This document shows, piece after piece, positions 1-64,000 of a DNA stretch of 64,000 bases. This DNA is from Gordonibacter urolithinfaciens (GTDB lineage Bacteria; Actinomycetota; Coriobacteriia; Coriobacteriales; Eggerthellaceae). The notes beneath the pieces were generated by a model. The model searched no databases, had not been told where the DNA came from, and saw only the letters and a program-made list of their open reading frames with translations. The translations under genes and the position numbers were made by a program. Position 1 is the first letter of the stretch, and each line of letters opens with the position of its first letter. The stretch is taken from assembly GCF_900199375.1 (NCBI RefSeq), contig NZ_LT900217.1, forward strand, positions 248,001-312,000. The letters run 5' to 3'.

Positions 1-312
1 GTAGCGCAGCTCGAGCTCGTAGACGGCGGTTCCGAAGGCCGAGGCGCCGCCCGGCACGTAGGAGAAGTTTGAGTACTGGCCGATGAACGTCTCGATTTGC
101 GACGCGCCGTCGACGGAGAGCAGCCAGCCGTCCACGAGGGGCACGGGGCGCCCGAGGTCGGCATCCGCCAGCTCGAGGACGCCGCCCGCCCCATAGGGCG
201 GTGGGGAAAGGTATTTGTTATCATGGTAGTACGCCAGCGCGAGCAGGCATCCCGCCAGCAGGAAGATCGCTGCCGCGCCAACGGCCGCGCGCACGGCCGA
301 GCGAACCGACAT
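1..312 (-). CDS. N-terminal part of a membrane-anchored or lipid-modified exported protein (runs off the window edge)
   Basis: An open frame starts at the ATG at 312-310 on the minus strand and stays open to base 1, giving 104 residues with no stop. Residues 1-30 form an N-terminal hydrophobic segment with the run AAIFLLAGCLLALAYY. It could be a single membrane anchor, or a lipoprotein signal, because LLAGC resembles a lipobox. The remainder looks like the start of an extracytoplasmic sensor-type domain (VPLVDGWLLSVDG near residue 55, then FIGQYSNFSYVPGG). Such N-terminal modules often precede histidine kinase, diguanylate cyclase or receptor parts, but those would lie outside the window. The start of the next gene on the opposite strand is about 30 bases away, so the two are divergent. 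Function cannot be assigned from this fragment. Confidence 0.6.
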   Translation of the reverse strand, partial: MSVRSAVRAAVGAAAIFLLAGCLLALAYYHDNKYLSPPPYGAGGVLELADADLGRPVPLVDGWLLSVDGASQIETFIGQYSNFSYVPGGASAFGTAVYELELRY

Positions 313-344
313 CAACGACCCCCTCCCGACGACAAGGACACCCC

Positions 345-1478
345 GTGCGGCATCTTACCAGAAAACGCCTCCGCCCCGCCGCCCGCGCCGCGGCGGCCCT
401 GGGCTTGGCGGCCGCGCTGGCCGCAAACGGCGGGACGGCGGCTTGGGCGGATGCCGAGGCGGGAGGAGCGCTCGGCGGCTCGCCGGGCGGCGGCATGGCG
501 GGCGGCGTCGGGGGCATCGCCCCCGGCAGCGAGGGCGGCGGAGGCTCCCTCGGCAGCGGGACCGGCGGCCCCGGAAGCGGCATCGGCCACGTGGACCAGC
601 CGTTCGGCCAGGTCATCCGCATCATCCCCGATGTCGGCATGAGCGCGCTGCTGTACCTGCCGTCATTGCCGGTCGATCCGTACTGCCGCGACGAGGATAC
701 CGGGCACCCCGCCCTGCAAGTGCTCTACGTCGATCGGGCGTATGCAGACGAGCCGGGCAACTGGGAGCGCTGGGGCACGTTCGAATGGGATGAGGATTGG
801 CAGGAATACGCATCAGGCGCGGACAGCATCTCCCCCGTCTTCGACGACAACTACCAAGACCCGACCATTCTGTACTGCACCGTCAGCTATTCGTCGAAAG
901 CCGTCGACTACCGCGACTTCTACCTGCGCGCAACCGCGGTGACACGCGAGGGCGGCGTGCTGACGACCACCGAGTTCGAACCTGCGCTCATCGCCTACGA
1001 GGGCGGATGGCGCCCCGACGATCCCGACGATCCCGACGACGAGCCTCCGAACATCGTGAACCCGCCGGAAACAGGCGCCGGCGACAGCGGCGGCAACCGG
1101 GGCGGCGCGGTGCAAGGAGAGAGCGAGCGCGTGGATCCCGGGAGCACGCCGAAGAGCCTGCTGCCGAACATGGAGAGGGCGCAAGCCGCCTCGGGTTCCG
1201 AGGCGAACGGAGAAGGGGCGGGAAGCGACGCCGAGAAGCACGAGGCCGCGGAAAGCGAAGGCAGGGAGGAACGCACCGGGGCAAGCTCGGCAGGCGGCAA
1301 CGGCGCGCAAACCGGCGGGTACCGGAGCGCGCCAGACGACGGCGCTCCCCCGCATGGCAACGACCAGATTCCCGGCTTCGCCTGGGCCCTTGGGATCACG
1401 GTCGGCACCGTGGGCATCGCAGGGGGCGCCCTCGCCGTGCTGCGCGCGAAGGGCAGCTTGGCCAAGAAGCGCCCGTAG
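345..1478 (+). CDS. Secreted protein with C-terminal membrane anchor, unknown function
   Basis: The chosen start is the GTG at 345, because it gives a clean Sec-type signal peptide: RKR, then a hydrophobic Ala/Leu run, then a likely cleavage site near AWA-DA. An upstream in-frame start would bury this. The mature part opens with a Gly-rich stretch, followed by a compact region of about 140 residues rich in Tyr, Asp and Trp (for example EWDEDWQEYASG). A long Pro/Gly/Glu-rich low-complexity spacer follows, then a hydrophobic helix near the C-terminus ending in basic residues (RAKGSLAKKRP). No LPxTG-like motif is visible before that helix, so the anchor is probably a transmembrane tail. The total is 378 residues. 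It converges with the cohesin-like gene that ends 25 bases downstream. I recognise no family. Confidence 0.65.
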   Translation: MRHLTRKRLRPAARAAAALGLAAALAANGGTAAWADAEAGGALGGSPGGGMAGGVGGIAPGSEGGGGSLGSGTGGPGSGIGHVDQPFGQVIRIIPDVGMSALLYLPSLPVDPYCRDEDTGHPALQVLYVDRAYADEPGNWERWGTFEWDEDWQEYASGADSISPVFDDNYQDPTILYCTVSYSSKAVDYRDFYLRATAVTREGGVLTTTEFEPALIAYEGGWRPDDPDDPDDEPPNIVNPPETGAGDSGGNRGGAVQGESERVDPGSTPKSLLPNMERAQAASGSEANGEGAGSDAEKHEAAESEGREERTGASSAGGNGAQTGGYRSAPDDGAPPHGNDQIPGFAWALGITVGTVGIAGGALAVLRAKGSLAKKRP

Positions 1479-1503
1479 GCGAAAAAGGGCGCCAGCGGCG
1501 CCG

Positions 1504-2310
1504 TCAGCGGCGCTTGCCGAGCCGCACGAGGCCGAGAGCCACTACGGCAGCGGCGGCAAGTGCGACAGTCCCTAATGCGGCGGGCGAGGAGGCGAGGCTA
1601 TCGCCCGTGGTCACGAGCGACTGGTCCGTGCCGGTGGGCGCGCCGGGGCTCGTGTTGGCCGAACCGTTGCCGGAGCCCGTGCCCCCGTTTCCGCTTCCCG
1701 TTCCGGTGCCTTCACCGGAACCCTGGTTGTCGCCGGTGCCGGGCTCGTTGCCCTCGCCTTCGCCCGCAGGAGGCTCGGGCGGGTTCGGGGTCGTGCTTTC
1801 GGCCCCGAGTTCCACCGGCACCGATCCCTGCGAGTACACGGCAGGGTCGGACGCATCGTGCGCAGCGTTCACCACGCTCAAGGAACCCACGCCGATCTCG
1901 ACCGTCGCGCCTTCCTCCCCCGCCAGGCGCACGCTGCCGAGTGCTAAGGTGTCGTTCGCAAACAAGTTCGCGTCGCCGGCCAAATACAAGCTCAAGACGC
2001 CTTCGCTGCCTTCATGCCGGTAGCGCGCCTCCTTGACCGCCACGCCGTCCAACGACCCGTCGAACGCGAAGCCGGCCTCCACCCCATCGAGGTCGGCGCC
2101 CTTCACCGTCAGCGTCAATCGTAGGGTGCGCACGTTGTCGCGAGCGCCCTCGGGCAGCTTGAGGGACACGGCCACGTCGTCCGAGCCGTCCACCTTTTGG
2201 AGCACCGCCTCGGGATCCACCGCCGCCCACGCGGCACCCGGCACCAGCGCGAGGCAGAGCGCGCACGCTGCGAGGGCGCCTGCCGCAAATTTCTTCATCG
2301 TACTCATCAT
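1504..2310 (-). CDS. Cohesin-like surface protein with sortase-type C-terminal signal
   Basis: The 268-residue product has a signal peptide (MKKFAAGALAACALCLALVP, cleavage near AWA-A). A beta-rich domain of about 140 residues follows, with alternating hydrophobic strands such as VRTLRLTLTVKGADLDG and LALGSVRLAGEEGATVEIG. Its size and pattern resemble cohesin modules. After it come a Gly/Ser/Thr/Asn-rich spacer and the tail LVTTGD, a hydrophobic helix and RLGKRR, which reads as a variant LxxTG sorting signal for cell-wall anchoring. Start: ATG at 2310 (ATG at 2307 is also possible), with GAGAGGA about 11 bases upstream; a longer upstream extension has no signal peptide. It lies 29 bases after a dockerin-containing gene on the same strand, so this could be the anchored receptor and the upstream product its ligand. 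The cohesin call rests on pattern and context only. Confidence 0.6.
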   Translation of the reverse strand: MMSTMKKFAAGALAACALCLALVPGAAWAAVDPEAVLQKVDGSDDVAVSLKLPEGARDNVRTLRLTLTVKGADLDGVEAGFAFDGSLDGVAVKEARYRHEGSEGVLSLYLAGDANLFANDTLALGSVRLAGEEGATVEIGVGSLSVVNAAHDASDPAVYSQGSVPVELGAESTTPNPPEPPAGEGEGNEPGTGDNQGSGEGTGTGSGNGGTGSGNGSANTSPGAPTGTDQSLVTTGDSLASSPAALGTVALAAAAVVALGLVRLGKRR

Positions 2311-2339
2311 ATCGTCAACCGTTCCTCTCACGTCTCGGG

Positions 2340-4412
2340 TTAGTCGTTCTTCGCGCCGGACGCGACGTCGCCGGTCAGCTCGATCTCTGGCAGCGTTTCG
2401 GGCCGACTCGCGAACAGCGAGTCGCTCGTCAGGCGCTGGCCCTCGTTTGTGAGCGCGTTGTCCACGCGGTAGAGCTCGGCGCGCACTTGGGTAGGTAGCT
2501 GTATCTCCTTGAGCATCGCAGGCTCGATCCAGTACACCCACCGGCCCTCGGACGTCTCGCCCAGCAACGCATCGCCGGGGTTGGGCGCGAGGATGATCTG
2601 GTTCGCCACCACGTTGCCGTTCTCATCGACGCCGCCCACCACGTTGCCCTGGGCGTCGTAGAGCATCACCACGTTGTAGGCTGGATTGCCCTTGTAGTCG
2701 CCCACGAACACCACCGACCCCTTGGGGATTGAGCGCGCGGCCTGGCCCTCCATGGCAGGCTGGTACACGAAGTCGCTCTTGAGGATGCCGATGGCTTCGC
2801 CTTCGCCGGCCGCGAGGAAGTCCACGTTGTCGCCGGACGGCCCGGACACGTCGATCTCGCCCACCGCAAGCGTCTTGCCCGCCTGGCCCACGCCCGTGAT
2901 GCGCAGGTAACGTGCGTCATAGGTGCAGATCCACGGATCGTCGCCGTTGTCGAAGTAGAGCGTTGCCGTGCCATCGTCTCCCAGCTGCAGCCGGCCTTCC
3001 TTAATGGCCGTGTAGGCCTCCCCGTCCAAGCTCGTCTCGATGCGGTAAGCACCCAGGGCGGCGGCCGCATCCGCACCTTCAAGCGTGTAGCGCACCGACG
3101 TCACCTGGGTCGATTTGCCCATGTCGATAGTCAAGGAGGGATCCTCCTTTGCGGACACTCCCGCGAACACGGTGTCGGCTTTGCCGTCCACGGCAAGTGC
3201 CGAAGCCAGCTGGGGCTCGGGGGCGTCGGGGTCGTCGTCGGTAGACGGCGGCACCACGTCTTGCTGCGAGACCATGTTCGTGGAAACCGTCCAACCGGTC
3301 TTGTCCTGCAGGCCGTTGCCGGAAAGCTTCACGGGGTCGAGCGTCTTCGCTGCCGAGCGGTTCAGGAACTTGTCCACCGCCGTCACCTCATAGGCTACGG
3401 TACGATTGCCGAGCGACGAGGCGTTGTCGGTGTACGTGGCTTCCGTGGAGAAGCCCGTCGACGCCCTTCAGCAGCGCCTCGACACGCCGGATGCCGCCAG
3501 CGGGACCACGACAGGATTGCTATCCGAGATCGCATCTTTAGACTCAAAGATGACCGATTCTTCTCCTTTGAGCAGCGAAGCCGGATCGGCCGAAACCTCA
3601 ACGCCTTCGTTCGCCGTCGCCTTCACCGCAGCAGCCGAAACCGTGCGGGTAAGGGTGGCATTCACCTGCGTCTTGCCGATGTTCGCAGCGGCGATCTCCA
3701 AGTCAACGAGCGTCACGGCGCCGTCGCCGTCGAGGTCGCATGCGGGATCGTGCCCGTCGGGGGAATCGAGGGACTCGAGGGCATCGATGACAGCCTTGGC
3801 GTCGTACACATCGACAACGCCATCGCCCGTCACGTCGCCCGACACCATCAGGCCGGGGTGCGCCGCCTCTTCGTTCACCTTAAAGTCACCCGTGCGCAGC
3901 TCAAGCGACACGGCGTCGGCTTTGATTTCGATCTGCTGGCGGTACGTCAGGAAACCGGGCGCGCTCACCGCGAGCTCGTAGGCGCCGTCGGCCAGGCCGT
4001 CGAAGCGGACGGTGCTTTGCAGGTTCGCCGTAGAGGGATTGCCCGTCGCGGTGCGATGGAAGCCATCGGCACCATCGAGCGAGACAGTGTACCCTGCGCT
4101 GATACCCGCCGCGGAGTCTACGATGGCCGTTCGGCCCTCGACCAAGGTGAGGCGTATCGAGCCCACCGGGTCGGAGGAAGCCTCGTTCTTGGGCTGGTCC
4201 GCGTTGGGCGGCAGGGTGTTGTTTTCGACAACCGCCGGAGTATCCGAGGGCACCTCGGGAGCCGCGGGGTCGGCTGCAGGTTCTTGGGACTCCTGCGGAG
4301 CCGGAGTAGCGTCGTCGGTATCAGCATCGACAGCATACGCCGGGATGCCGAACAGCGAAAAGGCCAAGACGACGGCTAATGCCGCCGAGAGGAAGCGGGG
4401 ACTGCGTTTCAT
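2340..4412 (-). pseudogene. Secreted dockerin / discoidin-like protein interrupted by an in-frame TGA
   Basis: One frame runs from the ATG at 4412 to the stop at 2340, broken only by TGA at 3470-3468. The 5' part (314 residues) has a signal peptide, an acidic Pro-rich linker, a beta-sandwich-like region (about residues 83-175) and a type I dockerin at about 192-246. The dockerin has two calcium-loop repeats, GDVTGDGVVDVYDA and CDLDGDGAVTLVDL. The 3' part (from 3467) contains a discoidin (F5/8 type C)-like region with ASALAVDGKADTVF and YLRITGVG, then an unrecognised C-terminal region. Just before the TGA the shifted frame reads EALLKGVDG, which would rejoin GFSTEATYTDN. Two compensating single-base changes, or a sequencing error, therefore explain the break better than a true stop. 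Without a fix, the product would end after the dockerin and lose the adhesive domain. It is followed directly by a cohesin-like gene. Confidence 0.7.
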
Positions 4413-4530
4413 GTTCGATTTTCCGTTTCTCGCCAGCCATTACGTAGGTGCGGGACCCTCCCGCGTGATATGCTGCGCAAATGATAGCATAAAGGTAACG
4501 GAAACACTATGAGTTTGCCCATGAAAAAGC

Positions 4531-4563
4531 AAGGGGAAGGCGCGTTGTTCGCGCCTTCCCCTT
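4531..4563 (-). terminator. Rho-independent terminator of the molybdoenzyme operon
   Basis: A perfect 14-base stem (4531-4544 with 4550-4563) and a 5-base loop are followed on the minus strand by GCTTTTT. The stem overlaps the stop codon of the TorD-family gene. Confidence 0.85.
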
Positions 4564-5314
4564 ATAGTTCTTCCAGCAGGTCGCACACCAGTGCGGCGAG
4601 CGGCGCGAAGTAGCCGTCGGGAGCGGCCTCGGCCACGCGGTCGCGAAACGCCGGCGCCCACGCGGCCGGGTGCTCGCGCACGAACGCATGCAGGCGCTCC
4701 TCGCAGCCAAGGGGCTCGTCCGCCGCCGCACCGGCAACCGCGGCTGCGGCGTCCTCACGCGTTTCTGTGGCCACTGCGGCAGCCGAGGACCCGCCGTCCG
4801 CATCACCAGCGACTCCCGAGGCCCCGCCGTCCGCACCGGCGGCGCAGCAATGGCAGAGCTCGGCCAGGTAGAGCAGCTCGATGCCCAGGTGGTCGGCGTA
4901 CTGGTTGTTCTCGTTCGCCAGCACGAGGCCGGCCTCGGCGAGCAGGTCCTGCATGGCCACGGTGGCGCGGCCGAAGCCGATCTCCCCCACCTGCCCAGCC
5001 TGCGCGTACATCGTCTCCCACGGCGGCGCGGCCGGTTTCGGCGGGCCGATGAACAAGCGCGCGTACTCCACGTTCACGCGCCGCACGGCTTCCCCGATCT
5101 CCCTGCCGTCCACCTGCTCGGCACGGGCGTAGGCCTTCAGGCGCTCGAGCGTGCGGCGGACGGACGGGCCCTCGACCTCGCCAGCTGCAAACTCGTCCCA
5201 AAATGCCTCGTCCAGCCCGAACGCGGCATCGGCCGCCATCGGAGCGAGCAGGCTGTTGCCCAAGAACGCGAACCGGTGAGCCCGGCGCGTCCAGACCTCA
5301 GCAGGCGTCGGCAT
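4562..5314 (-). CDS. TorD/DmsD-family molybdoenzyme assembly chaperone
   Basis: The 250-residue protein would bind the apo-form or Tat leader of the molybdoenzyme encoded three genes upstream and hold it in the cytoplasm until the cofactor is inserted. It is all-helical with the family signature NQYADHLGIELLYLAEL at about residues 137-153. The start is the ATG at 5314, preceded by GGAAAGG at a 7-base spacing and overlapping the end of the NrfD gene by 17 bases, so the two are translationally linked. Residues about 157-200 are an Ala/Gly/Asp-rich low-complexity insertion in place of the usual short loop before the last helices; the C-terminal part (CEERLHAFVREHPAAWAPAF) then continues as in the family. 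It is the last gene of the operon. Confidence 0.88.
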   Translation of the reverse strand: MPTPAEVWTRRAHRFAFLGNSLLAPMAADAAFGLDEAFWDEFAAGEVEGPSVRRTLERLKAYARAEQVDGREIGEAVRRVNVEYARLFIGPPKPAAPPWETMYAQAGQVGEIGFGRATVAMQDLLAEAGLVLANENNQYADHLGIELLYLAELCHCCAAGADGGASGVAGDADGGSSAAAVATETREDAAAAVAGAAADEPLGCEERLHAFVREHPAAWAPAFRDRVAEAAPDGYFAPLAALVCDLLEEL

Positions 5315-6647
5315 GCGAAGGCCTTTCCACCGGCGCGCCGCCCGCCTGCGCGCCGAAAACGCCGTCGCACGGCCGGCCGCCGGCCGGCGCACCGCCCACC
5401 GTGGGCGCCGCATCGGCCGGGGCCAACCCCGCCGCCACGTCGTCGGCCAGTGCCGGCGCGGGGTCGTAGGAAAGGAACACCTTCGTCAGCACGAGGAACG
5501 CGAGCACCCCCAGCGCCACCATGCCCACCGCGATCATGATCTCGGGCAGCGTGGGCATATACGAGCTGGCAACCGCCCACCCGTCGATGCCGGCCGCGCC
5601 CTGCGACGAGGACGACCCCGAGATGAGCCCCGGCGCACCGGACACGTTCGGGAAGATGAAGCTGGTGAACAGCAGCCACAGGCGCTTGCAGAACACGCCC
5701 ACGACCACGCCCGCGCACGCGAGCGCCACAAGACCCATGCGGCGGCGGTTCTTCGCGAACACGAGGATGGTGAACGGCACGATGACGCCCGCGATGATCT
5801 CGATCCAGAAGAACGGCGCCGTGGCCCCGGCGAACAGCTGGCCGAGCTCCGCCATGCCGTGCTCCGTGCCGGGGTAGGCCATCGTGAGGACCTCGCAGCC
5901 CACCATGTAGCCGTCGACCGCGATGCACACGGCCAGAAGGCCGGCCAGGTTCGCGATGAGCTTGCGCGACGTGGCGAACACCTTGGCGCGGTTCATCCAC
6001 AGAAGCGCCAGCAGCAGAAGCGCCAGGCCCGAGTCCATGGCCGAGGCCACGAACAGCGGCGCCATGATGGTGGAGTACCAGCCTGCGCGCGCGATCTGCA
6101 GGCCGAAGATCCAGGCCGTCACGGAGTGCACGAGGATGGCCACCGGCAGCGCGAAGCGGCTCACGATGGCCACCTTGTCCTGCGCGCCGGGCTTCTTCGA
6201 CGTCATGAAGTACAGGTAGACGAGGTTGATGACCAGGTAGGTGGTGATGACGCAAATGTCCCACAGAAGCGGCGACATGAAGTTCGGCGACGCGAACAGG
6301 TTCAGGATGCGCACGATGCCGCCCAAGTCGATGAGCACGAACGCGCCCGCGATGCAGATGCAGATGAGCGACACGAGGATGGCGGGCAGCGCCACCTTCT
6401 TGTACTCGGCCACGTGGAAGATGGACGCGGACGACGCCACGATCAGGCCGCCGGCCGACAGCCCCACGAAGAACATGAAGCAGGCGATGTAGAGGCCCCA
6501 CGACGTGCCGTTCGACATGCCGGTGACGCCCAGGCCGCCCATGAACTGGTACACGTAGGCGCCCACGCCGGCCAGCACCAGCACGGCCAGCACGCCCATG
6601 ACGACCTTGTACGGGGCCGAGAGGTTCTTGAGATTCGAGAAATTCAT
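5298..6647 (-). CDS. NrfD/PsrC-family membrane subunit of a molybdopterin oxidoreductase
   Basis: This 449-residue integral membrane protein has about nine or ten hydrophobic helices. It would pass electrons between the menaquinol pool and the ferredoxin subunit, as the quinol-oxidising anchor of a Tat-exported molybdoenzyme. The N-terminal part (SWGLYIACFMFFVGLSAGGL) is typical of NrfD proteins. The last roughly 50 residues are an Ala/Gly/Pro-rich hydrophilic tail not expected for the family, and the coding sequence there overlaps the start of the TorD gene. GGAGG lies 10 bases before the ATG. The order catalytic subunit, ferredoxin, NrfD, chaperone matches DMSO-reductase-type operons. The substrate cannot be read from this subunit. 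Confidence 0.88.
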   Translation of the reverse strand: MNFSNLKNLSAPYKVVMGVLAVLVLAGVGAYVYQFMGGLGVTGMSNGTSWGLYIACFMFFVGLSAGGLIVASSASIFHVAEYKKVALPAILVSLICICIAGAFVLIDLGGIVRILNLFASPNFMSPLLWDICVITTYLVINLVYLYFMTSKKPGAQDKVAIVSRFALPVAILVHSVTAWIFGLQIARAGWYSTIMAPLFVASAMDSGLALLLLALLWMNRAKVFATSRKLIANLAGLLAVCIAVDGYMVGCEVLTMAYPGTEHGMAELGQLFAGATAPFFWIEIIAGVIVPFTILVFAKNRRRMGLVALACAGVVVGVFCKRLWLLFTSFIFPNVSGAPGLISGSSSSQGAAGIDGWAVASSYMPTLPEIMIAVGMVALGVLAFLVLTKVFLSYDPAPALADDVAAGLAPADAAPTVGGAPAGGRPCDGVFGAQAGGAPVERPSHADAC

Positions 6648-6662
6648 AAGTGGTTTTCCTCC

Positions 6663-7286
6663 CTAGCCTATGTAGAAGAGTTGCGGGCGGGTGCCTTTTT
6701 CCTCGAGCAGATGGTGCACGCTGCCGGCGCGCTCGCGGGCGAGCCTCGAGATGTCGCTCTCGGGGTCGTCCAGGTCGCCGAACGTGCGGGCGCGGGCCGG
6801 GCACACGCGCACGCACATGGGCACGTCGCCGTCGTCGGTGCGCTCCTTGCACAGCGTGCACTTCTCCATGACGCCCTTGTTCCGCACCGGCACGCGCGCG
6901 TCTCCGTAGTTCACGTCGGGGTCGCGCACGGGCTCCTCCCAGTTGAACACGCGGGCGTTGAAGGGGCAGGCTGCCATGCACATGCGGCAGCCGATGCACT
7001 TGTCGTAGTCGATCTCCACGCGGCCCTTCTCGTCCTTGTACGTGGCGCCCGTGGGGCACACCTTCAGGCACGCCGCATTCTCGCAGTGCTGGCACTGCAC
7101 GGGAAGGTAGGTGCGCGTGAGGTTCGGGTACTCGCCCACCGCGCCGTCGAGCGTGTCCGCGCCCTCGGTGAGGATGCGGTTCCAGAGCATGCCCATGGGC
7201 ACGTTGTTCTGCATCTTGCAGGCGTTGGCGCAGGTGTGGCACCCCACGCAGCGCTCCTTGTTGATGGCTATGGCCAGTTTCGTCAT
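6663..7286 (-). CDS. Four-cluster ferredoxin subunit (DmsB/NrfC type) of a molybdoenzyme
   Basis: The 207-residue protein carries four cysteine clusters typical of 16Fe-16S electron-transfer subunits: CVGCHTCANAC, CQHCENAACLKVC, CIGCRMCMAAC and CTLCKERTDDGDVPMCVRVC. It would sit between the molybdopterin subunit and the NrfD membrane subunit. It has no signal peptide of its own, so it would be exported by hitch-hiking with the Tat-signal-bearing catalytic subunit. It starts 9 bases after the stop of the catalytic gene and ends 15 bases before the NrfD gene, so it is in the same operon. Confidence 0.9.
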   Translation of the reverse strand: MTKLAIAINKERCVGCHTCANACKMQNNVPMGMLWNRILTEGADTLDGAVGEYPNLTRTYLPVQCQHCENAACLKVCPTGATYKDEKGRVEIDYDKCIGCRMCMAACPFNARVFNWEEPVRDPDVNYGDARVPVRNKGVMEKCTLCKERTDDGDVPMCVRVCPARARTFGDLDDPESDISRLARERAGSVHHLLEEKGTRPQLFYIG

Positions 7287-7295
7287 GGTGTCACC

Positions 7296-9704
7296 CTACG
7301 CTTTCTTCACTTCGACGAGCGTGTCCGAGAACGGGATGACCGGGCCGGTCATGAGCTCGTAGCCGCGCTCGACCATGGTGTCGTTCGTCACGTTCTGGAG
7401 GTTCCCGGACGCGAGGTAGTCGGCCGAGGCGCCCTCGATCATGCGCGCCGATCCGGGGCGGACGGCCGAGTTCGCCTTCACGCGGCACCGGAAGCTGCCG
7501 CGCCCGTTGCCCACCTCCACCGTGTCGTCGGCGGCGATGCCGCGCGCCTCGAGCTCGGCGGGGTTCAGCTCCACGTAGGGCTCGTAGTACTGCTGGATCC
7601 ACGACGCGTCGGCGAACTGGTTGTGGATGCGGAAGCGCGAGCGCACGTTCGCCAGCTGCAGCGGGAAGTCCGCGCGGGCCGGGTTGCCGTCGTAGGCCTC
7701 GGCGGGGTCCTCGTAGACGGGCAGCGCCTGGCCGAAGCCCACCAGGTTGTCGTAGTACACGTCCATGCGGCCCGACGGGGTGCCGAACACGAGGTCCGGG
7801 AACGCCTGGCGGGGCTTCTCGATGCCCTCCAGGGGATAGGCGCCGTGGTTCTCGTTGATCGCCTCCACGGTGAGGGCGCTCAGGTACGGGTCCTCGGAGT
7901 TCTCGAGCATGGCGTCCACCCACGCGCGGGAGGTCTTGGGCAGCGCGTCGGCCGCGCCCAGGCGCTCGGCCAGCTCGCGCTGGATGCGGAAGTCGGTGCG
8001 GGCCTCGAACAAGGGCTCGATGACCTTGTTCTGCAGCACCAGCTGGTTGTAGCCCACCTTGAGGTTGCCCACCTCCTCCTCGTTCTCGAAGCGCGTGCAC
8101 GCGGGCAGCACGATGTCGGCCCACTTGGCGCCCTCGGTGAAGTACGGGTCGATGGACACGATGAGGTCGAGCTTCTTCGCCCACTCGACCGTGGCGTTCA
8201 TGTTGGCGTAGTGCTGCTGGAGGAAGTCGCCGCAGCAGATGAAGGCGCGCACCTTGTTCTGCCTCGTGCGCATGTCGTAGGCGGCCATCTCGTCGTCGGC
8301 GGAGGCCATGCCCTCGGGCAGCTCCCAGCTGGCGAGGTCGCCCGTGTAGCCGTTCCACGCGCCGCCCACGAACACGCCGATGTTGGCGCCGGGCTTGCAG
8401 ATGTTGCCCGTGAGCGCGGCGAGCACGGCGGCGGCGTGGCCGGCGATGTCGGCGTTGGCCATCTTGTCGTTGCCGCCCCACCCGAGCGCGATGGTGGCCG
8501 GGCCGTCCTGGGCGTAGGCGCGGGCGAGCTCCTCGATGCGCGCGGCCGGGATGCCCGTCTTCTCGGACGCCCAGTCGAGGGTGTGCTGTTTCTGGCTCTC
8601 CTTGAAGAAGGTGAGCACGGTCTTGTACGTGGTGCCGCCCTCCGTGAAGGTGCCCTCGAGCGCGGGGCTCGCCACGCTCGTGTACGGGGCGCGGGCGTTC
8701 GCGGCGGCATCCCACACGAAGAAGGGGTTCTGCTCGCCGGTCTCCGGCTCCTCCGCGGCCGGGTCCTCGGCGTGGTCGCGCACGAGCTTTCCGGTGGACA
8801 CGTCCACGAGGTACGGGAAGGCGGTGTGCGCCGCCATGAACGCCTCGTCGTACCAGCCACCCTCCACGATGGCCGTGGCCATGCCGAGGAACAGCGCGGC
8901 GTCGGTGCCGGGCGTGATGGGTATCCACTCGTCGGACTTCGAGGCCGTGGTGGAGAAGTGCGGATCCACCGTGACCATCTTGGCCCCGGCCTCCTTGGCC
9001 TCGAAGAACAGGCGCACCTGCGGCAGCGTTGACTCGCAGAAGTTGCTGCCCACGGTGAGCACCATGTTCGCGTTGACCCAGTCGCGCGCCTCGCCCGTGG
9101 CGTAGGCGTAGCCGCCGCCGTGGCCGATGGCCGGGTCCAGGCCGTTGCCCGTGCCGTTGTCGATGCCGCCCATGCCGCCGGTCTGCGCGCCCAGCAGGGG
9201 CGCGAGGAACGGGAAGCTCGCCTCGGTGGTGGCGCCCACCATGACGCAGTCGCGGCCGTGCTCCTTCTGCAGGGCGGTGAGCTTCTCCACGATCTCGTCG
9301 TAGGCCTCGTCCCAGCTGATGGGCTCGAACTCGTTCGCGCCGCGCTCGCCCACCCGTCGCAAAGGCGTCTGGATGCGGTGCGAGCCGTAGATGTGCTGCA
9401 CCTCCGAGATGCCCTTGAGGCAGATGGTCTCGTAGCGGTCGTCCACGCACGTGTTCGGCTCCACCTTCACCAGGCGGCCATCGCGCACTGTGCACTTGAG
9501 CGGGCACATGCCTCCGCAATGGCCCTGGTGGTACGTGCAGGCCGTGTACTCGTTGCCGGCGGCCGCCGCCTCGGCGCCGGCCGGGCCGATGCCCGCGTAC
9601 GCCTTCGCCGGGGCCAGCCAGCCCCCCGTGGAGAACATGCCCGCCGCCGCGGCCGCGCCGCACGCGGCAGACCCTTTGAGGAACCCGCGCCTCGTCAGCT
9701 CCAT
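7296..9704 (-). CDS. Tat-exported molybdopterin-dependent oxidoreductase, catalytic subunit
   Basis: This 802-residue DMSO-reductase-family subunit has a twin-arginine signal (TRRGFLK at residues 4-10, then an Ala-rich hydrophobic stretch). The N-terminal iron-sulfur site is formed by C63, C67, C71 and C95 (HCGGMCPLKC, then YETICLKG), with an extra C56. Further family hallmarks are EWIPITPGTDAALFLGMA and the C-terminal dinucleotide-binding domain beginning near EVGNGRGSFRCRV. AGGAAGGA precedes the ATG at 9704. It is first in the operon with ferredoxin, NrfD and TorD genes, so it is probably an extracytoplasmic reductase using menaquinol. Related actinobacterial enzymes reduce or dehydroxylate small organic molecules, but the substrate is not predictable here. 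A divergent PucR-type regulator probably controls it. Confidence 0.88.
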   Translation of the reverse strand: MELTRRGFLKGSAACGAAAAAGMFSTGGWLAPAKAYAGIGPAGAEAAAAGNEYTACTYHQGHCGGMCPLKCTVRDGRLVKVEPNTCVDDRYETICLKGISEVQHIYGSHRIQTPLRRVGERGANEFEPISWDEAYDEIVEKLTALQKEHGRDCVMVGATTEASFPFLAPLLGAQTGGMGGIDNGTGNGLDPAIGHGGGYAYATGEARDWVNANMVLTVGSNFCESTLPQVRLFFEAKEAGAKMVTVDPHFSTTASKSDEWIPITPGTDAALFLGMATAIVEGGWYDEAFMAAHTAFPYLVDVSTGKLVRDHAEDPAAEEPETGEQNPFFVWDAAANARAPYTSVASPALEGTFTEGGTTYKTVLTFFKESQKQHTLDWASEKTGIPAARIEELARAYAQDGPATIALGWGGNDKMANADIAGHAAAVLAALTGNICKPGANIGVFVGGAWNGYTGDLASWELPEGMASADDEMAAYDMRTRQNKVRAFICCGDFLQQHYANMNATVEWAKKLDLIVSIDPYFTEGAKWADIVLPACTRFENEEEVGNLKVGYNQLVLQNKVIEPLFEARTDFRIQRELAERLGAADALPKTSRAWVDAMLENSEDPYLSALTVEAINENHGAYPLEGIEKPRQAFPDLVFGTPSGRMDVYYDNLVGFGQALPVYEDPAEAYDGNPARADFPLQLANVRSRFRIHNQFADASWIQQYYEPYVELNPAELEARGIAADDTVEVGNGRGSFRCRVKANSAVRPGSARMIEGASADYLASGNLQNVTNDTMVERGYELMTGPVIPFSDTLVEVKKA

Positions 9705-9983
9705 ACGGTCCTTCCTCTCTTCGTTCGCTCTTCTTTTCACCAAGATGGTAGTTTTTCGACGGCGCACAGTGTATGGAGGCGACGGGGGCCCGTCATCGTC
9801 CCGTCGGCCGAAATCTGGACCGCCGATTTTGTGCATTATGAACAATGGCGTAAGATATACCTGATGATATAGGTAATTGTCAGGGCGGCGAGGAGGCGGC
9901 GTTGCCGATCCGTCATCGAGCGCTGCGCGTCGCCCCTGCCGCTCGCCGGCCGAAACCGCACGTGGCAGCCCAAGGAGGCAACC
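9705..9983. promoter_or_regulatory. Divergent promoter region between the molybdoenzyme operon and its PucR-type regulator
   Basis: These 279 bases separate two divergent start codons and are much richer in A and T than the flanking genes in 9725-9880. An imperfect dyad, TACCT at 9858-9862 and AGGTA at 9871-9875, is a candidate operator. No open frame with a credible start lies here. Confidence 0.5.
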
Positions 9984-11564
9984 GTGAATTTCAACCTCGA
10001 CCTCGTGCTCGCCGAGCTCGCCGACTTGGGCCCGACGGCCCGTTACCGGCACGACTCCCGGCTCGACCTCGACCGCGTGGAGGTGCTCGGGCCCTCGAGC
10101 ATCCCGCGCACCGGGAGCCTTTTCGTGGTCGACGCGGCCTCGTTCGGCACATTGGACGACGCCTTCGCCGCCGCCGGGTCCTTCCTCGTGCTGGGAGCCG
10201 ACGCCCCGCCCGAGGAAGCGGATAAGGCGGACGCGCCGCCCGTGCTCTACGTGCCCGCCGGCCCGGGCCTGCCCGGGCCGGCCGAGATGCTCGCGCGCCT
10301 TCTGGAGATGCGCCTGCGCCTGGACGCATGGTCCGAGACCCTGCTCACGGCCATGGCGCGGGACGCCCCTTTGCAGGAGGTGTTCGACATCGCCGCGGAG
10401 CAGTTCGCGAACCCGCTCATGCTCTCGGACGCCACGCTCTACTTCGTGCTGGTGGCGGGCAGGCTTCCCGAGGAGCTGGACGACAGGCTGTGGACATCGG
10501 CCATCGCGACGGGCGCGTGCCCCATCGAGCTGTGCATGGAGGCATGGGCGGCGGGCTCGTCCGACCCCGGCGCGCAGGACCGGGCGTTCCTCATGGAGAA
10601 CGCCACCGGCGACGGTCGCAGCTACCTCGTGCGCAACCTCATGTGCGGCGAGGCGTACTACGGCTGCTTCGAGCTCGTGGACGTGAACGCGCCGTTCCAG
10701 CCGGCCGACTTCGCGCTCGTGGACTACCTGGGCAACCTGCTCTCGCTCGTGATGCCGCTCCAGAGCCGGCCGCAACCGGCCGAGGAGCCACTCGGGCCCC
10801 TGCGCGACCTGCTGGACGGGCGGTCGGTTCGGCCGCAGGTGCTGGAGTACGCCCTGTCGAAAGCGGGCTGGCGGGCCGACGACCGCTTCTTCGTCGCGCG
10901 CTTCGGCGCCGCGGAGCCTGCCGAGGATGTCGGCGCGCGCGGCCAGACGATGCGCCTCGTGGCCGAATTCTATCCGCTCGCCCGCTTCTTCGACGACGGG
11001 GACGCGGCCCTCATGGTGGCACGCGACGCCGACTACCCGCTGGCCGCGCTCCGCGCGCGGCATGCGGCCCACGACGTGGAGACGAGCGCGGAGCCGCGGT
11101 TCCGCGCCGGGTTCTCCTCGCTGCTCGCGGACTTCTCGCTCGTGCGCACGGCCGCCGACCAGGCAGCGCTCGCCTACGACCTCGTGGACGACGCGGAGCT
11201 GGGCGGCGCGTTCGGCTCCACGCTGTCGTGCTTCTACGACGACTGCTGGTTCGAGGACGTGCGCGTGCGCCTGGGTCTGGACACCGACGCGTCCTGGCTG
11301 CTCGACCACGCCGCCGTGGCGCTCGCGCGCGCCGACGCCGAGGACGGCGCCGCGTACGTGGAGACGGCGCTGGCCTACCTGCGCAGCGGCTGCAACGCCA
11401 CGCGCACGGCCGAGGCCCTGTTCATCCACCGCAACACGCTGGCCTACCGCCTGAAGCGCATCAAGGCCCTCTCCGGCATCGACCTTGAGAGCCCCGCCGC
11501 CGCGGGCACGGACCTGCTGCGCGTCCACCTGAGCTGCCGGCTGCTCGCGCAGGGGCGGCGGTAG
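9984..11564 (+). CDS. PucR/CdaR-type transcriptional regulator
   Basis: The 526-residue protein ends with the PucR C-terminal helix-turn-helix (about residues 470-510: YLRSGCNATRTAEALFIHRN, then TLAYRLKRIK). Ahead of it lie a GGDEF-like/CdaR-type middle region and an N-terminal region with a GAF-like feel that I cannot name with certainty. Start: the GTG at 9984, chosen because AAGGAGG sits at 9972-9978 with ideal spacing. It is transcribed away from the molybdoenzyme operon across a 279-base gap, the usual position of a dedicated activator. It is therefore inferred to sense the substrate of that enzyme. No purine-degradation genes are beside it. Confidence 0.85.
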   Translation: MNFNLDLVLAELADLGPTARYRHDSRLDLDRVEVLGPSSIPRTGSLFVVDAASFGTLDDAFAAAGSFLVLGADAPPEEADKADAPPVLYVPAGPGLPGPAEMLARLLEMRLRLDAWSETLLTAMARDAPLQEVFDIAAEQFANPLMLSDATLYFVLVAGRLPEELDDRLWTSAIATGACPIELCMEAWAAGSSDPGAQDRAFLMENATGDGRSYLVRNLMCGEAYYGCFELVDVNAPFQPADFALVDYLGNLLSLVMPLQSRPQPAEEPLGPLRDLLDGRSVRPQVLEYALSKAGWRADDRFFVARFGAAEPAEDVGARGQTMRLVAEFYPLARFFDDGDAALMVARDADYPLAALRARHAAHDVETSAEPRFRAGFSSLLADFSLVRTAADQAALAYDLVDDAELGGAFGSTLSCFYDDCWFEDVRVRLGLDTDASWLLDHAAVALARADAEDGAAYVETALAYLRSGCNATRTAEALFIHRNTLAYRLKRIKALSGIDLESPAAAGTDLLRVHLSCRLLAQGRR

Positions 11565-11617
11565 GGGCTGGGGGGGCTGCGTCGAAGCAAGCCCTCCTGG
11601 AAGCCGCCTTTCCTTTC

Positions 11618-13315
11618 CTACCTCCCCGCGCGCACCAGCTCCTCGGCCATCTCGCGCAGCTTGAACTTCTGCACCTTCATGGACGGCGTCATGGGGAAAT
11701 CGTCCACGAAGAACACGCGCTTGGGCACCTTGTAGCGCGCGATCCGCGGGATGGAGAAGGCGCGCACGTCGTCCTCGGTCATGGCCTCGTAGCCGGGGCG
11801 CACGCGGATGAACGCGCCCACGATCTCGCCGAGGCGCGCATCCGGGATGCCCACCACCTGCGCGTCCAGCACGCCGGGCATCGTGAGCAGGAAGTTCTCC
11901 ACCTCGAGCGGGTAGATGTTCTCGCCGCCGCGGATGATCATGTCCTTGATGCGGCCGGTCACGCGGTAGTAGCCGTCCTCATCCACGGTGCCCAGGTCGC
12001 CGGAGTGCAGGTAGCCGTCGGCGTCGATGGCGCGCGCCGTCTCCTCCGGCATCTTGTAGTAGCCCTTCATCACGTTGTAGCCCTTGCAGCACAGCTCGCC
12101 CGGCTCGCCCACGCCGCAGATGTGCCCGTCGGCCGGGTCGATGACGCGCACGTCCACCGGCGGGTGCGCCCGGCCCACCGTCTCGCACTTGTGCGCGATG
12201 TCGTCGTCGGCGCTCGTCTGCGTGAACACGGGGCTCGTCTCGGTCAGGCCGTAGCAGATGGTGATCTCGGCGAGGTTCATCTTGTCCATGGCCTCGCGCA
12301 TGGTCTCGGGCGGGCAGGGGCTGCCGGCCATGATGCCCGTGCGCAGGCTGGACAGGTCGAACGTGTCGAAATCGGGATGGTTGAGCTCGGCGATGAACAT
12401 GGTGGGCACGCCGTAGACGGCCGTGGCGCGCTCCTTGTGGATGGCCTGCAGCACGAGGCCCGCGTCGAAGTCCTCCACGATGATCATGGTGGAGCGGTGC
12501 GTGAGGTTGGCCATGACGCCCAGCACGCAGCCGAAGCAGTGGAAGAACGGCACCGGCAGCGTCACGCGGTCCTGGGACCTAAGCTTCTGCCCCTCGCCTA
12601 TGTAGAAGCCGTTGTTGAGGATGTTGCGGTGCGTGAGCATGACGCCCTTCGGGAAGCCCGTGGTGCCGGAGGTGTACTGCATCATGACCACGCTGTTGTT
12701 GTCGAAGTGCGTTTCCGCCTCCTCGAGCGCGTCGGCCGGCACATGCTGCCCGAGCAGGATGAGCTCGGGCACGCTGTAGCAGCCGCGGTGCTTCTCGGGC
12801 CCCATGTAGATGATGCTTTTCAGGCAGGGGTACGTCTCGGACTCCAGGTAGCCGCGCTGCTGGGTGAGCGTTTCGGGCACGAGCTCGCGGATGATCTGCA
12901 GGTAGTCCACGTCGCGGTAGGCGTCGATGACACAGAGCGCCTTCATGTCCGACTGCTTGAGCACGTAGTCCAGCTCGTGGGACTTGTAGATGGGGTTCAC
13001 CGTGACCATGACCACGCCGATCTTGGCGGTGGCGTACATGAACGTGAGCCAGTCGGGGATGTTGCGCGCCCACACGCCCAGGTGGTCGCCGGGGCGCAGG
13101 CCGATGGCGAGGAGTCCCCGGGCCAGGTTGTCGGTGCGCTCGTCGAAGTCCTTGTACGTCCAGCGCAGCGCGCGGTCGGGGTACACGACGAACTCATGGT
13201 CGGGGTCTATGGCCACCTGGTCGCGGAAGTAGCGGCCGATGGTCTTCTCGGAGTGCAGCGGGTAGTCGGGATCGCCCGGGACGGGGCCGGACGCGGGGGT
13301 TTCCTCGGTCGTCAT
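11618..13315 (-). CDS. AMP-forming acyl-CoA synthetase (medium/long-chain fatty acid type)
   Basis: The 565-residue enzyme of the ANL superfamily would activate a carboxylic acid with ATP and CoA through an acyl-adenylate. The P-loop-like motif [11 protein letters not shown] is at about residues 214-224, the A5 motif appears as CYGLTETSP, and the hinge as [22 protein letters not shown] conserved lysine near the C-terminus lies in [18 protein letters not shown] precedes the ATG. It begins 9 bases after the stop of a cupin-HTH regulator, so the pair is an operon in which the regulator probably senses the acid or its CoA ester. Overall similarity is to fatty-acid ligases rather than to the CaiC homologue elsewhere in the window. 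Confidence 0.88.
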
Positions 13316-13324
13316 GTCGCCTCC

Positions 13325-13897
13325 CTAGATCGGCGTGTACACGACGGCCAAGAATTTGGCTTTCTGCCCGTCGTGGGCGCGCACCTGATGCGGCACGATG
13401 GAATCGTAGTAAATGCTCTCGCCCGGGTGCAGCACGTAGACCTCGCGGCCGTACTCTATCTCGATGCAGCCCTCCATGCCGAAGAGCCATTCCTCGCCCT
13501 CGTGGCCCACCAGCTCGTGGTCGGTCTCGCCGGTGGGATCCACCGTGATCACGAACGGGTCCATATGGCGCGACGGGCGGCCGGCCGCCAGGCTGAAGTA
13601 GCTGAGGTCGCCGCCGGAGGTGGTCTCGAGGCTCTTCACGCGCTCGACCTCGCGCATCTGCTCGGCATCGATGTAGGCGGGCCCCAGGTTCTCGTCGTCG
13701 TCCATGAGCGTGCCCAGGCGCACCCCCAGCGCGCGCGTGATCTTGATGAGCGGCGCCAGGGATGCGGGAACGTCGCCCGCCTCGAGGCCCGCAATGACGG
13801 ACAGGTCGCTTTGGCTGCGGTCGGCCAGGTCCTGCTGCGTCAGGTGGTGCGCCTCGCGCAGGGTGGTTATCTTCTTCCCCAGCTTGTTCTCGTCCAT
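13325..13897 (-). CDS. XRE-type helix-turn-helix regulator with C-terminal cupin domain
   Basis: The 190-residue protein has an N-terminal HTH (residues about 8-62, KKITTLREAHHLTQQDLADR) and a C-terminal cupin barrel (about 110-190, with HELVGHEGEEWLFGMEG and YVLHPGESIYYDS). Family members bind a small ligand in the cupin and regulate the adjacent gene. The start is the ATG at 13897 with GAGGGG upstream; a longer frame upstream lacks a domain or ribosome site. It is co-transcribed with the acyl-CoA synthetase 9 bases downstream, and an acyl compound is a reasonable guess for the effector. Confidence 0.85.
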   Translation of the reverse strand: MDENKLGKKITTLREAHHLTQQDLADRSQSDLSVIAGLEAGDVPASLAPLIKITRALGVRLGTLMDDDENLGPAYIDAEQMREVERVKSLETTSGGDLSYFSLAAGRPSRHMDPFVITVDPTGETDHELVGHEGEEWLFGMEGCIEIEYGREVYVLHPGESIYYDSIVPHQVRAHDGQKAKFLAVVYTPI

Positions 13898-14253
13898 ACG
13901 GCAATCCCCTCTTGCTCGACGCGAAATCGTATGCCGGCCATTATCCCCCGAAACGGGGCGGGGCGCACCCCCTGAAACGGCCTGCGAGCCCGCAAGGGGC
14001 GCGGAAGGTGTGCGGGCTCGGCAACTTGGCGCGGCAGCACGAGCTCGCCGGCTCGCGGCACCGCGCCGGGTGCGCGGCCGAGCGCCCTTCGCAAGACGCC
14101 CTCCTTCCAGTCGCACTTTGCTCCTCGCGTGCACGGGGTTCTCGATTTGAGACTAAGTGCTGGTCAACGCGCTGTGCAGCAGGGAGCGGTGCTATACTGG
14201 CGAGCGGGTTCGCGCACCTGTGCGGCCAAAAGGACCGTCCGAGGAGATCTTCC
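13898..14253. promoter_or_regulatory. Divergent intergenic region with an extended -10 element for the MFS gene
   Basis: These 356 bases lie between the cupin-HTH gene (minus) and the MFS gene (plus). TGCTATACT at about 14190-14198 is an extended -10 on the plus strand, about 55 bases before the MFS start. No gene is supported in this stretch. Confidence 0.45.
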
Positions 14254-15462
14254 ATGCAGCTTTCCGTTCCCCAGAAGCACTTGGGGCCGCGCTCGTTCTT
14301 CGTCTGCGCGCTCTCCATCAACCTGCTTCTCATCCTGTCCATCGACATGTACGTGCCGGCGCTGCCCAGCATGCAGCGCGCCTTCGACGTGTCGGCGGCC
14401 TACCTGAACCTGACGGTGTTCGTGTTCTTCGCATTCTGCGCCGTGGGCGTGGTGCTCGCGGGACCGGTGAGCGACCGCTTCGGACGACGCCCCGTGCTCG
14501 TGGCCGGCTGCGGCCTGTTCGCCGCGTCCTCCATCCTGTGCGCCCTCGCGCCGAACGTGGAGTTCCTCGTGGCCTTCCGCATCGGGCAGGCGCTCGGCTA
14601 CGGCGCGGTGTCCACCATCGAGACGGCCATGATCAAGGATGCCTACGCGGGACCCGACCTGAAGCTCGCCATGACATGCCTGCAGTCGCTCATCATCATC
14701 GGGCCGGCGCTCGCGCCGTTCCTCGGCACGTTCGTGCTGAGCCTGGCCGGTTGGCGCGGCATCTTCGAGTTCCTGGCCGTGTGCGGCGTCATCGGGTTTT
14801 TGCTGTCGCTGCTCATATCCGAGACGCACCTGCGCGGCGACGCGCCCGCCCCCGGCGTGGCCGACTCGCTGCGCGACATGCTGCGCGGCGTGCGCGCGCT
14901 CGGCGGCGACCGCTCGTTCATGGCGCTCGCGCTGCTCATGGGCGTGGCCGGCATGCCGTACTTCGCGTTCATCGCCGTGGTGTCCTACGTGCTCATGGAC
15001 TTCTTCGCCGTATCGTACTTCACGTACAGCTGCATCTACGCCGCGGAGTGCGTGGTCACCATCGCGGCGCCGTACGTGTACGTGTGGCTGTCCAAGTCCA
15101 TGAAGGTGCGCGGCATCCTGAAGCTGTGCGTGGGGCTGACCGTGCTCTCGTTCGCGCTCATGGCGGCGTTCGGCACCGCGAGCCCGGTGCTGTTCCTCGT
15201 GGCCTTCGTGCCCTATGCGCTGGCCGAGGGCATCGTGCGACCGATGGCGTTCGTGGTGCTGCTGGACCAGCCGGACGACCGCGTGGGCGCGGCGTCGTCG
15301 TTCTCGAACTTCTCGTACAGCATCCTCACGTCGGTGGCCACCGTGCTGGCCACGCTGCCGTGGACGAACTTCGTCGTGGGCATCGTGGTGCTCACGGGAG
15401 GGGCGGCCGTGGTCATGGCAGGGCTGTACGCCTGGGGGCTGCGCAAGAAGGCACGGGCGTAA
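14254..15462 (+). CDS. MFS drug-resistance exporter, Bcr/CflA type
   Basis: The 402-residue protein has 12 predicted membrane helices. Helix 1 carries INLLLILSIDMYVPALPSMQ, the Bcr/CflA-type signature, and loop 2-3 carries the MFS motif A variant GPVSDRFGRRPVLV. Members export drugs or small metabolites by proton antiport. The start is the ATG at 14254 with GAGGAG 8 bases upstream. It ends before a strong hairpin at 15551-15586 and is monocistronic. The cargo is unknown. Confidence 0.87.
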   Translation: MQLSVPQKHLGPRSFFVCALSINLLLILSIDMYVPALPSMQRAFDVSAAYLNLTVFVFFAFCAVGVVLAGPVSDRFGRRPVLVAGCGLFAASSILCALAPNVEFLVAFRIGQALGYGAVSTIETAMIKDAYAGPDLKLAMTCLQSLIIIGPALAPFLGTFVLSLAGWRGIFEFLAVCGVIGFLLSLLISETHLRGDAPAPGVADSLRDMLRGVRALGGDRSFMALALLMGVAGMPYFAFIAVVSYVLMDFFAVSYFTYSCIYAAECVVTIAAPYVYVWLSKSMKVRGILKLCVGLTVLSFALMAAFGTASPVLFLVAFVPYALAEGIVRPMAFVVLLDQPDDRVGAASSFSNFSYSILTSVATVLATLPWTNFVVGIVVLTGGAAVVMAGLYAWGLRKKARA

Positions 15463-15550
15463 CAGGCGGCGCATCCGGCCTTGCGGGCGGGCGGCCGCGA
15501 GGCCGGATGCGCGAAGAAGCGCCGGCGCCCGGCCGGCAAGAGCGTGCGGA

Positions 15551-15586
15551 AACGACGAAGCCGCCCACAGGGGCGGCTTCGTCGTT
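15551..15586. terminator. Strong hairpin between convergent genes (bidirectional terminator)
   Basis: A perfect 16-base stem (15551-15566 with 15571-15586) and a 4-base loop lie between the convergent MFS and DUF1269-like genes. No clear T-run follows on either side. Confidence 0.75.
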
Positions 15587-15629
15587 GAGGAGCGCGGGGC
15601 CGGGCACGCAGGGGGATGCGGTACCGTGC

Positions 15630-16118
15630 CTAGTTCTTGAAGAGGGCGTGCTTGAGCTCGTCCTCGTCCTTGACGGACAGCGACGTCTGCAGCACGTCGC
15701 CGCCGAACGGGCGGATGGCGTCGATGAACTTGTCGGTGGTCATCTCGTCCACCACCATGAACACGGCGGCGCTGTCGTCGGAGGACAGCAGGTTGCGCAC
15801 GCGGTCCTGGAAGTCCTTGTCCACGCCGTGCTTCACGATGGCGCCCGTCAGCGCGCCGATGCCGGCTCCGATGGCCGCGCCGAACACGGGCACGAAGAAC
15901 AAGAGGCCGAACAGCACGCCCCAGAACAGGCCCCACACCGTGGAGGTGCCCACCTTGGAGCCGGGCGTGACCACGTCGTACTTGCCGTCGGCATGGCGCG
16001 CCACGACGGCGATGGACTGGAGGCTGACGATGAGGTTCTTGTCGAGGTCGAGGACCTTCTGGTAGGCGGATTTCGCCTCTTCTTCGCTCGGATAGCCGAG
16101 CACGATGAGGGTGCTCAT
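15630..16118 (-). CDS. DUF1269-family small membrane protein
   Basis: The 162-residue protein opens with MSTLIVLGYPSEEEAKSAYQ. A hydrophobic glycine-rich segment lies at about residues 60-92 (WGLFWGVLFGLLFFVPVFGA and IGAGIGALTG), followed by a soluble C-terminal half. This arrangement matches DUF1269 proteins, whose function is not known. AAAGGAG precedes the ATG. It stands alone, convergent with the exporter gene. Confidence 0.75.
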   Translation of the reverse strand: MSTLIVLGYPSEEEAKSAYQKVLDLDKNLIVSLQSIAVVARHADGKYDVVTPGSKVGTSTVWGLFWGVLFGLLFFVPVFGAAIGAGIGALTGAIVKHGVDKDFQDRVRNLLSSDDSAAVFMVVDEMTTDKFIDAIRPFGGDVLQTSLSVKDEDELKHALFKN

Positions 16119-16278
16119 GGGTAGGGCTCCTTTCGCTGCGTTCGATGGAGCCTCTACTGTAAGGCCCGCACGAGCGGGCGGCGGGAAGCGTTGCCGGCTG
16201 CTACCCGGCTGAAACCCTCGCGTAACCGACGGGGAGCGGGAAGGCAGGAGAGCGGGTGTCCGCTCCCCTGCCTCCTTC

Positions 16279-16578
16279 CTAGCCGAAGCGGTACTCCACG
16301 CCCATGGTGGGCTGGGGGTTCTCCCACTTCTCCACGATGGTGCCGCCGCAGGCGATGCGGCAGGTGCCGCACTCCAGGCAGCCGGCGTAGTCGAAGGACT
16401 TGGCGCCGTTCTCGTCGATCTTGTACAGGGCCGCCGGGCACACGCGCACGAGCTTCAGGAACTCCTCCGTGTCGGGGTCCTCGACCAGCTCGATGTGGGC
16501 GTTCTCCTCGTCCACCTCGTACTTGTCGATGGCCAGGAACTCGTCGACGTTGACTGTGATCTCCTTGACCTTGCTCAC
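16279..16578 (-). CDS. fixX: FixX ferredoxin-like protein
   Basis: The 99-residue ferredoxin has cysteines in RVCPAALY and in GCLECGTCRIACGG and is the usual partner of FixC. The start is GTG at 16578, overlapping the fixC stop as GTGA, so the two are translationally coupled. In E. coli, FixABCX supplies electrons to crotonobetainyl-CoA reduction together with CaiA; this gene cluster has the same partners. It is the last gene of fixABCX, and transcription is on the minus strand. Confidence 0.9.
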   Translation of the reverse strand: MSKVKEITVNVDEFLAIDKYEVDEENAHIELVEDPDTEEFLKLVRVCPAALYKIDENGAKSFDYAGCLECGTCRIACGGTIVEKWENPQPTMGVEYRFG

Positions 16579-17876
16579 AGCGACTTCACCGCCTTCCTCA
16601 CCTCGCCGGCCAGCTTGAACAGGCCGCGCTTCTTCACAATGGGCATCATGCGCTTCATGAGCGGCTTCTGAGGCTCGCCGTCCACGCTGAACAGGACGTT
16701 GAAGATCTCCTTCACCATGACCGGGTAGTCGGTGAACATGCTCGACCAGCCCTCCATGGTGTGGGGCCACTTGCGGAAGGTCTCGAGGTCCTTGATGACG
16801 AACGAGTCCTCCATGGCCTGCTTGTACGACGCCAGGCCCGCGGCCGAGGTGTCGCCCGCGTCGAGCGCGCGCACGGCCGCCTGGCCCGCCATCTGGCCCG
16901 ACGCCACGGCGAAGTCCATGCCGCGCACCTGGTAGCCCATGTTCATGCACAGGCCCGCCGTCTCGCCGGCCACGAGGCAGCCGTCGAACACGTAGCGCGG
17001 CACCATGTCGTAGCCGCCCTCGGGCACCATGTGGCCGGAGTGCTCGACCAGCTTCGCGCCGCAGATGATGGGAGCCACGGCCGGGTGGCCCTTGAAGTCC
17101 TCGAGCATCTGGTACACCGGGTGCGGGTTCGCGCCGTCGGCCGCCGTCGAGATGGTCGCCACGAGCCCCAGGTTGATCGAGTCCTTGTTCGTGTAGAGGA
17201 AGCCGCCGCCGACGTTGCCGTGCGTGCAGTCGCCCACGAACAGCATCGCCGCGCCCTCGCCCTGCGCCACGAGGAAGCGGTCCTCGATCTGGGCGGCCGG
17301 CAGCTCGAACACCTGCTTGATGCCGACGGCCATCTGGGAGGGCTTCGGGCGCGGGTTGCCGAGGCACTTCTCGGCGAGCACCGTGTTGCAGCCCTCGGCG
17401 AGGATCGTCACCTCGGCGGTGATCTCGTCCTCGCCGGCGCGCACGCCCGTCACGCGGCCCGCACCGTCCTTCAGGAGCTCCTCGACCGCGATGCCGCAGA
17501 TGTACTCCGCGCCCGCGTCCTCGGCCTTGGAGGCCAGCCACTGGTCGAAGGGCGCGCGCAGCACGGAGTACGAGTCCTTGCCCTCCTCCGCGAGCTCCGG
17601 ACTCGTGAAGTCGACCGCCATCTGCGCGGCGGGGTCCATGAACGCCATGCGCTCGTGGGTGATCTTTCGCTCGAGGGGAGCTTCCTGCTCGAAGTCGGGG
17701 AAGACCTTCTTGAGCGAGTGCGAGTAGATGCGCCCGCCGGTCATGTTCTTGGCGCCGGCGAAGTTGCCGCGCTCGACCACGAGCACGCTCTTGCCGGCCT
17801 TCGCGAGCTCGTAGGCCGCCACGGCCCCCGCGCACCCGGAGCCGACGACGATCGCGTCGAAATCGGTTTCAGACAT
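16575..17876 (-). CDS. fixC: FixC flavoprotein, electron-transfer-flavoprotein:quinone oxidoreductase family
   Basis: The 433-residue FAD protein has the dinucleotide fold VVGSGCAGAVAAYELAKAG at about residues 11-29. The later motif GGYDMVPRYVFDGCLVAGET belongs to the same family. It would move electrons between the FixAB flavoprotein, FixX and the quinone pool. GAAAGGAG lies 5 bases before the ATG. The intergenic space to fixB is 172 bases, unusually long for a fix operon, but no terminator is evident there. Confidence 0.92.
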   Translation of the reverse strand: MSETDFDAIVVGSGCAGAVAAYELAKAGKSVLVVERGNFAGAKNMTGGRIYSHSLKKVFPDFEQEAPLERKITHERMAFMDPAAQMAVDFTSPELAEEGKDSYSVLRAPFDQWLASKAEDAGAEYICGIAVEELLKDGAGRVTGVRAGEDEITAEVTILAEGCNTVLAEKCLGNPRPKPSQMAVGIKQVFELPAAQIEDRFLVAQGEGAAMLFVGDCTHGNVGGGFLYTNKDSINLGLVATISTAADGANPHPVYQMLEDFKGHPAVAPIICGAKLVEHSGHMVPEGGYDMVPRYVFDGCLVAGETAGLCMNMGYQVRGMDFAVASGQMAGQAAVRALDAGDTSAAGLASYKQAMEDSFVIKDLETFRKWPHTMEGWSSMFTDYPVMVKEIFNVLFSVDGEPQKPLMKRMMPIVKKRGLFKLAGEVRKAVKSL

Positions 17877-18048
17877 CGTGCGCTCCTTTCTTTCTTACTT
17901 AGTTCAATAGCAAGGCCACCGGCCGAATCTCATGGCGACAGCGAAGTCAACGTGGGGGGCTTCGTTTGCGCCCACCAAGCGAGTTCCGCAGCGAAGCGAG
18001 GGCTGTCCGAGCGACTGGGCGCTGACGGAGCCTCCCCGGCCAGGTGCC

Positions 18049-18933
18049 TTACAGGGCCGCCACGAGCTTCGGCAGGACGTCCTTCACGTCGCCGATCAGG
18101 CCGTAGTCGCACTGCTTGAACACCGGCGCGTTCTTGTCCTTGTTGATGGCGAACATGGCGCCGGAGCGGTTGCAGCCCACCATGTGCTGCATCTGGCCCG
18201 AGATGCCGGCCGCCACGTACACCTTCGGCGACAGCATGAGACCGGAGACGCCCACGTAGAGCTCGGTAGGGAGCCAGTTCACGCCCTCGGTGAGGGGGCG
18301 CGAGCAGGCCAGGCCGCCTCCCAGCTTGTCGGCGAGGGCGCGCGCGAGGTCGAGATCGGCCTCCTCGGCGAAGCCGCGGCCCGCGGCCACGACCGCGTCG
18401 GCCTTGAACAGGTCCACGCCGCTCTTCTCGATGGGTTTGGAGTCGAGGAGCTTCACAGGGTTCGCCGGGGCGACCCAGGCGGCCTCCTCCAGGACATTCG
18501 CGCCGGAGGCCTCGAGGCCCTCGAACGCGCCGGGGGCCACCGTGTAGAGGGCGACGCCGCCGACCGGCTTCTGCACGCGCTCGGCCACGCCGCCGAAATA
18601 CATGCTGCGGGCGCCGGCGTCCTCGAAGGCCATGACGTCGGTGACGACGGAGGTGCCCGCGTGCGCGGCCAGCTTGCCGACGATGGTCTTCACGTGGCGC
18701 GTGGGCTCGGCCACGACGATGCCCGGCTGCTCGGCGTCGAACACGGCGATCACGGTGTCGGCCGCGTCGTCGAGGACGGCACCCTCGGGGACGGCGATGC
18801 TCACGACCTTGTCGGCGACGGCCGCGGGGGCCTCGCCGAAGGAGAAGAGGACGACCTCGTCGGCCAGGGTGCGGGCGCCGGCGGCCAACTCGCGGGCGGC
18901 GTCGGCGCGTTCGGCGATGACAAGTGCTTTCAT
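18049..18933 (-). CDS. fixB: FixB, electron transfer flavoprotein alpha subunit
   Basis: The 294-residue protein begins MKALVIAERADAARELAAGA. It ends with the FAD-binding region of ETF-alpha, including SPKVYVAAGISGQMQHMVGC and the conserved NKDKNAPVFKQCDYGLIGD. It would form a heterodimer with FixA and carry FAD. The start is the ATG at 18933, the only start consistent with the ETF fold; the frame extends upstream but without similarity. It follows fixA by 49 bases. Confidence 0.92.
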   Translation of the reverse strand: MKALVIAERADAARELAAGARTLADEVVLFSFGEAPAAVADKVVSIAVPEGAVLDDAADTVIAVFDAEQPGIVVAEPTRHVKTIVGKLAAHAGTSVVTDVMAFEDAGARSMYFGGVAERVQKPVGGVALYTVAPGAFEGLEASGANVLEEAAWVAPANPVKLLDSKPIEKSGVDLFKADAVVAAGRGFAEEADLDLARALADKLGGGLACSRPLTEGVNWLPTELYVGVSGLMLSPKVYVAAGISGQMQHMVGCNRSGAMFAINKDKNAPVFKQCDYGLIGDVKDVLPKLVAAL

Positions 18934-18982
18934 GGTATCCAGCCTTTCTTCGAATGCTATGGGTTGACAGGGGACGCGCAGA

Positions 18983-19741
18983 TTACAGGGAGGCCTTGAG
19001 GGCGGCGGCGAACTGTTCGATGGCACCGTCGGACGAGGCGTCCACGACCTGCTGCTTGCGGTCGGCCTGCTCGGGTGCGAGGCACGAGACCGTCTCGAGC
19101 GAGGCATCCGTCGCAGCGTCAGCGCCGAACACGTTCATGGGCTTCTTGCCGGCGGCGAGGATGTCCTTCATGCCGGGGATGCGCGGCACGGCGATGTCGG
19201 GGGCAACGGACACGACGGCGGGCAGCGGGACCTCGACGGTCTCGACGACGTCCTCGAGCGTGCGCTCGACCACCACGGCGCCTTCCCTTGCCTCGATCTT
19301 CGTCGCTCCGGTCACCACGGGCAGGCCGAGCTTGGCAGCCAGCTGCACGTCGGTCTGCTGCGCGTAGTTGTCGGCCGAGCCGTCACCGCAGAGGATGAGG
19401 TCGTAGGCGCCCACCTGCTCCACGAGTGAGGCGAGGGCGGCCGCGGCGGCATGGGCGTCCATGTTCGCGTAGGCGTCATCGGCAGCCATGAAGAGCTCGT
19501 CCACGCCGCGGGCGAGCACGTTCTTCTTGAGCTTGGAGTCATTGATGGACGAGGGGCCGGCAGTGACGGCCACCACGCGCGAGTCCTCGCTCGCGGCGCC
19601 GAGCTGGGCCGCAGCCTCGAGCGCGTTCAGATCGTAGGCGGACACGATGCCCTTGGCCTTGGAGCAGTCGAGCGTGCGGTCGGCTGACACCTGGATATCC
19701 TGATCGTCGGGAACCACCTTGAAAGCAGCAACGATGTTCAT
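18983..19741 (-). CDS. fixA: FixA, electron transfer flavoprotein beta subunit
   Basis: The 252-residue protein has the ETF-beta pattern: MNIVAAFKVVPDDQDI, SAYDLNALEAA, and LILCGDGSADNYAQQTDVQL for nucleotide binding. As in E. coli, where fixABCX is divergent from caiTABCDE, this gene heads a fixABCX operon transcribed away from a caiD homologue. AAGG lies 7 bases before the ATG at 19741. A conserved element lies 139-169 bases upstream (see 19880-19910). Confidence 0.92.
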   Translation of the reverse strand: MNIVAAFKVVPDDQDIQVSADRTLDCSKAKGIVSAYDLNALEAAAQLGAASEDSRVVAVTAGPSSINDSKLKKNVLARGVDELFMAADDAYANMDAHAAAAALASLVEQVGAYDLILCGDGSADNYAQQTDVQLAAKLGLPVVTGATKIEAREGAVVVERTLEDVVETVEVPLPAVVSVAPDIAVPRIPGMKDILAAGKKPMNVFGADAATDASLETVSCLAPEQADRKQQVVDASSDGAIEQFAAALKASL

Positions 19742-20372
19742 CCTGTACCTTTCCCTTCTCGTGTGATGTACCTGGGTGCGGGGGTTCTTGCCAGGAGGTT
19801 TCCGACCTTCCGTAATCCTCGAAAGCCGTCCGCCTCCCAGCGCGTTGAGGGCAGTGTGCGGCCACGGCGGCGCCACGTCATCGCAAAATCGCTGTGAAAC
19901 CCTCGATACTCAAAAACTAACGATTACTGACCTGGTGTTATTCAAATCCAGCCAACATATCGGCAATGCGTTCGCAGCCTTATCGGGCACATCGCACTCC
20001 GCACCCGCTCCATACGGAGGAGAGCCGCCCCCTCCTCCTATGCCCGCCCTCGCACGGATGCCTTCCAACGCCGATGCTCCGCCTTCGATCCCTCCCCGAA
20101 CCGGGCGCTGCAGCTTCGGGCGCCCTCCCCCTTCGCACGCGCCGCACCGTGCGGAAGGGGCGCCTACTCACTTTCTTGCGATGGCACGTTTTTGAGTAGC
20201 GGGCAATTACCGCGCGCCTTGCGATGCGCTGCGCGCACGAGGGGCGCATCATGGACGGCAGTTCGTCGGATGCGGCAGACACGTTGCAAGCCCCCCCCTG
20301 CTTCAAACGGGAGCGAGCCAGCCAGCCAACGTCCGGCATACGCAGAGAGTCGCAACCATTCAAGGAGGAGCA
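19742..20372. promoter_or_regulatory. Divergent fixA / caiD control region
   Basis: These 631 bases contain no convincing gene. At 19880-19910 lies a 31-base element shared at 23 of 31 positions with 32361-32391, upstream of the cai operon. It begins ATCGCAAAAT and ends ATACT. At 20164-20199 there is a perfect 7-base inverted repeat (CTACTCA and TGAGTAG) enclosing TTGCGATGGC, which repeats the core of the same element in plus orientation, facing caiD. The AT-rich stretch 19910-19970 is the likely promoter zone. The middle (about 20000-20160) is GC-rich without recognisable signals. Confidence 0.55.
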
Positions 20373-21158
20373 ATGGCAGATTACTTTGGCACCGACACCG
20401 TCGTTTCCGAGCTTCGCGAGGACGGCCTGCTGATCATCCGCATCAACCGCCCCGAGGTGGCGAACGCCCTCAACGGCGTGACCTCCAAAGCCATGGAGAA
20501 CATCATGAACAACGCCGAGACCGATCCCGCGGTGCGCGCGATCATCGTCACCGGCACGGGCAAGGTGTTCTGCGCGGGCGAGGACCTCTCCGAGCTCAGC
20601 GAAGGCGGCGAGTGCCAGACCGTGACCGAGCACGGCTTCGGCGGCCTGACCGCGCGCCTGTGCTCCAAGCCCGTCATCGCGGCCTGCAACGGCTCCGCAG
20701 CCGGCGGCGGCATGGAGATCGCGCTGTCCTGCGACATGGTGGTGGCCTCCGAACGCGCCAAGTTCGGCTGCACCGAGGTGGGCCTGGGCATCATCGCCTC
20801 CACCGGCGGCCTCGTGCGCCTCGCCCGCGACATCAACCGCAAGGACTGCATGGAGCTTTTGCTCACCGGCAAGAAGATCCTGGCCCCCGAAGCCAAGGCG
20901 CTCGGCCTGGTCAACTACGTCGTGCCGGCCGAGGAGGTCATGGACAAGGCCATCGAGCTGGCCGAGGCCTGCCTGAAGAACGCTCCTTTGGCCCTCAAGT
21001 GGACCAAGTACATCGTGCACGCCGCCGACCAGATGTCCGAGGAGGACGCGATGCGTTACTCGGACGCCGCCTACCGCTTCCTGGAGAAGACCGCCGACGG
21101 CATAGAGGGCCCCGCGGCCTTCGTCGAGAAGCGCGAGCCGAACTGGATCGGCAAGTAG
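20373..21158 (+). CDS. caiD: Crotonase-family enoyl-CoA hydratase, CaiD-like
   Basis: The 261-residue crotonase would hydrate an enoyl-CoA such as crotonobetainyl-CoA, or the reverse. The oxyanion-hole motifs are VFCAGEDLSEL and NGSAAGGGMEIALSCDMVVA, and the conserved glutamate region reads CTEVGLGIIASTGGLVRLA. The C-terminus IEGPAAFVEKREPNW closely parallels E. coli CaiD, which ends in IEGPLAFAEKRDPVW. AAGGAGG precedes the ATG. It is transcribed divergently from fixABCX and stands alone, unlike the E. coli operon where caiD follows caiC. Confidence 0.85.
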   Translation: MADYFGTDTVVSELREDGLLIIRINRPEVANALNGVTSKAMENIMNNAETDPAVRAIIVTGTGKVFCAGEDLSELSEGGECQTVTEHGFGGLTARLCSKPVIAACNGSAAGGGMEIALSCDMVVASERAKFGCTEVGLGIIASTGGLVRLARDINRKDCMELLLTGKKILAPEAKALGLVNYVVPAEEVMDKAIELAEACLKNAPLALKWTKYIVHAADQMSEEDAMRYSDAAYRFLEKTADGIEGPAAFVEKREPNWIGK

Positions 21159-21221
21159 CCTACCTCCCCTCCCCGCTTCAGCGGGCCGATTCGGCGCCTG
21201 CGGACCACCCGCCGGCGCGCT

Positions 21222-21251
21222 AAACCCCGGGCCCTCGCCAGCCCGGGGTTT
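21222..21251 (+). terminator. Terminator of the caiD-like gene
   Basis: The 11-base stem AAACCCCGGGC (21222-21232) pairs with 21241-21251, with an 8-base loop and the partial T-run TTTTCATT, about 60 bases after the caiD stop. Confidence 0.8.
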
Positions 21252-21353
21252 TCATTCGGGGAGCATGCTTTCGCCCTCTCCCTTGGAGAGCGTGTTTTCG
21301 CCCTCTCCCCGAAGCCTCGCTTCCCTTACAGAACCCAGCCTGCCGCCGAATAT

Positions 21354-21513
21354 GCCCTTCCCTGCCAAAAAAGAGCCGGTTTGGCAATCCGGAAGCGTCG
21401 CTCGCCCCTCCTGCGCGGCATTCGACAGCCTATCGCCCCAGCTCACGTGAAACCGCTGTGCAAACCATGCTCTCGTCGATTGCCAAACCGGCTCTTTTTT
21501 GGCAGGGAAGGGC
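21354..21513. repeat. Long inverted repeat (35-base perfect arms, 90-base loop), copy 1
   Basis: The arms are 21354-21388 and 21479-21513. The inner part of each contains CAAAAAAGAGCCGGTTTG followed by GCAAT (left arm orientation). The same core recurs in a second inverted pair at 22716-22854. The T6 run inside the arm would follow the GC-rich stem on either strand, so the element could also stop transcription. The loop sequences of the two copies are unrelated. Upstream, TTTCGCCCTCTCCC occurs twice (about 21267 and 21295). Confidence 0.9.
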
Positions 21514-21558
21514 GAAAACCGCGACATGCGCGTCCGCATTTCGCGGCCCCCTCCGTCG

Positions 21559-21588
21559 ACCTTGCAGAGACCTTGCACGGATCTTGCA
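21559..21588 (+). repeat. Three direct repeats of ACCTTGCA at 11-base spacing
   Basis: ACCTTGCA starts at 21559 and 21570, and ATCTTGCA starts at 21581, exactly one helical turn apart. They lie about 120 bases upstream of the predicted nuclease gene and could be a binding site array. Confidence 0.5.
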
Positions 21589-21702
21589 GGAATCCAGCAG
21601 AATCCCGACGCAGATCCAGCGGAAATTCTGCTCATGGTAACACCTGGTCAACGTACTCTTCACATGCTGGCAACCGCACGACGGCCATGCTAGGTTGGCA
21701 GC

Positions 21703-22695
21703 ATGAGCGTATTTGTCAGCCACATATCGGCCCTCCAAGTATGGTCCTCCTTGAAGGAGGGGACGGCTGCGCTCGCCTTGCACGCCGACCCGCGCAAGAC
21801 CCCCTGCTGGCGGACGGGCCGACCCCTGCCCCAGGGCAAGGTCGCCCTGCGCGACATCCAAAGCATAGGCCGCGAGATCGCCAACTTGGCGTTTCCCCTG
21901 CACGTCCTCGTGCCCGACGCCGCGTACCGCAGCAGGAGCGAACTCGCGACCTGCCACGTGAGCTCATCGACCTATCCGCGGGGATCCTTCGTCCGCCTTG
22001 CAGAGGGCGTGCTCGTCAGCTCGCCAGAGCTCTGCTTCGTGCAGATGGCGACCAAGCTGCCGCCCATCGCGCTCGTCAGGCTCGGCTTCGAGCTTTGCGG
22101 CACGTACGGCATACCGACGGTCGCCCGTGCCGACTACGGCTTCGAGCGCCCTTTCACCACGGTTGCCCGCCTCGGCCGCTTCATCGAAGCGGCCGGCGAC
22201 ATGCCGGGAACCGTCAAAGCGCGCAAGGCGCTGCGCTTCATCGCCTCCGGCTCTGCCTCGCCCATGGAGACGTGCATGGTCATGCTGCTGTGCCTTCCTT
22301 TGCGCTTGGGCGGGTACAACCTCCCCAAACCGCAGATGAACCGCGAGGTCCGGCCCAAGCGGCGCGGCCGGCTGGCCCCCGGGGACCGGCAGTGCTTCTG
22401 CGACCTCGTCTGGCACGAGGCCCGCGTCGCCCTCGAATACGACAGCTCGGAGTTCCACGGGCCCAGGCAGGCAGCGGACGACGCGAGAAGGCGCAACGTC
22501 CTCCTGAACCGCGGGTTCACGGTGGTGTCGGTAACGTCGGGCAGCGCCCGGAACCTCATCGAACTCGACCGCATCGCGCAGATCCTGCGGACGCGGCTCG
22601 GGGTGCGCTTGCGCAGCGGGCAGCCTTCCTGGCGTGCGAGGCAGCACGTCTTGCATGGGATGCTCCTGGAAAACCCGCGCTTACCCCGCCCCTGA
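21703..22695 (+). CDS. Predicted nuclease-fold protein (DUF559/Vsr-like C-terminus)
   Basis: The 330-residue protein has no recognisable N-terminal family. Its C-terminal third matches the restriction-endonuclease-like pattern of DUF559 and Vsr proteins: strand VALEYDSSEFHG with acidic residues near 245, then helix ADDARRRNVLLNRGFTVVSVT with conserved Asp and Arg. This would be a metal-dependent DNA-cutting fold or a degenerate relative. The start is the ATG at 21703, with only a weak AGG upstream. The gene stands alone between two copies of a long inverted repeat (21354-21513 and 22716-22854), which suggests a mobile or recently inserted unit. It could instead be part of a defence or antitoxin family, and I see no partner gene. 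Confidence 0.6.
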   Translation: MSVFVSHISALQVWSSLKEGTAALALHADPRKTPCWRTGRPLPQGKVALRDIQSIGREIANLAFPLHVLVPDAAYRSRSELATCHVSSSTYPRGSFVRLAEGVLVSSPELCFVQMATKLPPIALVRLGFELCGTYGIPTVARADYGFERPFTTVARLGRFIEAAGDMPGTVKARKALRFIASGSASPMETCMVMLLCLPLRLGGYNLPKPQMNREVRPKRRGRLAPGDRQCFCDLVWHEARVALEYDSSEFHGPRQAADDARRRNVLLNRGFTVVSVTSGSARNLIELDRIAQILRTRLGVRLRSGQPSWRARQHVLHGMLLENPRLPRP

Positions 22696-22715
22696 CGTTG
22701 AAAAGGCCTTCGACT

Positions 22716-22854
22716 GTCAAAAAAGAGCCGGTTTGGCAATCGTCAAAATGCTTTGCTGAATTCAGAGGGAAAGCGACCAGGCTTTTCTCGAGCAGAAGGC
22801 CGAAGCGAAGCGTCTGGGCCATCCTGCAGATTGCCAAACCGGCTCTTTTTTGAC
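22716..22854. repeat. Long inverted repeat (26-base perfect arms, 87-base loop), copy 2
   Basis: The arms are 22716-22741 and 22829-22854. They share the core CAAAAAAGAGCCGGTTTG and GCAAT with the copy at 21354-21513; the outer arm ends and the loop differ. It lies in the 330-base space between the predicted nuclease gene and the convergent MFS gene. The rest of that space (22855-23025) is GC-rich with no gene that I can support. Confidence 0.9.
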
Positions 22855-23025
22855 CGTTGGACGCGAAAAAGGGGGCAGGCGCATGCGAGCCAGGCGGCCC
22901 GCGCCCATCGGGCAGGGATGTGGGGGCGAGCCGGGAGTGCGGGCGAGCTGGAAGACCGAGGCCATCCCGGCGGGCGCTTCCGCCTGGCCTCGGGGCCCGG
23001 GATGACCGTGCGCGGGCGCTTTGCC

Positions 23026-24477
23026 CTACGCGCCGCGCGGGCGCGCGTCTCCCGGGTCGAGCGCGCTCGTCTCCTCAAGAGTCTTTCCGCGGGTCTCGGG
23101 CGCCATGAGCACCGACAGCACCAGGCCCAGGATCACGAGGCCGGCCGCCACGAGCATGGTGGGGCCCACGCCGAACGCGGCCAGGAACAGCGGCGTGCCG
23201 TACGTGGCCACCACGGTGCCGATGCGCGAGAACGCTATGGCGATGCCCACCGCCGAGGCGCGCACCTCGGTCGGGAACAACTCGTTGGGATAGAGCCACT
23301 GCAGGATGCCCGGACCGCCGCTGAAGAACGCGTACAGGCCAAACGCGATGACCACCACGAACACCGGCGCGTCGGGGAACAGCCCCAAGATGACCAGGCC
23401 CACGGCCATGAGGGCGAGCGAGCGGATGAGCAGCGGTCGTCGCCCCATGGAGTTCAGCCAGAACATGGCCGGGATGGAGCCGATGAGGAAGAACAGGCTG
23501 ACCACGCTCTCGCCGAGAATGGCCTCATGCCCCGCACCCAGGCCGAACGCGGTCATGATCTCGGGTCCGAACGTGTAGATGGCGTACATGGGAGCCACCT
23601 GACAGAGCGTAAGGATGCCGAGGAACGCAATGCGCTTGAGATAGCCGCCGCGGAAGATGGCGAGCACGGTCATCTTCTTTTTGCCCACCTCGGGGCGTTC
23701 GATTTCCACGTCCATACCGTAGACGCGTTCCATGACGGCGTGCGCCTCCCGGGTGCGTCCCTTGCTTGTGAGCCACAGGGGCGACTCGGGCACCTGACTG
23801 CGACCAATGAGCAGGAAGATGCAAATGGGAATAGGTGAGGCAAGCATCCACTTCCAACCATCGTCGACGCTGTAGAGCGCATACCCTACCACCGCGGCCA
23901 CCGTGGCACCGAGATACCACGCCGCCGACACGATACCCATGTTAATGGAGCGGCTCTTCTTGGGAGCGAACTCGGCGATGAGCGAAGTGGCTATGGGATA
24001 GTCGGCGCCGATGAACAGGCCGATGAAGAAGCGGGCCGCCGCGAGTTCCCACGGGGCCTGGGCAAACACGCTCCACAGCGAGAACAGGCAGATGGCGATT
24101 ACGTCGGCGATGAACATCTTGCGCCGGCCGATGCGGTCGGTGACGTAGCCGCCGAGGATGGTGCCGAAGAAGATGCCCACGAGCACCGACGCGCCGATGA
24201 GGGCGCTCTGCTCAGGTGCGAGCGAGAAAGCGGGCACGATCTGGGTGAGCGCCACGCCGATGAGCGAGAGCGCATAGCCGTCGAGGAAGGCGCCGCCGCT
24301 GGCGAAGAACGTGATCTTGCGCAGGAAGGGGGTCATTGACACATCGTCGAGCGTCTTTCTCACGACGCGCTTCGTGGCGTCCACCACTTCCCCACCGATT
24401 TGCAGGGCGGCATCGGCTGCCTGCTGGGAGGTTGGAGGGCTTGCCACCTGGGTAAGTTGTTTGACGTTATCGATCAT
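23026..24477 (-). CDS. MFS transporter (sugar/organic-acid porter type), last gene of the cai-type operon
   Basis: The 483-residue protein has a cytoplasmic N-terminal extension of about 50 residues and then 12 membrane helices. MFS motifs are GGYVTDRIGRRKMF between helices 2 and 3, and PESPLWLTSKGR in the central loop, as in the sugar-porter and aromatic-acid families. LYPNELFPTEVRASAVGI is the typical helix 10-11 signature. It probably imports the substrate of the upstream CoA-dependent pathway or exports its product. It starts 33 bases after the MaoC gene. No BCCT-type CaiT antiporter is present in the window, so this or the other MFS protein may replace it. Confidence 0.85.
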   Translation of the reverse strand: MIDNVKQLTQVASPPTSQQAADAALQIGGEVVDATKRVVRKTLDDVSMTPFLRKITFFASGGAFLDGYALSLIGVALTQIVPAFSLAPEQSALIGASVLVGIFFGTILGGYVTDRIGRRKMFIADVIAICLFSLWSVFAQAPWELAAARFFIGLFIGADYPIATSLIAEFAPKKSRSINMGIVSAAWYLGATVAAVVGYALYSVDDGWKWMLASPIPICIFLLIGRSQVPESPLWLTSKGRTREAHAVMERVYGMDVEIERPEVGKKKMTVLAIFRGGYLKRIAFLGILTLCQVAPMYAIYTFGPEIMTAFGLGAGHEAILGESVVSLFFLIGSIPAMFWLNSMGRRPLLIRSLALMAVGLVILGLFPDAPVFVVVIAFGLYAFFSGGPGILQWLYPNELFPTEVRASAVGIAIAFSRIGTVVATYGTPLFLAAFGVGPTMLVAAGLVILGLVLSVLMAPETRGKTLEETSALDPGDARPRGA

Positions 24478-24510
24478 GGTGCCACCACCTTCTCGTCTTA
24501 GCAGAACCGC

Positions 24511-25383
24511 CTAGTCCCACTCGCAGATGCCGAAGTTCAGATGCGGCTTGGCGCCCGTCTGGTCGGCGTCGGCGTCGACCAGCTGGAAGCGGATCTCGTT
24601 CTCGCCCACCTTCCACATGCGGGTCTCGAGCGCGGTGCCCGGCAGCACCGGCGAGGTGATGCGGGTCTTGAAGCGCGTCATGCGCTCGGGCTCGCCCGGG
24701 AAGAACGAGCTGATGATGTGGCGCATCGCGAAGCCGCCCAGGCTCACGCCGTGCGCGATGGGGCGCGCAAGGCCCGTCTGCCCGGTGTAGGCGAAGTCGA
24801 TGTGCTGCTGGTGCCAGTCACCCATGAGGCGGTAGATGAGCGGCATGTTGAGCGGCATCGTCTCGGCCACCACGGCGTCGGGAGCGCAGTCGGGCATCTC
24901 GACGATGTCCTTCGGGGGCTTGGGGCCTCCCCAGCCGCCGTCGTAGATGCACACGTCCCACGTCTCGGTCTCGCACAAGAGCGTGCCGTCGGAGGAGTAG
25001 GAACGGCCCGTCTGCTTCGACAGGCAGCCGCGGCCCTCGCCGCGGTCGTACAGCGCGTCCTGGGTGACGAACGTCTCCACGCGGTCGTTCATCTTGAACG
25101 GCGCGTGCAGGCGGATCTCGAAGCCGTAGTGCAGCGAGCCCTCGTAGTCGTAGCCGTAATCGAGCGTGCGCGTCATCTCCTCGTGCACCGTGAGCGGCAC
25201 GCCGAAGATGGGCAGCACCTTGAGGTCGGGGTTGGCGGCGTCCTTCTCGTTCACGTAAATGAGGTCGGTCTGCCCGTCGAAACCTGCGTTGCATCCCAGC
25301 GCGCAGATTTCCAGGTCCTTGAACGTGTACTCGCGGACGAACGGCCCGAACTCCTTGCCCACGATCTCGGTGCTGATAGCCAT
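24511..25383 (-). CDS. MaoC-family (hydratase-2 type) enoyl-CoA hydratase
   Basis: The 290-residue double-hotdog protein has the hydratase-2 signature MGDWHQQHIDFAYTGQTGL followed by ARPIAHGVSLGGFAM, near residue 200. The conserved Asp and His there form the active site in the family. It would hydrate a trans-2-enoyl-CoA to the (R)-3-hydroxyacyl-CoA, opposite to the crotonase CaiD stereochemistry. The ATG at 25383 has GGAG upstream. No such gene exists in the E. coli cai operon, so its presence here between caiC and a transporter hints at a different or extended pathway. It is separated from caiC by a 171-base gap holding a 49-base-arm palindrome. Confidence 0.82.
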   Translation of the reverse strand: MAISTEIVGKEFGPFVREYTFKDLEICALGCNAGFDGQTDLIYVNEKDAANPDLKVLPIFGVPLTVHEEMTRTLDYGYDYEGSLHYGFEIRLHAPFKMNDRVETFVTQDALYDRGEGRGCLSKQTGRSYSSDGTLLCETETWDVCIYDGGWGGPKPPKDIVEMPDCAPDAVVAETMPLNMPLIYRLMGDWHQQHIDFAYTGQTGLARPIAHGVSLGGFAMRHIISSFFPGEPERMTRFKTRITSPVLPGTALETRMWKVGENEIRFQLVDADADQTGAKPHLNFGICEWD

Positions 25384-25423
25384 GGCTCCCTCTCCTTCAC
25401 ATTCGAATACGGTCACTGGTTCT

Positions 25424-25532
25424 GCGGGTGGGACAGGGGGGGGGTGAGACAGGGGGACGGTTCTCTTGTCCCACTGAATTCGCGGGACAAGAGAACCGTC
25501 CCCCTGTCTCACCCCCCCCCTGTCCCACCCGC
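25424..25532. repeat. REP-like palindrome with 49-base perfect arms
   Basis: The arms are 25424-25472 and 25484-25532, with an 11-base loop. The arm contains GGGACAGG, a run of nine G, GAGACAGGGGGACGG and TTCTCTTGTCCC. This resembles the palindromes that many bacteria carry with REP-associated tyrosine transposases. It sits between the MaoC gene and caiC, inside an apparent operon. No transposase is in the window. Confidence 0.9.
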
Positions 25533-25554
25533 GATCCCCGCCCCACCCGCGTCC

Positions 25555-27150
25555 CTACTTCAACAGCTTCTTCTCGATCTTCATGCTGCACGTGCGGGGG
25601 AAGTCCTCCACGAACTCCACGAGGGAGGGCACCTTGAACGGGGCCAGGTGCTCCTCGCAGTGCGCCCGCACCTCCTCCTCGGTCAGGCGCGCGCCGGCCT
25701 CGAGCCGCACGAACGCCTTCACGGCCTGGTCGCGGATGGGGTCGGGCACGCCGATCACCGCCGACTCGGCGATGGCCGGGTGACACTCGAGCACGTTCTC
25801 CACCTCGCCGGCCGAGATGTTCTCGCCCGCGCGCTTGATCATGTTGGCCTTGCGGTCCACGAAGAAGAACCAGCCGCTCTCGTCCATGTAGCCCTTGTCG
25901 CCCGTGCGCAGCCAGCCGTCCTCGGTGAACGCGGCCGCCGTGGCCTCGGGGTTGCGGAAGTACCCCTTCATCACCGTGCGGCCGGGCACGCCCTTGACCT
26001 GGATCTCCCCCACCTCGCCGGGGGCCGCCTCCGCGCCGTCGTCGCCCATGACGCGCACCTCGTAGCCCAGGCCCGCGCGCCCCACGCTCGGCCAGTTGCG
26101 CGGGCCGGAGGGCGGGTCGGTGAGCACCCAGCCGACGGTCTCGGTGGAGCCGTAGGTGTTCATGAGGCGCGCGCCGAAGCGGCGCTCGAACGCCTCCTTC
26201 TCCCCCGTGGTCACCGGCAGGAAGTAGAGGATCTCGCGCAGCTCGTGGTCGCGGTCCTCCGGCGATGCGGGCTGCAGCATGAGCGTGCGCAGCATCATGG
26301 CGACGCACTGCGTGACCGTGGCGCGGAACTCGCGGATCTGCGACCAGAAGCGGCTCGCGCTGTACTTCTCGATCACGATGAGCTCGGCGCCGGCCGTGAG
26401 CACGGGCATGAGCGCCGCCAGCTGGAAGTTGGAATGGCAGGCCGGCATGGTGGTGAGCAGGCGGTCATCGCGCGTGAGCGACACCTCCCAGTCGGCGTAC
26501 AGGCCGCTGAACAGGATGTTCGCATGCGTCAGCACGACGCCCTTGGGGCGCGAGGTGGTACCCGAGGTGAAGATGATCTCGGCCGGGTCGTCAGAGGACA
26601 GCTCGCAACGCGCGGAAAGCCCCACGGGCGCCCCCGCCCGCAGGGCCGTGAAGTCGCGCAGCAGCGGGTCGGCCGCGAGCGCCGCGCGGGCCTCGGCCGC
26701 GCCCTCCACGTCGTCCTCGTCCATGCGCGCGACCAAGAGCCCTTTGGGAAGCCGCCCGCCTGCATCGCGCAGCTCGGCGTAGAGCCCCAAGAACTTCGGC
26801 TCTATGACCGCGCACGTGGCCTCCGTGCCCTCCAGCACGTAGGCGGCCTCCTCGGCGCGGTACTGGTCGTTCATGGGCACCATGACCGCACCGATCTTGG
26901 CCAGGCCGAACAGCGCGACCATGAACTCGGGGCACGTGCACAGCTGCACCGCCACGCGCTCGCCGCGCTCCACACCGAGCGACAGGAACACGTTGGCCGC
27001 ACGGTTGATCTCCTCGTCGAAGGCGCGGTACGTGTAGGAGCGCGTCTCGTCGGCGCGGTTGCGGAACCGCAGAAACGTGCGCTCGCCGCAGGCGGCCACG
27101 AGGCCGTCCCACAGGCTGCGCACCGTTTCGTTCCCCACGATGTCCGTCAC
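25555..27150 (-). CDS. caiC: CaiC-like betaine/carnitine-type CoA ligase
   Basis: The 531-residue ANL-superfamily ligase resembles E. coli CaiC along its length. Shared features are GNETVRSLWDGLVAACGERT at the N-terminus, FTSGTTSRPKGVVLTH at about residue 193, and EKYSASRFWSQIREFRATVT. RKANMIKRAGENISAGEVEN contains the hinge, and the C-terminal PRTCSMKIEKKLLK contains the catalytic lysine. It would load the substrate onto CoA to prime the CaiB transferase cycle. The start is GTG at 27150, by analogy with CaiC and with a GAGGTGAGG ribosome site; a longer frame upstream is not protein-like. It follows caiB after 173 bases that contain a hairpin. Confidence 0.88.
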   Translation of the reverse strand: MTDIVGNETVRSLWDGLVAACGERTFLRFRNRADETRSYTYRAFDEEINRAANVFLSLGVERGERVAVQLCTCPEFMVALFGLAKIGAVMVPMNDQYRAEEAAYVLEGTEATCAVIEPKFLGLYAELRDAGGRLPKGLLVARMDEDDVEGAAEARAALAADPLLRDFTALRAGAPVGLSARCELSSDDPAEIIFTSGTTSRPKGVVLTHANILFSGLYADWEVSLTRDDRLLTTMPACHSNFQLAALMPVLTAGAELIVIEKYSASRFWSQIREFRATVTQCVAMMLRTLMLQPASPEDRDHELREILYFLPVTTGEKEAFERRFGARLMNTYGSTETVGWVLTDPPSGPRNWPSVGRAGLGYEVRVMGDDGAEAAPGEVGEIQVKGVPGRTVMKGYFRNPEATAAAFTEDGWLRTGDKGYMDESGWFFFVDRKANMIKRAGENISAGEVENVLECHPAIAESAVIGVPDPIRDQAVKAFVRLEAGARLTEEEVRAHCEEHLAPFKVPSLVEFVEDFPRTCSMKIEKKLLK

Positions 27151-27184
27151 TCGCCTCACCTCTTCCTTCTCCGATTCCCCGGCT

Positions 27185-27242
27185 ATCCGCTCGATGCCGC
27201 CATGCACGGGGCCCCTCCCGACGAGGGCAGCATCGAGCGGAT
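27185..27242. other. Intra-operon hairpin between caiB and caiC
   Basis: The 13-base arms ATCCGCTCGATGC (27185-27197) and their complement (27230-27242) flank a 32-base loop. There is no T-run, so it is more likely to affect mRNA processing or stability than to end transcription. Confidence 0.6.
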
Positions 27243-27323
27243 GCGCGGCGTCGATGCGGGCCGCGCATCCGCAGAGCCCGCCGCCCCGGGATGCAGCTCC
27301 CGGAACGGCGGACGGCGAACGCC

Positions 27324-28535
27324 CTAGCCGACCTTCACGACGCCGGCCGCGGCAAGCTCGTCGATCTGCTCGGGCGTGTAGCCCAGCTTCGTCATGACGT
27401 CGACGGTGTCGCCGCCCTGCGGAGGCATCGGGCGCCAGATCGCCCCGGGGTTGTTCTTGAATTTCGGGAACACGCCCAAGCCGTGGAACGTCTCGCCGTC
27501 GGCCGTCTCCCAGTCCACCCACGTGTCGCGGAGCTTCAGGTGCTCCTCCTCCACGAGGTCCTCCATGTCGTTGACCACCTGGGCCGCTATGCGGTGCGCC
27601 GCGAAGTCCTCCTCGATGTCGTACTTGGAGTTCGCCAGGCAGTAGTCTTCGAACGCCTTCTGGATCTCGTCGGCGTGCGGGTTGGACAGCCACAGCCCGC
27701 TCGTGTCCTCGGGGATGGCCTCGGTGCCCCAGAGGTGCCCCAGCCCGATGGTCTCGAGGAAGTACTTGTTCTGGTCGACGCCGTAGAGGCACACGCCCAA
27801 AAAGCCGTCCTTGCACTTGAACTCGCCGATGCCGCAGAGGTTCTGGTTGCGCGCGCCCGGACGGGGCCACTTGATGCCCTCGTTCAGGTAGTCCACCAGG
27901 TAGTACTGGCCGATGGCCAGCAGCGTCTCGTACATGGCCAGGTCGATGGACTCGCCCTTGCCGGACTTCTCGGCCTTGTAGAGGGCCGCGAGCGCGGAGG
28001 AGGCGATCATGAGCGTGTTGAAGTAGTCGCCGGCGTAGGGCCCGGGCAGCATGGGCTGCTCCTCGGTGCCGTTCTGCATGATGATGCCGGAGTACGCCAT
28101 GACCGTGAGGTCGTAGGCGGCGCGCTTGACCATCTTGGGGTCGCCCTCCTGGCCGAAGCCGGAGACGTGCACGATGACCAGCTTCGGGTTGAGCTCCCAG
28201 AGCACCTCGTCGGTGATGCCCTTGCGCGCCCAGGTGCCGCCCTTGGAGGCCTCCATGAAGATGTCGGCGTCCTTGACGAGGTCGAAGAAGACCTTCTTGC
28301 CCTCCTCGGAAAAGTAGTTCAGGGCCACGGAGCGCTGGTTGCGGCGCTCGGCCTGCTTGATGTAGGGGGTGTCGCGGATGGTGTCGCCCGCGCCCGTGTT
28401 CTCGAGCCAGACGACGTCGGCGCCCCAGTCGGCCATGAGGTCGGCGGCCTTCGGGCACGCGAGCTCGACCGCCGCGTAGACGACCTTGACGCCGTCGAGG
28501 GGGCCGTAGGACGGCTTTTCGGTGGGAAGTGCCAT
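27324..28535 (-). CDS. caiB: CaiB-like class III CoA transferase
   Basis: The 403-residue protein parallels E. coli CaiB closely: YGPLDGVKVVYAAVELACPK at the start, DIFMEASKGGTWARKGITDE and VLWELNPKLVIVHVSGFGQ in the middle, and PKFKNNPGAIWRPMPPQGGD near the end. The catalytic aspartate of class III transferases would lie in ESIDLAMYE. CaiB moves CoA between the product and the incoming substrate, so the pathway runs without repeated ATP use. AAGGAGG lies 6 bases before the ATG at 28535. It is third from the middle of the operon, between caiA and caiC, the same order as in E. coli. Confidence 0.92.
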   Translation of the reverse strand: MALPTEKPSYGPLDGVKVVYAAVELACPKAADLMADWGADVVWLENTGAGDTIRDTPYIKQAERRNQRSVALNYFSEEGKKVFFDLVKDADIFMEASKGGTWARKGITDEVLWELNPKLVIVHVSGFGQEGDPKMVKRAAYDLTVMAYSGIIMQNGTEEQPMLPGPYAGDYFNTLMIASSALAALYKAEKSGKGESIDLAMYETLLAIGQYYLVDYLNEGIKWPRPGARNQNLCGIGEFKCKDGFLGVCLYGVDQNKYFLETIGLGHLWGTEAIPEDTSGLWLSNPHADEIQKAFEDYCLANSKYDIEEDFAAHRIAAQVVNDMEDLVEEEHLKLRDTWVDWETADGETFHGLGVFPKFKNNPGAIWRPMPPQGGDTVDVMTKLGYTPEQIDELAAAGVVKVG

Positions 28536-28606
28536 GGTGTTCCTCCTTGTTCGCATGGGTTTCAAGAAGCGGGGGCGCAGCGGCCCCCGCGGACGGGTCC
28601 GAGGAG

Positions 28607-29758
28607 CTACTTCTGCTTGTACTTGATGGAGGCTCCCTTGGAGGTGGCGAGGACCATCATCTCGTCGGTGCCGCCGGAGACGCGGTCCACGCGCAGGTCG
28701 CGCCAGATGCGGTTGATGCGATGCTCGCTTGCCACCGCGATGCCGCCCATGATCTGCATGGCGTCGTCGGTCACCTCGAACGCGGCGTTGGCGCAGTAGT
28801 ACTTGCACATGGCGGCCGCGGCCGGATCGAAGTTGCCGTCGTTGTTGTCGGCGTTCCAGGCGGCTTCGTACAGCATGTTCTTCATGTTCGTGAGCTTGAT
28901 GCACATCTCGGCGATCTTGAGCTGGTTGAGCTGGAAGCGGCTAAGCGGCTTGCCGAAGGCGATGCGGCTGTTCGCGTGCGCCATGGCATCCTCGAACGCA
29001 CTGATGGCGGTGCCGTAGTCGCAGGCGCCCACGAGCCAGCGCTCGAAGTTGAAGTCGGACACGCCGCGCATGAAGCCGTTGCCCTCCTTGCCGAAGATGT
29101 CCTTCTCCTCCAGCTCCACGTTGTCCAGGTACACCTCGCAGCAGCTGTCCATGCGCAGGCCCAGCTTGGTCAGCGGGGACAGCTTCACGCCCGGCTTGGA
29201 CATGTCGAGGAAGAACTCGGTGAACATGGACTCGTCATCGGCATTCTTGGCCATGATGACCAGGTACTTCACGCCGGCCGAGGAGGTGATGAAGGTCTTG
29301 GTGCCGTTGAGGTAGATCTTGCCGTTCTCGCGCTTGTACGTGGTGGCCAGCGCGCCCACGTCGGAGCCGGCGCCCGGCTCGGTGCAGGCGGAGTTCCAGA
29401 TCTGCTCGCCGGTGCCGAGCGTGGCCAGCACGGCGTCGATCTGCTCCTGGGTGCCCTCGCGGATGACGGTCTCGAAGCCGGGCAGCTGGTAGAGCACGTA
29501 GGTGGGCGCGCCGTACTTGCCAAGGATCTCGTACACGGCCATCAGCGTCACGCAGGGCTGCTCGAGGCCCAGGCCGCCGTGGCTCTCCGGCAGCATGATC
29601 TGGTCGAAGCCGAGCTCGCAGAGGCCGCGCACCCAGCGCAGCGGGTACTCGTGCCTCTCGTCGCATTCGTGGAAGTAGGTCTCCCAGTTCTCGCTCTCCA
29701 TGTACTCGCGGTAGCTGTCGACGATCAGCTCCTGCTCGTCAGTCAACTTGAAATCCAT
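28607..29758 (-). CDS. caiA: CaiA-like acyl-CoA dehydrogenase (enoyl-CoA reductase)
   Basis: The 383-residue flavoprotein matches E. coli CaiA through [60 protein letters not shown] and [17 protein letters not shown]. In carnitine-using enterobacteria CaiA reduces crotonobetainyl-CoA to gamma-butyrobetainyl-CoA with electrons from the Fix proteins. The fixABCX operon 9 kb away supplies the matching partners. AAGGAGG precedes the ATG. The dehydrogenase family base cannot be pinpointed by eye. Confidence 0.92.
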
Positions 29759-29852
29759 GACGATCCTCCTTTTTCAGTGTGTCCAGCGGGGCTTCCCCCC
29801 GCCGTAAAACCTTGTTTGTCGAGATCCCTCGGCTACGGCCTACAGCCTGCGC

Positions 29853-30863
29853 CTAGGATGGCAGGGGGCCAAGCCCCAGCTGTTGGCGGTAGAAGGTCGC
29901 GGCATGCTCGAGGGCGTCGTTCGCCTCGTCGAGCATGCGCGTGTAGTGCAGAAACGCGTGGATGACGCCCTTGAACACCTCGTAGCGCACGGGCGTGCCG
30001 TACTGCTCGCAGATGGCCGCCAGCGTGGCCGAGTCGTCTCGCAGCGGGTCGAACTCCGCGGCGGCGATGTAGCAGGCCGGCATGTCGCGCGTCATGTTGT
30101 TCAGGAACAGGTTCGCGTAGGGCTCGCGGGCGAGCGCGGCGGCATCCTCGGCGTAAAGGCCCAGGTACCACTGCCAGTCCTCCTCCGTCAGGCCGTCCCA
30201 CGGGCCGCCGAGCAGGCGCATGGACGACGAGTCGGCCAGGCCGAACCAGCCGTAGAACAAGAGGCAGCACCTCACGAAGCCGCTGCCGCCCAGCTCCTCG
30301 CGCAGGTGCAGCGTGGCGGCGAGGCCCAGGTGCGCGCCGCCCGAGTCGCCGGCGAACGCCAGGCGCTCCCCGTCGACGCCGAGCGCGGCGCCCTGCCCGT
30401 GCAGGTAGGAGGCCACGGCGGCCACCTCCCGCACGGCCGAGGGGTACTTCGCCTCGGGCGACAGCCGGTAGTCCACGGCCACCACCACGGAGCCGGTCTT
30501 CTCGGCCAGGATGCGGCAGATGCGGTCGTGCGTGTCCAGGTTGCCCAGCACGAACCCGCCGCCATGCGCGTACACGATGCCCGGCGTGGCACCCTCGCCC
30601 GCCGCGCGGCCCGCGGCGGCAGCCTCGGTCGGATAGTAGCAGCGCACCGGGATGGCGCCGTGGGGGCCGGGCACCTCGCCGTCGGCCTTCTCGGCCATGG
30701 CGGGGCCGCCCTCGGCCCACCATGCGCGCCCGGCCACGTAGTTCTCGCGCATCCTCTCGAAGCCCGCGGACGTGTCGTTCGCGTCGCCCGCCAGCTCGTC
30801 TTCGCGGGCCAGCACGGCTCTCATCTGCGGATTGATCTTCGCGAGCACGTCGATCTTGTTCAT
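29853..30863 (-). CDS. Alpha/beta hydrolase of the hormone-sensitive-lipase family
   Basis: The 336-residue cytoplasmic esterase-like protein has the HSL oxyanion motif YAHGGGFVLGN at about residue 98. The nucleophile elbow is AGDSGGAHLG, an acidic residue lies in AAEFDPLRDD, and the catalytic histidine is in GVIHAFLHY. The family cleaves short acyl esters. It lies 52 bases after the MFS gene and 94 bases before caiA, within the cai-type operon. E. coli cai operons have no esterase. One reading is that it removes an acyl group from an imported O-acyl ester such as an acylcarnitine before the CoA pathway; this is inference. Confidence 0.85.
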   Translation of the reverse strand: MNKIDVLAKINPQMRAVLAREDELAGDANDTSAGFERMRENYVAGRAWWAEGGPAMAEKADGEVPGPHGAIPVRCYYPTEAAAAGRAAGEGATPGIVYAHGGGFVLGNLDTHDRICRILAEKTGSVVVAVDYRLSPEAKYPSAVREVAAVASYLHGQGAALGVDGERLAFAGDSGGAHLGLAATLHLREELGGSGFVRCCLLFYGWFGLADSSSMRLLGGPWDGLTEEDWQWYLGLYAEDAAALAREPYANLFLNNMTRDMPACYIAAAEFDPLRDDSATLAAICEQYGTPVRYEVFKGVIHAFLHYTRMLDEANDALEHAATFYRQQLGLGPLPS

Positions 30864-30915
30864 GGCGGCGTCCTTTCCAGCGTCGGTCGGATGGGTGCGG
30901 GGCGGTTCGGACCTG

Positions 30916-32241
30916 CTAGGCGGCGACGGCGTCCTCGCCCGGGGCGGCGTCGGCCTTGGCGGCCTCGAGCGCCTCGTTCTTCTTCATGGCGCGGCGCGTC
31001 ATGACCAGGCAGAAGCAGCCCACGACGGCGAACGCGATGAGGATGATGAAGATGGAGTTGAAGGCGTCGGCGCCCTGGGCGTCGATCATGCCGCCGAACC
31101 AGGTGTGCACGAACACGTCGGGCATGAAGCCGATGACCGACAGGATGCCGGAGGCCGTGCCGAAGATGGCCATGGGCACCTTGGCCTCGGTGAGGGGCGA
31201 CGAGCCGATGGAGAACGCGCCGTAGGTCACGAAGCCCAGCACCACGATGAGGGCGGCCACGGCCACGACCATGCCCGCATCGCGCGGCAGCACGAGGAAG
31301 CAGGCCAGCACGACAGCTGCGGCGGCGAAGAACAGCAGGATGGACTTCGAGGGGCTCTTCAGCAGCTTGTCGGCGAACAGGCCCGCCACCGGACCCGCGA
31401 TGAGGCCGATGCCGTAGGTGCGGATGAGGCCGACGACCGACACGATGAACACGGGGGCGGCGAAGCACGTCGTCATGAACGGCGTGGTGTAGGTGACGCC
31501 CTGGTACACCGTGTACACGCAGAAGTACGCCAGGCACGCCCAGATGACACCGGGATGCTTGATGGCCTGCACGACCTCGCCCAGGCTGAACAGCTTCGCG
31601 TTCGGGTCGATCTCGCCCTTGAAGTTGGGGATGAAGACGAACGACAACACGGCCAGGATGGCAATGAGCACGCCCAGGAACACGAGCAGCACCTGGATGC
31701 CCTCGCTCGGCACCGGAATGGCCGACACGATGGCGGCGTTGATGAGGCCGATGACGAGGCCGGCGGCGCCGTAGATGGAGTAGCTCGTGCCGATCTTGGA
31801 GGCGTACTCGTCCTCGGCACAGCACAGGCGCACGATCTTGAAGCGCGTGCCCCACCAGATGAGGATGGACGTGATGCCGAAGCCCACGAACAGCACGTAC
31901 AGAAGGCCGAGCGAGGGCAGCAGCGCGTAGACGAACGTGAGCACCGCCGTGCCGCCGAAGCCGACCCACGACAGCGTGCGCATGCGGATCTTGTCCGCGA
32001 GGATGCCCGAGGGCAGGTAGCAGACCACGGCCGCCACGGCGTAGCACGACAGCAGCGCGCCGAGGTCCGCGTTCGTGCAGCCGAGACCCTGCATGAGGGG
32101 CTCGTAGAACACGTTCTTCAGGTAGACGGGCGTGTAGATGATGGAGGAGCCCATCGACACGAGGATGATGAGGAACCATTTGTGGAAGCCCGAGAGCTCC
32201 TTGTAGGTCACCTCGCCCTTGCTCTTGGCAAGCAGTGACAT
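30916..32241 (-). CDS. MFS transporter, first gene of the cai-type operon
   Basis: The 441-residue 12-helix carrier starts at the ATG at 32241 with AAGGA 7 bases upstream. YLPSGILADKIRMRTLSWVG corresponds to MFS motif A. The general type resembles nitrate/organic-anion and oxalate-formate-like carriers, but I cannot name a subfamily. It heads a seven-gene operon and is divergent from a membrane LuxR regulator, so it most likely imports the pathway substrate or exchanges it for the reduced product. The C-terminal 25 residues are a hydrophilic Ala/Glu-rich tail. Confidence 0.85.
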   Translation of the reverse strand: MSLLAKSKGEVTYKELSGFHKWFLIILVSMGSSIIYTPVYLKNVFYEPLMQGLGCTNADLGALLSCYAVAAVVCYLPSGILADKIRMRTLSWVGFGGTAVLTFVYALLPSLGLLYVLFVGFGITSILIWWGTRFKIVRLCCAEDEYASKIGTSYSIYGAAGLVIGLINAAIVSAIPVPSEGIQVLLVFLGVLIAILAVLSFVFIPNFKGEIDPNAKLFSLGEVVQAIKHPGVIWACLAYFCVYTVYQGVTYTTPFMTTCFAAPVFIVSVVGLIRTYGIGLIAGPVAGLFADKLLKSPSKSILLFFAAAAVVLACFLVLPRDAGMVVAVAALIVVLGFVTYGAFSIGSSPLTEAKVPMAIFGTASGILSVIGFMPDVFVHTWFGGMIDAQGADAFNSIFIILIAFAVVGCFCLVMTRRAMKKNEALEAAKADAAPGEDAVAA

Positions 32242-32360
32242 TGCGCTTTCCTTTCTCCTTGCGGTTGTCCGGGAACCTGGCGCCCAACGGCTTGGGTGAG
32301 GCGGCGAGCGGCAGGTTCCGAGCCGATGGGCGCATTCTGTTCGCGAGCCGTGGTTTTGCC

Positions 32361-32391
32361 ATCGCAAAATGGCCATGAACACCCGAATACT
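32361..32391 (-). promoter_or_regulatory. Conserved 31-base element upstream of the cai-type operon
   Basis: It matches 19880-19910 upstream of fixA at 23 of 31 positions with no gaps. It begins ATCGCAAAAT and ends ATACT on the plus strand. Both genes read on the minus strand, and the element lies 120 (cai) or 139 (fix) bases before their start codons. Confidence 0.65.
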
Positions 32392-32418
32392 TACTTTTTT
32401 GCGAGGCGTTACCGTAGA

Positions 32419-32441
32419 ATTGGTGATAGGTTCTCACCAAT
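32419..32441. promoter_or_regulatory. Perfect palindrome between the cai-type operon and its LuxR regulator (candidate operator)
   Basis: ATTGGTGA at 32419-32426 and TCACCAAT at 32434-32441 form a perfect 8-base dyad with a 7-base spacer. It lies in the AT-rich part of the 268-base divergent region. Confidence 0.6.
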
Positions 32442-32509
32442 GAGTAGCGCATGCGCCCGCCGTCGCGCACCGACGGTTCGGGCAGGTAGGCAGCATCGTC
32501 ATCCATCGC

Positions 32510-34003
32510 ATGACCGAGAACGAAGGGGTGGGCGCGTTCATGGGAAGCCAATCGGAGGATCGCAGGGAGCAGGGTAAGGTTGCAGAAGGATCGCTGGCGC
32601 GGCTCGCGAAGGGGCCGGCGGCGAAGTACGTCGGTTTCGCGCTGCTTCTGGCATGGCACTACGCGCTGTGGTTCGTGCCGCACGCGTTCGTGCAGACCGA
32701 GCTGCTCGACGAGCGCGTGACCGTGTCATGGCTCTTGAACCTGGGCGCCACCGTGCTGTTCCTGTTCCTCATCGCGCTGCTGCTGGGGCGCAAACGGCAC
32801 CTTTCGTCATATCCTTGGCTCGCATGGGCGGCGCCTGCGCTCACCACGGCGGCCACCCTCGCGCTGTGCCTGGCGCCCTTCTCGTTCACGGCACCCGGCG
32901 TGGCCTACGCGCTGTCGTTCTTCCTGGGCGCCACGGAGGCCGTGATGTGGATACTTTGGGGCGAACGCTACGCTTGCGTGAAGGCGAACTTCTCCATCAA
33001 GCACATCGGCACGGTGTTCGGCTTCACGCTGCTCGCGTGCGTGGGCACGACCCTGCTCCTGCCGCCTGTGGCGGCCACGGCGTTCGTGGCGCTCTTGCCG
33101 CTGGCCTCGGGCGGGCTGCTGGTGCTGGCTCGACGCGACGGCACGTGCTCGTTTCCGGCGCTCCTGCCGAAGCACGCCGCGGGCGGCGGCTTCAAGAGCA
33201 TGGCAGTGGTGTGCGCCATCTCGTTCGTGGCGTCGTTCGCCTCGTACTTCCTGGCGGCCGTCATCCCCTGGGAGGTGCTGCCCACCGAGGTGTCCAGCTT
33301 CACGTTCGGCATCCTGGGCGGCGCCGTGCTCATGCTGGCCATCGCCGGCATCTGCATCGCGTCCAAGGACAAGGTGAACATCTTCAAGCTCTACCCATGG
33401 CTGCTCGTGTTCGAGATCGTAGCCTTCTCGTTGTTCCTGGCCGACAAGGCGCTGTACTTCCCCTCCTTCGTGGCCGCGGTGGGCATCTCGTCCATCTTCG
33501 AGATACTCCTCATCATGTACTTCGGCATCCTCATGTCGAAGGGCTACAGCACGCCGGCCATGGCGTTCAGCTTCTCGGGAGGCTGCGTGCGCGCGGGCAT
33601 CGCCTTCGGCAACACGCTGGCCGTGGCCTACGAGCATGCGCCCGCCATGGCGCTGGCCGTGGCGCCCGAGACGTGCCTCGCACTCATCTGCGTGCTCGCG
33701 GCGCTGCTCATCCCCCTCGTGCGCCAGGAGTTCAGCATCGTGGCCCTGACGGCGGCACCGCCCTCGAAGGCCGAGGTGGACGAGATCTGCGCCGAGGTGG
33801 CCGAGGAGTTCTCGCTGTCGGCACGCGAGCGCGAGATCCTCGGGCTCATCGCCCGCGGCTACACCACCAGCACCATCTCCACGAAGCTGGTCATATCACC
33901 CTACACGGTGAACACCCACATCCGCCATATCTACGAGAAGATGCAGATCCACAAGCGCAGCGAGCTGCTGAACTACATCAACCTGCAGAGGAGCGACTTC
34001 TAG
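32510..34003 (+). CDS. Membrane-bound LuxR-family transcriptional regulator
   Basis: The 497-residue protein has about twelve hydrophobic helices through residue 415. A C-terminal LuxR helix-turn-helix follows at about residues 430-495, with LSAREREILGLIARGYTTST and ISPYTVNTHIRHIYEKMQI. This architecture, a transporter-like membrane domain joined to a LuxR DNA-binding domain, is typical of Eggerthella-type bacteria and suggests sensing of an external or transported compound. It is divergent from the cai-type operon and is probably its activator. The start is uncertain: ATG at 32510 gives the longest form but has a distant ribosome site, and ATG at 32540 has GAAGGGG 13 bases upstream. Confidence 0.88.
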   Translation: MTENEGVGAFMGSQSEDRREQGKVAEGSLARLAKGPAAKYVGFALLLAWHYALWFVPHAFVQTELLDERVTVSWLLNLGATVLFLFLIALLLGRKRHLSSYPWLAWAAPALTTAATLALCLAPFSFTAPGVAYALSFFLGATEAVMWILWGERYACVKANFSIKHIGTVFGFTLLACVGTTLLLPPVAATAFVALLPLASGGLLVLARRDGTCSFPALLPKHAAGGGFKSMAVVCAISFVASFASYFLAAVIPWEVLPTEVSSFTFGILGGAVLMLAIAGICIASKDKVNIFKLYPWLLVFEIVAFSLFLADKALYFPSFVAAVGISSIFEILLIMYFGILMSKGYSTPAMAFSFSGGCVRAGIAFGNTLAVAYEHAPAMALAVAPETCLALICVLAALLIPLVRQEFSIVALTAAPPSKAEVDEICAEVAEEFSLSAREREILGLIARGYTTSTISTKLVISPYTVNTHIRHIYEKMQIHKRSELLNYINLQRSDF

Positions 34004-34120
34004 GGAACGTGCCCGCCGACACCCCCTCGTCGTTCAGCGGCTCGGGCGCCCCTGCACGCAGCAGAACGCATAATAGGAGCTGCATCGCGCGGCCCCTCTC
34101 CCGCGGGGCCCCAACGCAAA

Positions 34121-34148
34121 AAGCGGGCGGCATCGCTGCCGCCCGCTT
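34121..34148 (-). terminator. Terminator of the aldehyde dehydrogenase gene
   Basis: A 12-base stem (34121-34132 with 34137-34148) and a 4-base loop are followed on the minus strand by TTTTTGCG. It also lies downstream of the convergent LuxR gene. Confidence 0.82.
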
Positions 34149-34174
34149 GTTCGAACCGAGTTGTTCCTCAGTCG

Positions 34175-35659
34175 CTACTTCTCCGGGTAGAAGCCGCTCG
34201 GCTCCTCGCCCAGGTTGATCATGATGTTCTTCGTCTGGGTGTAGTGCTCGAGCATGACCTTGTGCGTCTCGCGGCCGATGCCGGACTCCTTGTAGCCGCC
34301 GAACGGCGCGCCGGAGGGGATCTGGTTGTAGGTGTTCACCCACATACGGCCCGTACGCACGCCCTGCGCCACGCGGAACGCGCGGTTGATGTCGCGGGTC
34401 CACACGGCGCCGCCCAGGCCGTAGACCGAGTCGTTCGCCAGGTCGATGACCTCCTGCTCGTCCTTGAACTTGATGACCACGGCCACGGGGCCGAAGATCT
34501 CCTCCTGAGCCACGCGGCACGAGTTGTTCGGCACCTCGATGAGCGTCGGCTTGAGGAACGCGCCACGGGCCAGCTCGCCCTCGGTGGCGCGCTCGCCGCC
34601 GCAGAGGACGCGGCCGCCCTCCTGCTTGGCGATCTCCACGTATTCGAGGATCTTGTTCATCTGACCCTGGTCGATCTGGCTGCCCATCTGGGTGTCGTCC
34701 TCCCACGGCATGCCGATCTTCACGTTGCCGAACGCGCGGCACGCGTCCTCGACGAACTTGTCGTAGATGTCCTCGTGCACGAAGATGCGGCTGCCGGCGC
34801 AGCACACCTGGCCCTGGTTGAACAGGATGCCCAGCTGCACGCCGTCCAGCATCATGTCCCACTTGCAGTCGGGGAAGATGATGTTGGCGGACTTGCCGCC
34901 CAGCTCCAGCGTGGCGGGGATCAGGCGCTCGGCGGCCGCGCGGGCCACGTCGCGGCCCACCTCGGTCGATCCGGTGAACGCGAGCTTGCTGATCTTGGGA
35001 TTGTCGAGGATGTACTGGCCCGACTTGCTACCGCGGCCCGTGACCACGTTGAACACGCCGGCCGGGATGACGTCTTGCGTGAGCTTCGCCAGCTCCAGCA
35101 CCGTGAGCGACGTGGTGGACGAGGGCTTGAACACCGTGCAGTCGCCGGCGGCCAGCACCGGGGCCAGCTTCCAGGCGGCCATGAGGAACGGGAAGTTCCA
35201 CGGCACGATCTGCCCCACCACGCCGATGGGCTCGTGCAGCACGAGGGACATCATGTTGCCGGGAAGCATATCGGCCTCGCCCGTGTCGGCCAGAAGGACG
35301 CCGGCGAAGTAGCGGAAGTGGTCGACGGAGTACGCCACGTCGATGGCGCGCGTCTCGCGGATGGGCTTGCCGTTGTCGAGCGACTCCAAGAGCGCCAGCT
35401 TCTCGGCGTTGGCCTCGATGATGTCGGCGACCTTGTTCAGGATGATGGCGCGCTCTGCCTTGTCGGTCTTGCCCCAGGTCTCGAACGCCTTCCATGCCGC
35501 GTCGACCGCGCGGTCGACGTCTTCCTTGGTGGCGTCGGCGATGGTGGACAGCTGCTCGCCGTTGGCCGGGCAGAACACGTCGAGCGTGCCGCCGTCCGAG
35601 GCGTCGACCCACTGGCCGTCGATGTAGAGCTGGTAGGATTTCTGTGCGGGGTTCTCCAT
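34175..35659 (-). CDS. NAD(P)-dependent aldehyde dehydrogenase
   Basis: The 494-residue enzyme is of the class that includes betaine-aldehyde and general aldehyde dehydrogenases. It has the cofactor region GVVGQIVPWNFPFLMAAWKL, the catalytic glutamate in TLELGGKSANII, the nucleophilic cysteine in GQVCCAGSRIF, and EEIFGPVAVVIKF. Two starts are close: the ATG at 35668 touches its own AAAGG, whereas the ATG at 35659 has AAAGG 9 bases upstream, so I prefer 35659. It is a single gene, convergent with the LuxR regulator. A link to the neighbouring betaine-like pathway is possible but not shown. Confidence 0.9.
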   Translation of the reverse strand: MENPAQKSYQLYIDGQWVDASDGGTLDVFCPANGEQLSTIADATKEDVDRAVDAAWKAFETWGKTDKAERAIILNKVADIIEANAEKLALLESLDNGKPIRETRAIDVAYSVDHFRYFAGVLLADTGEADMLPGNMMSLVLHEPIGVVGQIVPWNFPFLMAAWKLAPVLAAGDCTVFKPSSTTSLTVLELAKLTQDVIPAGVFNVVTGRGSKSGQYILDNPKISKLAFTGSTEVGRDVARAAAERLIPATLELGGKSANIIFPDCKWDMMLDGVQLGILFNQGQVCCAGSRIFVHEDIYDKFVEDACRAFGNVKIGMPWEDDTQMGSQIDQGQMNKILEYVEIAKQEGGRVLCGGERATEGELARGAFLKPTLIEVPNNSCRVAQEEIFGPVAVVIKFKDEQEVIDLANDSVYGLGGAVWTRDINRAFRVAQGVRTGRMWVNTYNQIPSGAPFGGYKESGIGRETHKVMLEHYTQTKNIMINLGEEPSGFYPEK

Positions 35660-35853
35660 TGCGCGCATCCTTTCGTCCGGCGGCTTCGCGCCGCTGCTCC
35701 CAACCTCGCGGCCAGCTTGGCCGCCGATCCCAGCATAGCGCGCGCCTCGAAGGCGTGTCAGTCGGGGTTTTGTGGAAACCCGTCAACGGTCAAGAAACGC
35801 TGCTGATGAAGTAGCATTAGGGTGCGCAAAGGAGAAACCGGGCCGATGCGCGA

Positions 35854-35892
35854 ACGGGGAGCCCGGGCCGTCGTACGGCCCGGGCTCCCCGT
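35854..35892. terminator. Strong hairpin after leuA
   Basis: A perfect 18-base GC-rich stem (35854-35871 with 35875-35892) with a 3-base loop lies 62 bases past the leuA stop. No T-run is present. Confidence 0.7.
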
Positions 35893-35953
35893 CATGAGGC
35901 GGTGCGCGCGCATCCCATGAGGGCGCGGCGCCTCCGCAGCGCTTCGGCCAGGT

Positions 35954-37486
35954 CTAGGCGCGCTTACCCTGCTTGTCGTTGAGCAGGCGGTTGAGGGCGT
36001 TCAGGTACGCCTTCGTGGACGATACCACGATATCGCCGTCGGCGCCGCGGCCCGTGTAGATGTCGCCCGTCGGGTCGGTCACGCGGATGGTCACCTCGCC
36101 GAGCGCGTCGATGCCACGCGTGACGGATTGCACGGCGAACTCGGTGAGATCGTTGTCCACCTGCACGATCTTGTTCACGGCCTTGCACATGGCGTCGATG
36201 GGGCCTGTGCCGTATTCGCATGCCGTCACCACCTGGTCGGCGGCGTTCTTCAGCGTGACCGTGGCCGTGGGCGTGAGCGGGAAGCCGCAGCTGATCTGCA
36301 CGCCTTCCAACGTGTAGAGCGCACTCTCGTTGCGGTCGCGCTCGTTCACGAGGCTCTCCAGATCCTCGTCGTAGACTTCCTTCTTCTTGTCGGCCAGGTT
36401 GAGGAAGGCCTTGTACACCTGGTCGAGCGCCTCGCCCTCCAGCTCGTAGCCCAGCTCCTCCAGGCGGTGCCTGAGGGCCGCGTGGCCCGAGCGCGCCGTG
36501 AGCACGATCTGGCTCGAGCCCGCGCCCACGTCGGCCGGGTCGATGATTTCGTAGGTGTCGCGCTTCTTCAGCACGCCGTCCTGGTGGATGCCCGAGGAGT
36601 GCGCGAAGGCGTTCGCGCCCACGATGGCCTTGTTGGCCTGCACGTTCATGCCCGTGATGGACGACACGAGGCGGCTCGCCTTGCAGAACTCGCGCGTGTT
36701 GATATCGGTGTGCGCGTCCAGCTCGTCCTCGTGCATGCGGATGGCCATGACCACTTCCTCCATGGCCGTGTTGCCCGCGCGCTCGCCCAGGCCGTTGATG
36801 GTGCACTCCACCTGGCGCGCGCCGTTCTTCACGCCGGCCATGGCAAGCGCCGTGGCCATGCCGAGGTCGTTGTGGCAGTGCACGGCGATCTTCACGTTCT
36901 CGATGCCGTTCACGCCCTCCACCAGGTACTTGATGCGCCGGCCGAACTCCTCGGGCAGCGAGTAGCCCGTGGTGTCGGGGATGTTCACCACGGTGGCGCC
37001 CGCGTCCACGACGGCCTGGATCACGCGCACGAGGAAGTCGTAGTCGCTTCTGCCCGCGTCCTCGGCGTAGAACTGCACGTCCTCCACGAACTGCTTGGCG
37101 TACTTCACGCACTTCACGGCGCGCTCCACGCACTCGTCCTCGGTGATGCGCAGCTTGTCGCGCAGGTGGCTCGGGCTCACGCCGATGCCCGTATGGATGC
37201 GGGGGCGCTTGGCGTACTTGAGCGCGTCGGCCGCCGCGTCGATGTCCTTCTCCACCGCGCGCGTGAGGCCGCAGACCACGGCCGCATCGCCCGCCAGCTC
37301 GGCGATGCGGCGCACGCTCTCGAAGTCGCCGGGGCTCGAGATGGGGAAGCCCGCCTCGATGACGTCGACGTTCAGGCGCAGCAGCTGACGCGCGACCACC
37401 AGTTTCTCCTCGGTGTTCATGGAAGCGCCCGGCGACTGCTCGCCGTCGCGCAGCGTGGTGTCGAAAATGTCGATCTTGCGCGTCAT
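35954..37486 (-). CDS. leuA: 2-isopropylmalate synthase
   Basis: The 510-residue enzyme condenses 2-oxoisovalerate with acetyl-CoA, the first step of leucine synthesis. The N-terminal signature is [15 protein letters not shown], and the metal-binding [17 protein letters not shown] and [15 protein letters not shown] are present. The C-terminal regulatory domain (about residues 390-510, with [16 protein letters not shown]) would bind leucine for feedback control. The ATG at 37486 has AAAGGAC upstream. It is the last of the branched-chain/serine gene row and is separated from the previous gene by 140 bases with a perfect palindrome. Confidence 0.95.
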
Positions 37487-37572
37487 GTCATGCGTCCTTT
37501 CCTTCTAAACGACCGCTGCATCCTCGCAGGGGCGGCGGGTTGTTCACGATTGCTTCGACTATCTTAGCAAAT

Positions 37573-37595
37573 ATCCCAAGTGCATCACTTGGGAT
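37573..37595. promoter_or_regulatory. Perfect palindrome upstream of leuA
   Basis: ATCCCAAGTG (37573-37582) and its complement (37586-37595) are separated by CAT. The flanks are AT-rich. It could be the terminator of the GyrI-like gene or an operator of leuA; without a T-run I cannot decide. Confidence 0.55.
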
Positions 37596-37626
37596 TGCCT
37601 GGCGACGTGGAAAAGAAACGCGTCGC

Positions 37627-38091
37627 TCAAACCAAAAGCACTAACACGCCCGTAAGCGCTTGCTCGCGCGGAAACGGCGCGCCGTTGTAGTACTGCTCGA
37701 TACACTGACCTGACGAGACGAGCCCGCGCTGTGCCAGCCATGCCTCCATCTCCTGATAGACTGGCTCCATGTCCTCGTTCGGCCCCAGAAACATGAACGT
37801 GACGTAGCGCCCAGCCGGAATACTGCCGGCCACGACGTCACCTGCACCCGGCAGCGGGCGGGCAAGCGGAAAGCCCACTTCCACGAGCAGGTTATCCATG
37901 TCGCCCATATCGAGAAAGCGTACGTACGGAATGTCGGCAGGCTCGAGGCCCTCCCCAGCGACATAGGCGCCCAACTTCGGGAACGCGGAACCAATGAGCG
38001 CAGGTAGCTGCGCGACTGGCGTACGCTCCTTCACCGCAACGCAAGGCTGCTCGGCGCGATCGATCAGGGCAAATTCTGTAATACGGGGCAT
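37627..38091 (-). CDS. GyrI-like small-molecule-binding domain protein
   Basis: The 154-residue single-domain protein resembles the GyrI/AraC effector-binding fold. Examples are AEQPCVAVKERTPVAQLPAL near the start, GSIPAGRYVTFMFLGPNEDM in the middle, and IEQYYNGAP near the end. Such stand-alone domains bind hydrophobic ligands or hydrolyse small compounds. AAGGAGG is close to the ATG. It starts 30 bases after serA and precedes leuA; no role in amino-acid synthesis is evident. Confidence 0.75.
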   Translation of the reverse strand: MPRITEFALIDRAEQPCVAVKERTPVAQLPALIGSAFPKLGAYVAGEGLEPADIPYVRFLDMGDMDNLLVEVGFPLARPLPGAGDVVAGSIPAGRYVTFMFLGPNEDMEPVYQEMEAWLAQRGLVSSGQCIEQYYNGAPFPREQALTGVLVLLV

Positions 38092-38121
38092 AATGCCTCC
38101 TTTGCTGGGTGAAGGAGCTCG

Positions 38122-39702
38122 CTACAGCTTCACGTACCAGAGGTTCTTCAGTTCGGGTATCTCGGCGCGCAGGCGGGACAGCACGGCGTCGTCCACCTCG
38201 CCCTCCACGTTCATGTACACGAGCGCGCAGCGGTCGGCCGGCTTCGCGCCGATCTGCATGGTGGTGATGTTGATGCCCGCCTCGCCCAGGATGGTGCCGA
38301 TGGTGCCCATGCGGCCCGGGGCGTCCACGTATTCGAAGATGAGCGACTTGCGTCCCGGCGCGATGTCTATCTTGTAACCCAAGAGCGACACAAGGCGCGC
38401 GGTCTGCGCGGCATCGCCGCGGGTGCAGGCCACCTCGGTGCCGTCGGCCATGACGGCCACCGTGGAGGCGTAGCCGTCGGCATCGGGACGCGCCTGCGTC
38501 TCCACCTTGATGCCGTGGCGCTGGGCCACCGCATCGGCGTTCACGGGCGTGACCGTGGCGCGGCCCTGGTAGGACAGGAGCCCCTTGACGGTGCCGGCCA
38601 CCAGGATGGACGGGTCGGCATCGGCGAGCGACCCTGCGGCCGTGAGCTTCAGGTACTGCGGCACCTCGCCGTGGATCTGCGCGAGCATGCTGCCCATCAT
38701 CTGGCAGGCGGGCACGTACGGCCCCACCGCGTCCATGACCTCGGGCGGCACCGGCGCCATGTTCACGGCGGTGGGCACGATGGAGCCCGCCAGGCCCGCG
38801 GCCACGTACTCGGCCGTCTGCACGCCGGCACGCAGCTGCGCCTCCTTCGTGGACGCGCCCAGGTGCGGGGTGAGGATGGCGTTGGGGAACTCGTGCAGCG
38901 GGCTTCCGGTGCACGGCTCGTTCTCCCACACGTCAAGCCCCACGGCGCCTATCTTGCCGGCGGCCAGGAAGTCGGCGAGCGAGTCCACGTTGTAGATGCC
39001 GCCGCGCGCGGCGTTCACCAGGATCACGCCGTCCTTCATGCGCGCATACTGGTCGGGCCCGAACATGCCGATGGTCTGCTTGGTCTTCGGCAGGTGCACG
39101 GTGATGAAGTCCGCAAGCGGCACGATGGCGTCCACGTCGTCGTAGAGCGTCACGCCCAGCTGCTCGGCGCGCTCGGGGCTGCAGTACGGGTCGTAGCCCA
39201 CGAGCCTCATGCCGAAGGCACGGGCGCGCTCGGCCACGAGGCCGCCGATGCGGCCAAGGCCGAAGATGGCGAGCGTCTTCTCGTACAGCTCGACGCCGGT
39301 GAACCTCGTCCGCTCCCACAGGCCCTCGTGCATGGAGGCGTTGGCCTGGGCAACGTTGCGGGCGCAGGCCAGCATGAGGGCCATGGTGTGCTCGGCGGCG
39401 CTCACGATGTTCGACGTGGGGGCGTTGCACACGATGACGCCGCGCTCGGTGGCGGCCTCCACGTCCACGTTGTCCACGCCCACGCCGGCCCGGCCGATGA
39501 TGCGCAGGTTCTTCCCCGCCTCGATGACCTCGCGCGTCACCTTCGTGGCCGACCGCACGATGAGGGCATCGTAAGCCGGGATGGCCGCGATCAGCTCCTC
39601 GGGGGGCATCTTCAGCTTGACGTCCACCTCGTAGCCCTTGTCGCGGAGCACCGCGAGGCCGGCGTCGGCCAGCCTTTCGGCAACCAGCACTTTCTTCGTC
39701 AT
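38122..39702 (-). CDS. serA: D-3-phosphoglycerate dehydrogenase (long form with ACT domain)
   Basis: The 526-residue enzyme oxidises 3-phosphoglycerate in serine synthesis. It has the 2-hydroxyacid dehydrogenase core with the NAD fold IFGLGRIGGLVAERARAFGM, the catalytic region NAARGGIYNVDSLADFLAAG, and the histidine in LTPHLGASTKEAQ. An intervening domain and a C-terminal ACT domain follow (about 455-526, GRMGTIGTILGEAGINITTM), the long actinobacterial layout of about 530 residues. The start is the ATG at 39702 with GAGGTGG upstream; a longer frame has no support. Its position between ilvC and leuA is unusual for serA. Confidence 0.95.
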   Translation of the reverse strand: MTKKVLVAERLADAGLAVLRDKGYEVDVKLKMPPEELIAAIPAYDALIVRSATKVTREVIEAGKNLRIIGRAGVGVDNVDVEAATERGVIVCNAPTSNIVSAAEHTMALMLACARNVAQANASMHEGLWERTRFTGVELYEKTLAIFGLGRIGGLVAERARAFGMRLVGYDPYCSPERAEQLGVTLYDDVDAIVPLADFITVHLPKTKQTIGMFGPDQYARMKDGVILVNAARGGIYNVDSLADFLAAGKIGAVGLDVWENEPCTGSPLHEFPNAILTPHLGASTKEAQLRAGVQTAEYVAAGLAGSIVPTAVNMAPVPPEVMDAVGPYVPACQMMGSMLAQIHGEVPQYLKLTAAGSLADADPSILVAGTVKGLLSYQGRATVTPVNADAVAQRHGIKVETQARPDADGYASTVAVMADGTEVACTRGDAAQTARLVSLLGYKIDIAPGRKSLIFEYVDAPGRMGTIGTILGEAGINITTMQIGAKPADRCALVYMNVEGEVDDAVLSRLRAEIPELKNLWYVKL

Positions 39703-39917
39703 AGAACTACCACCTCTGCAAGAGTCTTCCTGGTATGTTTCGCTTGCGCCGCGCGGGAACCCGTCGGGACGCGTCCGGGCGGCTGCCCCATGATAAGGCG
39801 AAACCGCCCGCCGCGCCGGGTCGGGCGGGAAATTATCGACGAAATGCGAAAAGCCGCCCAAGCAATCGGTCGCCGGCGCCGCTCAACCCGGCAGCTGCGC
39901 GGCGCCGCGCGACCTTC

Positions 39918-41424
<1,507 letters not shown>

Positions 41425-41428
<4 letters not shown>

Positions 41429-43299
41429 CGCATGCCTCCCTTCCCGCCCGCGGCGCCGTCCGCCTCGGGCACGTCCGTGCGCACGGCCCCCACGGCCACG
41501 TCGATGGCGCCTATCACGTCGTCGAGCGCGCGCCCGGGCGCCACCATGGGGAACACGTTCTGGTCGCGCGAGATGGCCACGTCCAGCAGGTAGGGGCCCT
41601 CGGCGGCCAGCATGGCGGCCAGCGCGGCGTCGAGCTCGTCGGGGCTCTCCACGCGCGCGGCCTGCCAGCCGTACGCGTCGGCCAGCTTCACGAAGTCGGG
41701 GTTGGCGTCGAGCAGCGTGGAGGAGTAGCGCTCGCCGTAGAACAGATGCTGCCACTGGTGCACCATCCCGAGGCACCGGTTGTCCATCACGAGCACCTTA
41801 ACCGGCACGCCGTGGATGCCCGCCGTGGCCATCTCCTGGCTGTTCATCTGGAACGACCCGTCGCCGGCCACGCACACCACCGTCTTGTCGGGGCACCCGA
41901 TGGCGGCCCCGATGGCGGCTGGGAAGCCGAAGCCCATCGTGCCCAAGCCGCCCGACGAGATGAACGAGCGCGGGCGCTCGCGCGCGATGTGCTGCGCGGC
42001 CCACATCTGGTGCTGCCCCACCTCGGTCACGACGATGCTCTTCTCGGGATCGAGCGCGTCGGAGAGCTTCTCCATGACCACCTCGGGCACGATCTCCTCG
42101 GGCGCGTCGCCCACGTTCGGATGGTAGAACGGGTGGCGACGGCGCCACTCGGCGATCTGCCCGAGCCACGCCTTCGTCTCGGGGCTCGCGCCCTCCTTGG
42201 AAAGCTGGGCCACGATGCCCCCGAGCACGCCCTTCAGGTCGCCCACGATGGGGATCTGCGCCTCGCGCACCTTGCCGATCTCGGCGGGGTCGATGTCGAT
42301 GTGGATGACCTCGGCGTGCGGCGCGAACTCGTCGAGCCGGCCCGTGACGCGGTCGGAGAAGCGCGCGCCCGCCGCGATGATGAGGTCGCTCTCCGTCATG
42401 GCCAGGTTCGCGTACTTCGAGCCGTGCATCCCCACGGGCCCCAGGTTCAGCGGGTGGGACGCGGGGAACGCGCCCTTGCCCATGAGCGTGGTGACCACCG
42501 GCACCTGCATGAGCTCGGCCAGCGCGCGCAGCTCCTCGGACGCGCCGGAGGACACCACGCCGCCGCCCACGTAGAGCACGGGCCGCTCGGCGCGGCGGAT
42601 GCGGGCCACCGCCTGCTTGACCTGCTTGGCGTTGCCGCGGTAGGTGGGCTTGTAGGAGGGCAGGTTCACCTCGTCGGGGTACGCGAACGCCAGCTCCTCG
42701 CTGGCGAGGTCGCTCGGCACGTCGATGAGCACGGGGCCGGGGCGGCCGGTCTTGGCGATGTGGAACGCCTCGCGGAACGTAGTCGTCAGCTCGTCGGTGG
42801 ATTGCAGCAGGTAGCTGTGCTTGACCACCGGCATGGTGATGCCCACGATGTCGGACTCCTGGAACGAGTCGGTGCCGATGACGCCGCGCGGCACCTGGCC
42901 TGTGATGACCACGAGCGGCACGCTGTCCATGTAGGCCGTCGCGATGCCGGTGACCGTGTTCGTGGCGCCCGGACCGCTCGTGACGATGGCCACGCCCACG
43001 TTGCCCGTGGCGCGCGCGTAGCCGTCGGCCTCGTGCACGGCTCCCTGCTCGTGGCGCGAGAGCACGTGCTTGATCTGCGTGGAGTCGTAGAGCGCGTCGT
43101 AGATCTTGATGGCCTGGCCGCCCGGATAGCCGAACACGAGGTCGACGCCCTCGGCCTCGAGCGAGGCGACGACCGCCTGCGCGCCCGTCATGGTGCGGCC
43201 TTGCTTCTCCGTGCGGCTGCCGAGACCGCGCGGCGCGCCCTTGACGGCCGCCGTCGCGCCGGGACGCGGCTGCTGCTGGTTCTGGTTCGCCTCGGTCAT
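41425..43299 (-). CDS. ilvB: Acetolactate synthase large (catalytic) subunit
   Basis: The 624-residue thiamine-diphosphate enzyme has the N-terminal [17 protein letters not shown] and catalytic glutamate in [16 protein letters not shown]. The ThDP-metal motif is [20 protein letters not shown] followed by [16 protein letters not shown]. About 35 hydrophilic residues precede the core, more than most family members. The start is the ATG at 43299 with AAGGGGG upstream, overlapping the ilvD stop as ATGA. It also ends with an overlap into ilvN, so ilvD, ilvB and ilvN are translationally linked. Confidence 0.95.
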
Positions 43300-44978
43300 G
43301 AAACATACGCCCCCTTGTCTGCGGAAGAGACGAGCTTCGCGTACTTCGCGAGCACGCCGTGGTCGTGCTTCGGCGCCGGCGGCGTCCAGGCCGCGCGGCG
43401 GCGTTCGAGCTCGGCATCGTCCACGCCCAGCGTGAGCGCGCCGCCCTCGATGTCCACCGTCACCTGGTCGCCCTCCTCGATGAGCGCGATGGGGCCGCCA
43501 GCTGCGGCCTCGGGGCTCACGTGCCCCACGGCAGGGCCCTTCGTCGCGCCCGAGAAGCGCCCGTCGGTGATGAGCGCCACGCTCGTGGACAGGCCCATCC
43601 CCACGATGGACGAGGTGGGCGTCAGCATCTCGCGCATGCCCGGGCCGCCCTTCGGCCCCTCGTAGCGGATGACCACCACATCGCCCGCCACGATCTTCCC
43701 GGCGTTGATGGCGGCGCAGGCCTCCTCCTCGCTGTCGAAGCAGCGCGCGGGGCCGGTATGCATCATCATCGAGGGATCGACGGCCGACTTCTTCACGATG
43801 GCGCCGTCGGGCGCGATGTTGCCGTGCAGCACCTTGAGCGCGCCCGACGGGCTGAACGGGTTGTCGTGCGTGCGGCATACCTCGCCGTCCGCGCCGGCGC
43901 AGGCCGCGTGCATGTAGTCGAGGTAGTCCCCCATCGGGCCCATGCAGGTGAGCGCGCTGCGGTCGATGAGCCCTAAGCGGTCGAGCTCCGTCATGACCAC
44001 GGGCACGCCTCCCACCTCGTACAGGTCGGTGAGCGGGCGCGGGCCCGAGGGCGCGAGCTTCACGAGGTGCGGCGTGCGCGCGCTCGCCGCGTCCCAGTCG
44101 TCCATCGTGATGGGATGGCCCGCCTCGCGGGCGACGGCCGTGAGGTGCAGCACCGTGTTGGTGGAGCCGCCGAAGGCCATGTCGCACTCCATGGCGTTGT
44201 GGATGGCGGCCTCGCTCACGATGTCGCGCGCGCAGATCCCCTGCTCCAAGAGCTCCATCACCTTCATGCCCGCGTGCTTCGCCAGGCGGATGCGCTCGGA
44301 GTACACCGCGGGGATGGTGCCGTTGCCGGGAAGCGCGATGCCGAGGGCCTCGGTGAGGCAGTTCATGGAGTTCGCCGTGAACATGCCGGAGCAGCTGCCG
44401 CAGGTGGGGCACGCCGTGTCCTCGTAGAACTTGAGCTCTTCTTCGGTCATCGTGCCGCTTCTCACGCGCGCCGCGCCGTCGAACAGCGTGTTGAGGTCGG
44501 TGGAGGGTCCGCATCCGCCCGGCTGCTTGCCGGCGAGCATCGGGCCGCCCGACACGAACACCGTGGGGATGTTCACGCGCAGCGCGCCCAGCAGCATGCC
44601 CGGCACGATCTTGTCGCAGTTCGGGATGCACACGAGCGCGTCGAAGGCGTGGCCCTGCACCGCGCACTCCAGCGAGTCGGCGATGGCCTCGCGCGACACG
44701 AGCGAGTAGTGCATGCCGTCGTGGTTCATGGCGATGCCGTCGCACACGCCGATGGTCGAGATCTCGAACGGCACGCCGCCGGCCAGGTAGATGCCGGCCT
44801 TCACGGCCTCGGCGATCTTGTCGAGGTTGTTGTGCCCCGGGATGATGTCGTTTCGGGAGTTGAAGACGGCGACGAGCGGCCGCTCCAGCTCCTCGTCGGT
44901 GATCCCGTCGGCCTTGAGCAGGCTGCGGTGCGGCGCGCGCGCCACGCCCTCGGTGACGGCCGAGCTTCTTCGTTTCAT
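43296..44978 (-). CDS. ilvD: Dihydroxy-acid dehydratase
   Basis: The 560-residue iron-sulfur dehydratase is the third step in valine and isoleucine synthesis. Cluster cysteines lie in [15 protein letters not shown] and in [19 protein letters not shown]. The C-terminal part has [20 protein letters not shown] and [30 protein letters not shown] lies just before the ATG at 44978; a longer frame upstream lacks support. It heads the ilvDBNC operon behind a leader of several hundred bases. Confidence 0.95.
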
Positions 44979-45496
44979 GCCGTTCCTTCCTCCTTCGTCC
45001 GTGCTGGCTGTCGACCTCGCTCGCCGGCAAGGGCAGGGCCCCTGCCCTGCGGTCAACCAGCCATAAAAAAATCCCGCTGCAGGCAAGTCGCTGCACCAGG
45101 ACCACGGTTAGGAGAAAGAATGCACCGCGGCCTTAAGCCGCACTGCACGCTTCGACGGGTAACGGTTGTCGCCGGTCCAGCCCTACTTGCCCCGCGCGCC
45201 GGGCCGGAGATCGTCCGTCCGCGCGCGAAACGTTCATGCCGAACTGCTCGGAGGGGGCTTTCGGACCGTCCACCGCCGGCTCGCAGCTTTCCGCCGGCTC
45301 TCTGGAAGATGGATTCGTCCCTACTGGTCCTCGTCATCGCATTTCGATCTATGAGGTTGTTGGACGCCAGTATACTCCCCGATCCGCCCTGCGCAAGAAA
45401 AACTTTGAATATCGAAGGTTTCCCGTAGGAAATTCACATGGACGAGGTCGGGAATGAGGGAGAAGCTGGCATTCATCTCCAAAACCGCACGCAGCC
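44979..45496 (-). promoter_or_regulatory. ilvD promoter and long 5' leader
   Basis: On the minus strand, TTGCGC (45396-45391), 16 bases and TATACT (45374-45369) form a good promoter, which gives a leader of about 385 nucleotides before ilvD. The leader contains a hairpin pairing GCGGC and GCCGC (about 45126-45140), then a T7 run at about 45070-45064 after a weak stem, then a second GC-rich stem (about 45025-45050). This may be an attenuator, but no short leader peptide rich in Ile, Leu or Val with its own stop is visible, nor a T-box motif in this direction. No gene is supported in these 518 bases. Confidence 0.5.
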
Positions 45497-45766
45497 CTAG
45501 CGAGCGGCGCGCTGATGTACGAGCGCCTCCACCCGCACAAGATCTTGCTCGGTGTAGAGCGTGTACACGAGATCAAAAGGGTTCACTGCCACTTTGCGAA
45601 CGCCTTCGCCGAACTCTTCCTTGATCGAAGCGGGAACCATCGAAGATCCAAATTCGCCGAAACGTTCGATGTTGTCCAGATTCTCAAGGATACGACTCTC
45701 CACTTTCGGGGAGGTTACCAAAGCAAGATCTTCGGCGAAGCGCTCCGCGTACTCCATTCTAGGCAT
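45497..45766 (-). CDS. RelE/ParE-superfamily toxin of a toxin-antitoxin pair
   Basis: The 89-residue basic-acidic protein, MPRMEYAERFAEDLALVTSP and ending VYTLYTEQDLVRVEALVHQR, has the RelE/ParE fold pattern with the C-terminal VRVEALVHQ strand. Members cleave mRNA on the ribosome or act on gyrase. The start at 45766 overlaps the antitoxin stop by 8 bases; an alternative ATG at 45757 is possible. It lies downstream of the antitoxin, as in Phd/YefM-type pairs. Confidence 0.82.
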   Translation of the reverse strand: MPRMEYAERFAEDLALVTSPKVESRILENLDNIERFGEFGSSMVPASIKEEFGEGVRKVAVNPFDLVYTLYTEQDLVRVEALVHQRAAR

Positions 45767-46049
45767 GCGAGGCCCGCTTGTCATGCACCGCAGCCATAAG
45801 GTCGTCGCGGGAAGAATAATAGCGTCCGTTCTCGAAATCATCGCGGGATTGCCGGAGGGCCTGCGCCATACGCTGCTCGTAAAGCGCCTGCTCAACAGCA
45901 TCGTCGATCTTTTTCTGGAATACGTTCTCCGACATGAAGGCATACTTTCCGCGGCCGTTCTCGGTGATGTAGACAACTTCGGTGTCTGCAATTTCTTTGA
46001 TCTCACGCTGCTGGTTTTTCAGCGCAGTAGAGGGGTAAATAGCCGGCAT
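45759..46049 (-). CDS. Phd/YefM-family antitoxin
   Basis: The 96-residue protein begins MPAIYPSTALKNQQREIKEI and continues VYITENGRGKYAFMSENVFQ, the usual DNA-binding N-terminal pattern of Phd/YefM antitoxins. A helical, charged C-terminal half would wrap the toxin. It precedes the toxin with an overlap. A 14-base-arm inverted repeat begins 14 bases upstream of the start and is the probable autoregulatory operator. Confidence 0.85.
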   Translation of the reverse strand: MPAIYPSTALKNQQREIKEIADTEVVYITENGRGKYAFMSENVFQKKIDDAVEQALYEQRMAQALRQSRDDFENGRYYSSRDDLMAAVHDKRASHA

Positions 46050-46062
46050 AGCTTTTCTCCTT

Positions 46063-46102
46063 AATAAGGTTCTTAATTGCGGTCTTTATTAAGAACCTTA
46101 TT
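46063..46102. promoter_or_regulatory. Operator of the toxin-antitoxin operon
   Basis: AATAAGGTTCTTAA (46063-46076) and its exact complement (46089-46102) are separated by 12 bases, directly upstream of the antitoxin start. The sequence is far richer in A and T than its surroundings. Confidence 0.75.
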
Positions 46103-46165
46103 TTACCCCTTTTCAAGTCCCGAATGCAAGGACGCCGAAATGCTATGCCCTCCGACTAGGTGTTC

Positions 46166-46196
46166 GCTCTGCGGGCCAAGGGCCGCAGAGCCTTTT
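46166..46196 (+). terminator. Plus-strand terminator without an evident upstream gene
   Basis: GCTCTGCGG (46166-46174) pairs with 46183-46191, with a short inner extension and loop, followed by CTTTTTGCC. No plus-strand gene precedes it. It may end an unrecognised small RNA, or be a relic. Confidence 0.6.
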
Positions 46197-46272
46197 TGCC
46201 AATTTTTCTAAGGATTTTTATCCTTGAAGCACCTCAAACAGATGCCCTCTTTAGCAAACGCCTCTAGAAAAA

Positions 46273-46299
46273 GCGGCGCACCGTTTTCCGATGCGCCGC
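46273..46299 (-). terminator. Terminator of serC
   Basis: GCGGCGCA (46273-46280) pairs with 46292-46299. On the minus strand the stem is followed by TTTTTC. It lies 30 bases past the serC stop. Confidence 0.8.
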
Positions 46300-46328
46300 C
46301 CGCGACTCTTCTTCAAAGAGGAAAGCGC

Positions 46329-47411
46329 CTACGCATGATCTCGTTCGAACTTGTCCATGAAGGCCACGAGGGCCTCGACGCCGGCGCGGGGCATGGCGTT
46401 GTAGATGCTCGCGCGCATGCCGCCGACGCTGCGGTGGCCCTTCAGGTTCTCCAGGCCGGCGGCCTTGGCCTCGGCCACGAACGCGGCGTCGAGGTCGGCG
46501 TCGCCGGTGACGAACGGGACGTTCATAAGCGAGCGGTCGGCCTTCCGCACGGTGCCGCGGAAGAGCTTGCTCGCATCGAGGAAGTCGTAGAGCAGCGCGG
46601 CCTTCTCCTGGTTGCGCTTCTGCATGGCCTCGAGGCCGCCTTGGTCTTTCAGCCACTTGAACACCTTGCCGCAGATGTAGATGCCGTAGGCGGGCGGTGT
46701 GTTGTAGAGCGAGTTCGCGTCGGCCTGCGTCTTCCACTTCAGCATGGTGGGCGTGCCCTCCAGCACGTCATCCGTGATAAGGTCCTCGCGGATGATGGAG
46801 ATGACCACGCCGGCCGGGCCGATGTTCTTCTGCGCGCCGCCGTACATGACGCCGTACTTCGTGATGTCCACCGGCTCGGACAGGAAGCACGACGAGACGT
46901 CGGCCACGAGGTCCTTGCCCTTGGTGTTGGGCAGCGTGTGGAACTTCGTGCCGTAGATGGTGTTGTTCTCGCAGATGTAGACGTAGTCGGCGTCGGGGGA
47001 CACGTCCAGGTCGGAGCAGTCGGGGATGTAGGAGAACGTCTCGTCCTCGCTGCTGGCAATGGCACGGGCGTCGCCGTAGATCTTGGCTTCCTTGAAGGCC
47101 TTCTTCGCCCAAGCGCCGGTGATGATGTAGTCGGCCACGCGGTTCCTCATGAGGTTCATGGGAACGGCGGCGAACTGCTGCGACGCGCCCCCCTGCAGGA
47201 ACAGCACGCGGTAGTTCTCGGGGATGCCGACGAGCTCGCGCAGGTCGGCCTCGGCGTTCTCGATGATCTCGCCGAACGGCTTGGAGCGGTGGCTCATCTC
47301 CATGACGGACATGCCCGAGCCGCGGTAGTCGAGCATCTCGGATGCGGCTTCGGCAAGCACCTCCTCCGGCAAGACGGCGGGACCTGCTGAAAAGTTGTAC
47401 ACCCTGGCCAT
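46329..47411 (-). CDS. serC: Phosphoserine aminotransferase
   Basis: The 360-residue PLP enzyme converts 3-phosphohydroxypyruvate to phosphoserine with glutamate, the step after SerA. The N-terminus MARVYNFSAGPAVLPEEVLA is characteristic, and the PLP lysine lies in YGGAQKNIGPAGVV. The size equals that of the E. coli enzyme. GAAGGAG precedes the ATG at 47411. It is monocistronic with its own terminator, 8 kb from serA. Confidence 0.95.
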   Translation of the reverse strand: MARVYNFSAGPAVLPEEVLAEAASEMLDYRGSGMSVMEMSHRSKPFGEIIENAEADLRELVGIPENYRVLFLQGGASQQFAAVPMNLMRNRVADYIITGAWAKKAFKEAKIYGDARAIASSEDETFSYIPDCSDLDVSPDADYVYICENNTIYGTKFHTLPNTKGKDLVADVSSCFLSEPVDITKYGVMYGGAQKNIGPAGVVISIIREDLITDDVLEGTPTMLKWKTQADANSLYNTPPAYGIYICGKVFKWLKDQGGLEAMQKRNQEKAALLYDFLDASKLFRGTVRKADRSLMNVPFVTGDADLDAAFVAEAKAAGLENLKGHRSVGGMRASIYNAMPRAGVEALVAFMDKFERDHA

Positions 47412-47770
47412 GCGCTCCTTCTCTCTCTTCGGTTCCCCGGCCGGCCGCGCTGCAAGTGGCGCGCTGCGGCACGCAGGCCGGTGGCGGTTGGTCATGGGTG
47501 CATTGTACTATGCGCGCGACGCGTTTGCGCAGGCGGCGCGGAAAAGATCAGCGGGCGGCGCCGGTGGCGGGGAAGCCGCGTAAGGAGCTGCACACGTGTC
47601 GGTTCGCTGACTGATCGGCCATGCGCGGGAAACGAATGCCCCGATCATAGGCGGTAGCACGTACGGACAGCCTAAACTCCCTCTTCGCACCCTTAGAAAC
47701 CACGGGCGCCGGACGCGGGCGAACCGCGCCGGCCCCGCAAGCTCGAGAACCTTTGGAAAGGAGGCGCGGC
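47412..47770. promoter_or_regulatory. Divergent region between serC and the C39-like gene
   Basis: In these 359 bases TACAAT on the minus strand near 47506 is a possible -10 for serC. Nothing else is convincing and there is no gene. Confidence 0.35.
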
Positions 47771-48673
47771 ATGCCGTACCGTGGACTGCCCTACTTCGTC
47801 GCCGAGCAAGCGAGCACCGGCGGCCGCGTCGACCCGTACGCGTCCGAGCGGCACACCTTGCCGGACTGCGCGCAGGGCGTGCGCTACTCGTCGGCGCCGC
47901 GCAGCAACGAGCGGCGCGTCGTGTCCTACCGCGCCTGCGAAACCGTATGCCCTCCGCAGGCCCACGGTGCGCGGGTCAATGCCAAGCCCCTGATCACCGA
48001 CGTCGAGCCCATGCGCATCCTGGCGGCGGTCATGCTCATGGCGGTTATCGCCGTGGGCGCGGCCTTCGTGGGCATCGGCGTCGCGAACGGCTTCACCGGC
48101 ATCGTCGACAATGCCATCCTGACCGACGAGCCTGCTGCCACGACGAAGGCCACGCTCAGCGCGGCGCCATCGTCGTGGCAGCAGGGAACCGTGCCCCAGC
48201 TGTACCAGGTGGATCCCCAATGGGCCGATCGCCCCTACGGCTCGGGCACCATCGGCACGTCCGGCGCTGCGCCGCTCGCCCTGGCCATGGTGCGCATCGA
48301 CCTCACGGGCGACGCCTCCGTGGGGCCGGTGGAGGTGGCCTCGACCGCGCAGCGCGACGGCTATGCCTACCAAGCCGACGCCACGGCGCTGCTCACCGAC
48401 GGCGCGGCCGGGCTCGGCCTGACGGCACGTCCCGTAGAGGCAAGCGAGCCAGCCGTCAGGCGACAGATCAACTCGGGCTTCCCGGTCGTCTGCGCCGTGC
48501 AGTCCAGCGCATTCGGCAACGGTACCGCCTACATCGTGCTGACGGACATCGACGAGCGCGGCCGCCTTGTCGTGAACGACCCCGCGAGCGTCGACCGCAC
48601 GGAGCGGCACTGGGACTTCGAAGAGATCCTGCCATCGAGCACCGGCCTCTGGGCCTACAGCGTGGCAGGCTAG
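47771..48673 (+). CDS. Membrane-anchored C39-like peptidase-fold protein lacking the catalytic Cys and His
   Basis: The 300-residue protein has a cytoplasmic stretch of about 80 residues, one membrane helix at about 81-105, and an external domain. That domain follows the C39-type papain-like pattern, with the opening motif QVDPQWADRPYGSGTIGTSG. In active relatives the next residue is the nucleophilic cysteine; here it is Ala166 (GAAPLALAMV). The motif that normally reads GHYIVL is GTAYIVL, so the histidine is replaced by Ala253, while the following NDP (Asn269-Asp270) is kept. It is therefore probably a binding or scaffold domain, not a protease. AAAGGAGG lies 9 bases before the ATG. It is a single gene with a strong terminator. 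Confidence 0.78.
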   Translation: MPYRGLPYFVAEQASTGGRVDPYASERHTLPDCAQGVRYSSAPRSNERRVVSYRACETVCPPQAHGARVNAKPLITDVEPMRILAAVMLMAVIAVGAAFVGIGVANGFTGIVDNAILTDEPAATTKATLSAAPSSWQQGTVPQLYQVDPQWADRPYGSGTIGTSGAAPLALAMVRIDLTGDASVGPVEVASTAQRDGYAYQADATALLTDGAAGLGLTARPVEASEPAVRRQINSGFPVVCAVQSSAFGNGTAYIVLTDIDERGRLVVNDPASVDRTERHWDFEEILPSSTGLWAYSVAG

Positions 48674-48681
48674 CATGACGC

Positions 48682-48720
48682 AACGAAAGCCGCCCCCGAA
48701 ATGCGGCGGCGGCTTTCGTT
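48682..48720 (+). terminator. Terminator of the C39-like gene
   Basis: The 13-base arms AACGAAAGCCGCC (48682-48694) and 48708-48720 flank a 13-base loop, immediately after the stop codon. Confidence 0.8.
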
Positions 48721-48725
48721 GCCAG

Positions 48726-48750
48726 GGCGCCCCCGCATTTCGGGGGCGCC
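48726..48750 (-). terminator. Hairpin downstream of the zinc-ribbon gene
   Basis: GGCGCCCCCG (48726-48735) pairs with 48741-48750 over a 5-base loop; it is the likely end of the minus-strand transcript. Confidence 0.6.
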
Positions 48751-48782
48751 TCGCGTTTGAGGGAGTTGATCGCGCCGAGCGC

Positions 48783-48992
48783 CTACGCTCCCGGAGCCGG
48801 CGGGGCGCTCGGCGGCTTCGGGGCCGCAGGCGGCGTGGGCGCGCCGGGAGCTGCCGGCATGGCGGGGACGCCGGGCGCCGGGGCGGCCTTCGCACCGCAG
48901 TTCGGGCACTCGTCGAGCTTCGGGTCGACTTCCGCACCGCATTTCGGGCACTTGACGGGGCCCATCCCGCTTACCGCTGGTCTGAAGCACAT
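48783..48992 (-). CDS. Small zinc-ribbon protein with Pro/Ala-rich tail
   Basis: The 69-residue protein has two CxxC pairs, VKCPKCGAEVDPKLDECPNC, forming a zinc ribbon at about residues 15-34. A low-complexity Ala/Pro/Gly tail of 34 residues follows. AAGGAG lies 8 bases before the ATG at 48992. It follows the NCS1 gene by 73 bases. Such fragments often mediate protein contacts; the function is not assignable. Confidence 0.65.
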   Translation of the reverse strand: MCFRPAVSGMGPVKCPKCGAEVDPKLDECPNCGAKAAPAPGVPAMPAAPGAPTPPAAPKPPSAPPAPGA

Positions 48993-49065
48993 GGCTCTGT
49001 CTCCTTCTTCTGGTCGGTTTCTCTGTCGGTTTCTCTTCTTGCTCACGGCCGTGCGGCCGGGAACC

Positions 49066-50595
49066 TCATTCGGCCGCCGCAGCGGCATCCTCGCCGCGGG
49101 GTGCGGCGCCGGCCGCCGCCGGCGCTCCCTCGGCCCGCTCCCCCGCCACCGCGCCGCGCGCGGACTCGCGGGCGCGCACGCGACCGCGGGCGAGCCAGCT
49201 CAAGGCCACGTACAGGGCCGCGGTCATGGGCGCCGTGGTCACGAACGGCACGGCCACCGCGCCAGTGGCGTACAGCACGCCGTTCACCGCGCTCACGACG
49301 GCGATAGTGGCCACGCCGCGCCAGTTCACGCTTTCCACCTGGTCGAGCGGCAGGCCGCGCGAGCCTATGCGCATCGGCCCGCGCACGAGGTAGTAGTCGG
49401 TGACGAGCAGCACGCACCACGAGATGGTGAGGATGCTGCCGAAGCTCATGAACGCGTTCACCTGGTCCAAGATGCCGCCCAGGATGAACAAAAGCCCAAT
49501 GGCGTTCGCCACCACGACGGCCGCGGGCCAGGAGAGCTTCACGCCGAACAGCGAGTCGAACAGGTTCGACACCGCGTTCGCGCCGCCGATGGAGTTCGAC
49601 GTCTCCACCTTCATCTGCGACAGGCAGATGATGGCGAGCCCCACCCCGCCGGCCGCCAACACGAGCGACACGCCCGGGTTCGTGATGGCGGCATGCGCCG
49701 CGCCCGCGGCATCGTAGCCCATGGTGGAGAAGTACGCCGCCGACTGCTCGAAGCCGAAGTACGTGATGAGCGCGCCGAACAAATACGTGACCACGGCGAA
49801 CAGGCTTCCCACCAGCGAGATGGGCACGAGGTCGCGCTCGCGGCGGGCGAAGCGCGTGAAGTCGGCGGCGAAGAGTGCGAGCAGCCCCGACGTCATGATG
49901 GCGTAGTTCACCCCGTAGGCGAATCCCTCGCCCACCTCCACGCCGGGGATGAGCACCCCGTGCGTGAGCGCGTCGCCCATCTGGCCGTTCGCGGCCACGA
50001 GGTACACCACGTAGCCCATGACGGCGAACAGCGCCACCACGAACACGGCGTTCATGCGCGCGATAGCCTTCGTGCCGAAGAGCGCCATGAGCACCCACAC
50101 GCACGAGATGCCTGCGAACAGCGCCCAGCGCATCCACTCCTCGCTCCAGCCGAACGCGAACAGGATGGCGTTGCCCAGCTGTACCGTCCCCACTGCCAGA
50201 ACACCTACCAGCAGGAATATCCACACGAGGGAGCCGGCGGCCGAGCCCTTCGTGCCGAAGATGTACAGGCGGCTGACCACGTTGTTGGGCAGGCCCTCGC
50301 GAAACGTGATCTTGCCCACCAGGTACGTGAGCACGAAGCTCAAGGCGAACGTGATGGCCATGGCCACCCCGCCCAGCTGGCAGCCCGCGTAGAACGCCAC
50401 GATGCCGCCGCCCATGAGCTTGGAGAGGCTGGACACCACGCCCGAGAGGATGGCCGCGATGTCGGGCCACGCGAGCCGCGCCGCGTCGGGCACGCGCTCG
50501 AACAGCGACGCCTTCCCCGCCGCATCCGGCGCCCGCCCCCGAGCCGGCGCCTTCACCTCGTTGGGCGCCTTCCCGGCAACCGGTGTTTCCTTCAT
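49066..50595 (-). CDS. NCS1-family nucleobase/hydantoin-type permease
   Basis: The 509-residue protein has about twelve membrane helices. The N-terminal region LSKLMGGGIVAFYAGCQLGG and the later GLLALFAADFTRFARRERDL fit the cytosine/purine/hydantoin (NCS1) family. Members import nucleobases or related heterocycles with a cation. The hydrophilic C-terminal tail of about 45 Ala/Glu-rich residues is longer than usual. It belongs to the row molybdoenzyme, ferredoxin, GntP, NCS1. The cargo could be the molybdoenzyme substrate; this is inference. Confidence 0.82.
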   Translation of the reverse strand: MKETPVAGKAPNEVKAPARGRAPDAAGKASLFERVPDAARLAWPDIAAILSGVVSSLSKLMGGGIVAFYAGCQLGGVAMAITFALSFVLTYLVGKITFREGLPNNVVSRLYIFGTKGSAAGSLVWIFLLVGVLAVGTVQLGNAILFAFGWSEEWMRWALFAGISCVWVLMALFGTKAIARMNAVFVVALFAVMGYVVYLVAANGQMGDALTHGVLIPGVEVGEGFAYGVNYAIMTSGLLALFAADFTRFARRERDLVPISLVGSLFAVVTYLFGALITYFGFEQSAAYFSTMGYDAAGAAHAAITNPGVSLVLAAGGVGLAIICLSQMKVETSNSIGGANAVSNLFDSLFGVKLSWPAAVVVANAIGLLFILGGILDQVNAFMSFGSILTISWCVLLVTDYYLVRGPMRIGSRGLPLDQVESVNWRGVATIAVVSAVNGVLYATGAVAVPFVTTAPMTAALYVALSWLARGRVRARESARGAVAGERAEGAPAAAGAAPRGEDAAAAAE

Positions 50596-50636
50596 GATTG
50601 CCCCCTTTGTTAGAGGTGTGACGGGCGTGACAGAGG

Positions 50637-50739
50637 GGGCGTGACAGAGGGACGGGGATAATGTCTCATTCCCCCTGCGCTTGCAGCAATCGAGGGACTT
50701 CGGAGAATGAGACATTATCCCCGTCCCTCTGTCACGCCC
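50637..50739. repeat. REP-like palindrome with 35-base perfect arms
   Basis: The arms are 50637-50671 and 50705-50739, with a 33-base loop. The arm includes GTGACAGAGGGACGGGGATA and ATGTCTCATTC. In layout and G-rich content it resembles the palindrome at 25424-25532, but the sequence differs. It lies between the GntP and NCS1 genes. Confidence 0.9.
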
Positions 50740-50762
50740 TCGAACCTGCGGCGTGCTCGGAC

Positions 50763-52082
50763 CTAAACGATTCCGATGTTCGCCATCACTATCATCACGA
50801 TCAGCGCGCAGAGCCCCGCGCCGATGGATATGGCCGCGATGTGCTTGTAGGAGTTCTTGTGGTTGAGCCCCATGGCCGCCAGCATGCCGAACATGGCGCC
50901 GGAGTTCGGCAGCGCGCCGCCGATGGTGGCCGACGTGGCGATGATCTTCGCGAGGGCGGCCGGGTTCACGCCCGTGGCCAGGTACGGGTCGAGGAAGTTG
51001 CCGGCGATGATGCCCACCGCGCCCGAGCCGGAGCCCATGACGCCGCCGAGCACGGCCGCCATGGTGGCGGCGGACACGTAGGTGCCGCCCGGCATGTTGA
51101 AGATGGCCTCGTAGATGACCGTGAAACCCACGGAGGCGGCGGCCACGGTGCCCACGCCCACGGCGGCCGAGGTGAACAGCGCAGGCCCGAGGGCCGCCTT
51201 GGCGCCGTTGCCCAGCACGTCGCGCTGGCTGTCGATGTGCTTGTGGAACAGGACCATGCTGGCCACGACGGCCGTCACCATGGCGATGTAGATGATGTTC
51301 GCCACGCCCAGCTGCGAGCCGACGATGATGATGGCGATGAGCAGCACGAGCGGCAGCAGCGCCACGGCGACGCCCGGCAGCGGCTTGTCGTCGGCCACCT
51401 CGGCCTCGCCTGCGGACGTCTCGTAGGTCTCGCCCTTGGCCTGGGCGCGCTTCAGCGCGAACTTGATGTACACGCACGACACCGCGATGGCGACGATCGA
51501 GCCCACGATGCCCATGACGGGCGCAGCGGTCAGCGACACGCCGCAGCCGTTCGCGGCGTTGATCCACGCGATGGCGGGCACGCCGGGAATCATGGCCATG
51601 GTGAACGAGCAGGCCGCGAGCGTCCAGGCAGCGCAGAACAGGTGCCACGGGATGTTGCACTCTTTGAACAGCGGTCGCGCCAGCGGAATGAGCGCGAACA
51701 TGGCCACGAACATGGAGATGCCCGCGTAGGTGAGCACCGCGCCCACCGCGGCGATGCCCAGCAGCACGAGGTACGGGCTCTTGGAGCCCACCTTCCCCAT
51801 GACGGCGTTCGCGATGGCCTTGGCCGCGCCCGACTTGTCCATGAACTCGCCCATGATGGCGCCGCCCATGAAGATGAGCAGGTTCTTCTGTACGAAGCCC
51901 GCGAGCCCCGTGACGTACGACGACTCGCCGCCCACCATGGCCGCGGCGATATCCATGCCGTTGGTGAGCGCGATGATGACGGCCGTGACGAGGGACGTGA
52001 TGAGCACGTTCCACCCCTTCATGGCCGCGATGACGAAGAACACGAGCCCGACGACGATGCCGGCAACCCCAATCCATTCCAT
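50763..52082 (-). CDS. GntP-family organic-acid permease
   Basis: The 439-residue protein has about twelve membrane helices. LIFMGGAIMGEFMDKSGAAK and GGVMGSGSGAVGIIAGNFLD fit the gluconate permease (GntP) superfamily, which imports sugar acids and related carboxylates with protons. GAAAGGGGA precedes the ATG. It is 72 bases after the ferredoxin gene of the molybdoenzyme module, so it is probably co-expressed and may import the acceptor substrate. Confidence 0.75.
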   Translation of the reverse strand: MEWIGVAGIVVGLVFFVIAAMKGWNVLITSLVTAVIIALTNGMDIAAAMVGGESSYVTGLAGFVQKNLLIFMGGAIMGEFMDKSGAAKAIANAVMGKVGSKSPYLVLLGIAAVGAVLTYAGISMFVAMFALIPLARPLFKECNIPWHLFCAAWTLAACSFTMAMIPGVPAIAWINAANGCGVSLTAAPVMGIVGSIVAIAVSCVYIKFALKRAQAKGETYETSAGEAEVADDKPLPGVAVALLPLVLLIAIIIVGSQLGVANIIYIAMVTAVVASMVLFHKHIDSQRDVLGNGAKAALGPALFTSAAVGVGTVAAASVGFTVIYEAIFNMPGGTYVSAATMAAVLGGVMGSGSGAVGIIAGNFLDPYLATGVNPAALAKIIATSATIGGALPNSGAMFGMLAAMGLNHKNSYKHIAAISIGAGLCALIVMIVMANIGIV

Positions 52083-52154
52083 AGCTTTCCCCTTTCGTTG
52101 GTTTTTCGTTCCCCCGACTCCGGGAGCGCTCGCCAGAGCGCTCCCGGAGCTCTC

Positions 52155-52898
52155 CTACGCCATATCGTTCCTGGTCGCACGCATGAACTCCACCACGGTG
52201 CCGTGCTTCATGCGCAGCTCGTCGCGGCGGACGGTGCCCTCGTCGAAGGAGACGAGGTCCTCGGCGCCCTCGAAGAGCATGCCCAAGTCGCCGCGCTGGC
52301 GGTTGAGCGCGATGGCCTCCTCGGCGTCGTAGGGCACAAGCGGCTGCTTCTCGCGCGGGTTCCAGATCAGGAAGGCGGGACCCGTCGCGTCGGGCGCGGG
52401 CATGCCCTCGCAGAAGCGCACGTCGCCGTACTTCTCCACCAGCTCGCCGAGCGGGCCGAAGTCGAAGGCCCGCAGCGGGCAGCTCGCCGTGCACGCGGGC
52501 TGCATGCCCTCGGCCAGGCGATCGACGCACATGGTGCACTTGCTCATCTTCGTGCCCGGCTCGTCGGAGGCGAAGCGCGGCGCGCCGTAGGGGCACGCAT
52601 CGTAGCACTTCCGGCAACCGTCGCACTTGTCCTGGTCGACGAGCACGGCGCCGAACTCGTCCTCCTTGTAGAGGGCGCCGTTCGGGCACGCCTTCGCGCA
52701 CGCCGGGTCCTCGCAATGGCCGCACGGGAACGCCAGCGCGTGCAGGCGGATGTTCGGGAACGTGCCCTGCTCCCACTCGTAGACGCCCATCCACTTCTCG
52801 GCGCCCGGCTCGAGGCCGTTCCAATCCTTGCACGCGATGCTGCACGCCTGGCATGCGTAGCAGCGGTTCATGTCGAACATAAATCCGTACTGCGTCAT
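52155..52898 (-). CDS. Four-cluster ferredoxin subunit of the second molybdoenzyme
   Basis: The 247-residue DmsB-like protein has four cysteine clusters: CYACQACSIAC, CGHCEDPACAKAC, CDGCRKCYDAC, and CTMCVDRLAEG with PACTASC. A C-terminal region of about 90 residues follows that is not part of the cluster core. It starts 4 bases after the catalytic gene. No NrfD or other quinol-linked membrane subunit is encoded nearby, so its electron donor is not evident. Confidence 0.9.
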   Translation of the reverse strand: MTQYGFMFDMNRCYACQACSIACKDWNGLEPGAEKWMGVYEWEQGTFPNIRLHALAFPCGHCEDPACAKACPNGALYKEDEFGAVLVDQDKCDGCRKCYDACPYGAPRFASDEPGTKMSKCTMCVDRLAEGMQPACTASCPLRAFDFGPLGELVEKYGDVRFCEGMPAPDATGPAFLIWNPREKQPLVPYDAEEAIALNRQRGDLGMLFEGAEDLVSFDEGTVRRDELRMKHGTVVEFMRATRNDMA

Positions 52899-52902
52899 GG
52901 TC

Positions 52903-55500
52903 CTACTCCCTTCCCTCTCCGAGCGCGGCCCGCAGGCCGAGCGCCGCCTTCGCCCCGCGCATGCCGCCGCGCTCCGCCTCCAGGCCGAAGCCCTCGGCGT
53001 CGCCATCGGCCAGCTTCTCCACTTCCACGAGGCCGGCCGTGATGAGCGCGCCCAGGATATGCGGCAGGTGCCCGTCGTCGATGAGGATGTTCGGCGTGCC
53101 GCGCAGGTCCTGGCCGTACTCGTTCATCTCGGCCGCGGTGCCGTCGGTCTGGTACCACGCGCCGTGGTGCACGGCGGCGGTGCCCGGCATCATGCGGTTC
53201 GTCACGTAGGCCGTGAGCACGGTCTCGCCGCGGTCGCTGCTCACGCGGCACAGGTCGCCGTCCTTGATGCCGCGCGCCTGGGCGTCCACGCCCGAGATCC
53301 ACACGGCGTGGCGGTAGCAGTCCTCGCGCATGAAGGGGTTGTTGTCGTTGCTCGAATGCTGGCGGTAGATGGACACCGGCGACACGAGCGACAGCGGGTA
53401 CTCCTTCGCCTTCGGGTTGTAGAAGCCGTCGTTCGAGGCCGAGCCGATGTCGCCCTCCACGTAGCTCGGGCTCCACACCGGCATGGGCTCGATCTGCCCG
53501 CGCCAGCGCGTTTCGGTCATGTCGTGGTCCTTCACGAAGTTCGACGAGAACTCGATCTTGCCGGTCGGGGTTCCGAAGGGGCTCTCGCCGCGCTCCATGA
53601 GGGTCTTGAACGGGTAGTACGGCACGTCCACCTCGGTGCGCACGACGGGGTTGGCGTTGAACTCCTCCCAAGTGGGACGGTGGTCGTACCCCAGGTACGC
53701 CATGACGGTCTCGTTGTCGGCCCACTCCTCGAAGGCCTCGCGGTAGATGGCTTCCTGCGCGTCGACCCAATCCTCCCAGGCCACGTCGGCCAGGCGCGGG
53801 TTGTAGCCCTGCACCACCTCGTCGCCCAGGCGCTTGGCGATCTCGGTCCACACCCACTCCTTCGAGCGCACCTCGCCGGGGAAGTCCACGCCGCGAGCGC
53901 AGAACGTGAAGTAGTTGCGCATGCCGTTCGGGCCGCTCACGAAGCGCTGGTGCCCGTACATGTACTCGTCCATGCCCTCGAACTGCCACACGGGCGCCGG
54001 AAGGATGATATCGCAGAGCTCTGCCGTGGGCTGGTTGAGATGCCACTGGAAGCCCCAGTTGAACTCGGTCGACGCCATGCCGGCGAAGCGCTTGTTAACG
54101 TTCGAGTGGTTGTTGGCGTAGTTGTTCTCGAATATGATCATCTGGACGTTCGGCAGCGGGGCGTCGTTCGTAGGCGAGCCGATGCGGTGGCGGAACTCGC
54201 TCTCGTCCATGCGGCCCTCCCAGTAGTCCTTCTGGCAGGCCAGCACCTCCGTCAGGCAGTTGTTGTTGAACAGCACCGGCACCCGGTAGTCGCCCGGGTC
54301 GCGCCCGAAGTCGGCGCGCGGGGCGGGCACGCGGCCGGGCGTGGGCAGGCAGGCGCCTGTCTGGCAGCCGCCGGCGCAGGCGATGTTGCCGGTCATGGCC
54401 TGCAGCAGCATGGACGCCGACGCGCTGTAGTCGCCCATGTGGCGCTTCGCGCACGAGTAGAAGTACTGCAGGTGCACCGGCTTCGTCGTGCCGTAGAGGC
54501 GCGCGAACTCGCGGATGGTCTCGGCCGGCACCGCGCAGATGGGAGCCGCCCATTCGGGGGTCTTCTTGATGCCGTCCTCGCCCTCGCCCATGCAATAGGC
54601 GCGCCATTCCTCGAAGCCCACCGGGTCGACCCACCGGTCCACGAACTCGTGGTCGACGAGGTCCTCCTCGTAGAGCACCTGGGCCACGGCCAGCATCATG
54701 GCCAAGTCGGTGCCGGGGCGGATGGGAATCCACTGGTCGGCCAGCAACTCGGCCGACTGGGTGTAGCGCGGGTCGATGACGATGGTCTTGCACCCGTACT
54801 CGTGCGCGAGCTGCATGTAGTACGAGGACGGCCCGAACCAGGCCACCACCGGGTCCATGCCCCACATGACGAAGAGCTTCGAGTTGAAGATGTCGGACGC
54901 CTCGAAGCCCGGCAGCGCCTCGGAGAGGCCCTTGGCCGTCTTGGACAGGTCCACGCCCAGGTGCAGCATCTCGCCCGCCGCGTGGCCGGACGTGGAGTGC
55001 TCGCCCCAAGCGCCGAAGCCGGCCTCCCACCAGGGCGCGAGCGGGAACCCGTTCTTCTCGAAGCTCGGGTACTGCGAGTGGAAGATGCCGTAGGGGCCGT
55101 ACTTCCCCTTGATCTCCACCATCTTCTCTGCGATGGTGTCGAGCGCCTCCTCCCAGCTGATGGGGACGAAGTACCCGCGCCCGGCGCCCTTCTCCCCCAC
55201 GCGCTTCATGGGGTGGAGGAGGCGCGTCTCGGCGTAGAGCTCCTTCTTCCACGAATGGCCCATGGCGCAGGGGCGCATCTGCACGTTGCCCTTCCAGATG
55301 TTCTCCCAGCCGCAGTCCTCGCGGCTGTCGTTTCGGTTCACCGAGTCGTCCGGCTCGATCGCCGTTATGCGGCCGTCCTTCGCGTGGCACTTCAGGATGC
55401 ACGCGCTGTCCCAGCAGCCGTTCGCCGGGCACGACGTGTAGAAGATGCGCTCCCCTTCGCGTCGGGCGCGGCTGGCCTCGATGATGCCTTGCTTGTCCAT
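52903..55500 (-). CDS. Molybdopterin-dependent oxidoreductase, catalytic subunit without Tat signal
   Basis: The 865-residue DMSO-reductase-family enzyme starts MDKQGIIEASRARREGERIF with no signal peptide, so it should act in the cytoplasm. Cluster cysteines are C29, C34, C38 and C78 (CWDSACILKC, then MRPCAMGH). Aligned by eye with DmsA, the molybdenum-ligand serine would be Ser169 in WGEHSTSG. Later motifs are VIDPRYTQSAELLADQWIPI and FGTPTGKIEFSS. AGGAGG precedes the ATG at 55500. The operon runs on to ferredoxin, GntP and NCS1 genes, with a LysR gene upstream. The substrate is unknown; a cytoplasmic enzyme with importers would act on a compound brought in from outside. Confidence 0.88.
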   Translation of the reverse strand: MDKQGIIEASRARREGERIFYTSCPANGCWDSACILKCHAKDGRITAIEPDDSVNRNDSREDCGWENIWKGNVQMRPCAMGHSWKKELYAETRLLHPMKRVGEKGAGRGYFVPISWEEALDTIAEKMVEIKGKYGPYGIFHSQYPSFEKNGFPLAPWWEAGFGAWGEHSTSGHAAGEMLHLGVDLSKTAKGLSEALPGFEASDIFNSKLFVMWGMDPVVAWFGPSSYYMQLAHEYGCKTIVIDPRYTQSAELLADQWIPIRPGTDLAMMLAVAQVLYEEDLVDHEFVDRWVDPVGFEEWRAYCMGEGEDGIKKTPEWAAPICAVPAETIREFARLYGTTKPVHLQYFYSCAKRHMGDYSASASMLLQAMTGNIACAGGCQTGACLPTPGRVPAPRADFGRDPGDYRVPVLFNNNCLTEVLACQKDYWEGRMDESEFRHRIGSPTNDAPLPNVQMIIFENNYANNHSNVNKRFAGMASTEFNWGFQWHLNQPTAELCDIILPAPVWQFEGMDEYMYGHQRFVSGPNGMRNYFTFCARGVDFPGEVRSKEWVWTEIAKRLGDEVVQGYNPRLADVAWEDWVDAQEAIYREAFEEWADNETVMAYLGYDHRPTWEEFNANPVVRTEVDVPYYPFKTLMERGESPFGTPTGKIEFSSNFVKDHDMTETRWRGQIEPMPVWSPSYVEGDIGSASNDGFYNPKAKEYPLSLVSPVSIYRQHSSNDNNPFMREDCYRHAVWISGVDAQARGIKDGDLCRVSSDRGETVLTAYVTNRMMPGTAAVHHGAWYQTDGTAAEMNEYGQDLRGTPNILIDDGHLPHILGALITAGLVEVEKLADGDAEGFGLEAERGGMRGAKAALGLRAALGEGRE

Positions 55501-55835
55501 CGCTCCTCCTTCTCCTATGCCGCCCCTCGTCTCCGGGCGGGGCGATGAAGGCAAGGTTAGACCCCGCGGAGGGCGTCGGCTGGGCACGCAGGCGGATTCG
55601 CCGTCACGATAGGAAGCAGGGGGTGTAAGGGGATGCTCCGGGAAGCGCTCGCTTACCGCCGCCGTAAAGCGACGTTGACGGCCGGAAGCGCCAGGCACGT
55701 CCGCGGACGCGCGGCTGGCACGGGGCGGTGCCGTCGGGACGGGCGAGCGTTAGGAGGCGAGCGCAGGCACAGCGGGCTCGGCAGCGCGGCGCACGGGCGG
55801 ACGCCGCGGCACGCCTCCCCTGCTCGCAGGAAGCC
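55501..55835. promoter_or_regulatory. Upstream region of the second molybdoenzyme operon
   Basis: These 335 bases lie between the LysR gene and the molybdoenzyme gene, both on the minus strand. They should hold the operon promoter, but no clear -35/-10 pair or LysR-type T-N11-A dyad could be picked out. No gene is seen. Confidence 0.4.
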
Positions 55836-56759
55836 CTACCCCCGCCCGTGGAAGTAGCCCGCGGGCACGTTGTCGCGGATGAAGTCCTTGAACTCCAGCG
55901 CCAGCGGCGATATGACCCGCCCGGTGTGCCAGGCCAGGTCCACCGGGTAGCGCATGGGGTCGGTATCGATTTTGAACCAGATGAGGCCCGGCTCGTTGCG
56001 GTAGCGCTCGGCCACGCACTCGGGAATGCTCGCCCACCCGAGCCCCGCCTTCGCGCCGTTCACCATGGCCTCGTGCGTGTCGAAGCGCGCCACCATGTTA
56101 TGGTCGGTGAGCGACAGGTTGTAGCGTTCGCGGAAGTGGCGGTTGCCCACCATGTGGCGGCCCGAGTTCCACTCGTAGATGATCATGGGCCATTCGAGCA
56201 GCGTCTCGATTTTCACGGGCTGGGGCACGGAGTTGTAGGGCGGCCGGTCGGGCGCGCAGAACAGCAGGCGCTTGTAACCGAGCGTCTCGCGCGAGATGCC
56301 GTCGTCGAGCGGCTGGTTCTCCAGCAGGGCGAAGTCAAGCTTGCCGGATTTCAGCTTCTCCATGAGCTCGGGCTCGTAGCCCGCGTCCAGGTGCACGAGC
56401 GCGTCGGGGTGCAGGTCGTGGAAGCGCTTGACCAGCGCCGGCAGCAGCGCCACGCCGTCGTTCATACTCATGCCCACCTCGATGGTGCTGTCGAAGTGCT
56501 CGTCGACCGCCGCGAGCTCGGCCGAGAGCGCGGTCTCCAACGTGGCGATCTTCTTGGCGAACTTCGTGACGATCTGGCCGGCTGCCGTGGGCACCACGCC
56601 CGTCGACGTGCGCACGTAGAGCTTCGTGCCGTAGCGCGCCTCTATGTTGGCGATCTTCTGCGAGAGCCCCGGTCGCGACATGTACAGGCGCTCCGCGGCC
56701 TGGGAAAGGCTCTTCGTCTCCGATATGACCGTGAAAATCTCTATGTCGTCCAGCAGCAT
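55836..56759 (-). CDS. LysR-family transcriptional regulator
   Basis: The 307-residue protein has an N-terminal winged HTH, IFTVISETKSLSQAAERLYM followed by SRPGLSQKIANIEARYGTKL, and a C-terminal substrate-binding domain (about residues 90-300). The start is the ATG at 56759 with GAGGGGG upstream; a longer frame adds a non-conserved stretch. It lies directly upstream of the second molybdoenzyme operon, the likely target, and is divergent from an XRE gene. The effector is unknown. Confidence 0.88.
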   Translation of the reverse strand: MLLDDIEIFTVISETKSLSQAAERLYMSRPGLSQKIANIEARYGTKLYVRTSTGVVPTAAGQIVTKFAKKIATLETALSAELAAVDEHFDSTIEVGMSMNDGVALLPALVKRFHDLHPDALVHLDAGYEPELMEKLKSGKLDFALLENQPLDDGISRETLGYKRLLFCAPDRPPYNSVPQPVKIETLLEWPMIIYEWNSGRHMVGNRHFRERYNLSLTDHNMVARFDTHEAMVNGAKAGLGWASIPECVAERYRNEPGLIWFKIDTDPMRYPVDLAWHTGRVISPLALEFKDFIRDNVPAGYFHGRG

Positions 56760-56943
56760 GGGCCACGCCCCCTCGCACGCCTCGTCCTGCCATCCACGTC
56801 CTATGCGGCCTTTCAACCGGCCGCATTCGGCTAAAGCCGAATGGAATCCCATCATAACGAACGCGGGTGAATGCAAGCCGAAGGATTTTTTGACAGCCGC
56901 AGAAAAAAACATCGTCATCGCCCCCGCACCCGTCCTCCTTTTT

Positions 56944-57008
56944 ATGGAAAGCTTACTTTACATTTCTTCCAGGCAGGCCTATACTGCATGGAAAGCTAGC
57001 TTTACATT
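56944..57008 (+). promoter_or_regulatory. Promoter and two operators of the XRE / membrane protein operon
   Basis: TTTACA (56957-56962), 17 bases and TATACT (56980-56985) form a near-ideal promoter. Two 21-base direct repeats, ATGGAAAGCT with two variable bases and CTTTACATT, lie at 56944-56964 (covering -35) and 56988-57008 (covering the start site), matching at 19 of 21 positions. The second contains the perfect palindrome AAAGCTAGCTTT. This is a textbook repressor layout for the XRE gene 31 bases downstream. Confidence 0.8.
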
Positions 57009-57039
57009 GGCGACACCGGAAGAAAAAAAAGGGGCGCGC

Positions 57040-57243
57040 ATGGAGAACCGTTTGGAGGAAATCCGCAAGGCGCGCGGCATCAAGCAAGAGGACCTTGCCA
57101 CGGAGCTGGGTGTGTCGCGCCAGACCATCAGCTCGCTGGAGAAGGGGCGTTACAACCCCTCCATCCTGCTGGCGTTCAAGATCGCCCGCCATTTCGACCT
57201 GAGCATCGAAGACGTGTTCATCTACCGAGAGGAAGCGCAATGA
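57040..57243 (+). CDS. Small XRE-type helix-turn-helix regulator
   Basis: The 67-residue protein is a single HTH domain, IRKARGIKQEDLATELGVSR followed by QTISSLEKGRYNPSILLAFK. It resembles the small YozG-type regulators that sit before a membrane protein gene. AAGGGG precedes the ATG. The stop overlaps the next start as ATGA. It probably represses its own promoter through the repeats at 56944-57008. Confidence 0.88.
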   Translation: MENRLEEIRKARGIKQEDLATELGVSRQTISSLEKGRYNPSILLAFKIARHFDLSIEDVFIYREEAQ

Positions 57244-57656
57244 ACAACAAGCCCGCCGTTATCACCCTGTCGATCGGGGTGCTGTTCCTCGTGGCCACGC
57301 TCGCCTTCGCCTTCAACCTGGGCGGTGTGTCGGACGCGCTGCCCTTGGGCGCCCAAGCCGCCTTCGGCCTGGGAGGATGCGCGTTCGCCCTCATCGTGTG
57401 CGGCCTGTTCGCACTCGCCCACAAGCCCACGCGAAAAGAGCTCGTCGAACAGAACGACGAGCGCAACGTGGCCATCGGCAACTTGGCCGCGACGCGGGCG
57501 TTCACGCTGTTCTCCGTGCTCGTACCGGTGACAGCGCTCGTGCTGTGGGTGCTGGGCCAGGTAACCCTCGTCGGCATGCTCGTGTTCGTCGGCATCGAGG
57601 TAGTGGCCTTCATCGCCTACGTCGCGTTCATCGCGAAGGCGCAGAAGACCATGTAG
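57240..57656 (+). CDS. Four-helix membrane protein paired with an XRE regulator
   Basis: The 138-residue protein has four hydrophobic helices in two pairs separated by a charged loop, HKPTRKELVEQNDERNVAIG. This size and loop (with EQNDERN) recur in small membrane proteins encoded beside HTH regulators in Gram-positive bacteria. The start overlaps the regulator stop as ATGA. The function of the family is not established. Confidence 0.75.
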   Translation: MNNKPAVITLSIGVLFLVATLAFAFNLGGVSDALPLGAQAAFGLGGCAFALIVCGLFALAHKPTRKELVEQNDERNVAIGNLAATRAFTLFSVLVPVTALVLWVLGQVTLVGMLVFVGIEVVAFIAYVAFIAKAQKTM

Positions 57657-57755
57657 GGCATGTCGAGAGCGGGGCGGGCGAAGCGCTCGCAGGGTGCAGG
57701 CGTTCGCACCGTTCCCCTTTTGCCAGCGTCAACGGCCGTATAGCGGCCACCTCGG

Positions 57756-58682
57756 TCAGCCCACGCTCACGAGCACGGATTGGAGGGCGGCCTGCACCGC
57801 AGCGGGATGACCCGCGCGGCGCACGACGGCGGCGAGGGATTCGGCGGGCAGGCGGTAGGTGTTGTTGTTCTGCGAGATATGCATGGCCACCACCTGCTCC
57901 AGCTCGTCGCATAGGAGCGCCTCGAGCTCGGCGGCGGCCTGGTCGTTGGACAGGTGGCCCACGTCGGAGCCCACGCGGCGCTTCACGGGATACGGGTAGG
58001 GGCCGTCGGCGAGCATCTGCACATCGTGGTTGCTCTCCAGCGCCAACAGCCGCGCGTGCATGAGGCCCTCGTGCGCCTCCCCCGTGACGATGCCGGTATC
58101 GGTGACGAAGCCCGCCACGTCGCCGCCGGCGCTCTCGAAGCGGAACCCGCACGACGAGGCAGCGTCATGCGAGGTGCGGAACACGTGGACGGCCAGGCCG
58201 GCAAGCGAGAGCGCATCGCCTGCGCGCAGGGACCGCACGTCATGCGCATCCTCGAGCGCGCGCACCTCGCTGCTGGCAGCGCGCACAGCGTCGTCCGCGT
58301 ACACGGCCGGCTCGACGCCCTTCTTCGCCAGGCCGCGCAGCACCACGCCGAGGCCCTTCGTGTGGTCGGTGTGGTCGTGCGTCACGAGGATGGCCGCGAG
58401 CCTCGCCGGATCGAACCCGGCCTCGTCGCAGCGCGCGAAGAAGTCGCGCTTGCAGATGCCGCAGTCCACGAGCACGCCCGCGCCCGTGGCCGCGTCCTCC
58501 ACCACGGCCGCGTTGCCGCGGCTGCCGCTGGCCAGCACGTGCAGGCGCAGCGTGCGCGCCCCACCGGGCACAGGAGTGCCGAGGCGTGCCTGCATCGCAG
58601 CCGGAACCGGCGCATCCGCCGCGCCGTCGGCCACCCGACGCGCCTCTATCTGCCGCCGCGAGAAGACCTCTTCGAAAACCAT
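57756..58682 (-). CDS. Metallo-beta-lactamase-fold hydrolase (YycJ/WalJ-like)
   Basis: The 308-residue protein has the start of the fold LRLHVLASGSRGNAAVVEDA, the metal motif THDHTDHTKGLG, and later SNHDVQMLADGPYP and GHLSNDQAAAELEALL, typical of the YycJ family of putative exonucleases. The start is uncertain: the ATG at 58682 gives about 50 residues before the fold, the ATG at 58595 gives a length nearer to the family, and neither has a good ribosome site. It is divergent from the PTS_IIC-like gene. Confidence 0.82.
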   Translation of the reverse strand: MVFEEVFSRRQIEARRVADGAADAPVPAAMQARLGTPVPGGARTLRLHVLASGSRGNAAVVEDAATGAGVLVDCGICKRDFFARCDEAGFDPARLAAILVTHDHTDHTKGLGVVLRGLAKKGVEPAVYADDAVRAASSEVRALEDAHDVRSLRAGDALSLAGLAVHVFRTSHDAASSCGFRFESAGGDVAGFVTDTGIVTGEAHEGLMHARLLALESNHDVQMLADGPYPYPVKRRVGSDVGHLSNDQAAAELEALLCDELEQVVAMHISQNNNTYRLPAESLAAVVRRAGHPAAVQAALQSVLVSVG

Positions 58683-58985
58683 ATCCACGCCTGCGCTCGC
58701 CCCTCCTGCCCGATCCCGCCCGGCTCCGTCCGCACCGCCATCCGGCCCCGCAGCCCCATCGCGCGGCCTCGCGGCCCTTCGGCCCTGTCGCTTCGCGTCG
58801 ATTGTACCCGAAGCGCCCCTCGGCCGCGCGGGGACGCCGCAAACCGCACAGGCTCGCCGGAAATCCGCCGCAGACGGGCGCCGGCCGCGCTCCCGTCCCT
58901 CCCGCCTGCGGCTTCGTCTACCATGGTTCCATGAGAAATCCCGGTCAGAACCGCATAGCTCCGCTCGCGCCCGAAGGGGGACGGC
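58683..58985. other. Divergent intergenic region
   Basis: These 303 bases are GC-rich and without a recognisable promoter or gene. Part may be coding if the hydrolase starts further upstream. Confidence 0.3.
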
Positions 58986-60050
58986 ATGCCCAAGCACTCC
59001 GTTACAGCATTTCTTGCACGCAAGGACATCGAGGTATCGTTCCAGCGCTACGCCATCGACGCGCTGTCGGCCATGGCCCAGGGCCTGTTCGCCTCGCTGC
59101 TCATCGGTACTATCCTCACCACGGTGGGCGACCTATCCGGCGTCGGTTTCTTCAACGAGATCGGCACGTTCGCCAAGAGCGTGGCAGGGCCGGCCATGGC
59201 CGTTGCCATAGGCTACGCGCTGCGCGCGCCCGCGCTCGTTCTGTTCTCGCTCGCAGCCGTCGGCTACGCCGCCAACGCGGCGGGCGGGGCCGGCGGGCCC
59301 TTGGCCGTGCTGGTGATAGCCATCGCGGCCTCAGAGCTGGGCAAGGCGGTGTCGAAGGAGACGAAGGTGGACATCATCGTCACGCCCGCCGTCACCGTCC
59401 TGGCCGGCTGCGGGCTGGCGCTGGGCGTGGCGCCGTGGATAGGGGCGCTGGCCTCGTCGGTGGGCGGGTTCATCATGTGGGCCACCGAGCTGCAGCCGCT
59501 GTTCATGGGCATCATCGTGTCGGTGGTCATCGGCATCGCGCTCACGCTGCCCATCTCGTCCGCCGCCATCTGCGCGGCGCTTGGTCTGACGGGGCTGGCC
59601 GGCGGGGCTGCGCTCGCGGGCTGCTGCGCGCAGATGGTGGGCTTCGCCGTCATGAGCTTCCGCGAGAACCGCTGGGGCGGCGTGCTGTCGCAGGGCCTGG
59701 GCACCTCCATGCTGCAGATGGGCAACATCATGAGGAAGCCGCTCGTCTGGGTGCCGCCCATCGTGGCGTCAGCCGTCACCGGGCCGCTTGCCACCTGCGT
59801 GTTCGCCCTGCAGCAGAACGGCCCTGCCGTGGCCTCGGGCATGGGCACGTGCGGCCTCGTGGGGCCCATCGGCGTGTACACCGGCTGGGTGGCGGGCATG
59901 GAGGCCGGCGCGGCGGCACCCGGCGCGTTCGAGTGGGCGGGCCTCGCGCTGGTGTGCCTGGTGCTGCCCGCCGTAATCAGCTGGGCGGTATGCACCCTCA
60001 TGCGCCGCGCCGGCCTCATCGCCGAAGGCGACCTCAAGTTGGAGGACTGA
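58986..60050 (+). CDS. PTS_IIC-like membrane protein (PF13303 type)
   Basis: The 354-residue protein has about ten hydrophobic helices. The N-terminal FQRYAIDALSAMAQGLFASL and LIGTILTTVGDL, and GPAMAVAIGYALRAPALVLF, fit the family annotated as putative PTS EIIC membrane transporters. There are no partner EIIA or EIIB genes here, so it is probably not a classical sugar PTS component. AAGGGGG lies upstream of the ATG. The substrate is unknown. Confidence 0.8.
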   Translation: MPKHSVTAFLARKDIEVSFQRYAIDALSAMAQGLFASLLIGTILTTVGDLSGVGFFNEIGTFAKSVAGPAMAVAIGYALRAPALVLFSLAAVGYAANAAGGAGGPLAVLVIAIAASELGKAVSKETKVDIIVTPAVTVLAGCGLALGVAPWIGALASSVGGFIMWATELQPLFMGIIVSVVIGIALTLPISSAAICAALGLTGLAGGAALAGCCAQMVGFAVMSFRENRWGGVLSQGLGTSMLQMGNIMRKPLVWVPPIVASAVTGPLATCVFALQQNGPAVASGMGTCGLVGPIGVYTGWVAGMEAGAAAPGAFEWAGLALVCLVLPAVISWAVCTLMRRAGLIAEGDLKLED

Positions 60051-60090
60051 GGAGAGGGCGCAGGCTCCTCCCGCCGCGCGGGCACTTTCC

Positions 60091-60924
60091 CTACATGCGC
60101 TCCACGATGGCGGTGGCCAGGCGCGCGAAGTCGGCCTCGCGGCCGTGCGCCACGTCGAGCACCTCCTCGTCGGTGGGCGAGGCGCCCTCGATGCCGCAGG
60201 CCATGTTGCTCACCAGCGACATGCCCAGCACGCGCATCCCTGTGTGCCGCGCCGCGATGACCTCCTCGCACACGCTCATGGCCACCGTATCGGCACCCCA
60301 GGCGCGGAAGGCGCGTATCTCGGCCGGCGTCTCGAAGCTCGGGCCGAGCAGCCCCAGGTACACGCCCTCCTGCACGCGGATGCCCAGCTCGTCGGCGGTC
60401 TCGCGCGCCAGGCGACGCAACGCGGGATCGTAGGCGTCCAGCATGGAGAAGAAGCGGAACGCGATGCCGTCGGGCTCGAGGCCCGCCACGGGGTTGCGCC
60501 CGGTGAAGTTGATATGGTCCTCGATGATGCAGAAGTCGCCCACACGGTAGCTCTCGTTGATGGCGCCGGCCGCGTTCGTCGCGAACAGCGTGTCCACGCC
60601 CAGCTCGTGCATGAGCCACACGGGGTAGGCCACCTCCTGGGCGGTGTTGCCCTCGTAACCGTGCAAACGGCCCTGCATGGCCAGCACGCGTTTCCCGCCC
60701 AGCATGCCGCACACGAAGCGGCCCACATGGCTCGTGGCAGTGCTCGTCCTCATATGGGGAACCTCGCCGTACGGTACGTAGACGGCGTCCTCGATCCGCT
60801 CGGCCAACGGGCCCAGCCCCGAGCCAAGGATCATGCCCACCTCGAGCCGGCGGTCGCCGATGCGCTCGCGCACGACGCGCGCGGACTCGGCAAGGTTCTC
60901 TTTCAACACGTTGCGCTGGGCCAT
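60091..60924 (-). CDS. Purine nucleoside phosphorylase
   Basis: The 277-residue enzyme of the trimeric PNP/MTAP family cleaves purine nucleosides with phosphate to base and ribose-1-phosphate. Features are VGMILGSGLGPLAERIE for phosphate binding, MQGRLHGYEGN, LFATNAAGAINESYRVGDFC, and LLGPSFETPAEIRAFRAWGA with DTVAMS in the nucleoside site. AAGGAG precedes the ATG at 60924. It is a single gene, convergent with the PTS_IIC-like gene. Confidence 0.92.
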   Translation of the reverse strand: MAQRNVLKENLAESARVVRERIGDRRLEVGMILGSGLGPLAERIEDAVYVPYGEVPHMRTSTATSHVGRFVCGMLGGKRVLAMQGRLHGYEGNTAQEVAYPVWLMHELGVDTLFATNAAGAINESYRVGDFCIIEDHINFTGRNPVAGLEPDGIAFRFFSMLDAYDPALRRLARETADELGIRVQEGVYLGLLGPSFETPAEIRAFRAWGADTVAMSVCEEVIAARHTGMRVLGMSLVSNMACGIEGASPTDEEVLDVAHGREADFARLATAIVERM

Positions 60925-61144
60925 TGCTGCTCCTTCAAGATAGAGGACGATAGCTACTGTTAGACGTATTCTAGCGCATGTCGGAGCGGAGCGCCGACCA
61001 AGGGAAACGCCGATCCATGCGGCGTTCGTCCATGCGCTCGGGCAAGGCCCCCGCCCTTGCCTTCGACAGGTTAGACTGCCTCGGGTCGGCGGCAGGGTCC
61101 TTGCCCTACTCGACCGGTCGAACCATGTATCGACCTGCGTTTCC

Positions 61145-61657
61145 CTAGCTCGTCGACGCCCCGTCGCGACGCACGTAGCGGATGGCGCAACAGTCGTCAC
61201 CGCGTGCGATGGTCTTGGGCAGGTCCAGCTCCACGCCGTGCGCCTCGCCGATGCCGCGGTCGCCGCACATGGCCAAATCGCACAGCCGGGAGATCTCCTC
61301 GTCGGTGCAGCCCTGCTTCTGCCACGCTTTCACAAGCGGGCAGTAGTGGAAGTCGATGGACAGCTTGTCGTCGGTGCTCTCCACCACCTTCATCTCGAAC
61401 ACGATCTGCGCACTCTTCGTGAACAGCACCTTCTTCAGGCCCTTCAGGCTCTTCGTGCCGCTCTTTTCAACGATCTCGGCGCCCTGGTACAGCCCGCAGC
61501 GCTTCACGGCATCGGCCGCGAACGCGTCATCGGGCAGCCCGTGCTTGCGCGCCTCGTCCACCAGCAGGTAGAGCCACAGCGCCCGGTGCTCCAGCTGCTC
61601 GCGCACCTTCACGAACAGCGGGAACGTGTTCTTCGGCTCGTTGACGATCTTGCTCAT
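61145..61657 (-). CDS. L-2-amino-thiazoline-4-carboxylic acid (ATC) hydrolase family protein
   Basis: The 170-residue protein carries the family signature DFHYCPLVKAWQKQGCTDEE with the further cysteines in ISRLCDLAMCGDRGIGEA and GDDCCAIRYV. ATC hydrolase opens the thiazoline ring on the way to cysteine; many gut-bacterial homologues have unknown substrates. GGGGAAGGGGA lies before the ATG. It is followed after 220 bases by the PNP gene, with no terminator that I trust between them. Confidence 0.78.
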   Translation of the reverse strand: MSKIVNEPKNTFPLFVKVREQLEHRALWLYLLVDEARKHGLPDDAFAADAVKRCGLYQGAEIVEKSGTKSLKGLKKVLFTKSAQIVFEMKVVESTDDKLSIDFHYCPLVKAWQKQGCTDEEISRLCDLAMCGDRGIGEAHGVELDLPKTIARGDDCCAIRYVRRDGASTS

Positions 61658-61856
61658 GCGATCCCCTTCCCCTCACCAACGTGCAACCGCTCCATTATAG
61701 GCCCTCGCACCATCCCGCAGCCCCCAACGGCGCCCCGACACGCGAATCGCCGTGCGGCGCAGGGCTGCCGCTCGCGCGAGCCGCATAGCGGTGGGAAGCC
61801 GCTCGCGCAAACCGCGCCGGCCGCGGACGAACCCTTCAGATGCGCACCGCCCGCAG

Positions 61857-62861
61857 CTAGGTCCGCGCGGAACGTCCCGCGAGCACGCGGGGGCGGCCGG
61901 CGAGGTCGGACACGGTGCGCACGTCCACGAAGCCCGCCTCGGCGGCCAGACGGGCCGCGTCGTCCAGGCAGGTCTCGTGCAGCTCGAAGGCGAAGCCTCC
62001 GCCCGGCTTGAGCGCACGGGCGCAGAACGCCAGCAGGCGGCGGAACACGTCGAGCCCGTCGGCGCCGCCGTCGAGCGCGAGCGCAGGCTCGTAGGCGGCC
62101 ACCTCGCGCGGGAGGCCGGCGAGCACGGCTGTGGGCACGTAGGGCGGGTTCGACGCCACGAGGTCGAGCACGCCCACGACCTCGGCGGGAAGCCCCTCGC
62201 CCAGGTCGCATTCGACCACGCTCACGCGCCCGTCCAGCCCGAGCGACGCGGCGTTCTCGCGCGCGAGGGAGACGGCCTCGGGTGCGATGTCGGTGGCGAA
62301 AACGCGCGCGAGCGGATGCTCGTAGGCGATGGAGCAGGCAATGCAGCCGGACCCCGTGCACAGGTCAGCCACGAGGAGCGGTTCGGGCGCGGACGTCTCG
62401 GCGGGCGCCGGGGGCGCCTCGGTGCAATCGGAGTCCGCGGCACCGGCCAGCCCTGCCTCGTCCTCGGCGGGCGCCTCGGCCTCCTCGTCCTTCGCGCGCG
62501 GGCGCGGCGCCGGGGGCAGGAGCGCGAGCGCCTCGCTCACGAGCACCTCGGTCTCCGGCCGCGGGATGAGCACGCCGGGGCGCACGCGCACCGTGATGTG
62601 GCGGAACCCCACCTCGCCGGTGATGTACTGCAAGGGCTCGCCTCGGCCGCGGCGCGTAACGTAGCCGCGCAGCGCGTCGCGCTCGTCCATCGACAACGGG
62701 CGCTCGAAGTTGGCGTAGAGCTCGATGCGGGACAGGCCGCACGCCTCGGACAGAAGCCATTGCGCCGAGATGCGCGGGCTCTCGTCGCCCTTGCGCTCAA
62801 GGTACCCGACCGTCCAGTCGAGCGCAGCCTTGATGGTCCAGATGTCGTTCTCCACGACCAT
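61857..62861 (-). CDS. prmC: Peptide chain release factor glutamine methyltransferase
   Basis: The 334-residue SAM enzyme methylates the GGQ glutamine of release factors. The N-terminal domain has ISAQWLLSEACGLSRIELYA, the SAM motif DLCTGSGCIACSIAYEHPLA is at about 166-185, and the catalytic NPPY at about 238-241. Residues about 116-161 are an acidic Ala/Pro/Glu-rich insertion between the two domains, absent from most homologues. For the start, the ATG at 62861 is only two bases after AAGGGG, so GTG at 62855 may be used. It follows prfA, its substrate gene, after 314 bases that contain a long palindrome. Confidence 0.93.
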   Translation of the reverse strand: MVVENDIWTIKAALDWTVGYLERKGDESPRISAQWLLSEACGLSRIELYANFERPLSMDERDALRGYVTRRGRGEPLQYITGEVGFRHITVRVRPGVLIPRPETEVLVSEALALLPPAPRPRAKDEEAEAPAEDEAGLAGAADSDCTEAPPAPAETSAPEPLLVADLCTGSGCIACSIAYEHPLARVFATDIAPEAVSLARENAASLGLDGRVSVVECDLGEGLPAEVVGVLDLVASNPPYVPTAVLAGLPREVAAYEPALALDGGADGLDVFRRLLAFCARALKPGGGFAFELHETCLDDAARLAAEAGFVDVRTVSDLAGRPRVLAGRSART

Positions 62862-62938
62862 ATCCCCTTCGAACCGAATCTTGCAGGTACCGGAACCGCC
62901 CCCGTCAAGCCCCGCTTTGAAGCGAGCCTACGGTTTCT

Positions 62939-63131
62939 CGCGCTCCGAAGTCACCGTTTTGGCCGTTGTGAAGCCCGTTTTCGACGCGCAGCCCCACTGT
63001 GCCACAACCCTTCCGGAGAAGGCCAGGTCAAGCACATGTCGATTCTCGTCGTTCCGAGGCTCCGTCGAAAACAAGGCCCCTATCGCGGCGAAAAGGCTTC
63101 ACCGCGGCCAAAACGGTGACTTCGGAGCGCG
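62939..63131. repeat. Long inverted repeat between prfA and prmC (26-base perfect arms, longer with mismatches)
   Basis: The perfect arms are 62939-62964 and 63106-63131. They include CGCTCCGAAGTCACCG and TTTTGGCC. Imperfect pairing continues inward (62965-62975 with 63095-63105 and beyond) around a loop of about 90 bases. It fills most of the 314-base gap. Its sequence is unlike the other long palindromes in the window. Confidence 0.85.
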
Positions 63132-63175
63132 TTCTGCCGCATGCCGGCCGATGTGGGATACGGCCGAGTACGAGC

Positions 63176-64000
63176 TTACACAGCCGCCTCGAGCTTCTGC
63201 GCGCGGTCGGCAGCCTGCAGCGCAGTGATCACGTCGCCCAGGCCGTCTCCCAGAAGCACGCCGTTGTAGGTGCCGTTGTAGCCGATGCGGTGGTCGGTCA
63301 CGCGGTCCTGCGGGCCGTTGTAGGTGCGGATCTTCTCCGAGCGGTCTCCCGAGCCGATCTGCGCCAGGCGCTCGGCGCCCTCGGCGGCCTGCTGCTCGGC
63401 CAGCATCTTCTCGTACAGGCGCGCGCGCAGCACGGCCATGGCCGCGATCTTGTTCTGCAGCTGCGACTTCTGGTCCTGCGACTGCACCACCAAACCGCTC
63501 GGCAAGTGCGTGATGCGCACGGCCGAGTCGGTGGTGTTCACGCACTGGCCGCCCGGGCCGCCGGCGCGGTACACGTCGATGCGCAGGTCGTTCTCGTTGA
63601 TGTCGACCTCCACCTCATCGGCCTCGGGCAGCACCGCCACGGTGGCCGTGGACGTGTGGATGCGCCCCTGGCTCTCGGTCTTGGGAACGCGCTGCACGCG
63701 GTGCACGCCGCTCTCGAACTTCATGACCGAGTACACCTTGTCGCCCTTGACCTTGAACTGGATCTCCTTGAAGCCGCCGGCCTCGGAGGCCGACACGTCC
63801 ATGGTCTCGGTCTTCCAACCCTGCGCGCCCGCGAAGCGCTCGTACATCTTGTAGAGGTCGCCCGCGAAGATGGCGGCCTCGTCGCCGCCGGCGGCCGCGC
63901 GGATCTCCACGATGATGTCCTTGTCGTCGGCGGGGTCCGCCGGGATGAGCATGAACTTGATATCCTCCTCGAGCGCGGGCAGGCGCGCCTCGATGCCGGC
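63176..64000 (-). CDS. prfA: Peptide chain release factor 1, C-terminal part (runs off the window edge)
   Basis: The last 274 residues of RF1 are present, and the frame is open to base 64000. The catalytic GGQ is in [20 protein letters not shown], preceded by [39 protein letters not shown] is characteristic of RF1/RF2. With prmC downstream, this is the common prfA-prmC order. RF1 rather than RF2 is inferred from the order and from HTSTATVAV. Confidence 0.93.

Follow-up and report, generated by a model that had tools for sequence, protein, structure and literature searches.

The nuclease gene and the palindromic elements described here probably form a single system, REPtron-like but not RAYT/REP, a reading that includes the proposed binding of the arms, their cleavage and their spread. 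The gene lies between two such elements in a 64,000-nucleotide stretch of Gordonibacter urolithinfaciens DNA (hereafter the window), all of it within one 3.29 Mb contig of a genome of Gordonibacter type (G000); G. pamelaeae (G002) belongs to the same genus. Comparison of loci and element copies shows that each nuclease lineage has arms of its own, common to flanking and solitary elements, and that the loops drift except for a phased central motif.

Two inverted repeats and the gene between them

The initial annotation of this region had described two inverted repeats with a common arm core and unrelated loops of about 90 bases, and this description proved exact. The arms of the first element (e1) are 36 bp long and completely complementary around a loop of 88, those of the second (e2) are near-perfect around a loop of 87, and CAAAAAAGAGCCGGTTTGGCAATC is common to the arms of both. 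The two loops are 0.61 identical in a global alignment, compared with 0.50 for shuffled loops. No inverted repeat this large was found in shuffled sequence of equal composition. The sole open reading frame between e1 and e2 has 330 codons (Table 1). Beyond what had been annotated, both loops contain a CCAGGTC-like motif and loop lengths are quantised.

Table 1. Features of the two elements and the intervening gene (window positions).
Feature	Position	Strand	Remarks
e1 left arm	21354..21389	+	conserved core from 21366; weaker complementarity reaches outward to 21338
e1 central motif CCAGCT(CACG)	21438..21443	+	left arm 48 bp away, right arm 40 bp (motif start to arm)
e1 right arm	21478..21513	+	
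Predicted EDxHD/Vsr-like nuclease gene, 330 aa	21703..22695	+	novel N-terminal ~200 aa and C-terminal nuclease
e2 arm, with the sequence of the e1 arms	22713..22741	-	
e2 central motif AAAGCCTGGTCGC (minus-strand reading)	22776..22781	-	arms 47 bp and 40 bp away
e2 other arm	22829..22857	-	

Directly after the enoyl-CoA hydratase gene, window positions 21170–21256 gave a weak Rfam match to anti-hemB (25.7 bits, below the cut-off), which probably represents the terminator hairpin of that gene.

Arms are tied to the nuclease lineage

A model-free scan around nuclease loci (arms with at least 20 of 24 complementary bases, spacer of 60–130) identified an element no more than 700 nt from the nuclease in 48 of the 62 homologous loci of the order Coriobacteriales, a set that counts one locus twice (L082/L195). 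Elements were present on both sides in 18 loci, and 14 had none at the threshold used. Twenty random 3.3 kb regions (66 kb) contained one such repeat. These regions are mostly coding and thus a lenient control, and the genome-wide rate agrees, with 0.040 such repeats per kb over 400 kb of the window genome, true elements included. Outside the order, a flanking element was found for one of nine DUF559-type homologs.

Elements at the same locus share 17.7 of 20 arm positions, compared with 10.7 of 20 between loci, and their loops are nearly unrelated (0.65 versus 0.50 for shuffled loops). Among nuclease pairs of at least 70% identity, the arms match at 17.9 of 20 positions versus about 10.6, with loops near background. 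The Mantel correlation between nucleases and arms is 0.30, a value reached in 0 of 2000 permutations. This signal does not distinguish the N-terminal from the C-terminal domain as the arm-binding part, nor does it single out the N-terminal domain as the only source of specificity. Another nuclease of G000 has a second arm type beside it; this type is also dispersed as pairs in G000 and G002, and in G000 both arm types occur as solitary pairs and flank a resident nuclease. In G007 and in G047 likewise, a nuclease has one of the dispersed elements of an arm family next to it. Taken as sequence comparisons, these results make it well supported that each nuclease would recognise its own cognate arms.

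Two nuclease copies of G000 appear degraded. The nuclease of the second arm type (L227, G000:C1:2806300-2809300) is apparently broken, with profile matches 3-202 and 190-320 in separate frames, and its flanking and dispersed elements persist despite this. The other copy (L226, G000:C1:1035847-1036476) is decayed, retains only profile positions 109-318 with one TGA, and has no adjoining element at the threshold used.

The elements share several properties with MITEs and insertion sequences, being short, non-coding, intergenic and present in many copies, with terminal inverted arms and a protein-coding relative in the same genome. We consider it very improbable that they are MITE-like, served by an unrelated transposase, and that the nuclease often just hitchhikes or lies next to them, since the arms vary together with the nuclease to which they are specific. 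Y1/HUH transposase genes (PF01797) are absent from three element-rich genomes, G097, G098 and G047, each with 11–20 element matches, and no tyrosine recombinase match was found beside the elements found in G000. Nor were arms shared with any insertion sequence with a known transposase; the nuclease is the only gene class found to be linked by the arms. The system further differs from MITEs and insertion sequences in having no known transposase class, and in that the arms lie inside the nuclease unit rather than at its ends. No target duplication was seen at the element ends, where the intergenic DNA differs as a whole between relatives.

Element anatomy and helical phasing

Comparison of 80 element copies defined an element as two inverted arms of 25–36 bp (typically about 25 bp) around a loop of 77–121 bp, and nearly every loop contains one off-centre asymmetric motif, (AAA/TTT)NCCCAGGTCGC. 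At the arm centre, identity is 0.79–0.87 within a copy versus about 0.44 between copies, and the inner edge of the arm match is sharp. Loop lengths cluster at 75–79, 85–89, 93–100, 107–110 and 121. Measured from a fixed arm point, the motif lies 37–39, 49–51, 59–62 or 72 bp from one arm and 33–34, 42–45, 53–55 or 67 bp from the other. The best periods of these distances are 10.8 and 10.4 bp (Rayleigh R 0.92 and 0.82, respectively); the corresponding p values of ~1e-16 and ~1e-13 ignore the kinship of the copies, but the absence of intermediate lengths is obvious from the tabulated values. Other arm types show the same 10.5–11 bp steps. Motif-arm distances in helical steps argue for double-stranded DNA bound by protein and not simply for a hairpin.

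Paired bidirectional terminators had been suggested in the initial annotation, and strong hairpins are indeed predicted, with an A-run, GC stem and T-run on both strands. The divergent intergenic positions and the helical phasing disfavour this suggestion: e3 and e6 lie in divergent gaps, upstream of both genes, and loops of 77–121 that step by the DNA helical turn are unexpected for a terminator. The arms are also specific to the nearby nuclease, and no Rfam family matched at gathering score, which makes bidirectional intrinsic terminators or structured RNAs an extremely improbable account of the elements.

Two further candidates were rejected. Conserved half-sites around a variable centre that matches within a copy led us to consider a switch inverted by a tyrosine recombinase; loop orientation relative to the flanks was the same in nine ortholog pairs (by eye), and no integrase was found near the G000 elements. 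The two hairpins are also not the transposon ends of a simple selfish unit, since the relative orientation of flanking elements is not fixed; solitary elements exist as well.

The nuclease is predicted to carry an EDxHD/Vsr-type active site

The gene between the elements had been annotated as DUF559/Vsr-like. Its predicted C-terminal fold and invariant residues bear out the Vsr/EDxHD part, and the DUF559/MTES_1575 part corresponds to weak Pfam matches of the 330-residue product to its C-terminal half (E 0.05 and 0.006, both below the cut-off). A Pfam search of 55 homologs pointed to MTES_1575/DUF559 and detected no Y1 domain (PF01797). Residues S186, E189, G203, G204, N213, D234, E245, Y246 and H252 are invariant in these homologs, and D260 is conserved at 97%; the predicted Vsr-like fold contains the catalytic E, D, H and D residues. 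The predicted structure has a mean pLDDT of 88.5 and a pTM of 0.89. In a fold comparison, the C-terminal part of the model matches I-Bth0305I (probability 0.92, E 0.17) and also the Vsr-like enzymes AbaSI and PvuRts1I, and a profile match to PDB 3r3p was obtained (E 0.003). The fold matches are not significant but agree with the invariant residues, which is suggestive of an EDxHD/Vsr-type nuclease. None of the fold matches listed gives convincing coverage of the N-terminal 200 residues.

Multi-copy homologs of the nuclease occur across the order (40 of 60 relatives), and in the sample searched, full-length homologs were found only inside Coriobacteriales. A plasmid search matched one Collinsella replicon. 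A role in defence or addiction, in which the nuclease would attack foreign DNA or act as a toxin and the elements would serve as self-marks, decoys or autoregulatory sites, agrees with this patchy distribution, with the resemblance of the catalytic domain to the restriction enzymes AbaSI and PvuRts1I, and with matches of 10 of the 55 homologs to the PADLOC mREase_II model. Such a role is improbable: the elements enclose no partner gene (antitoxin or methylase), the phage records searched contain no counterpart of the nuclease, and the dispersed cognate elements would be left unexplained.

Copies in Gordonibacter and its relatives

The first arm core occurs in 11 elements of the window genome by pattern and in about 15 by a covariance model, itself built from 15 copies. 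Only two of them adjoin the nuclease, and the remainder have unrelated genes on either side and occupy tandem, convergent and divergent gaps. Since most copies are isolated, this arm core taken alone looks unlinked to the nuclease, and the link would have failed the refuting test set in the initial annotation; it holds order-wide across arm types. The covariance model matched in 44 of 138 genomes of the family, representing 22 of 48 genera. Many elements of the first arm type are present in G. pamelaeae (G002, only 82% complete), which has no close homolog of the window nuclease; like the 14 loci lacking an element, this counts against the favoured reading.

Paralogous loops in G000 have a mean identity of 0.57 and a maximum of 0.69, and the arms are 0.88 identical. 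These values indicate that the copies are old, that the arms have been kept and that there was no recent burst of copying. Orthologous solitary elements, found at the same places in related species, have loops of 0.78–1.00 and arms of 0.96–1.00 identity. Two element pairs are more conserved than the other orthologous copies, being letter-for-letter identical between species over 135–147 bp (G000:C1:1856354-1856500 with G002:C1:2651310-2651456, and G000:C1:87183-87317 with G118:C34:120744-120878).

The retention of solitary elements at the same places across related species, with drifting loops and conserved arms, is one of three observations that speak for a domesticated regulator or chromosome organiser. 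The nuclease would then be mainly a DNA-binding, looping protein that controls its own gene, with elements on either side, and the genes beside solitary elements, and movement would be ancestral only. The phased tripartite sites do resemble looped operators, and one gap carries different arm types in four species, as if position mattered. We nevertheless regard this as rather unlikely, because the active site is invariant in 55 of 55 homologs, which is unexpected for a pure regulator, solitary elements have unrelated genes as neighbours, in all orientations, and some close relatives have no first-arm-type match at all.

Exchange, turnover and possible movement

The block comprising e1, the nuclease gene and e2 is 91–97% identical to its counterpart in the An230 record, which GTDB places in another genus, compared with about 73% for the adjacent MFS gene. 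Three genomes of the window's genus (G001, G003 and G004) have no nuclease at that gap. The gap that holds e8 contains elements of differing arm type in G000, G001, G003 and G007, no element in G002, and measures only 26 bp in G004. In G007, an element of the L198 type occupies the ECH-MFS gap. Around e11, about 453 bp that include other repeat-like DNA are absent from G002 (L186, G002:C1:495800-497600, compared with L038), with flanks about 93% identical.

Neither a clean empty site nor a target duplication was found among relatives at the e11, e8 and ECH-MFS gaps; relatives differ over the whole intergenic stretch beside the elements, and contents vary at the same gap. These comparisons show exchange and turnover but give no mechanism. 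The mobile or selfish unit proposed in the initial annotation comes close to our preferred reading and gains from the strong arm-nuclease link; the old age of the paralogous copies and the lack of a clean empty site weigh against it.

Comparison with known systems and proposed mechanism

In a REPtron (RAYT/TnpA-REP), a single nuclease gene lies beside its cognate palindromes. Further copies are scattered through intergenic DNA, every class belongs to one gene, palindromes are paired in inverted orientation across linkers that vary, and the enzyme is proposed to be a domesticated mobilising nuclease (PMC8266576). The system described here resembles it in these respects, and its cognate palindromes both flank the gene and are dispersed in the genome. 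It differs in its enzyme, predicted to be an EDxHD/Vsr-like hydrolytic nuclease, whereas RAYT is an HUH tyrosine transposase. It also differs in its elements, which have two 25–36 bp arms, a phased 77–121 bp loop and a motif of their own, whereas a REP is a hairpin of 20–50 nt that follows GTAG or a similar tetranucleotide; no GTAG conservation was seen at the arms in our alignments. The phasing here argues for recognition of double-stranded rather than single-stranded DNA. Identity with RAYT/REP was rejected: neither the 55 homologs nor the element-rich genomes named above contain Y1, and the element structure does not fit.

The catalytic fold and residue pattern of the nuclease are those of I-Bth0305I, an EDxHD homing endonuclease (PDB 3r3p), insofar as the suggestive fold match holds. 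The nuclease differs from it in lying outside an intron, in its absence from the phage records searched, in its N-terminal part, and in its flanking and dispersed palindromes. From DUF559/MTES_1575, which it resembles weakly, it is set apart by a full-length family confined to the order in the sample searched and by the absence of flanking elements from eight of nine DUF559-type homologs outside it.

In the REPtron-like reading that we favour, a dimer or tetramer of the nuclease would bind both of its own arms as double-stranded DNA, as the co-variation of arms and nuclease strongly implies. The DNA between the arms would be looped in phase, as the helical phasing suggests, so that the EDxHD active site would reach the CCAGGTC motif that the loops have in common and nick or cut there. 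I-Bth0305I is reported to dimerise on a nearly 60 bp target (PMC3943268), and a long target of several parts is therefore plausible here. We infer that cleavage would occur at the central motif and that nuclease activity would spread or maintain the elements. This activity may let an element be copied or inserted at other intergenic sites, in a transposase-like or homing-like manner as proposed for RAYT and REP, and may also transfer the nuclease, together with both its elements, from one genome to another. Most copies in present genomes are old and have been maintained, so partial domestication of the system is possible.

Novelty and significance

No description of such a system was found in the mainly open-access literature searched on DUF559, EDxHD, REPtrons, Eggerthella and repeats, and this nuclease-palindrome system of gut Coriobacteriales is apparently undescribed. 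Every known family tested fails a defining feature, either enzyme class or element structure, though the system is REPtron-like in its working. A further reading is possible, though we stop short of calling it likely: the phased, double-stranded, tripartite elements would be mobilised by an EDxHD/Vsr-like hydrolytic nuclease and would constitute a new class of mobile element, their arms specific to the lineage and the central motif they share being the cleavage site. To our knowledge, this enzyme class is not known as a transposase. If the nuclease does mobilise the elements, the REPtron arrangement would have been reached a second time, independently. A large, multi-copy family of gut-bacterial nucleases, assigned at best to DUF559 and without known function, is now tied to a defined, lineage-specific DNA substrate, which makes its biochemistry directly testable. 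Paired arms and nucleases also form a natural set from which a DNA-recognition code could be learned.

The 400 kb census also identified a second kind of repeated palindrome, with a spacer of 55–61, the sequence GGGGCG(T/A)GACA(G/C)GGGGACGGGGAT... and no CCAGGTC motif. Window positions 25424–25532 and 50637–50739 are candidate members. Palindromes of this kind lie at positions 2478025, 2639046, 2721984, 2726200 and 2752383 of G000.

Follow-up and report, generated by a model that had tools for sequence, protein, structure and literature searches.

Gene neighbourhood and layout of the protein

The window, a 64,000-nucleotide stretch of the Gordonibacter urolithinfaciens genome, contains a gene for a 300-residue protein with a C39-type peptidase domain, in which alanine stands in place of both the catalytic Cys and the catalytic His (Table 1). 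Domains lacking both residues are hereafter called dead, and those retaining both are called active. A strong ribosome-binding site (GAAAGGAGGCGCGGC) lies ahead of the ATG, and comparable sites were found at all 16 starts compared, that of the window gene included. In Pfam, the protein matched Peptidase_C39_2 (PF13529) with 18.4 bits, which is under the gathering cut-off of 24 bits. No other Pfam family was matched at an E-value up to 1, and there was no fusion to an ABC transporter. When the 16 aligned orthologues were scanned with PF13529, 12 were matched at an E-value up to 1, the best value being 0.0021. Because the Pfam score is under the cut-off and the other 15 orthologues reach no better than 0.0021, routine annotation probably says hypothetical, and the clade described below would go unseen. 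NCBIfam gave two weak matches (E 0.12 and 0.26). In PHROGs, the window protein had a single match (E 0.088), and the active paralogue A described below had none.

Table 1 Features of the dead C39-type gene and its neighbours, in window positions.
Feature	Position	Strand	Basis or remark
ilvD, divergent gene kept close to the dead gene	43296..44978	-	ORF-derived start (inferred); separated from the dead gene by serC and a small gene pair
T-box-like leader directly upstream of ilvD	45108..45346	-	RF00230
Small toxin-antitoxin-like pair between ilvD and serC	45497..46049	-	
Ribosome-binding-site stretch ahead of the ATG (AAAGGAGG)	47756..47770	+	sequence; orthologues with similar sites
Dead C39-type peptidase gene	47771..48673	+	ORF, 300 aa and stop; purifying selection
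N-terminal tail, residues 1-80, predicted cytosolic and disordered	47771..48010	+	alignment, pLDDT, charge
Single predicted transmembrane segment, residues ~81-105	48011..48085	+	hydropathy maximum 2.63, windows starting at 83 and 84; helix 80-109
C39/papain-like domain, residues 133-300	48167..48670	+	pLDDT, VIA-align
Gln146, oxyanion-hole position, kept	48206..48208	+	34/37 dead, 114/115 active domains
Ala166 in place of the catalytic Cys	48266..48268	+	alignment
Ala253 in place of the catalytic His	48527..48529	+	alignment
Asp270, triad Asp, kept	48578..48580	+	37/37 dead, 115/115 active domains
Small zinc-ribbon-like protein, proline-rich tail	48783..49088	-	convergent with the dead gene

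The N-terminal tail showed an AlphaFold2 pLDDT of ~50 over residues 1-70. Its motifs MxYRGLP and DPYAxERR-LPNRTHGIRY are kept in the nearer orthologues, and distant dead members differ in this region. The tail is net positive (11 K/R versus 8 D/E across residues 1-82) and precedes a lone hydrophobic segment, which suggests that the tail is inside and the domain outside, that is, a type II topology. This arrangement supports the sequence-only reading, in which the protein had been described as exported and held in the membrane, to the extent that topology and export can be predicted from it. A tail motif shared with other parts of the same genome was rejected, since a search with residues 1-77 as the query recovered the tail itself only. 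The same search in genome G057 gave the orthologue and two other matches (E 0.07 and 0.5).

In 18 of the 21 dead loci of named records, ilvD was found upstream of the dead gene and on the other strand, at distances from <1 kb to ~7 kb. By comparison, ilvB/ilvD was present in 0 of the 40 loci containing active domains only, although several of the loci compared end near a contig edge, where absence is not always informative. Among the three dead loci without ilvD, L065 and L100 lie ~0.8 kb from a contig end, whereas Raoultibacter L056 represents a real difference: the dead gene is kept there with no ilvD within 10 kb. Between ilvD and the dead gene, serC was found in the window and in L045-L048. 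The toxin-antitoxin-like pair, one member of which gave a weak match to Phd/YefM and the other none, was also found in Gordonibacter sp. Marseille-P2775 (L046) and is missing from L045 and L048 (L047 is masked); the pair thus seems to come and go. The T-box-like leader matched RF00230 with an E-value of 1.7e-10 and 55.3 bits, short of the gathering score of 93, and the ilvD-ilvB operon may accordingly be tRNA-controlled. Rfam elements acting on the dead gene itself were rejected, since the window offered just this match, on the other strand, and three at E 0.39-0.57. An Rfam scan of seven related loci gave nothing at the gathering score. The zinc-ribbon-like protein had a match in L045 alone among the 22 loci searched.

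Replacement of the catalytic Cys and His

Five matches to PF13529 were detected in the same genome: the dead protein, paralogue A (at ~72 kb), paralogue B (at ~79 kb), a further one scoring over the cut-off, and a weak one. Paralogues A and B both pass the Pfam cut-off and carry the motifs GCGPTC, TGHFIVL, and DPNS, and GCCPTS, NGHFFVV, and DPYS, respectively. The dead protein was 40% identical to A (residues 77-299) and 37% identical to B (residues 137-299). A MAFFT alignment with A and B placed Ala166 under the Cys (GCGP/GCCP), Ala253 under the His (GHF), and Asp270 under the Asp, bearing out the sequence-only reading that the Cys and the His had become these two alanines; both residues are kept in A and B. 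The three proteins have in common the fold, a YQ-D-W start, P168, G180, P186, Asp270-Pro, and a hydrophobic segment ahead of the domain, whereas the dead protein differs in its missing catalytic Cys and His, its relaxed His loop, and its Pfam score. We take the position of Asp270 to be that of the triad Asp of C39 peptidases. An Asn-Asp pair had also been read as kept; this holds for Asp270, which is present in all 152 domains of the census below, and fails for Asn269, which is unconserved in the aligned orthologues. Gln146 is retained as well, and a role of this Gln in the C39 oxyanion hole is described in passages of PMC8277102.

Another weak C39_2 relative, with a Cys-rich stretch, lies in the same genome at contig positions 229753-229911 (~230 kb; L005). 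A histidine kinase/response regulator pair lies next to active paralogue A in divergent orientation (L184:4074-7022); the kinase matches Pfam HisKA and HATPase_c, and we presume the pair to be VanS/VanR-like. In L185, two other ORFs separate A from a similar regulator located ~2.6 kb upstream.

Among the 138 Eggerthellaceae genomes searched, full-length matches to the dead protein were found in at least 17 genomes with at least 6 genus codes, the match in G003 covering residues 1-188 of a masked copy. Identity to the protein of G. pamelaeae 7-10-1-b was 97% over residues 1-186. In the alignment of 16 orthologues, from which the masked G. pamelaeae copy was left out, position 166 was Ala in 14, Ser in one, and Gly in one, and position 253 was never His. 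Dead members also came from Eggerthella, Enteroscipio, Rubneribacter, Raoultibacter, Paraeggerthella, and Adlercreutzia.

A census was made of 152 distinct domains that were within the E-value limit, long enough, and unmasked, drawn from loci among the matches listed; L009 and L047 (runs of N) and L001 and L005 (same genome, outside the E-value limit) were left out. Both Cys and His were present in 115 of the domains read, neither in 37, and only one of the two in none. Position 166 of the dead domains was occupied by Ala (27), Ser (4), Gly (4), or Gln (2), and position 253 by Ser (18), Thr (13), Ala (4), Cys (1), or Ile (1). The recurrence of the same double loss in 37 distinct domains is far beyond chance. 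Among the loci read, dead domains occurred in at least 38 Eggerthellaceae genomes with at least 12 genus codes. One of the 38 is G003, whose copy is masked after residue 187; its Cys position reads as Ala, and its His position is unreadable. An active C39_2 domain was also found in 36 of the 38 genomes, the remaining two being 56% and 79% complete. No dead domain was seen in the 40 loci with active domains only, other families included. An order-wide search of 395 genomes was evaluated at the level of matches, and dead members may exist outside Eggerthellaceae.

In a maximum-likelihood tree constructed without the active-site columns, the 37 dead domains formed one side of one branch (SH-aLRT 92, 152 rows), with a warning of long branches that meet. 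The same branch was recovered in a tree thinned to 31 dead and 57 active rows (88 in all), which omits nine long active rows, active rows at least 80% alike, and dead rows at least 92% alike; its bootstrap/SH-aLRT values were 97/91, and 98% of 200 bootstrap trees concurred. The gene order near ilvD agrees with this result. If the root of these unrooted trees lies among the active members, the sequences are most simply explained by a single loss of both Cys and His, in an ancestor of several Eggerthellaceae genera.

Fold and selective constraint

An AlphaFold2 model of the dead protein was built with 52 aligned sequences. The block pLDDT of the domain was at least 95 over residues 131-300, except for 79 at residues 241-250, which correspond to the loop ahead of the His position, and 87 at residues 271-280. 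In the papain-like fold, the catalytic Cys is located at a helix start and the His at a strand start; in the model, residue 166 opens the helix 166-179 and residue 253 opens the strand 253-260. The best fold match was the pseudomurein endoisopeptidase PeiR (PDB 8z4h and 8z4n), with a Foldseek E-value of ~1e-5 and a VIA-align Z of 17.2 over 141 residues at 2.2 Å. VIA-align Z values were 14.9 for the C39 domain of PCAT1, 14.7 for that of ComA, and 13.5 for 3erv (titled putative C39-like peptidase). The Foldseek TM-scores of the best matches were modest (0.36-0.37), as calculated over the whole 300-residue model including the tail. The domain of the dead protein is confidently modelled with a C39/papain-like fold.

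The Nei-Gojobori dN/dS of the dead domain was 0.07, 0.11, 0.13, 0.19, and 0.31 in five pairs, and that of the whole gene was 0.17-0.32 in the same pairs. Against G. pamelaeae, the gene gave 0.12 (187 readable codons), and the domain of active paralogue A gave 0.16 and 0.15. These ratios indicate that the dead protein is under purifying selection and maintained.

Many scaffold columns were common to dead and active members. Active members are invariant, or almost so, at P245, G246, T249, G252, H253, T169, and Y175, positions that are relaxed in the dead clade. The sequence-only reading had described the frame around the His as intact, which was not upheld, since four of these residues (P245, G246, T249, and G252) form the preceding loop. 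Conversely, the dead clade is invariant at R230, F283, and P238, which vary among active members, although R and P are still the commonest residues there. The mean column entropy was 1.65 for dead versus 1.52 for active domains, the dead ones being slightly more variable overall. This column comparison suggests that, in the dead clade, the fold was preserved while constraint was lost around the His and gained at other positions. An altered interface would account for such changes no less well than a retained peptide groove.

Could the protein still be an enzyme, through other residues moved into the site? Another Cys and His in the active site would speak against the pseudoenzyme reading; this was examined by clade-level alignment, and no conserved Cys or His column was found. 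The best conserved Cys and His columns reached 16/37 and 17/37, Cys is entirely absent from five of the 37 dead domains, and the His position is never His. The domain of the window protein contains only C241 and H280, which are present in 11/37 and 13/37 dead members. A relocated active site was rejected on this ground. Pointing the other way, the best hint of relocation came from L034 and L040, which have Gln at the nucleophile position with a Cys two residues earlier (GACGQ and GSCGQ), although their His position holds Ser or Thr; in addition, four of the 37 have Ser at position 166. The upstream Cys and the Ser at position 166 count against our best explanation, given below. On balance, the lack of any conserved Cys or His column among the dead domains makes relocated catalysis very unlikely. 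That the gene is a decaying pseudogene or its annotation an artefact would agree with the low Pfam score, but is hardly conceivable: the frames are open in the 16 aligned orthologues, the gene is kept across at least 12 genus codes, and decay was rejected on a dN/dS well under 1.

Possible role of the dead protein

With both Cys and His lost, the domain should be unable to cut. The orthologue-wide double replacement, the purifying selection, and the confidently modelled fold support the earlier proposal of a pseudoenzyme, with a presumed lack of activity; judged from these sequences, the dead protein is highly likely to be maintained and non-catalytic. Since this dead version is also retained by relatives among the gut bacteria, mostly in a similar gene neighbourhood, its role is very probably exerted by binding rather than cutting.

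The best explanation overall is probably a membrane-tethered pseudopeptidase that binds and does not cut, likeliest as an adaptor of the active paralogues. The protein would be a type II membrane protein with an outward-facing domain that keeps the C39/papain-like fold, retained as a binding pseudopeptidase since the ancestral loss. As a membrane-bound adaptor or regulator, it might pair or compete with the active, exported C39_2 paralogues, and the cytosolic tail might provide a second contact. An adaptor is favoured because active paralogues occur in nearly all the same cells and are likewise built of a tail, a hydrophobic segment, and the domain, and because the newly fixed positions could form a new interface. 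Given how frequent active paralogues are throughout the family, co-occurrence weighs little here. The distance of the dead gene from the active ones (in this genome, B and A are ~217-223 kb away) counts against an adaptor, and the slightly greater variability of the dead domains as a whole counts against the best explanation. Taken on its own, a partnership with the active C39_2 paralogues is a tentative proposal.

The main rival is a receptor for peptides or wall peptides, in which the old substrate cleft would bind an uncut peptide and the protein would serve as a membrane sensor or chaperone. The fold, the oxyanion Gln, and the triad Asp are kept, and the mostly small residues at the Cys (Ala, Ser, or Gly) and His (Ser, Thr, or Ala) positions would leave the cleft open. 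The nearest solved fold, moreover, is that of a wall endoisopeptidase, PeiR. Precedents are given in parts of two sources, namely the non-cutting C39-like domain of HlyB (PMC8277102) and an inactive DUF1175 that binds peptidoglycan (PMC10318531). Against a receptor, the His loop, T169, and Y175 are relaxed in the dead clade, from which at least a changed specificity follows, and we consider this role possible but rather doubtful. A structural or anchoring role with a ligand-free cleft, such as a scaffold of a membrane complex perhaps co-expressed with ilvD-ilvB, would agree with the tail conserved in nearer orthologues, the positions whose fixation is confined to the dead clade, and the conserved position near ilvD. 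It appears unlikely, however, as the tail is different in distant dead members, no partner is known, the T-box-like leader ahead of ilvD reads the other way, and Raoultibacter L056 has the gene without ilvD nearby. A device for transmembrane signalling or control, common to much of the family, in which the external dead domain would sense wall peptides or the state of active C39_2 proteins and relay it to the cytosolic tail, draws on the one active C39_2 peptidase beside a two-component system of VanR/VanS-like appearance, and is a decidedly improbable role.

Several known systems resemble the binding pseudopeptidase proposed here. The C39-like domain of HlyB-type transporters binds cargo instead of cutting. 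As described in passages of PMC8277102, C39-like domains without the catalytic Cys are non-cutting in these transporters; they resemble the dead domain in their C39 fold and degenerate active site, but are N-terminal in an ABC transporter, and the HlyB domain keeps a His. The dead domain, by contrast, is free-standing on one transmembrane anchor, presumably outward-facing, and without either residue.

CspC/CspA of Clostridioides difficile and the pseudo-orthocaspases belong to other protease families. In the excerpts of the literature concerned, they are likewise proteases kept without catalytic residues, the Csp proteins for sensing, although in other pathways than the dead C39 protein. Inactive papain-like families are mentioned in part of PMC10318531, and general modes of pseudoenzymes are treated in part of PMC10211241. 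No account of the dead clade was found in the literature searched on C39 pseudoenzymes, pseudoproteases, and Eggerthella C39 proteins or pseudoenzymes. Degenerate C39-like domains as such were already known. The dead lineage, the active paralogues in the same cells, and the apparent single loss together make a bacterial pseudopeptidase role directly testable in gut bacteria.

PeiR cuts archaeal wall cross-links. It is named an endoisopeptidase and is 22% identical to the dead domain, and a C90A mutant of it was solved. C39_2 is described as a lytic domain in phage lysins against Gram-positive hosts in part of PMC8223927, and is listed among endolysin domains in part of PMC13284279. By analogy with these lysins and endolysins and with PeiR, a wall endoisopeptidase by name, a wall-related substrate of the active members is plausible. 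Relatives of the domain are also encoded in 11 phage records, mostly from human faeces (e.g., MT835850.1:11624-12103), ten of which were listed at 24-34% identity; these may encode lysins, or be bacterial sequence deposited under phage.
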